Below are positions 1-18,470 of a DNA stretch of 18,470 bases, one piece after another. Under the pieces are notes generated by a model, which was given only the letters and a program-made list of their open reading frames with translations, did not search any database and was not told the DNA's origin. The position numbers and the translations under genes were made by a program. The stretch's first letter is position 1, and the number at the start of each line of letters is the position of its first letter. Source of the stretch: an uncultured Oscillibacter sp. (GTDB lineage: Bacteria; Bacillota_A; Clostridia; Oscillospirales; Oscillospiraceae); contig CAQVQZ010000019.1 of NCBI GenBank assembly GCA_948902155.1, forward strand, positions 1 to 18,470, in the 5' to 3' direction.

Positions 1-2
1 TC

Positions 3-2006
3 AAGCAGAAGATCGTGGAGGGCCAGCAGGTGGAGCTGCCGGACCACTGGAAGGATTTGGGCGCGGCCTGGCTGCTGCCCAAGCCCGCCGAGGCTCAGAT
101 GGTCTCCTTTGGCGGCACCGTCCGGGAGTTCTGGGCCGACGGCCACCTCCACACGGTCAATGAGAACGCCACCACCATTCAGGCGATTCCCTACGACATG
201 GAGATCGCCGGGTACGGCACCGACCATGTGAACGTCCTCCGCCTGTGGGACCCCCGTCCCACCAAGGCCATCGACATGAGCCTCTTCGGCCAGGGCGAGT
301 ATCTGAAAGCCGCCGAGGAGGAGACCATGGCGGAGACCATCGCCAAGGTGCTCTATCCCGACGACAACCACATCGAGGGCAAGTCCCTCCGGCTCAAGCA
401 GCAGTATTTCTTCGTCTCCGCCACCATCCAGTCCATTACCGCCAAGCATCTGGATACCTACGGGACGCTGAAAAACTTCCACGAGAAGAACATCATCCAG
501 ATCAACGACACCCACCCCACCCTGGTCATTCCGGAGCTGATGCGCATTCTCATTGACGACACGGGAATGAACTGGGACGACGCCTGGTATATCACCACCC
601 ACTCCGTGGCCTACACCAACCACACGGTGCTGGCCGAGGCTCTGGAGCGCTGGCCCCAGACCCTGATGGAGCGCCGCCTGCCCCGGGTCTGGCAGATCAT
701 TCAGGAGATTTCCAACCGCTGGCAGCGGAAGGTGGAGGAATTCTATCACGACCCGGCCAAGACCAAGAAGATGGCCATCATCTGGGACGGCCAGGTCCAC
801 ATGGCCAACCTCTGCATCGCCGGCGGCATGGCCGTCAACGGCGTCAGCGCCCTTCACTCCGACATCCTGCGCAACGACGTTTTCAAGGACGCCTGCGGCA
901 TGGAACCCCAGAAGTTCCAGAACGTCACCAACGGCATCGACCACCGCCGCTGGCTCAGCGAGATCAACCCCGGCCTGGACAGCCTCATCAAGGACCTTAC
1001 CGGCGGGGACGACTACCTCTCCGACGCGTCCGTCCTGCAAAAGCTGGACGCCTTTGCCGGTGACAAGCCGGTGCTGGACCGTCTGGCGGAGATCAAGCGG
1101 AAGAACAAAGAGCTCTTCGCCGTCCACGCCAAGCGGAGCCGGGGCGTCATCCTGAACCCCGACGCCATCTTCGACGTGCAGGTGAAGCGGCTCCACGAGT
1201 ACAAGCGGCAGCTCCTCAACGCGCTGCACATCATCGCCCTCTATCAGCAGCTGCGGGACGACCCCAACTCCATCACCCAGCCCCACACCTTCCTCTTCGG
1301 TGCGAAGGCCGCGCCGGGCTACGAGGTGGCCAAGCGGATCATCCGGCTCATCAACTCCCTGGCGGATCAGATCGACCACGATCCCGTCTGCAAGGACAAA
1401 TTGCAGGTGGTTTTCCTGGAGAACTACCGGGTTTCCCTGGCGGAGGTGCTGATGCCCGCCAGCGAGGTGAGCCAGCAGATTTCCACCGCCGGCAAGGAGG
1501 CCAGCGGCACGGGCAACATGAAGTTCATGATGAACGGCGCGCTGACCATCGGCACGCTGGACGGCGCCAACGTGGAGATGCACGAGGTGCTGGGGGACGA
1601 GAACATGTTCCTCTTCGGCCTCCACGCCGACGAGGTGGAGCAGCTGAAGCGGGAGGGCTATGTGCCCCAGCGCTGGTACAACCGGGACCCGCGGCTCCGC
1701 CGGGCCATGGACGCCCTGCGCTCCGGCTTCCGGGACGGCGTCAGCTACAACGACCTCTATCAGCGGCTCCTCCAGGGCATGGGCGGAAGCCCCGCCGACG
1801 AGTATCTGCTGCTGGCGGACTTTGAAGCCTACTGCGACGCGGAGCGGCGCATGGTGGAGACCTACGCCAATCCCGAGCTCTGGAACCGCATGAGCCTCCA
1901 CAACATCGCCCGCAGCGGCATCTTCGCCGCCGACCGCGCCATCGCCCAATACGCCGAAAACATCTGGCACGTCCCCCACCGTACTTTTTCTCGAGAGAAA
2001 AAGTAG
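3..2006 (+). CDS. glgP: Glycogen (alpha-glucan) phosphorylase, 5' end outside window
   Basis: This family 35 glycosyltransferase releases glucose-1-phosphate from alpha-1,4-glucan and acts in cytosolic glycogen breakdown. The reading frame is already open at base 3, so the start lies upstream; about 667 codons are present, against roughly 800 residues for the family, so perhaps 130-150 N-terminal residues are missing. The PLP-binding segment SGTGNMKFMMNGALTIGTLD is intact (lysine codon at 1521-1523). Other family motifs are NDTHPTLVIPELMRIL, NVTNGIDHRRWL and VKRLHEYKRQLLN. Family members normally end shortly after an IWHV-type motif, which is present here. It is followed by a short extra tail (HRTFSREKK) encoded by a palindrome that also supplies the stop codon. 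The identification is secure; only the real start is unseen. Confidence 0.96.
   Translation, partial: KQKIVEGQQVELPDHWKDLGAAWLLPKPAEAQMVSFGGTVREFWADGHLHTVNENATTIQAIPYDMEIAGYGTDHVNVLRLWDPRPTKAIDMSLFGQGEYLKAAEEETMAETIAKVLYPDDNHIEGKSLRLKQQYFFVSATIQSITAKHLDTYGTLKNFHEKNIIQINDTHPTLVIPELMRILIDDTGMNWDDAWYITTHSVAYTNHTVLAEALERWPQTLMERRLPRVWQIIQEISNRWQRKVEEFYHDPAKTKKMAIIWDGQVHMANLCIAGGMAVNGVSALHSDILRNDVFKDACGMEPQKFQNVTNGIDHRRWLSEINPGLDSLIKDLTGGDDYLSDASVLQKLDAFAGDKPVLDRLAEIKRKNKELFAVHAKRSRGVILNPDAIFDVQVKRLHEYKRQLLNALHIIALYQQLRDDPNSITQPHTFLFGAKAAPGYEVAKRIIRLINSLADQIDHDPVCKDKLQVVFLENYRVSLAEVLMPASEVSQQISTAGKEASGTGNMKFMMNGALTIGTLDGANVEMHEVLGDENMFLFGLHADEVEQLKREGYVPQRWYNRDPRLRRAMDALRSGFRDGVSYNDLYQRLLQGMGGSPADEYLLLADFEAYCDAERRMVETYANPELWNRMSLHNIARSGIFAADRAIAQYAENIWHVPHRTFSREKK
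1982..2005. repeat. Perfect 11-bp palindrome spanning the glgP stop codon
   Basis: The arms at 1982-1992 (TACTTTTTCTC) and 1995-2005 are perfect reverse complements separated by two bases. The structure encodes the last residues of the phosphorylase and most of its TAG stop. A second hairpin lies just downstream at 2045-2071 (TACGTT..GCCG / CGGC..AACGTA, with one bulged A). Together with the intervening DNA this looks like a dispersed palindromic repeat that landed at the end of the gene. No second copy exists in this window to prove it. Confidence 0.6.
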
Positions 2007-2094
2007 GCAAAAAGAGCTTTCGCGCGCTCTGGGAGTCTGGAGGGTACGTTAGCCGGAGCGACGGCAACGTAGTCGGGAGCACATTTGAATAAAT

Positions 2095-2133
2095 AAAAGG
2101 GCTGCATCCTTGGTTGGGGATGCAGCCCTTTTT
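2095..2133 (+). terminator. Rho-independent terminator after glgP
   Basis: An 11-bp perfect stem, GGGCTGCATCC (2099-2109) with GGATGCAGCCC (2118-2128), has an 8-base loop and is followed by a run of five T (2129-2133). Four A (2095-2098) precede the stem, so it could also work on the opposite strand. It is well placed to end the glgP transcript. Confidence 0.85.
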
Positions 2134-2189
2134 GGGTGGGGTCAGTGGCTTTGTTTTTCGTTGGTGACGCTTCGGGGCGGGCAGGAAAG

Positions 2190-2484
2190 CCTCCTTTTGA
2201 AAGGAGGTGGCACACCTTTGGGGCCCCCGCAAAATCGAAGATTTTGTGGGGAGAGGAGGAAGGAATGGAGCGGGTGGAGTTTTCGCCGCTAGGCGGAAAC
2301 GGAACAGAGCGGAATTTCTTCCGACGACGTGACGGAGGATTGTCGCAGGGATTCCCTTCTATTTCCTGTCTTGCAATAGAAGAGGGTCCACAGGGACTCC
2401 CTTCTATTGCAAGTCTTATTATAGAAGGGAGTCTCTGCGGACAATCCCCACCGCCCTTCGGGCGGAGCCCCTTTCCAAAGGGGC
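2190..2484. repeat. Palindrome-rich intergenic repeat element (MITE/REP-like)
   Basis: This gene-free stretch is a series of inverted repeats. They are: 2190-2197/2200-2207 (CCTCCTTT..AAAGGAGG); 2225-2235/2241-2251 (CCCCGCAAAAT with one G-U); a large pair, 2337-2362 and 2421-2447, nearly complementary over about 26 bp; 2451-2456/2460-2465 (CCGCCC/GGGCGG); and 2467-2474/2477-2484 (GCCCCTTT/AAAGGGGC, followed by CTTTTATT on the + strand). Between the large arms the CCCTTCTAT motif and its complement recur several times. I see no convincing gene: reading frames here lack family features. It looks like a non-autonomous dispersed repeat, but its ends and target duplication are not clear. Confidence 0.55.
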
Positions 2485-2514
2485 CTTTTATTGCCTGCTT
2501 AACGGAATAACATT

Positions 2515-2532
2515 GGCCGTTTGAATGCGGCC
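2515..2532 (-). terminator. Possible weak terminator after thrS
   Basis: A 5-bp GC stem (GGCCG/CGGCC) with an 8-base loop lies 9 bp beyond the thrS stop. On the - strand it is followed by AATGTTATT, a poor U-tract. It is the only hairpin directly behind thrS before the repeat region, so it is listed as tentative. Confidence 0.35.
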
Positions 2533-2540
2533 CTTGGGGG

Positions 2541-4301
2541 TCAGACGATGGCTTTTGTGGCGACTTCTTCTTTCAGCTTCGCGGTGAAGGCTTCCAGGCT
2601 CATGGCCCCCAGGTCTTCGCCGGAACGGGTGCGGACGGAAACCGTCTTGTTTTCGATGTCCCGGTCGCCCACCACCAGCATATAGGGGACTTTCTCCAGG
2701 GTGGCTTCCCGGATTTTCTTGCCGATCTTCTCGTTGCGAGTGTCCGTCTCTACCCGGATGCCCTGGGCGTCCAAGTCGACGGCCAGAGCGGCGGCGTAGC
2801 CGTCCGCGCGGTCGGTGACCGTCAGGACCTTCACCTGGACGGGGCTCAGCCAGGCCGGGAAGGCTCCGGCGAAGTGCTCCGTAATGACGCCGATGAAGCG
2901 CTCGATGGAGCCCAGGACCACCCGGTGGATCATGACGGGGCGGTGCTTCGCGCCGTCTTCGCCCACATACTCCAGCTCGAAGCGCTCGGGCAGCTGGCTG
3001 TCCAGCTGGATGGTGCCGCACTGCCAGGTCCGGCCCAGGGAGTCGGACAGGTGGAAGTCCAGCTTCGGGCCGTAAAATGCGCCGTCGCCTTCGTTGATGA
3101 CGAAGTCCTTGCCCATATCGGTGATGGCGTTCTTCAGGATTTCCTGGTTGCGCTCCCACTCGTCCACGGTGCCGATGTGGTCCTCGGGCATGGTGGACAG
3201 CTCAATGGTATAGCTCAGGCCGAAGGTGGAATAGACCTCGTCGAAGAGGCGGACCGTCTCCTGGATGACGTCTTTCATCTGCTCCCGGGTCATGAAGACG
3301 TGGGCGTCGTCCTGGTTGAAGCAGCGCACCCGGAACAGGCCGTGGAGGGCGCCGGACAGCTCGTGGCGGTGGACCAGGCCGATCTCCCCCACCCGCAGGG
3401 GCAGGTCCCGGTAGGAGTGGGGCTCGCTGGCGTAGACCAGCATGCCGCCGGGGCAGTTCATGGGCTTGACCGCAAAATCCACCTCGTCGATGACGGTGGT
3501 GTACATGTTGTTCTTGTAGTGGTCCCAGTGGCCGGAGCGCTCCCACAGCTGGCGGTTGAGCATGATGGGGGTGGAGATCTCCACATAGCCGTACTTCTTG
3601 TGGACCTTCCGCCAGTAGTCCAGCAGGGTGTTTTTCAGGGTCATGCCCTTGGGCAGGAAGAAGGGGAAGCCGGGGCCCTCGTCCCGGAGCATGAACAGGC
3701 CCAGCTCCTTGCCCAGCTTCCGGTGGTCCCGCTTCTTGGCCTCCTCGATCCGCTGGAGGTAGGCGTCCAGCTCGTCCTTCTTCGGGAAGGCGATGCCGTA
3801 GATGCGCTGGAGGGTCTCCCGGTTGGAGTCGCCCCGCCAGTAGGCGGCGTTGCAGGCCGTGAGCTTGATGGCGTTGCCCTTCACGCGGCCGGTGGAGTCC
3901 AGATGGGGGCCCGCGCAGAGGTCCGTGAACTCGCCCTGCTTGTAGAAGCTGATGGCGGCGCCGGCGGGGAGGTCGTTGATGAGCTCCACCTTGTAGGGCT
4001 CGCCCTTCTCCTCCATGAATTTCAGGGCCTCCTCACGGGGCAGCTCGAAGCGCTCCAGGGGCAGCTTTTCCTTGCAGATCTTCCGCATTTCGCCCTCGAT
4101 CTTCTCCATGATCTCGGGGGTGAAGGGGAAGGGGGAGTCCATGTCGTAATAGAAGCCCTCGTCGATGGAGGGGCCGATGGCCAGCTTCACCTCCGGGTAC
4201 AGGCGCTTCACGGCCTGGGCCAGGATGTGGGAGCAGGTGTGCCAGTAGGTCTTGCGGTAGGTCTCGTTCTCAAAGGTGTACAGATTGCTTTCTTCGCTCA
4301 T
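2541..4301 (-). CDS. thrS: Threonyl-tRNA synthetase, TGS-less form
   Basis: This class II aminoacyl-tRNA synthetase charges tRNA-Thr with threonine in the cytosol. It is 586 aa, against about 640 for the common form: the N-terminal TGS domain is absent and the protein begins almost directly at the editing domain (HTCSHILA with H21 and H25; CAGPH with C129 and H133). The catalytic core follows with the zinc ligands C283 (MNCPGG), H334 (DDAH) and H459 (MIHR), motif 2 RHELSGALHGLFRVRCFNQD, and motif 3 GSIERFIGVITEHFAGAFP. The anticodon-binding domain runs from about 490 to the end. The ATG follows AAGGAGG with good spacing. Expression is controlled by the T-box leader just upstream. All editing and synthetic residues appear intact, so loss of TGS looks like a natural subfamily trait rather than damage. 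Confidence 0.97.
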   Translation of the reverse strand: MSEESNLYTFENETYRKTYWHTCSHILAQAVKRLYPEVKLAIGPSIDEGFYYDMDSPFPFTPEIMEKIEGEMRKICKEKLPLERFELPREEALKFMEEKGEPYKVELINDLPAGAAISFYKQGEFTDLCAGPHLDSTGRVKGNAIKLTACNAAYWRGDSNRETLQRIYGIAFPKKDELDAYLQRIEEAKKRDHRKLGKELGLFMLRDEGPGFPFFLPKGMTLKNTLLDYWRKVHKKYGYVEISTPIMLNRQLWERSGHWDHYKNNMYTTVIDEVDFAVKPMNCPGGMLVYASEPHSYRDLPLRVGEIGLVHRHELSGALHGLFRVRCFNQDDAHVFMTREQMKDVIQETVRLFDEVYSTFGLSYTIELSTMPEDHIGTVDEWERNQEILKNAITDMGKDFVINEGDGAFYGPKLDFHLSDSLGRTWQCGTIQLDSQLPERFELEYVGEDGAKHRPVMIHRVVLGSIERFIGVITEHFAGAFPAWLSPVQVKVLTVTDRADGYAAALAVDLDAQGIRVETDTRNEKIGKKIREATLEKVPYMLVVGDRDIENKTVSVRTRSGEDLGAMSLEAFTAKLKEEVATKAIV

Positions 4302-4577
4302 GAAAAGTTCCTCCTTGTTTTGAAGGGGCGGCGCAAAAATCCCACCCCTGATGGAAAATCAGGGGTGAGATACGAAAAACGTATTCCACGGTTCCACCCT
4401 GCTTGCGGCCCGCGGGGAGCCGCCGCTCGTGTCCTCTGTAACGGGAGGGCCCGGCCCGGTCGTCCCGGGCGGCTCGGGAGTGGTACAGCCGCCGGTCTCC
4501 GCAGGACGCTTTCAGCAAGCGCGCCCCTCTCTGAGGCGGACAGCGGGCGGTTCTTCTCCGTCGTTGCCGATTTAACA
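4302..4577 (-). ncRNA. T-box riboswitch leader of thrS, threonine specifier
   Basis: The roughly 275-nt leader between the thrS promoter and start has the expected T-box parts. The T-box sequence GCAGGGTGGAACCGTGG is the complement of 4386-4402. Downstream an intrinsic terminator is seen. Near the 5' end, a base stem GGAG/CTCC and an inner stem CCGCC/GGCGG enclose a loop carrying GTACCA. The likely specifier is ACC (+ strand 4482-4484), a threonine codon, which agrees with the gene controlled. Uncharged tRNA-Thr should stabilise the antiterminator and switch thrS on. The fold was drawn by eye, so the class is sure but the exact pairing is less so. Confidence 0.9.
4335..4367 (-). terminator. 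Regulated terminator of the thrS T-box
   Basis: On the - strand a perfect 10-bp stem (CACCCCTGAT / ATCAGGGGTG, + coordinates 4358-4367 and 4343-4352) with a 5-base loop is followed by GGATTTTT. It lies after the T-box motif and before the thrS ribosome binding site, as expected for the attenuator. It may also stop van operon read-through. Confidence 0.88.
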
Positions 4578-4583
4578 AAAAGC

Positions 4584-4612
4584 AGTTTATCACCCGGTGG
4601 GGAAAATGTCAA
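4584..4612 (-). promoter_or_regulatory. Sigma-A promoter of thrS leader
   Basis: On the - strand, TTGACA (4607-4612), a 17-bp spacer and TAAACT (4584-4589) form a near-consensus promoter. The predicted start near 4577 gives a leader matching the T-box. It lies only 30 bp behind the vanT stop codon. Confidence 0.85.
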
Positions 4613-4641
4613 GGGGGTAGGGGCGATTTCCGGTCGTTCCC

Positions 4642-6690
4642 TCACCGGACCACAATCTCCGTCCGCCGCCCCAGCCGGGACAAAATCTCATTGGTAATGC
4701 TCCCGCAGCGCTCCGCCACTTCCGCCGCCGTGATCTCCCATTCGCCGTCCCGCCCGATGAGGGTGGCGGCGTCCCCCGCCCGGACCTCCGGGACCCCGGT
4801 CACGTCCACCAGCAGCTGGTCCATGCACATCCGCCCCGCCATGGGGCAGGCCCGCCCCCGGAGCAGCACCCGCCCGCCCTGCCGGGACAACGCCCTGGGC
4901 AGCCCGTCGGCGTAGCCGATGGCCAGCACCGCCAGCCGGGTCTCCCGCTCCGCCTGGAACTCCAGCCCGTAGCCCGCCCGCTCCCCGGCCCGGAGAGTCC
5001 GGACGCAGGCCACTCTGGCCCGGAGGGACAGCACCGGCCTCAGGTCCGGCCACTGCCGGACGGCCCCGCCGTCGCTGGGGACCCCGTAGAGCACGATGCC
5101 CGCCCGGACATACCCGCAGGGCTGGGGCGGCAGGTTCAGCAGGCCGTAGCTGGCCTGCACGTGGACCTTCCCCACGCCGAACCCCGCCCGCCGCAGCCGC
5201 TCCACGGCCCGGTAAAAGCGGTCCAGCTGGTCCTGGGTCTCCGCCTCCCGGGTCAGGTCGTCGGAGACGCAGAGGTGGGAAAACACGCCGCCGATTCGAA
5301 GCTCCCGCCGCCGGAACAGCCCCGCCAGGGCCTCCCCGTCCTCCGCCGGGACCCCCAGGCGGTGCATCCCCGTGTCCAGGGCCAGATGGACCCGGACCGG
5401 CTTCCCCATGTCCGCCAGGGCGTGGCCGTGGGCCGCGTCCGCCACGGTCTGGGTCAGCCGCCAGCGGCGGAGCAGGGGGACCGCCTCCGGCGGCGTGTAG
5501 CCTAAAATCAAAATCGTCCCCCGGATGCCGCCCTTCCGCAAAGCGACGCCCTCGGCCAGACAGGCCACCGCGAAGGCCCGGACTCCCGCCCGGTACAGAC
5601 ACCGGGCGCATGGGACCGCCCCGTGGCCGTAGGCGTCGGCTTTCAGGACCGCCATCAGCTCACAGCCCTGGGGCAGCAGGGCCCGGAGGGCCTGGGCGTT
5701 GTGCCGGAGGGCTTCCAGGTCCACCTCCCGCCAGGACCGGCTTTTGGCCGGGACCGGCAGGGGCCGCAGCCCGTCCAGCGCCAAGGCGGCGGCGAAGGAA
5801 AGCGCCAGCACCGCCCCGAAATGCCCCAGGCTGTTCTCCACCAGCAGCCGGCGAAGCCCCGCAGCCTTCGCAATTCCCCGGACCAGAACGATGCAGAGGG
5901 GATGGAGCAGGTAGACCAGCAGGGACAATCGCCTGGCCCGCCGGTCCTCCCCCTGGTTTTCCCCCAGCAGCAGGGAGAAGAGGAAGATCATGCACAGCGG
6001 CAGGAACAGGTACATGCTGTCGTGCCTCTGCCACCCCAGCCCCTGGAGCAGGAAGCCCTCGGCGGTCATCCCCGCCAGGCCCAGGAGGACCCCCGGAAGG
6101 GCGGCGCGGCGGTCCCACCGCCGTTCCTCCGCCCCCAGGAGCAGGAACAGCGGCGCGAAAAACAGTCCGTTCCGGCTGTAGGAGAACACCCGGAACATCC
6201 CGTCATAAAACGCCTCCAGGGCCGGGACCCGGCAGATAAGCCCGTAATAGCTGTCGCCGCCCAGCCCAACCAGGTACAGCGCCACAGCGAGGACGAATCC
6301 CCAGCGCCTCCCCGCCAGCCCTTTGGCGATGAGCACGCCCAGCGCCACGGCGGGAAAGTACCAGAGGTGGTACAGCGTCCCCTCCGTCAGCAGCTTCCGC
6401 GCCCATTCCAGCGGCCCGTACCCGCCGCTGTAGAGGTTCAGAGGTAGATAGAGCGCCACGGCGGCGGCGTAGACCGCCAGGGTTTTTTTCAGGAATCTCC
6501 CCGTGCCGCTCCAGCCGTCCCGGCCCAGGAAATACCCGCTGGTCATGAAGAAAAAGGGCACCGCCGTCCGGGCCAGGACCCGGCAGAGCCAGAAGTCCGC
6601 CGCCGGGCGCCAGGACCCCAGGGGCCCGGTGTGGATGCACACCACCAGCACCGCCGCCAGGAGGCGGAAGCGGTCTAAGGCGGGCCTCAT
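4642..6690 (-). CDS. vanT: VanT-type membrane serine racemase (acyltransferase-3 domain + alanine/serine racemase)
   Basis: This two-domain protein of 682 aa makes D-Ser (and D-Ala) from the L-form for cell-wall precursors. Residues 1 to about 310 form a polytopic membrane domain of the acyltransferase-3 type (VVCIHTGP at 17-24; PFFFMTSGYF at 45-54). It is proposed in the VanT family to take up or present L-Ser. Residues of about 318-682 are a fold-type III alanine racemase with PLP lysine K350 (KADAYGHGA) and catalytic tyrosine Y574 (AGYGLEF). The end, GSITNEILSRLG, is typical of VanT. Family members are about 700 aa. The ATG at 6690 overlaps the vanXY stop (ATGA). A longer in-frame opening upstream to 6939 is rejected because it lies inside vanXY and adds no recognisable sequence. 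It is the last gene of the van operon. Confidence 0.93.
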   Translation of the reverse strand: MRPALDRFRLLAAVLVVCIHTGPLGSWRPAADFWLCRVLARTAVPFFFMTSGYFLGRDGWSGTGRFLKKTLAVYAAAVALYLPLNLYSGGYGPLEWARKLLTEGTLYHLWYFPAVALGVLIAKGLAGRRWGFVLAVALYLVGLGGDSYYGLICRVPALEAFYDGMFRVFSYSRNGLFFAPLFLLLGAEERRWDRRAALPGVLLGLAGMTAEGFLLQGLGWQRHDSMYLFLPLCMIFLFSLLLGENQGEDRRARRLSLLVYLLHPLCIVLVRGIAKAAGLRRLLVENSLGHFGAVLALSFAAALALDGLRPLPVPAKSRSWREVDLEALRHNAQALRALLPQGCELMAVLKADAYGHGAVPCARCLYRAGVRAFAVACLAEGVALRKGGIRGTILILGYTPPEAVPLLRRWRLTQTVADAAHGHALADMGKPVRVHLALDTGMHRLGVPAEDGEALAGLFRRRELRIGGVFSHLCVSDDLTREAETQDQLDRFYRAVERLRRAGFGVGKVHVQASYGLLNLPPQPCGYVRAGIVLYGVPSDGGAVRQWPDLRPVLSLRARVACVRTLRAGERAGYGLEFQAERETRLAVLAIGYADGLPRALSRQGGRVLLRGRACPMAGRMCMDQLLVDVTGVPEVRAGDAATLIGRDGEWEITAAEVAERCGSITNEILSRLGRRTEIVVR

Positions 6691-7433
6691 GCCGGGTTCT
6701 CCCAGACGGTGAGGATGAAACCGCCGCCGTTGTCCCCGGAAATCTGACAGATTCCCTCCGGCAGCTCCGCCTCCACCGTCTCGCCGGGGCAGGCCAGCCA
6801 GGAGACTTCGACCCGCCGCCCGTTGGCGAGGCGAAGGCGCCTGGGCCCCGTCCGCAGGAAGTCCCCGTACTCCTCCAAACAAAGCCCGTTTTCCTCCAGC
6901 AGGGCCGCGTGGGGCGCGCCCACATAGCGGAAGTGCCACGGCTCCTCGCTGATGCCGGTGACGTCCTCCTTCTCCCGCCGGTAGCGCTGGACGAAGCCGT
7001 ATTCCGCCGCCAGGCGGCGGAACGCGCCGCAGACCCCGTCCCTCGGGAAGTCGGGCCGGAGGAAGTCGATGTGCTCCGCCCGCTTCCCCAGGTCGATGGC
7101 CAGCCCCGTCTGGTGCTCACTGCACCCCGGCAGGGCCACGTAGCGGCGGGTGAAGTCCTCGCCCTCTTTGGCCCAGGTGTCGTCCCAGATGGAGCACTGC
7201 TCCTGAAAGCTCCGCCAGCCGGAGACGGGAACGATGTCCCCCGCGCCGCCCGCCGCCCGGATGCAGGCCGCCAGCACGCTGGCGGTCTTCCGCTCCAGCA
7301 GCACTTCCGGCCACCGGCTGTCCGGGGCCATGAGCTCCGGCGCGGGGCCTCCGGCGGGGAGGGGATGGGTGGGATTCACCAGAATCAGAGACCCCTGGGC
7401 GGTCTGCTCCCGCCGCAGCGTCACGGTCCTCAT
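6687..7433 (-). CDS. vanXY: VanXY-type D,D-dipeptidase/D,D-carboxypeptidase (peptidase M15B)
   Basis: This predicted zinc peptidase of 248 aa removes precursors ending in D-Ala-D-Ala, so that D-Ala-D-Ser-ending ones prevail. Zinc and catalytic residues are visible: H107 and D114 in SEHQTGLAIDLG, E164 and H167 in EEPWHFRY. SGWRSFQEQ (71-79) is the usual substrate-side motif of VanY/VanXY proteins. No signal peptide or N-terminal membrane segment is seen, consistent with cytosolic VanXY rather than membrane-bound VanY. A C-terminal extension of about 50 residues (about 195-248, ending SGDNGGGFILTVW) lies beyond the peptidase fold; I recall a similar tail in VanXY of the G type but could not check it. 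The start overlaps the vanG stop and the stop overlaps the vanT start (both ATGA), implying coupled translation. Confidence 0.9.
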   Translation of the reverse strand: MRTVTLRREQTAQGSLILVNPTHPLPAGGPAPELMAPDSRWPEVLLERKTASVLAACIRAAGGAGDIVPVSGWRSFQEQCSIWDDTWAKEGEDFTRRYVALPGCSEHQTGLAIDLGKRAEHIDFLRPDFPRDGVCGAFRRLAAEYGFVQRYRREKEDVTGISEEPWHFRYVGAPHAALLEENGLCLEEYGDFLRTGPRRLRLANGRRVEVSWLACPGETVEAELPEGICQISGDNGGGFILTVWENPA

Positions 7434-8482
7434 GCCTCCACCCCCAGTTCCACCAGGCGGTCCAGCAGGGCGGGGAAGTCCAGGCCGATGGCCTTCATCA
7501 TGCTGGGATAGCGGCTGTGAGAGGTGAAGCCGGGAATGGTGTTCACCTCGTTGAAGACGACCTCGCCCTGAGTCGTCAGGAAGAAGTCCACACGGGCGAA
7601 GACCCGGCAGTCCAGGGCCGCGTAGACGGTCCGCGCCGCCGCCTGGACCTCCCGGGCTTTCTCCGGGGAAATCCTTGCGGGGCAGTGGATAGCGGAGGTT
7701 TTCAGGGTGTACTTTTCTTCAAAATCGAAAAACCCGCCGGAGAGCTCGATCTCGTCCACGGCCCCCACGGTCAGCTCCGTTTGGCCGGGATTACCCAGGA
7801 CGGCGCAGCCCACCTCGAAGCCGGGGACCGCCTCCTCCAGCAGCACCCGATCGTCGTGCCGGAACGCGGCCTCTACGGCGGCGGGCAGATTCTCCGCCCG
7901 CTCCACCCGGCTGATGCCGAAGGAGGACCCGGCCCGGACGGGCTTGACGAACAGCGGCCAGCCCAGCCTCTCCGCCGCCTCGGCGCAGCCCTCCGGCAGG
8001 GAGGAGGAAGCGCCCCGCCGGGGAGCGGAAAAGCACGCGCTCCTGGGGACCCGGACTCCCGCCAGCGCCGCCAAGGCGTGGGCGCGGTCCTTGTCCATGC
8101 ACAAGGCGCTGGACAGCGTCCCGCAGCCGATCACCGGCGCGCCGGCCAGCTCCAGAAGGCCCTGGACCGTGCCGTCTTCGCCGTTTTTCCCGTGGAGGAC
8201 GGGGAAGGCGGCGTCAAAGGAAAGCGCCTCTCCTCCGCCGTCCAAAAGCAGCAGCGCGGCTTGGCCCCGGTCCAGCCGCAGGGTGCAGGGAAGGGAATTT
8301 TTTTGCCAATGTGCGTCCGGAAGGCCGCCGGGGCAATAGCGCCATTCGCCCTCCTTGGTGATGCCCACCGGCAGAAGGCGGTACCGGGTTTTGTCCAAAT
8401 GGGCCAGCACCGCCTGAGCGGACTGGAGGGAGACGCCGTGCTCACTGGAGCAGCCGCCGAAGAGAATCAGTATCGTTTTCAT
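7430..8482 (-). CDS. vanG: VanG-type D-alanine--D-serine ligase
   Basis: This ATP-grasp ligase of 350 aa is predicted to join D-Ala and D-Ser in the cytosol. The resulting depsi-free dipeptide lowers vancomycin affinity of peptidoglycan precursors. The Ddl family motifs are present: GGCSSEHGVSLQSA (9-22), HGKNGEDGTVQGLLELAG (97-114), KPVRAGSSFGISRV (180-193), RVDFF (297-301), and NEVNTIPGFTSHSRYP (311-326). The omega-loop carries EKY (256-258) in FDFEEKYTLKTS. That pattern is shared by D-Ala-D-Ser/D-Ala ligases and differs from the histidine-bearing loop of the D-Ala-D-Lac ligases VanA/VanB. Operon context with vanT and vanXY argues for D-Ser over an ordinary Ddl. The start is the ATG at 8482, preceded by AGGAAAGG. 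Substrate choice is inferred, not shown. Confidence 0.9.
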   Translation of the reverse strand: MKTILILFGGCSSEHGVSLQSAQAVLAHLDKTRYRLLPVGITKEGEWRYCPGGLPDAHWQKNSLPCTLRLDRGQAALLLLDGGGEALSFDAAFPVLHGKNGEDGTVQGLLELAGAPVIGCGTLSSALCMDKDRAHALAALAGVRVPRSACFSAPRRGASSSLPEGCAEAAERLGWPLFVKPVRAGSSFGISRVERAENLPAAVEAAFRHDDRVLLEEAVPGFEVGCAVLGNPGQTELTVGAVDEIELSGGFFDFEEKYTLKTSAIHCPARISPEKAREVQAAARTVYAALDCRVFARVDFFLTTQGEVVFNEVNTIPGFTSHSRYPSMMKAIGLDFPALLDRLVELGVEA

Positions 8483-8513
8483 CGTCCATCAAACCCTTTC
8501 CTGGGGCAAAGAG

Positions 8514-8554
8514 CCGCCCCGATCTGTTGGGTCCATCCTAGCAGATCGGGGCGG
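8514..8554. other. 13-bp perfect inverted repeat in the vanS-vanG gap
   Basis: CCGCCCCGATCTG (8514-8526) and its exact complement (8542-8554) enclose a 15-base loop, between vanS and the vanG ribosome binding site. No U-tract follows on either strand, so it is not a standard terminator. It could be an mRNA-stabilising or attenuating hairpin or a protein site. An extended -10-like TGCTAGGAT on the - strand (TAGGAT at 8535-8540) lies largely in its loop. Confidence 0.6.
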
Positions 8555-8575
8555 TTCGGGTTTGAAGGCTTTTAT

Positions 8576-8619
8576 GTAAATTTCGTGAAAATTTCCTTAG
8601 AAATCCTTGAGAATTTCTT
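8576..8619 (-). promoter_or_regulatory. Four tandem 11-bp direct repeats, probable VanR operator for vanG-vanXY-vanT
   Basis: Read on the - strand, four consecutive 11-mers align without gaps: AAGAAATTCTC (8609-8619), AAGGATTTCTA (8598-8608), AGGAAATTTTC (8587-8597) and ACGAAATTTAC (8576-8586). Positions 1, 3, 5, 7 and 8 (A, G, A, T, T) are invariant. An 11-bp period in direct orientation is the usual layout of OmpR/PhoB-family response-regulator sites. The array overlaps the final codons and stop of vanS and lies about 95-135 bp before the ligase start. Binding by VanR is an inference. Confidence 0.6.
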
Positions 8620-9742
8620 GCGATGGGGGGGCAGTTCCCTGTTTGTTCACAAACGGCGGGAGGCGGACGGTGAAGACCGTTTCGCCGTCCTCGCTCCGGG
8701 CGGAGATGGTTCCGCCGTGGAGCTCGACGATCTCCCTGGCGATGGCCAGGCCCAGGCCCGCCCCGCCGGGGCGGGTGGCCCGGGAGGAATCCAGGCGGAA
8801 AAACTGGTCGAAGATCCGGCCCAGCTTGTCCGGAGGAATCGTGACGCCGGTGTTGGCAAACGTCAGGATTGGGCCGTCCTCATTTTGGACGGCGGCGATC
8901 TTCACAGCGGTGCCCGGCTCGCTGTAGTGACAGGCGTTCCGGAGGAGGTTGTCGAAGACCCGCGCCAGCTTGTCCGGGTCGCAGGGGTAGGACAGGGACT
9001 CCGGCAGGTCCAGCTTGCAGGTCAGGCCCCGCTCGTCCAGCATGGGGGCGAACTCGCTGGCCACCTGCTGGAGCATCCGGCTCAGGTCGCAGGGGCGCTT
9101 CTCCAGCTCCATCCGGGTGAGATTGAACCGGGTGACGTCGAAAAACTCGTTGATGAGGTCCTCCAGGCGCTCCGCCTTGTCCAGGGCCACGCCGGTGTAC
9201 CGGGCCCGGAACTCCGGGGACAGGTCCGGCTCGTCCCGGAGAAGGGTCAGGTAGCCGATGACGCTGGTCAGGGGCGTTTTCAGGTCGTGGGCCAGGTAGA
9301 CCACCAGGTCGTTCTTCCGCTGCTCCGCCTCACGGGCGGTATAGGCGGCCCGGAGGGAGCGGCTTTTTGCCAGGTTCAGGTGCTCCTCCAGCTCGGACAG
9401 TTCCGGGGAGAGGACGATGGACTCGTCGTCTTCCAGGTCCGTCAGGATGTCCGCCGCCTCGGCCATCTCGTCCAGGAAGAGGAGGGGCTTGCGGATGAAG
9501 TGGACGCTGCACCCCAGCCAGGAAAGACCCACGGACAGGACGAACAGCAGGAGGACGTAGTCCCGGCAGAAGGTGATCAGGTAGCGCAAAAGCAGGTTTT
9601 CCCGCCAGAAGCCAAAGGTCCCGAAGAAGAAGGTCGAGAACAGCGCCAGGAAGGTCACGGCTCCCAGGGAGCCGAAAAGGCTCAGGGCGTACTGGAGCAG
9701 AATTTTCCGGGAGACACGCCCGGTGTAGTTGAAATCATTCAA
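8597..9742 (-). CDS. vanS: VanS-type sensor histidine kinase
   Basis: This membrane sensor kinase of 381 aa is predicted to control VanR phosphorylation in response to glycopeptide or wall stress. Two membrane segments at about 18-45 and 58-80 flank only a short external loop, as in VanS proteins with minimal sensing domains. A HAMP-like linker follows. The H-box is YLAHDLKTPLTSV with H152. The N-box is FDNLLRNACHYS (263-274), and the ATP-binding G boxes are ANTGVTIPPDKLGRIFDQFFR (296-316) and GGAGLGLAIAREI. Translation appears to start at TTG (9742). That codon overlaps the vanR end by 8 bases and follows a G-rich ribosome site (GGGGTGGGG); no in-frame ATG is better placed. The C-terminal codons overlap the 11-bp operator repeats. 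Confidence 0.92.
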   Translation of the reverse strand: MNDFNYTGRVSRKILLQYALSLFGSLGAVTFLALFSTFFFGTFGFWRENLLLRYLITFCRDYVLLLFVLSVGLSWLGCSVHFIRKPLLFLDEMAEAADILTDLEDDESIVLSPELSELEEHLNLAKSRSLRAAYTAREAEQRKNDLVVYLAHDLKTPLTSVIGYLTLLRDEPDLSPEFRARYTGVALDKAERLEDLINEFFDVTRFNLTRMELEKRPCDLSRMLQQVASEFAPMLDERGLTCKLDLPESLSYPCDPDKLARVFDNLLRNACHYSEPGTAVKIAAVQNEDGPILTFANTGVTIPPDKLGRIFDQFFRLDSSRATRPGGAGLGLAIAREIVELHGGTISARSEDGETVFTVRLPPFVNKQGTAPPSQEILKDF

Positions 9743-10424
9743 TGGTGTACCCCACCCCCCAGACGGTTTTGATGAACTTTGGCCTGCGGCTGGGCTCGTG
9801 CATCTTCTCCCGCAGGCGGGCGATGTGGCTCATGACCGTGTTGTTGCTGTCCATGTACTTCTCGCCCCAGACGGCCTCGAACAGCTCCTCGCTGGGGACC
9901 ACCCGGCCCTGCCGCTGGCACAGGTGCCAGAGGATGGAGAACTCCAGGGGCGTCAGGGACAGCTCCTCGCCGAAGAGAAAGCACTTGTGGGTCTGCCTGG
10001 AAATCTGGAGGCCCCGGATGTCGAACTCCTGGGCTTCCTCCTGGGGCGGGCGGTTGTAGCGGGTGCAGCGGCGGAGCTGGGTCTTGACGCGGGCCGTCAG
10101 CTCCAGGGGGTTGAAGGGCTTTGTGATGTAGTCGTCGGCCCCCAGGGTGAGGCCGGTGATCTTGTCCATGTCCTCCACGCGGGCGGTGAGCATGATGATG
10201 GGGAACACGTGGCGCTCCCGGATGCGCTGGCACAGGGCGAAGCCGTCCATGTCCGGCAGCATCACGTCCAGGACCGCCAGGTCCGGCGGCGTGCGTTCCA
10301 TGTGGGCCAGGGCGGGGAGGGCGCTGTTGAATTTATGGACGGTGAAGCCCTCGTTTTTGAGGTACAGCTCCACCAGATCGGCGATGGCCGTCTCGTCGTC
10401 GACGACCAGGATGTCTGCGGACAT
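9735..10424 (-). CDS. vanR: VanR-type OmpR/PhoB-family response regulator
   Basis: This two-domain regulator of 229 aa is the partner of the adjacent VanS. The receiver domain (1 to about 118) has the acidic pair D9/D10, phosphoacceptor D53 (VLDVMLPDMDG), T80 and K102 (TKPFNP). A winged-helix DNA-binding domain occupies about 127-229 (LTPLEFSILWHLC; VMSHIARLREK; KTVWGVGYTIE). The ATG at 10424 begins exactly at the conserved MSADILVVDDE start; a longer frame upstream to 10574 runs through the promoter and is rejected. Its own promoter lies at 10461-10489. It heads the van cluster, as in C. difficile vanG-like loci. Confidence 0.94.
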   Translation of the reverse strand: MSADILVVDDETAIADLVELYLKNEGFTVHKFNSALPALAHMERTPPDLAVLDVMLPDMDGFALCQRIRERHVFPIIMLTARVEDMDKITGLTLGADDYITKPFNPLELTARVKTQLRRCTRYNRPPQEEAQEFDIRGLQISRQTHKCFLFGEELSLTPLEFSILWHLCQRQGRVVPSEELFEAVWGEKYMDSNNTVMSHIARLREKMHEPSRRPKFIKTVWGVGYTIE

Positions 10425-10460
10425 AGCGTGCGACCTGCTTTCTGAATTGGACTGGGGTTT

Positions 10461-10489
10461 ATTGTAGCATAAGGGCGGGGAGGTTTCAA
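10461..10489 (-). promoter_or_regulatory. Promoter of vanR
   Basis: On the - strand, TTGAAA (10484-10489), a 17-bp spacer and TACAAT (10461-10466) form a good sigma-A promoter. The predicted start is near 10454, about 30 bases before the vanR ATG. Its -35 box lies 14 bp from the -35 box of the + strand promoter at 10504, so the two promoters are back to back. Confidence 0.85.
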
Positions 10490-10522
10490 GCGGGAGGTTT
10501 GGCTTGACATCGGGGGAGGTTT
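10478..10522 (+). repeat. Three direct repeats GGGAGGTTT in the divergent promoter region
   Basis: GGGAGGTTT occurs exactly at 10478-10486, 10492-10500 and 10514-10522. The first copy overlaps the vanR -35 box, and the third lies in the spacer of the + strand promoter. The offsets are 14 and 22 bp. They may be a regulator site shared by both promoters; the sequence differs from the AT-rich repeats at the end of vanS. Confidence 0.55.
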
Positions 10523-10531
10523 GGGTATAAT
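10504..10531 (+). promoter_or_regulatory. Consensus promoter of the antisense RNA
   Basis: TTGACA (10504-10509), a 16-bp spacer and TATAAT (10526-10531) match the sigma-A consensus at all twelve positions. Transcription should start near 10538 and head into the small-peptide locus on the opposite strand. No protein gene lies downstream on this strand, so it points to an RNA. Confidence 0.85.
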
Positions 10532-10567
10532 AAAAATAGAAGGGCGCCGCTGCATGGCGGTTCGCCC
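10532..10567 (-). terminator. Terminator of the small-peptide mRNA
   Basis: On the - strand, GGGCG, an AA bulge, CCGC, a 6-base loop, GCGG and CGCCC form a 9-bp stem. It is followed by TTCTATTTTTATT. This makes a good intrinsic terminator for the - strand transcript. Its complement is the 5' hairpin of the antisense RNA. Confidence 0.7.
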
Positions 10568-10593
10568 GAGACAATTAGCTAAGCAAATGAATC

Positions 10594-10626
10594 GCTAGCC
10601 GTTCGGGGGCTGACCGAGCGGCTAGC
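10594..10626. other. 13-bp hairpin overlapping the small-peptide stop codon
   Basis: GCTAGCCGTTCGG (10594-10606) pairs with CCGAGCGGCTAGC (10614-10626) with one G-U pair and a 7-base loop. On the - strand it contains the TAG stop of the 31-aa gene. The U-tracts next to it are weak on both strands, so it is more likely a stability or loop-loop recognition element than the main terminator. Confidence 0.6.
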
Positions 10627-10717
10627 ACGCTTTTGGGGCCAGGTACGCCAGCAGCAACAGCGCTGCTGCCAGCGATACCGCGTAACGCAGGGCTTTTGCC
10701 CAGCGGCCGTCTCCCAC
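10622..10717 (-). CDS. Small hydrophobic 31-aa peptide, candidate type I toxin
   Basis: The peptide starts MGDGRWAKALRYAVS, continues with a single hydrophobic segment (LAAALLLLAYLA, residues 16-27) and ends PKAC. A short basic N-terminus followed by one membrane span is typical of type I toxins and other small membrane peptides. It starts at GTG (10717), exactly 8 bases after a GGAGG ribosome site (10726-10730). Two nearer GTG codons (10723, 10726) are too close to that site. The ribosome site is partly paired in a predicted hairpin (10728-10732 with 10748-10752). It has its own promoter (10813-10840) and terminator, and is fully covered by an antisense transcript. I do not recognise its family. 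Expression is likely; toxicity is inferred. Confidence 0.65.
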   Translation of the reverse strand: MGDGRWAKALRYAVSLAAALLLLAYLAPKAC

Positions 10718-10789
10718 AAGCACCACCTCCCTTCGACCTGAGATCGCAGGGATATGGGCTAACCGCCTCTATGCGGCGGCGTTCCTTCT

Positions 10790-10812
10790 ATGCCCCTTGC
10801 GGGGTATTTTTT
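10790..10812 (+). terminator. Terminator of the antisense RNA
   Basis: A 7-bp stem (ATGCCCC 10790-10796, GGGGTAT 10801-10807, one G-U) with loop TTGC is followed by T at 10807-10812. On the opposite strand the same bases form the 5' hairpin of the small-peptide mRNA. Confidence 0.75.
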
Positions 10813-10840
10813 ATGATATCATATGGGCGGAGTTTGTCAA
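10813..10840 (-). promoter_or_regulatory. Promoter of the small-peptide mRNA
   Basis: On the - strand, TTGACA (10835-10840), a 16-bp spacer and TATCAT (10813-10818) form a strong promoter. Transcription should start near 10806, giving an untranslated leader of about 90 bases before the GTG start. Confidence 0.8.
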
Positions 10841-10875
10841 CGGATTTTGTCGATTTGAGGGGAACAACGTTAAAT

Positions 10876-10904
10876 GGGAGGGGCGGCTGACAGCCGCCCC
10901 TCCC
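10876..10904 (-). terminator. 14-bp GC-rich palindrome, probable pepD terminator
   Basis: GGGAGGGGCGGCTG (10876-10889) and its perfect complement (10891-10904) flank a single base. It lies 42 bp beyond the pepD stop, and on the - strand is followed by ATTTAACGTT, a short U-tract. It insulates pepD from the small-peptide promoter. Confidence 0.65.
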
Positions 10905-10945
10905 TGTTCAGCGAAAGGCCGGAAAAGGTTGGGTGATTTGAGAGG

Positions 10946-12400
10946 TCAGGCGTCAATCGCGCCGCGCAGGAACTCCCGGACCAGGCGGTACACACGGGCG
11001 GTGGAGGCTACGTCCAGGCGCTCCCGGGGGGAATGAACGTCCCGGAGGTTGGGGCCCAGGGACACCGCGTCCAGGCCGGGGAGCTTCTGGATGAAGATGC
11101 CGCACTCCAGGCCGCCGTGGGTGGCTTCCAGGGTGGGTTCCTTGCCGGTGAGGGTCTGGTAGAGGTCCATCAGCCTCCGGCGCATGGCGGATTCCCGCTG
11201 ATACTGCCAGCCGGGGTAGGAGCTCCGGGGCTCCGCCGTGCCGCCGCCGGTCTCCAGAATGGCCTGGACCCGCCGGCGCAGCATGTCCACCTGGGAGGCG
11301 ACGCAGGAGCGGATGGAAACCGTAGCGGCAAGGCCGTCGTCACGCAGGTCCAGGACGCCCAGGTTCAGGGAGGTCTGCACCAGACCGGGGAAGTCCGCGC
11401 TCATGGCCTGGACGCCCTGGGGCAGGACCAGCAGGGTCCGGAGGACGCGGTGGGTGTCCTCCGGGGTGAGGGCGCTGTCCACCGCCGCCGGTTCGCAGGT
11501 CAGGGTGACGCCTTCGTCGCAGTTGGCATATTCGGTTTTCAGAATGCCGTCAAATTCCTGGATGAAGGCTTCGAACGCCGCCGCTTGGTCCGGCGGGAGG
11601 GCGACGGTTCCCTGGGCCTGGGGGCAGATGACGTTTTCGAATTTGCCGCCCCGCAGGTCCGCCAGACGGAGGCCCGGAATCTGGGCCGACGCGGCGTAGA
11701 GCACCCGGCCCAGCAGCTGGTTGGCGGAGGCGCGGCCCTTGTTGATGTCCACGCCGGAGTGTCCGCCGTGGAGGCCGGAGACGGCGAGGGTCCGTCCGAT
11801 CTCGCCGGACAGGGGCGTCCGGCGGGCGGGGAGGAAGCAGTCCATCCGGACGCCGCCGGAGCAGGAGACGGTAAAGACGCCCTCCTCCTCGGAGTCCAGG
11901 TTCAGAAGCTGGCGGCCCTTCAGGCCGGAGCAGTCCATGGCGAAGGCTCCCACCAGGCCCACCTCTTCATCCGAGGTAAACACCGCCTCCAGGGGCGGGT
12001 GGGGACAGGCGCCGTCCGCCAGGATGGCCAGGATCATCGCCACGGCGATGCCGTTGTCGCCGCCCAGGGACGTGCCCTCGGCCCAGACCCAGGAGCCGTC
12101 GGTGGCCAGGTCCAGGCCCTCCCGGCGCATGTCCTTGGGGCAGTCCGGGGTCTGGGCGCAGACCATGTCCATATGGCCTTGCAGGATGACCGGGGCGGCG
12201 TTTTCGTAGCCGGGGCTGGCGGGCTTCCAGATGACGAGGTTGTTATGCTCGTCCTGGCGGTAAGCGAGGCCCAGGTCTTTGGCGAAGCCCGCGCAGAGGT
12301 CGCTGACCTGCTTGGTGTTGCCGCTGCCGTGGGGGACGGAGCAGAGTTTTTCGAAATATGCGAAGACCTCTTTCGGTTCCAGTTCGGATAGGATGTTCAT
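10946..12400 (-). CDS. pepD: Aminoacyl-histidine dipeptidase / cytosol non-specific dipeptidase (M20 family)
   Basis: This zinc dipeptidase of 484 aa hydrolyses Xaa-His and other dipeptides in the cytosol, in peptide catabolism. The M20 metal and catalytic residues are all visible: H76 and D78 (QGHMDMVC), D115 (SLGGDNGIAVA), E145/E146 (TSDEEVGLVGA), D169 (NLDSEEEG) and H428 (ATHGGLECGIF). The lid/dimerisation segment HGGHSGVDINKGRANS-like is at 211-226. The length fits PepD. The ATG follows AAGGAGG at good spacing, and an own promoter lies at 12455-12483. It separates the van region from the PadR pair and has no evident tie to either. Confidence 0.94.
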   Translation of the reverse strand: MNILSELEPKEVFAYFEKLCSVPHGSGNTKQVSDLCAGFAKDLGLAYRQDEHNNLVIWKPASPGYENAAPVILQGHMDMVCAQTPDCPKDMRREGLDLATDGSWVWAEGTSLGGDNGIAVAMILAILADGACPHPPLEAVFTSDEEVGLVGAFAMDCSGLKGRQLLNLDSEEEGVFTVSCSGGVRMDCFLPARRTPLSGEIGRTLAVSGLHGGHSGVDINKGRASANQLLGRVLYAASAQIPGLRLADLRGGKFENVICPQAQGTVALPPDQAAAFEAFIQEFDGILKTEYANCDEGVTLTCEPAAVDSALTPEDTHRVLRTLLVLPQGVQAMSADFPGLVQTSLNLGVLDLRDDGLAATVSIRSCVASQVDMLRRRVQAILETGGGTAEPRSSYPGWQYQRESAMRRRLMDLYQTLTGKEPTLEATHGGLECGIFIQKLPGLDAVSLGPNLRDVHSPRERLDVASTARVYRLVREFLRGAIDA

Positions 12401-12454
12401 GGGGGAGTTCCTCCTTTTCGTGGCAGTCCGCGTGGGGCGGACGGGTTGGGTTTT

Positions 12455-12483
12455 ATAATAGTGGGCGGGTGGGGATTTGTCAA
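12455..12483 (-). promoter_or_regulatory. Promoter of pepD
   Basis: On the - strand, TTGACA (12478-12483), a 17-bp spacer and TATTAT (12455-12460) form a near-consensus sigma-A promoter about 55 bp before the pepD start. The MITE begins 35 bp upstream of it. Confidence 0.82.
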
Positions 12484-12517
12484 GGTGGGGGGGATTGGGG
12501 ACGGTTGTCGATGCCTA

Positions 12518-12676
12518 GGGCCTGTTCACATAAACCAAATACGCGGATTTCCGGCAAATTTTGCCGAATGCAAGGCAAAAATTTGCAGGCGTACTGTCGT
12601 ACGTCAAAAATTTTTAACGCGGCAGTCGGCAAAATTTGCCGGAAAGACGTGTGTTTGGGCTTATGTGAACAGGCCC
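12518..12676. mobile_element. 159-bp MITE with TA target duplication
   Basis: The ends are perfect 16-bp inverted repeats (GGGCCTGTTCACATAA at 12518-12533 and its complement at 12661-12676), with weaker similarity further in. TA flanks both sides (12516-12517, 12677-12678), as expected for a TA target duplication. Inside, 12548-12567 and 12626-12645 are a perfect 20-bp inverted repeat, and a GTAC..GTAC pair lies near the centre, so the whole element can fold into one long hairpin. It encodes no protein. The ends resemble those of some IS5/IS630-type elements, but the parent transposon is not in this window. Confidence 0.8.
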
Positions 12677-12741
12677 TAAAATCAACAGCATCGCAGAAAC
12701 CAATTCCAAGCCCAAGGATTCAGAAGACCCCCATGGCATTG

Positions 12742-14112
12742 TCACTGATATTCCACCCGGATGCGCAGCCGTTTCCGGGGCTGGAGGGGTGCGGCCGGTT
12801 CCTCCCGGGCGATGGAGCCGCCCCGGAACACCGACAGGGCCAGGCCGATGAGGGCCATGTCCACGACTGCCTGGAGATTCCCCACCACCAGGGGTAGGCC
12901 GGCGGAGAAGAAGACGAAGCCGACGTTCAGCAGAAGGCTGAACAGCAGCCGCATTCCCAGGGTCAGCACCACGGCCAGGACCACGAAGCGGCCCGGCAGA
13001 TAGCTCTGCCGGAGGCCCTTCACCAGCAGCCACACCAGCAGGACCGCCAGCGCCGCCGCCAGGAGCAGCAGGGGGACCCAACCCCACTGCACCGCCAGGG
13101 AGGCGGGGAGGAATTCGTTGGAAATGTCCACCGGCCGGGTCTGGTCCCGCCAGCCTCCGAAGACTTGCGCGCCCACTTTGAACGCCAGGGAGGCGTGGCT
13201 GTCTCTGCGCCGCAGAGGGGGGATGTGGGCCCAGAACATGTGGAGCATCCAGCCCGTAAAGCCCCGGTTTGCGGAGTCCAGCTCCGGGTGGAGGGCAATC
13301 TGGAGTCGCTGCCGGAGGGAGTTGAAATAACCCTGGGAGAGCAGCCAGGCCAGCAGAGCGGCCGGGAGCGCCAGGGACGCCGCCAGCCCCTTCCACCGCC
13401 CTACGCCGAACCAGTCCCGCCGGGCGGCGCAGAGGGTGACCGCCAGGCCGGAGAGCAGCAGAATCAGCAGCCCGGTGAGGGAGGGAGCCAGGCAGCAGAC
13501 CAGCGCCAGGGGGACGCCGCCCAGGATGGCCAGGGCGAAGCCCCTCCACCCCCTGCCCCGGAAGCTGTAGAGCCAGAGGGCGTGGACGGCGGGATAAAGC
13601 AGGACCACATACCGGGTATAGTAGGCGCAGTCCTGGACATAGGGGAAAAACGCCAGGGTCAGCACCCCCGCCGCCAGGGCTCCGATGTACACGGCTTTGG
13701 CGTGCCGGACCAGGCGGGAGACGTCCAGGAAGTACATGCCCAGCAGCGCCGCCGTGCCCAGGGCCAGGGAGGCCAGGGCTTTGGTCAGGGCCAGGCCGTT
13801 GGAGGAAATCTCGTCGTGGAAGACCGCCCGCAGGGCCGCTCCCACAGCCGCCAGGGCGATGGTCAGCCCCAGCAGCCCCCACTGGGGCCGGGGCCGGTGG
13901 ACGGCGTCCAGCTCCGTGCCCACGGCCACCGGGTCCCCCATGTCCTCCACCGCCAGGCGCTCCGCCTCCTCCGGGGTCCTGCCCTCCTGGAGGAAGGCGT
14001 CCCGCTGGTCCTCCAGGTGCCGCGCCAGCTCCTGGATGAGCACGGGCCGCGCCCGCTTCCAGCGGATCTGTTCCTGGACCGTCTCCAGGTAGGACTGCAT
14101 CGTCTCAGGCAA
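12742..14112 (-). CDS. Polytopic membrane protein: permease-prefix domain + diverged SEDS (FtsW/RodA/SpoVE-like) domain
   Basis: The protein is 456 aa. Residues 1 to about 72 form a soluble helical domain (YLETVQEQIRWKRARPVLIQ; AERLAVEDMGDPVAVG), the permease-prefix type that often goes with PadR regulators. About nine membrane segments follow. Parts recall SEDS proteins: LAPSLTGLLILLLSGLAV (about 208-225) aligns with the QPDLGTA region of FtsW. LRQRLQIALHPELDSANRGF (266-285) matches the NPE-D-GAGYQ loop. ISNEFLPASLAVQWGW (330-345) matches the TDFIF-E-G region. The C-terminus resembles the GLPLPFISYGGSS helix but lacks that motif. Several conserved acidic residues are changed, so glycosyltransferase activity is doubtful. 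The TTG start at 14112 has a fair ribosome site (GGGGG); ATG at 14100 is a real alternative. It overlaps the padR end by 8 bases. Confidence 0.72.
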   Translation of the reverse strand: MPETMQSYLETVQEQIRWKRARPVLIQELARHLEDQRDAFLQEGRTPEEAERLAVEDMGDPVAVGTELDAVHRPRPQWGLLGLTIALAAVGAALRAVFHDEISSNGLALTKALASLALGTAALLGMYFLDVSRLVRHAKAVYIGALAAGVLTLAFFPYVQDCAYYTRYVVLLYPAVHALWLYSFRGRGWRGFALAILGGVPLALVCCLAPSLTGLLILLLSGLAVTLCAARRDWFGVGRWKGLAASLALPAALLAWLLSQGYFNSLRQRLQIALHPELDSANRGFTGWMLHMFWAHIPPLRRRDSHASLAFKVGAQVFGGWRDQTRPVDISNEFLPASLAVQWGWVPLLLLAAALAVLLVWLLVKGLRQSYLPGRFVVLAVVLTLGMRLLFSLLLNVGFVFFSAGLPLVVGNLQAVVDMALIGLALSVFRGGSIAREEPAAPLQPRKRLRIRVEYQ

Positions 14113-14446
14113 GGCACGCGCCCCCTTCCAGCACCCGGCCCACGGCCTGGGCGTAGGCGTTCCAGGCGTCCTCTTTCTTCCGGAGGACGTCCCGGCCCTG
14201 TTTCGTCAGGTGGTAGTAGCGGCGGGTCTTGCCGGACTCCGCCGTCTGTTCGTAGGCGGTGACGCAGCCCTTTTCCTCCAGGCTGTGGAGGAGGGGGTAG
14301 AGAGTCCCCGCCCGGAGGCGGAAGGTGTCGTCGCTCCGGCGGCGGAGCTCGTCGATCATTTGGTAGCCGTAGAGGTCGCCGTCCTCCAGCAGCTTCAGGA
14401 CCAGCAGGGGCATGCTCCCGCTGACCAGGCTCTTTTCCAGTTCCAT
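14105..14446 (-). CDS. PadR-family transcriptional regulator
   Basis: This small winged-helix repressor of 113 aa is typical of the short PadR subfamily. The DNA-binding part is visible as LVSGSMPLLVLKLLEDGDLYGYQMIDELRRR, then LRAGTLYPLLHSLEEKGCVTA and the wing GKTRRYYHLTKQG. A short C-terminal dimerisation helix follows. It overlaps the downstream membrane-protein gene, an arrangement in which PadR usually controls its own operon. ATG 14446 follows AAAGGAG at 8 bases. The ligand is unknown. Confidence 0.93.
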   Translation of the reverse strand: MELEKSLVSGSMPLLVLKLLEDGDLYGYQMIDELRRRSDDTFRLRAGTLYPLLHSLEEKGCVTAYEQTAESGKTRRYYHLTKQGRDVLRKKEDAWNAYAQAVGRVLEGGACLA

Positions 14447-14471
14447 GGGCAGACTCCTTTGTGTAGATTGT

Positions 14472-14519
14472 CGATATATCGGATGGGTGTATTATATATT
14501 GGGAATCTATATATGTCAA
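14472..14519 (-). promoter_or_regulatory. padR promoter with probable operator dyads
   Basis: On the - strand, TTGACA (14514-14519), a 17-bp spacer and TATAAT (14491-14496) match the consensus perfectly. The spacer has an AT-rich dyad (TATATA on both sides of GGGAATC), and a perfect 10-bp palindrome CGATATATCG lies just downstream (14472-14481). Both are natural candidates for PadR autoregulation. Confidence 0.75.
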
Positions 14520-14597
14520 GGGGGGATTTCCGCTTTGGGCTTCCATGACGCAAATGCAAACTTTTTGTAGCTTCTTCCCAAATCCGGCAAGGAATGG

Positions 14598-14627
14598 TTG
14601 ACGAAATGCCCAGAAGAGCGGTATAAT
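14598..14627 (+). promoter_or_regulatory. Promoter of the methyltransferase-VanZ-ECF operon
   Basis: TTGACG (14598-14603), an 18-bp spacer and TATAAT (14622-14627) lie about 38 bases before the ATG at 14665. The ribosome site GCGGAGG follows the predicted transcription start. It is divergent from the padR promoter. Confidence 0.8.
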
Positions 14628-14664
14628 AACTTGGTTTACTATAAGAGAATGCGGAGGACGAGCC

Positions 14665-15528
14665 ATGTGGATCGCGGACAAGTGGGAGGACTATGAGCTT
14701 TTGGACTGCGGCGGCGGCCAGCGCCTGGAGCGCTGGGAGCGGCAGGTGCTGGTCCGCCCGGACCCCCAGGCCATCTGGGAGGCCCGGCGGCAGGACCCCG
14801 CCTGGAAGCGGGCCGACGGGAGATACCTCCGCTCCTCCACCGGCGGGGGCCGCTGGGAGAAGAAGGCCCTGCCGGAGAGCTGGAAGGTCCGCTATGGAGA
14901 CCTGACCTTCCAGGTGAAGCCCATGAACTTCAAGCACACCGGCCTGTTTCCCGAGCAGGCGGTGAACTGGGATTTTATGGCGGAGAAGATACGCCGAGCC
15001 GGACGGCCCGTCCGGGTGCTGAACCTCTTCGCCTACACCGGCGGGGCCACCGTGGCCTGCGCCAGGGCCGGGGCCAGCGTCTGCCACGTGGACGCCGCCA
15101 AGGGCATGGTGGCCTGGGCCAGGGAGAACGCCAGGCTGTCCGGGCTGGGGGAGGCCCCCATCCGCTGGATCGTGGACGACTGCGCCAAGTTCGTGGAGCG
15201 GGAGATACGCCGGGGGAAGACTTACGACGCCATCGTCATGGACCCGCCCAGCTATGGCCGGGGCCCCGGCGGCGAGGTCTGGAAGCTGGAGGAAAATCTC
15301 TATCCCTTCGTGAAGCTCTGCGCCGGGGTGCTGTCGGAAAAGCCGCTGTTTGTGCTCATCAACTCCTACACCACTGGGCTGGCCCCGTCGGTGCTGGGGT
15401 ACTTATTGAACCTGCTGGTAAAAGAGAAGTACGGCGGCAGGTGTACCTGGGACGAGCTGGGGCTCCCCGTGACCTCCACGGGCCTGGCCCTGCCCTGCGG
15501 AGCCACGGGAAGGTGGTTTTCCGAATGA
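14665..15528 (+). CDS. Class I SAM-dependent methyltransferase, RlmI/RlmK-like
   Basis: This Rossmann-fold methyltransferase of 287 aa is probably an rRNA or other RNA methyltransferase. The SAM-binding motif I is LNLFAYTGGATVACARAGA (119-137), followed by HVDAAKGMVAWARENA (motif II and after). Motif IV is DPPSYGRG (193-200). The N-terminal part (WEDYELLDCGGGQRLERW) fits RlmI-like proteins, but the PUA domain of full RlmI is not evident. Where m5C enzymes of that family carry a catalytic SCS motif, this protein has LINSYTTG (231-238), with no cysteine. An N-methyl (for example m2G) activity is therefore more likely than m5C. First gene of the operon; its stop overlaps the next start (ATGA). 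Confidence 0.85.
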   Translation: MWIADKWEDYELLDCGGGQRLERWERQVLVRPDPQAIWEARRQDPAWKRADGRYLRSSTGGGRWEKKALPESWKVRYGDLTFQVKPMNFKHTGLFPEQAVNWDFMAEKIRRAGRPVRVLNLFAYTGGATVACARAGASVCHVDAAKGMVAWARENARLSGLGEAPIRWIVDDCAKFVEREIRRGKTYDAIVMDPPSYGRGPGGEVWKLEENLYPFVKLCAGVLSEKPLFVLINSYTTGLAPSVLGYLLNLLVKEKYGGRCTWDELGLPVTSTGLALPCGATGRWFSE

Positions 15529-16139
15529 GCAGCTTTGTGGACGTTGTTTCCCGTATTTTCCGCTATGTCCTCTGGATGCTGCCGGGGGCGGCGCTGGGGC
15601 TGGCGCTGTATGGATGCCTGCTTCCCTGGCGGAGGCGGCGCTTTCCGGAGGCCGGCCTGGAAAGCGGCCGGAGGCGGGAGACGGGGATGCTGCTGCTCTT
15701 CCTGTATTCCGGCGGCATGGCGGCGCTGACCCTGTGCCCGAACCCCAGCTGGCTGTACGCCGGGCTGTGCGGCTATTGGTCGCCTTTCTTCGACGGGGGG
15801 ACCGTGCCGCTGGGCAGCCGGATGAACCTTTTTCCGTTTTCCCAGGGGGACAGCCTTTTCAACCTCCTGGGCAACGTGGTCATGTTCGCGCCCTTCGGCT
15901 TTTTCGCCGCCCTTCTTTGGCGGGGCTGGAACGGAAAGCGGGCGCTGGCGGCGGGGCTGGCCGTCACGGTGTTTGTGGAGTGCTGGCAGGTCCTGGTGGG
16001 CCGGTATTTCGACGTGGACGACATCATCCTGAACGCTTTGGGCGTCCTCTGCGGCTATGGGCTCTGGCGGCTCGCACGGCGGCTGGCCCCGGGGCAGACG
16101 GAGAAATTTTATGTGCGCTTCAATGAGGAACAGCAATGA
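15525..16139 (+). CDS. VanZ-family membrane protein
   Basis: A 204-aa integral membrane protein with about five hydrophobic segments (about 14-34, 53-72, 111-131, 138-157, 168-188). The VanZ family signature is seen in NLFPFSQGDSLFNLLGNVVMFAPFGFF-type sequence and in VECWQVLVGRYFDVDDIILNALG. VanZ proteins are linked to low-level teicoplanin or lipoglycopeptide resistance, but most chromosomal copies have no proven role. The ATG at 15525 overlaps the methyltransferase stop; the stop overlaps the ecfA1 start. Its operon lies 4 kb from the van cluster on the other strand, so co-regulation is not indicated. Upstream in-frame starts lie within the methyltransferase and are rejected. Confidence 0.85.
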   Translation: MSSFVDVVSRIFRYVLWMLPGAALGLALYGCLLPWRRRRFPEAGLESGRRRETGMLLLFLYSGGMAALTLCPNPSWLYAGLCGYWSPFFDGGTVPLGSRMNLFPFSQGDSLFNLLGNVVMFAPFGFFAALLWRGWNGKRALAAGLAVTVFVECWQVLVGRYFDVDDIILNALGVLCGYGLWRLARRLAPGQTEKFYVRFNEEQQ

Positions 16140-16984
16140 ATGACATGATACGGACCGAGAGCCTCCGCTTCGCCTACCCGGCGGACGAGGGGCAGAAGCC
16201 GGTCTACGCCCTCCGGGGCGTGGACCTGGAGATCGAAAAGGGCAGCTTCGTGGTCATCCTGGGCCACAACGGCTCCGGGAAATCGACGCTGGCCAAGACC
16301 TTCAACGCCGTTTTGCTCCCCGCCGGGGGAAAGGTGTACGTGGAGGGTATGGACACCTTGGACGAGAGCCTCCTGCTGGCCGTCCGGCAGCGGGTGGGCA
16401 TGGTGTTCCAGAACCCGGACAACCAGATCGTGGCCAACGTGGTGGAGGAGGATGTGGCCTTCGCCCTGGAGAACCTGGGCGTGCCCACGGAGGACATCCG
16501 GAAGCGGGTGGACGCGGCCCTGAGGGCCGTGGGCATGGACGAGTTCACCACCCACGCGCCCCACCTCCTCTCCGGCGGGCAGAAGCAGCGCATCGCCATC
16601 GCCGGGGTCATCGCCATGGAGCCGGACTGCATCGTCCTGGACGAGGCCACGGCCATGCTGGACCCCACGGGGCGGCGGGAGGTGCTGTCCACCGTCCACC
16701 GCCTGAACCGGGAGAAGGGCATCACGGTAATTCTCATCACCCACCACATGAACGAAGCGGAGGACGCGGACCGCGTCATCGTCATGGACGACGGCCGGGT
16801 GGACCTGGACGGCACGCCCAGGGAGGTGTTCCAACAGGTGGCGCGGCTGCGGCGCCTGGGGCTGACGGCGCCGGACACCGTGGACCTGCTGGACCGCCTC
16901 CGCCGGGACGGCTGGGACCTGTCCTTGGACGCTTTGACGGTAGAGGAGTGCGCCGAGGCCGTGGCCGGGGCATTGAAGAAGTAA
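16136..16984 (+). CDS. ecfA1: ECF transporter ATP-binding protein A1
   Basis: This is one of the two ATPases of the energy-coupling factor module that powers several vitamin and metal substrate-binding (S) proteins. It is 282 aa, with Walker A GHNGSGKST (43-51), Q-loop FQNPDNQ (91-97), signature LSGGQKQR (145-152), Walker B CIVLDEATAMLDP (165-177) and switch histidine H203 (ITHHM). The A1 type is supported by the non-canonical DEATAMLDP, where the A2 protein has DEPTAGLDP, and by gene order. The start overlaps the VanZ-family stop (ATGA), with GAGGAA upstream. Confidence 0.95.
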   Translation: MNDMIRTESLRFAYPADEGQKPVYALRGVDLEIEKGSFVVILGHNGSGKSTLAKTFNAVLLPAGGKVYVEGMDTLDESLLLAVRQRVGMVFQNPDNQIVANVVEEDVAFALENLGVPTEDIRKRVDAALRAVGMDEFTTHAPHLLSGGQKQRIAIAGVIAMEPDCIVLDEATAMLDPTGRREVLSTVHRLNREKGITVILITHHMNEAEDADRVIVMDDGRVDLDGTPREVFQQVARLRRLGLTAPDTVDLLDRLRRDGWDLSLDALTVEECAEAVAGALKK

Positions 16985-17000
16985 CGGAGGGGGACCTGTC

Positions 17001-17864
17001 TTGTCCATCTTGGAAATCAAACATCTGACCCACACCTACGGCATCGGGACGCCCTTCCGGCGCAGCGCGGTGGAGGACGTCAGCTTTGCCGTGGAGCAGG
17101 GGGAATTCTTAGGCGTCATCGGTCACACCGGGTCTGGGAAGTCCACCCTAATACAGCACCTGAACGGCCTCTTAAAGCCCACGTCCGGGCAGATTTTGCT
17201 GGACGGCAGGGACATCTGGGCCGAGCCCAAGAAAATACGGAACATCCGCTTCCAGGTGGGGCTGGTGTTCCAGTACCCGGAGTACCAGCTCTTTGAGGAG
17301 ACGGTCTATAAGGACATCTCCTTCGGCCCCCGGAACCAGGGGAAGACGGGAGACGAACTGGACCACGCCGTCCGGGAGGCGGCGCGGCTGGTGGGGCTGC
17401 GGGACGAGCAGCTGGAGAAGTCTCCCTTCGAGCTCTCCGGCGGGCAGAAGCGCCGGGTGGCCCTGGCGGGGGTGCTGGCCATGGAGCCCAAGGTCCTGGT
17501 GCTGGACGAGCCCACGGCGGGCCTGGACCCGGCGGGCCGGGAGAACCTGATGGCCAACATCCGGGAGTACCACCGGAACAAGGGAACCACCGTCATCCTG
17601 GTCAGCCACAGCATGGATGAGATCGCTCAGAACGCGGACCGCATCCTGGTGCTGAAATCCGCCCATATCCTCATGAGCGGGACCCCGGCGGAGGTGTTCG
17701 CCAGGGGGGAGGAGCTGCTGTCCGCCGGGCTGGACGTGCCCCAGATCACGAGGGTCGCAATGGCCCTCCGGGACCGGGGATTGCCCATCGACCCCGCGGT
17801 CTACACTGTGGAAGCCCTGGAGCGGCAGCTCCAGGCCCTGAAAGGGGGCGGGGCGGCGTGCTGA
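17001..17864 (+). CDS. ecfA2: ECF transporter ATP-binding protein A2
   Basis: Second ATPase of the ECF module, 287 aa, forming a heterodimer with EcfA1 on EcfT. It has Walker A GHTGSGKST (41-49), Q-loop FQYPEYQLF (90-98), signature ELSGGQKRR (144-152), Walker B VLVLDEPTAGLDP (165-177) and H203 (VSHSM). It starts at TTG (17001) after CGGAGGGGG, 16 bases behind ecfA1. Its end overlaps the ecfT GTG start by 7 bases. Confidence 0.95.
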   Translation: MSILEIKHLTHTYGIGTPFRRSAVEDVSFAVEQGEFLGVIGHTGSGKSTLIQHLNGLLKPTSGQILLDGRDIWAEPKKIRNIRFQVGLVFQYPEYQLFEETVYKDISFGPRNQGKTGDELDHAVREAARLVGLRDEQLEKSPFELSGGQKRRVALAGVLAMEPKVLVLDEPTAGLDPAGRENLMANIREYHRNKGTTVILVSHSMDEIAQNADRILVLKSAHILMSGTPAEVFARGEELLSAGLDVPQITRVAMALRDRGLPIDPAVYTVEALERQLQALKGGGAAC

Positions 17865-18470
17865 AGGACATTACCCTGGGCCAGTATTTCCCCGGAAACA
17901 CCGTGGCCCACAAGCTGGACCCCCGGACGAAGATACTGCTGGTAGTCCTGTATATCACGGCCCTGTTCACCGCCGGGAGCTTTCTGGCCTACGGCCTGAT
18001 GGCCCTGGTGCTGGCGGCCTGCGTGCGGGTGTCGAAGGTGGGCCTCCGGGCCCTGGTGAAGGGCCTGAAGCCGGTGCTGTTCATCATCCTGTTCACCGGC
18101 ATCCTGAATCTGTTTTTTACCCCTGGGACCAACGAGCTCTGGGCCTGGGGCCCCTTCCGCGTCACGGAGACGGGCCTGCGGAATGCGGCGTTTATGGTCC
18201 TGCGTATCATGCTGCTCATTATGGGGACCTTCCTCATGACCTACACCACCAGTCCCATCAGTCTCACCGACGGCCTGGAGCGGCTGCTGAGCGGCTTGAA
18301 GCGCTTCCACGTGCCGGTCCATGAGCTGACCATGATCATGTCCATCGCCCTGCGGTTCATCCCCACGCTGATCGAGGAGACGGACAAGATCATGTCCGCC
18401 CAGAAGGCCAGGGGCGCGGACTTTGAGAGCGGGAACCTGATGGAGAAGGCGAAGGCCCTGGTGCCCATTC
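17858..18470 (+). CDS. ecfT: ECF transporter transmembrane protein T, 3' end outside window
   Basis: The membrane scaffold of the ECF module, which couples EcfA1A2 to S components. It starts at GTG (17858) inside the ecfA2 end (GTGCTGA) and stays open to the window end, with 204 codons of an expected 265 or so. It begins MLKDITLGQYFPGNTVAHKL, the usual EcfT start (DPRTKI follows), and then shows several hydrophobic helices. The first coupling motif is present (AQKARGADFESG, A-R-G at 184-186) after ALRFIPTLIEETDKI. The second A-R-G motif must lie beyond the window. Confidence 0.94.
   Translation, partial: MLKDITLGQYFPGNTVAHKLDPRTKILLVVLYITALFTAGSFLAYGLMALVLAACVRVSKVGLRALVKGLKPVLFIILFTGILNLFFTPGTNELWAWGPFRVTETGLRNAAFMVLRIMLLIMGTFLMTYTTSPISLTDGLERLLSGLKRFHVPVHELTMIMSIALRFIPTLIEETDKIMSAQKARGADFESGNLMEKAKALVPI

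Follow-up and report, generated by a model that had tools for sequence, protein, structure and literature searches.

The locus at positions 10532–10840 of the window (the whole 18,470 nt stretch of DNA that was analyzed) raises the question of whether two convergent RNAs and a very short reading frame represent a type I toxin-antitoxin module. It is situated between vanR and pepD, as the earlier note had placed it; both genes are on the minus strand, with vanR starting at 10424 and pepD ending at 10946. Two promoters face each other at the sites where that note had located them. The minus strand promoter of the putative toxin mRNA (TTGACA-16-TATCAT, positions 10813–10840) has 11 of 12 consensus matches and the plus strand promoter of the antisense RNA (TTGACA-16-TATAAT, positions 10504–10531) has 12 of 12. 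A scan of 1.8 kb shows three promoter-like sites compared with 0.3 expected from shuffled sequences, and the third is upstream of vanR. The predicted toxin mRNA is approximately 275 nt (positions 10532–10806, minus strand) and the predicted antisense RNA extends from 10538 to 10812 on the plus strand, the ends of both being predictions as well.

An intrinsic terminator had been proposed for each RNA. The plus strand terminator is present at positions 10790–10812. The minus strand candidate is softer, i.e., a bulged stem of -15.7 kcal/mol followed by TTCTATTTTTA, and neither of two terminator scans calls a canonical terminator for the window mRNA. The nearly complete overlap of two RNAs of about 270 nt, also proposed earlier, holds if the plus strand RNA reaches 10812, which would give the length of ~270 nt. 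A shorter end may be provided by the CTTTT at positions 10630–10634 after the stop-codon hairpin (see below), with a product of ~97 nt. Among 80 copies of the family described below (3 of 83 are dropped for missing flank), a canonical antisense-strand terminator at or just past the mRNA 5' end is called in 48, window included, with 4.6 expected; a terminator upstream of a copy might also serve the neighboring gene. The stop hairpin itself is called a canonical plus strand terminator in 13 of the 80 copies, window excluded (1.0 expected). Given these counts for the far end and for the stop hairpin, a long version of the antisense RNA is considered beside a short one. The full-length antisense RNA is a well founded prediction from sequence, and a shorter product is possible. 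According to PMC6562991, B. subtilis antitoxins pair with the mRNA 3' end across 100–140 bp.

The minus strand contains a frame of 31 codons, as claimed, which encodes MGDGRWAKALRYAVSLAAALLLLAYLAPKAC (positions 10622–10717, with GTG at 10717 and the stop codon at 10624–10622). The GTG aligns with the ATG of relatives. The ribosome site GGAGG (positions 10726–10730, minus strand) is located 8 bases 5' of the start codon, also as described, and its position is constant across aligned relatives. The peptide has a 17-residue hydrophobic stretch starting at residue 12. The single membrane span attributed to it is a property of the family, with 17-residue mean hydropathy of at least 1.6 in 82 of 82 family peptides, and the N-terminus is positively charged in all 82. 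The peptide had not been recognized by the earlier reader, and searches of Pfam, NCBIfam, PHROG and PADLOC give nothing convincing for it. Its sole Pfam row is KH_KhpA-B with an E value of 0.18, far under the cut-off. No toxin profile in Pfam or NCBIfam, Fst and Ldr included, matches the window peptide at E ≤ 10, and it is not matched by the NCBIfam PepG1 and ComI models.

Rather than standing alone, the locus belongs to a multicopy family dispersed in Oscillospirales-type Clostridia. The first relative, L001, was found by blastn in MT836974, an unannotated fecal scaffold. Its sequence differs but the layout is shared, including both promoters, both stems and the ribosome-site hairpin, and its peptide ends in APKAC. 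Further relatives were sought with DNA patterns made from codons shared with L001. The matches are 6 viral-contig stretches, 5 of them real, and 40 stretches in a genome collection. They represent Oscillospiraceae, Flavonifractor, Pseudoflavonifractor, Lawsonibacter, Dysosmobacter, Acutalibacter, Neglectibacter, Anaeromassilibacillus, Caccousia, Clostridiaceae and uncultured Clostridia or Firmicutes. Two chance matches, L006 and L026, the latter in an archaeon, were dropped; the resulting set of 46 copies also omits L030 (5' part missing) and L016 and L040 (duplicates). In this set an antisense promoter-like site with at least 11 of 12 matches is present in 44 copies and an mRNA promoter-like site with at least 10 of 12 in 42, both being counts without a shuffle control. 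A contig end cuts the two copies that miss the antisense promoter (L003 and L047), and two of the four that miss the mRNA promoter (L002, L007, L025 and L036) run into a contig end, L002 and L025. At the promoter level, a putative antisense gene overlaps the predicted toxin mRNA.

Alignment A1 consists of 44 copies, with L003 and L047 left out at contig ends, and covariance model R1 was built from these. All of the 24 known-carrier genomes give R1 matches at E ≤ 1e-3, with 2–18 per genome when fragments and reverse-strand matches are counted. With the cut-off at E ≤ 1e-10, R1 has matches in 55 of 394 genomes in a sample of the order, 25 of 291 in one of the class and 5 of 299 in one of the phylum; each sample is centred on a carrier genome and includes it, and the strict filters miss weak matches. 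Every match of the class sample outside G009 scores 45–72 bits. In one genus-level sample, matches at E ≤ 1e-15 are present in 17 of 29 genomes, and ten of these 17 were known carriers beforehand. A model-found set of 86 matches was reduced to 83 distinct copies by removal of identical rows and of L032, which is the same DNA as L119.

Tandem copies are found in several genomes (L025, L035, L108–L114). A lone stop-hairpin fragment, perhaps the remnant of a third copy, is present between two tandem copies at L039:3559–3598. The phage context was looked at in one genome, G011, where related copies are situated in kilobase stretches that are 77–98% alike. Nearby phage genes encode, at L021, a Phage_cap_E head protein together with a head-decoration protein; L031 has an Amidase_2 endolysin gene in its vicinity, and L046 a gene for a tape-measure-like protein. 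Six copies are from virus collections (L001–L005 and L007), and two of them are contigs of a named isolate.

Secondary structure modeling shows that both RNAs are more stable than 200 of 200 shuffled sequences, with z values of -6.9 for the antisense RNA and -6.5 for the toxin mRNA. A leader hairpin over the ribosome site (positions 10724–10759, minus strand, ends approximate), which had been described as partly hiding that site, is confirmed; the window site is paired with a probability of 0.74. A local upstream hairpin over the ribosome site is found in 72 of 82 copies compared with 24 of 82 when the leaders are shuffled. Overall pairing of the ribosome site is 0.93 vs 0.79 with shuffled leaders, and the difference is mainly in local pairing.

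The two ends of the minus strand RNA can pair because of a 29 nt inverted repeat, the arms of which are 72% complementary. The 5' arm is at positions 10756–10784 and the 3' arm at 10539–10567, the complement of the latter being the 5' hairpin of the antisense RNA. A hairpin at positions 10594–10626 overlaps the stop codon and is present in both RNAs. The 5'-3' stem appears in the folds of 46 of 46 mRNAs of the first set. The stop hairpin is in the lowest-energy fold of 41 of these and is absent in five. RNAalifold gives 34 base pairs for the 44 copies of A1, 17 of them with double changes, and 96.9% of the 1483 pairing cells across the 34 pairs are paired. In 500 shuffles the observed value is never reached, whichever of five measures is used. 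Slid versions of the consensus structure pair 27–45% (at most 44.9%), a comparison in which the consensus structure has the advantage of coming from the same alignment it was tested on. Besides the 5'-3' stem and the stop-codon hairpin, the consensus contains a short helix between UGGG in the start region and CCCA in the C-terminal codons; this last pairing varies at one pair only. The 5'-3' stem and the stop-codon hairpin covary strongly. By prediction, the leader hairpin and the long-range stem would restrain translation of the toxin mRNA. Long-range 5'-3' pairing holds the toxin mRNA inactive in AapA/IsoA and hok, and the present family is like these in its predicted 5'-3' mRNA pairing, a similarity of RNA layout.

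A hypervariable linker (positions 10568–10593 in the window), which may be a specificity tag, separates the stop hairpin from the 3' arm. It is 17–38 nt in length, mostly 20–28 nt, and is part of both predicted RNAs. In a first comparison of 17 within-genome pairs the linker is 62% different vs 5–12% for other regions. For 20 within-genome pairs with an ORF identity of at least 0.95, which are not independent as they come from 5 genomes and 15 are from G011, identity is 0.98 in the ORF, 0.93 in the 3' arm and 0.90 in the stop hairpin, but 0.55 in the linker. The baseline for the linker is 0.49, as determined from between-genome pairs with ORF identities of 0.4–0.6. One pair from each of the 5 genomes shows the same, with linkers of 13/25 (L028/L115), 16/29 (L111 pair) and 19/41 (L108 pair) at an ORF identity of 1.00, 11/25 (L035 pair) at 0.99 and 14/28 (L025 pair) at 0.98. 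L028 and L115 have identical frames, and their flanks agree at 96% of positions across 1502 bp upstream and at 92% across 1102 bp downstream, yet the alignment breaks where the linker lies, and the upstream portion of the antisense promoter differs as well.

Linkers also differ between species. Among 10 between-genome pairs whose flanks are collinear for 1 kb or more, only one has kept its linker, and the other nine are at 0.51–0.65. L015/L108 is among the nine, with a linker identity of 19/37 despite flanks of 1101 bp at 92% and 643 bp at 79%. The pair that keeps the linker is L041/L133 (25/27, with an ORF identity of 67/82); the upstream flank is 93% identical over 1500 bp and the downstream flank is unshared. 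Within genomes, 5 pairs have collinear flanks of this length, and the linker is kept in one of them (L116/L117, 20/20). Exceptions to one tag per copy are two pairs, L116/L117 and L028/L118, the latter with a common linker (21/22) and different toxins. The linker evolves rapidly, both upon duplication and between species.

This pattern suggests that the linker may be the contact site that sets antitoxin specificity and that it is pushed to diverge. A broader proposal is a barcoded addiction chassis, in which a constant RNA frame carries exchanged toxin frames and a diversified linker, such that each antisense RNA silences its own copy only. We put this forward tentatively, at a little short of an even chance. 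The linker may instead be a mutation or recombination hot spot without a role in specificity, an explanation that is somewhat doubtful but carries considerable weight. Linker identity is near the baseline in every within-genome band of ORF identity, as a hot spot would predict, and the nine unrelated linkers between collinear flanks fit it equally. The common linker of L028/L118 beside different toxins implies that pieces recombine, and the difference between L028 and L115 extends to the upstream antisense promoter. However, the divergence ends sharply at the flanking paired elements on both sides, and L041/L133, from two genomes, keep the linker while the ORF has diverged. The linker is also the least paired region in both RNAs, with a mean unpaired value of 0.58 vs 0.20–0.38 elsewhere, as expected for a contact site.

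If the barcode reading is true, co-resident, near-identical prophages could not cross-protect and none could be freely lost. The pattern makes testable the specificity of RNA antitoxins once an element multiplies within one genome, and natural swap pairs are at hand: an identical toxin with a different linker (L028/L115) and a different toxin with the same linker (L028/L118). The L028 and L118 elements (L028:6087–6360 and L118:1538–1827) are in one genome, where their common linker predicts cross-silencing. A short variable region determines which paralogous toxin mRNA is silenced in Orz/Zor and Sib/Ibs of E. coli, and PMC3919570 attributes OrzO/OrzP discrimination to the 3 nt V1. In contrast to these systems, the variable part of the present family is ~20–28 nt, is located in the mRNA 3' region and is near-random between near-identical copies. 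The linker as a phage-target guide was considered and rejected, as the window linker has no exact match in viral contigs, a weak test with one linker.

The RNA layout is of the BsrG/TxpA kind, though the window itself has no BsrG match. No Rfam family matches the window locus at its gathering score, and BsrG (RF01412) shows no match at gathering (55 bits) nor at E ≤ 10. Sub-threshold Rfam matches of the window to mir-503, CRISPR-DR57, GadY and anti-hemB are attributed to chance. The analogy to BsrG/SR4 drawn in the earlier note gains a computed, indirect link through two loci that the family model reaches. L105 scores 55.7 bits with BsrG, above gathering, and the L098 peptide is a Pfam Hol_Tox (PF16935, E 2.3e-12) carried on the same RNA layout. 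BsrG scores for L098, L097 and L099 are 53.9, 43.7 and 39.4 bits, below gathering. The L097 and L105 peptides resemble Hol_Tox by look only, and the Hol_Tox profile does not match the window peptide or three other peptides of the window type. The Hol_Tox relative itself is far below the cut-offs of the NCBIfam PepG1 and ComI models (20.2 against 70 and 19.5 against 55). As in bsrG/SR4 and txpA/RatA of B. subtilis, a small membrane toxin would be paired with a convergent antisense RNA at the mRNA 3' part, and the ribosome site of bsrG is described as partly sequestered in PMC6562991. The window differs from these in that it falls below RF01412 and in that its peptide ends in APKAC and matches no toxin profile.

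The weaker model matches, L088–L107, keep the layout with other peptides, which include a KAR-ending group and the types xPKAM, FPIYAS, MRITLHIG and MxTY. The MxTY peptides of L100 and L091 are Hol_Tox-like by eye and have no Pfam match. Very short peptides, MRITLHIG.../MKRLTLTIQFDKFTVTIVIKKR, are found on the same RNA layout in L096, L091 and L120, and the L091 form has no match in Pfam, NCBIfam, PHROG or PADLOC. The minus strand of L091 (positions 934–2080) has four tandem elements with a near-constant leader and antisense promoter and with two unrelated types of peptide. Two neighboring elements of L091 are identical at 115/122 positions in the promoter and leader and at 72/79 in the 3' arm and antisense promoter, but at 43/92 in the frame. 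These identities imply an exchange of toxins on a constant RNA frame. A comparable toxin exchange between bsrG and bsrE/H loci is described in PMC6562991.

Taken as a whole, the locus is very probably a type I toxin-antitoxin module with a BsrG/TxpA-like 3' overlap. The layout noticed earlier is supported by the recurrence in relatives of the frame, the promoters, the ribosome-site hairpin and the folds, and the locus is a candidate for such a module; transcription, toxicity of the peptide and silencing by the antisense RNA are predicted. In the proposed mechanism, the minus strand would give a compact mRNA that encodes a membrane peptide of 31 residues with a single span, and the end-to-end stem and the leader hairpin would hold translation low. 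A convergent RNA from the consensus promoter would pair with the 3' part of the toxin mRNA. Pairing would probably begin at the linker, which is mostly unpaired, and then extend across the stop hairpin and the 3' arm. By analogy, antisense pairing may lead to RNase III cleavage, to a tighter lock on translation, or to both. Once antisense synthesis ceases, or after loss of the element, the mRNA would outlast the antisense RNA and the peptide would disturb the membrane. 

The type I modules of C. difficile (CD2517.1-RCd8 and others) are similar in having convergent, overlapping genes in Clostridia; according to a 2019 review several of these are in prophages and they are mostly cognate-specific (PMC6563280). 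Their toxins are unlike the window peptide, with 34–59 residues and a charged, lysine-rich C-terminal region compared with 31 residues and APKAC. The review also describes knowledge of clostridial type I modules as limited and the validated ones as restricted to C. difficile (PMC6563280). The present family adds a toxin-like peptide family in gut Clostridia that is unnamed in Pfam, NCBIfam, PHROG and PADLOC. The literature searched, which is mostly open-access, gives no account of the peptide family or of a hypervariable linker in a 3' overlap.

The C-terminal end of the peptide is APKAC in 55 and KAC in 66 of 82 model-found copies. Conservation was judged on these copies, as the search patterns of the first 46 fix most of the APKAC codons; the model behind the model-found copies was itself built from that APKAC-biased set. 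The terminal Cys is sometimes Tyr or Ser (L115, L079, L135, L119, L122, L140, L120, L081 and L126). In L115 the change is matched by a change on the opposite side of the stop hairpin, which implies that stop-hairpin pairing and C-terminal codons constrain each other.

So strongly conserved an end, with toxicity of the peptide being a prediction, would also suit a non-toxic small membrane peptide, e.g., a signal or a regulator of a membrane protein, under antisense control; in a variant of this explanation the conserved C-terminal Cys might be modified or exported. We regard this as unlikely. Radical-SAM-like genes, a class that includes peptide-modifying enzymes, are upstream of two G011 copies, L028 and L031. 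The ORFs have a CxxxCxxC motif and are on the same strand as the copies (L028:6741–7955, L031:2994–4355 and L031:4342–5688), with a Pfam Radical_SAM E value of 0.0032 that is below the cut-off. However, such an ORF is present within 3 kb in only 2 of 49 copies (those of the 83 with at least 1.5 kb on both sides), both in one genome, and an AgrD-like signal peptide was rejected on this count. The RNA forces part of the C-terminal conservation, as these codons overlap with the stop hairpin and also form base pairs with the start region. In addition, the many copies per genome, the tandem arrays and the phage neighbors fit addiction modules, and Hol_Tox is on the same RNA layout in L098.

Preservation of the reading frame was analyzed in the relatives, where frameshifts or stops would speak against a toxin-antitoxin module. 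The frame is open in 82 of the 83 model-found copies, L143 being the sole copy with a broken frame. In 34 independent pairs (equal-length sister pairs, chosen greedily at 60–97% identity) dN/dS is ~0.39, with pS 0.347 and pN 0.163, a count that leaves out the first 2 and the last 6 codons. Differences at the three codon positions are 187/80/203 in these pairs, with second positions the most conserved. Reading the frame one base off gives pS 0.268 and pN 0.188, and two bases off 0.148 and 0.232. Purifying selection acts on the peptide frame. The terminal inverted repeats, the dispersed copies and the failure to find the element beside vanR in 20 relatives might point to a palindromic repeat of mobile-element type, dispersed and with an incidental short frame. 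This is very improbable given the open and selected frame, the ribosome site at a fixed place and the different toxin frames on one chassis.

The place of the element beside vanR is not conserved. The element is beside vanR in 0 of the 20 relatives with the closest vanR found (71–83% identity), one of which, L161, has 160 bp upstream of vanR only. Searches of viral contigs with vanR and pepD gave no relatives, and nothing that links the element to the adjacent genes was seen. These genes, at positions 4642–10424 on the minus strand, represent a vanG-like cluster. It encodes VanR, a VanS-like kinase, a VanG-like D-Ala-D-Ser ligase, a VanXY-G-like carboxypeptidase and a VanT-like membrane racemase; by NCBIfam, the VanS, VanG and VanXY models are below their cut-offs, and VanR and the catalytic part of VanT are above theirs.
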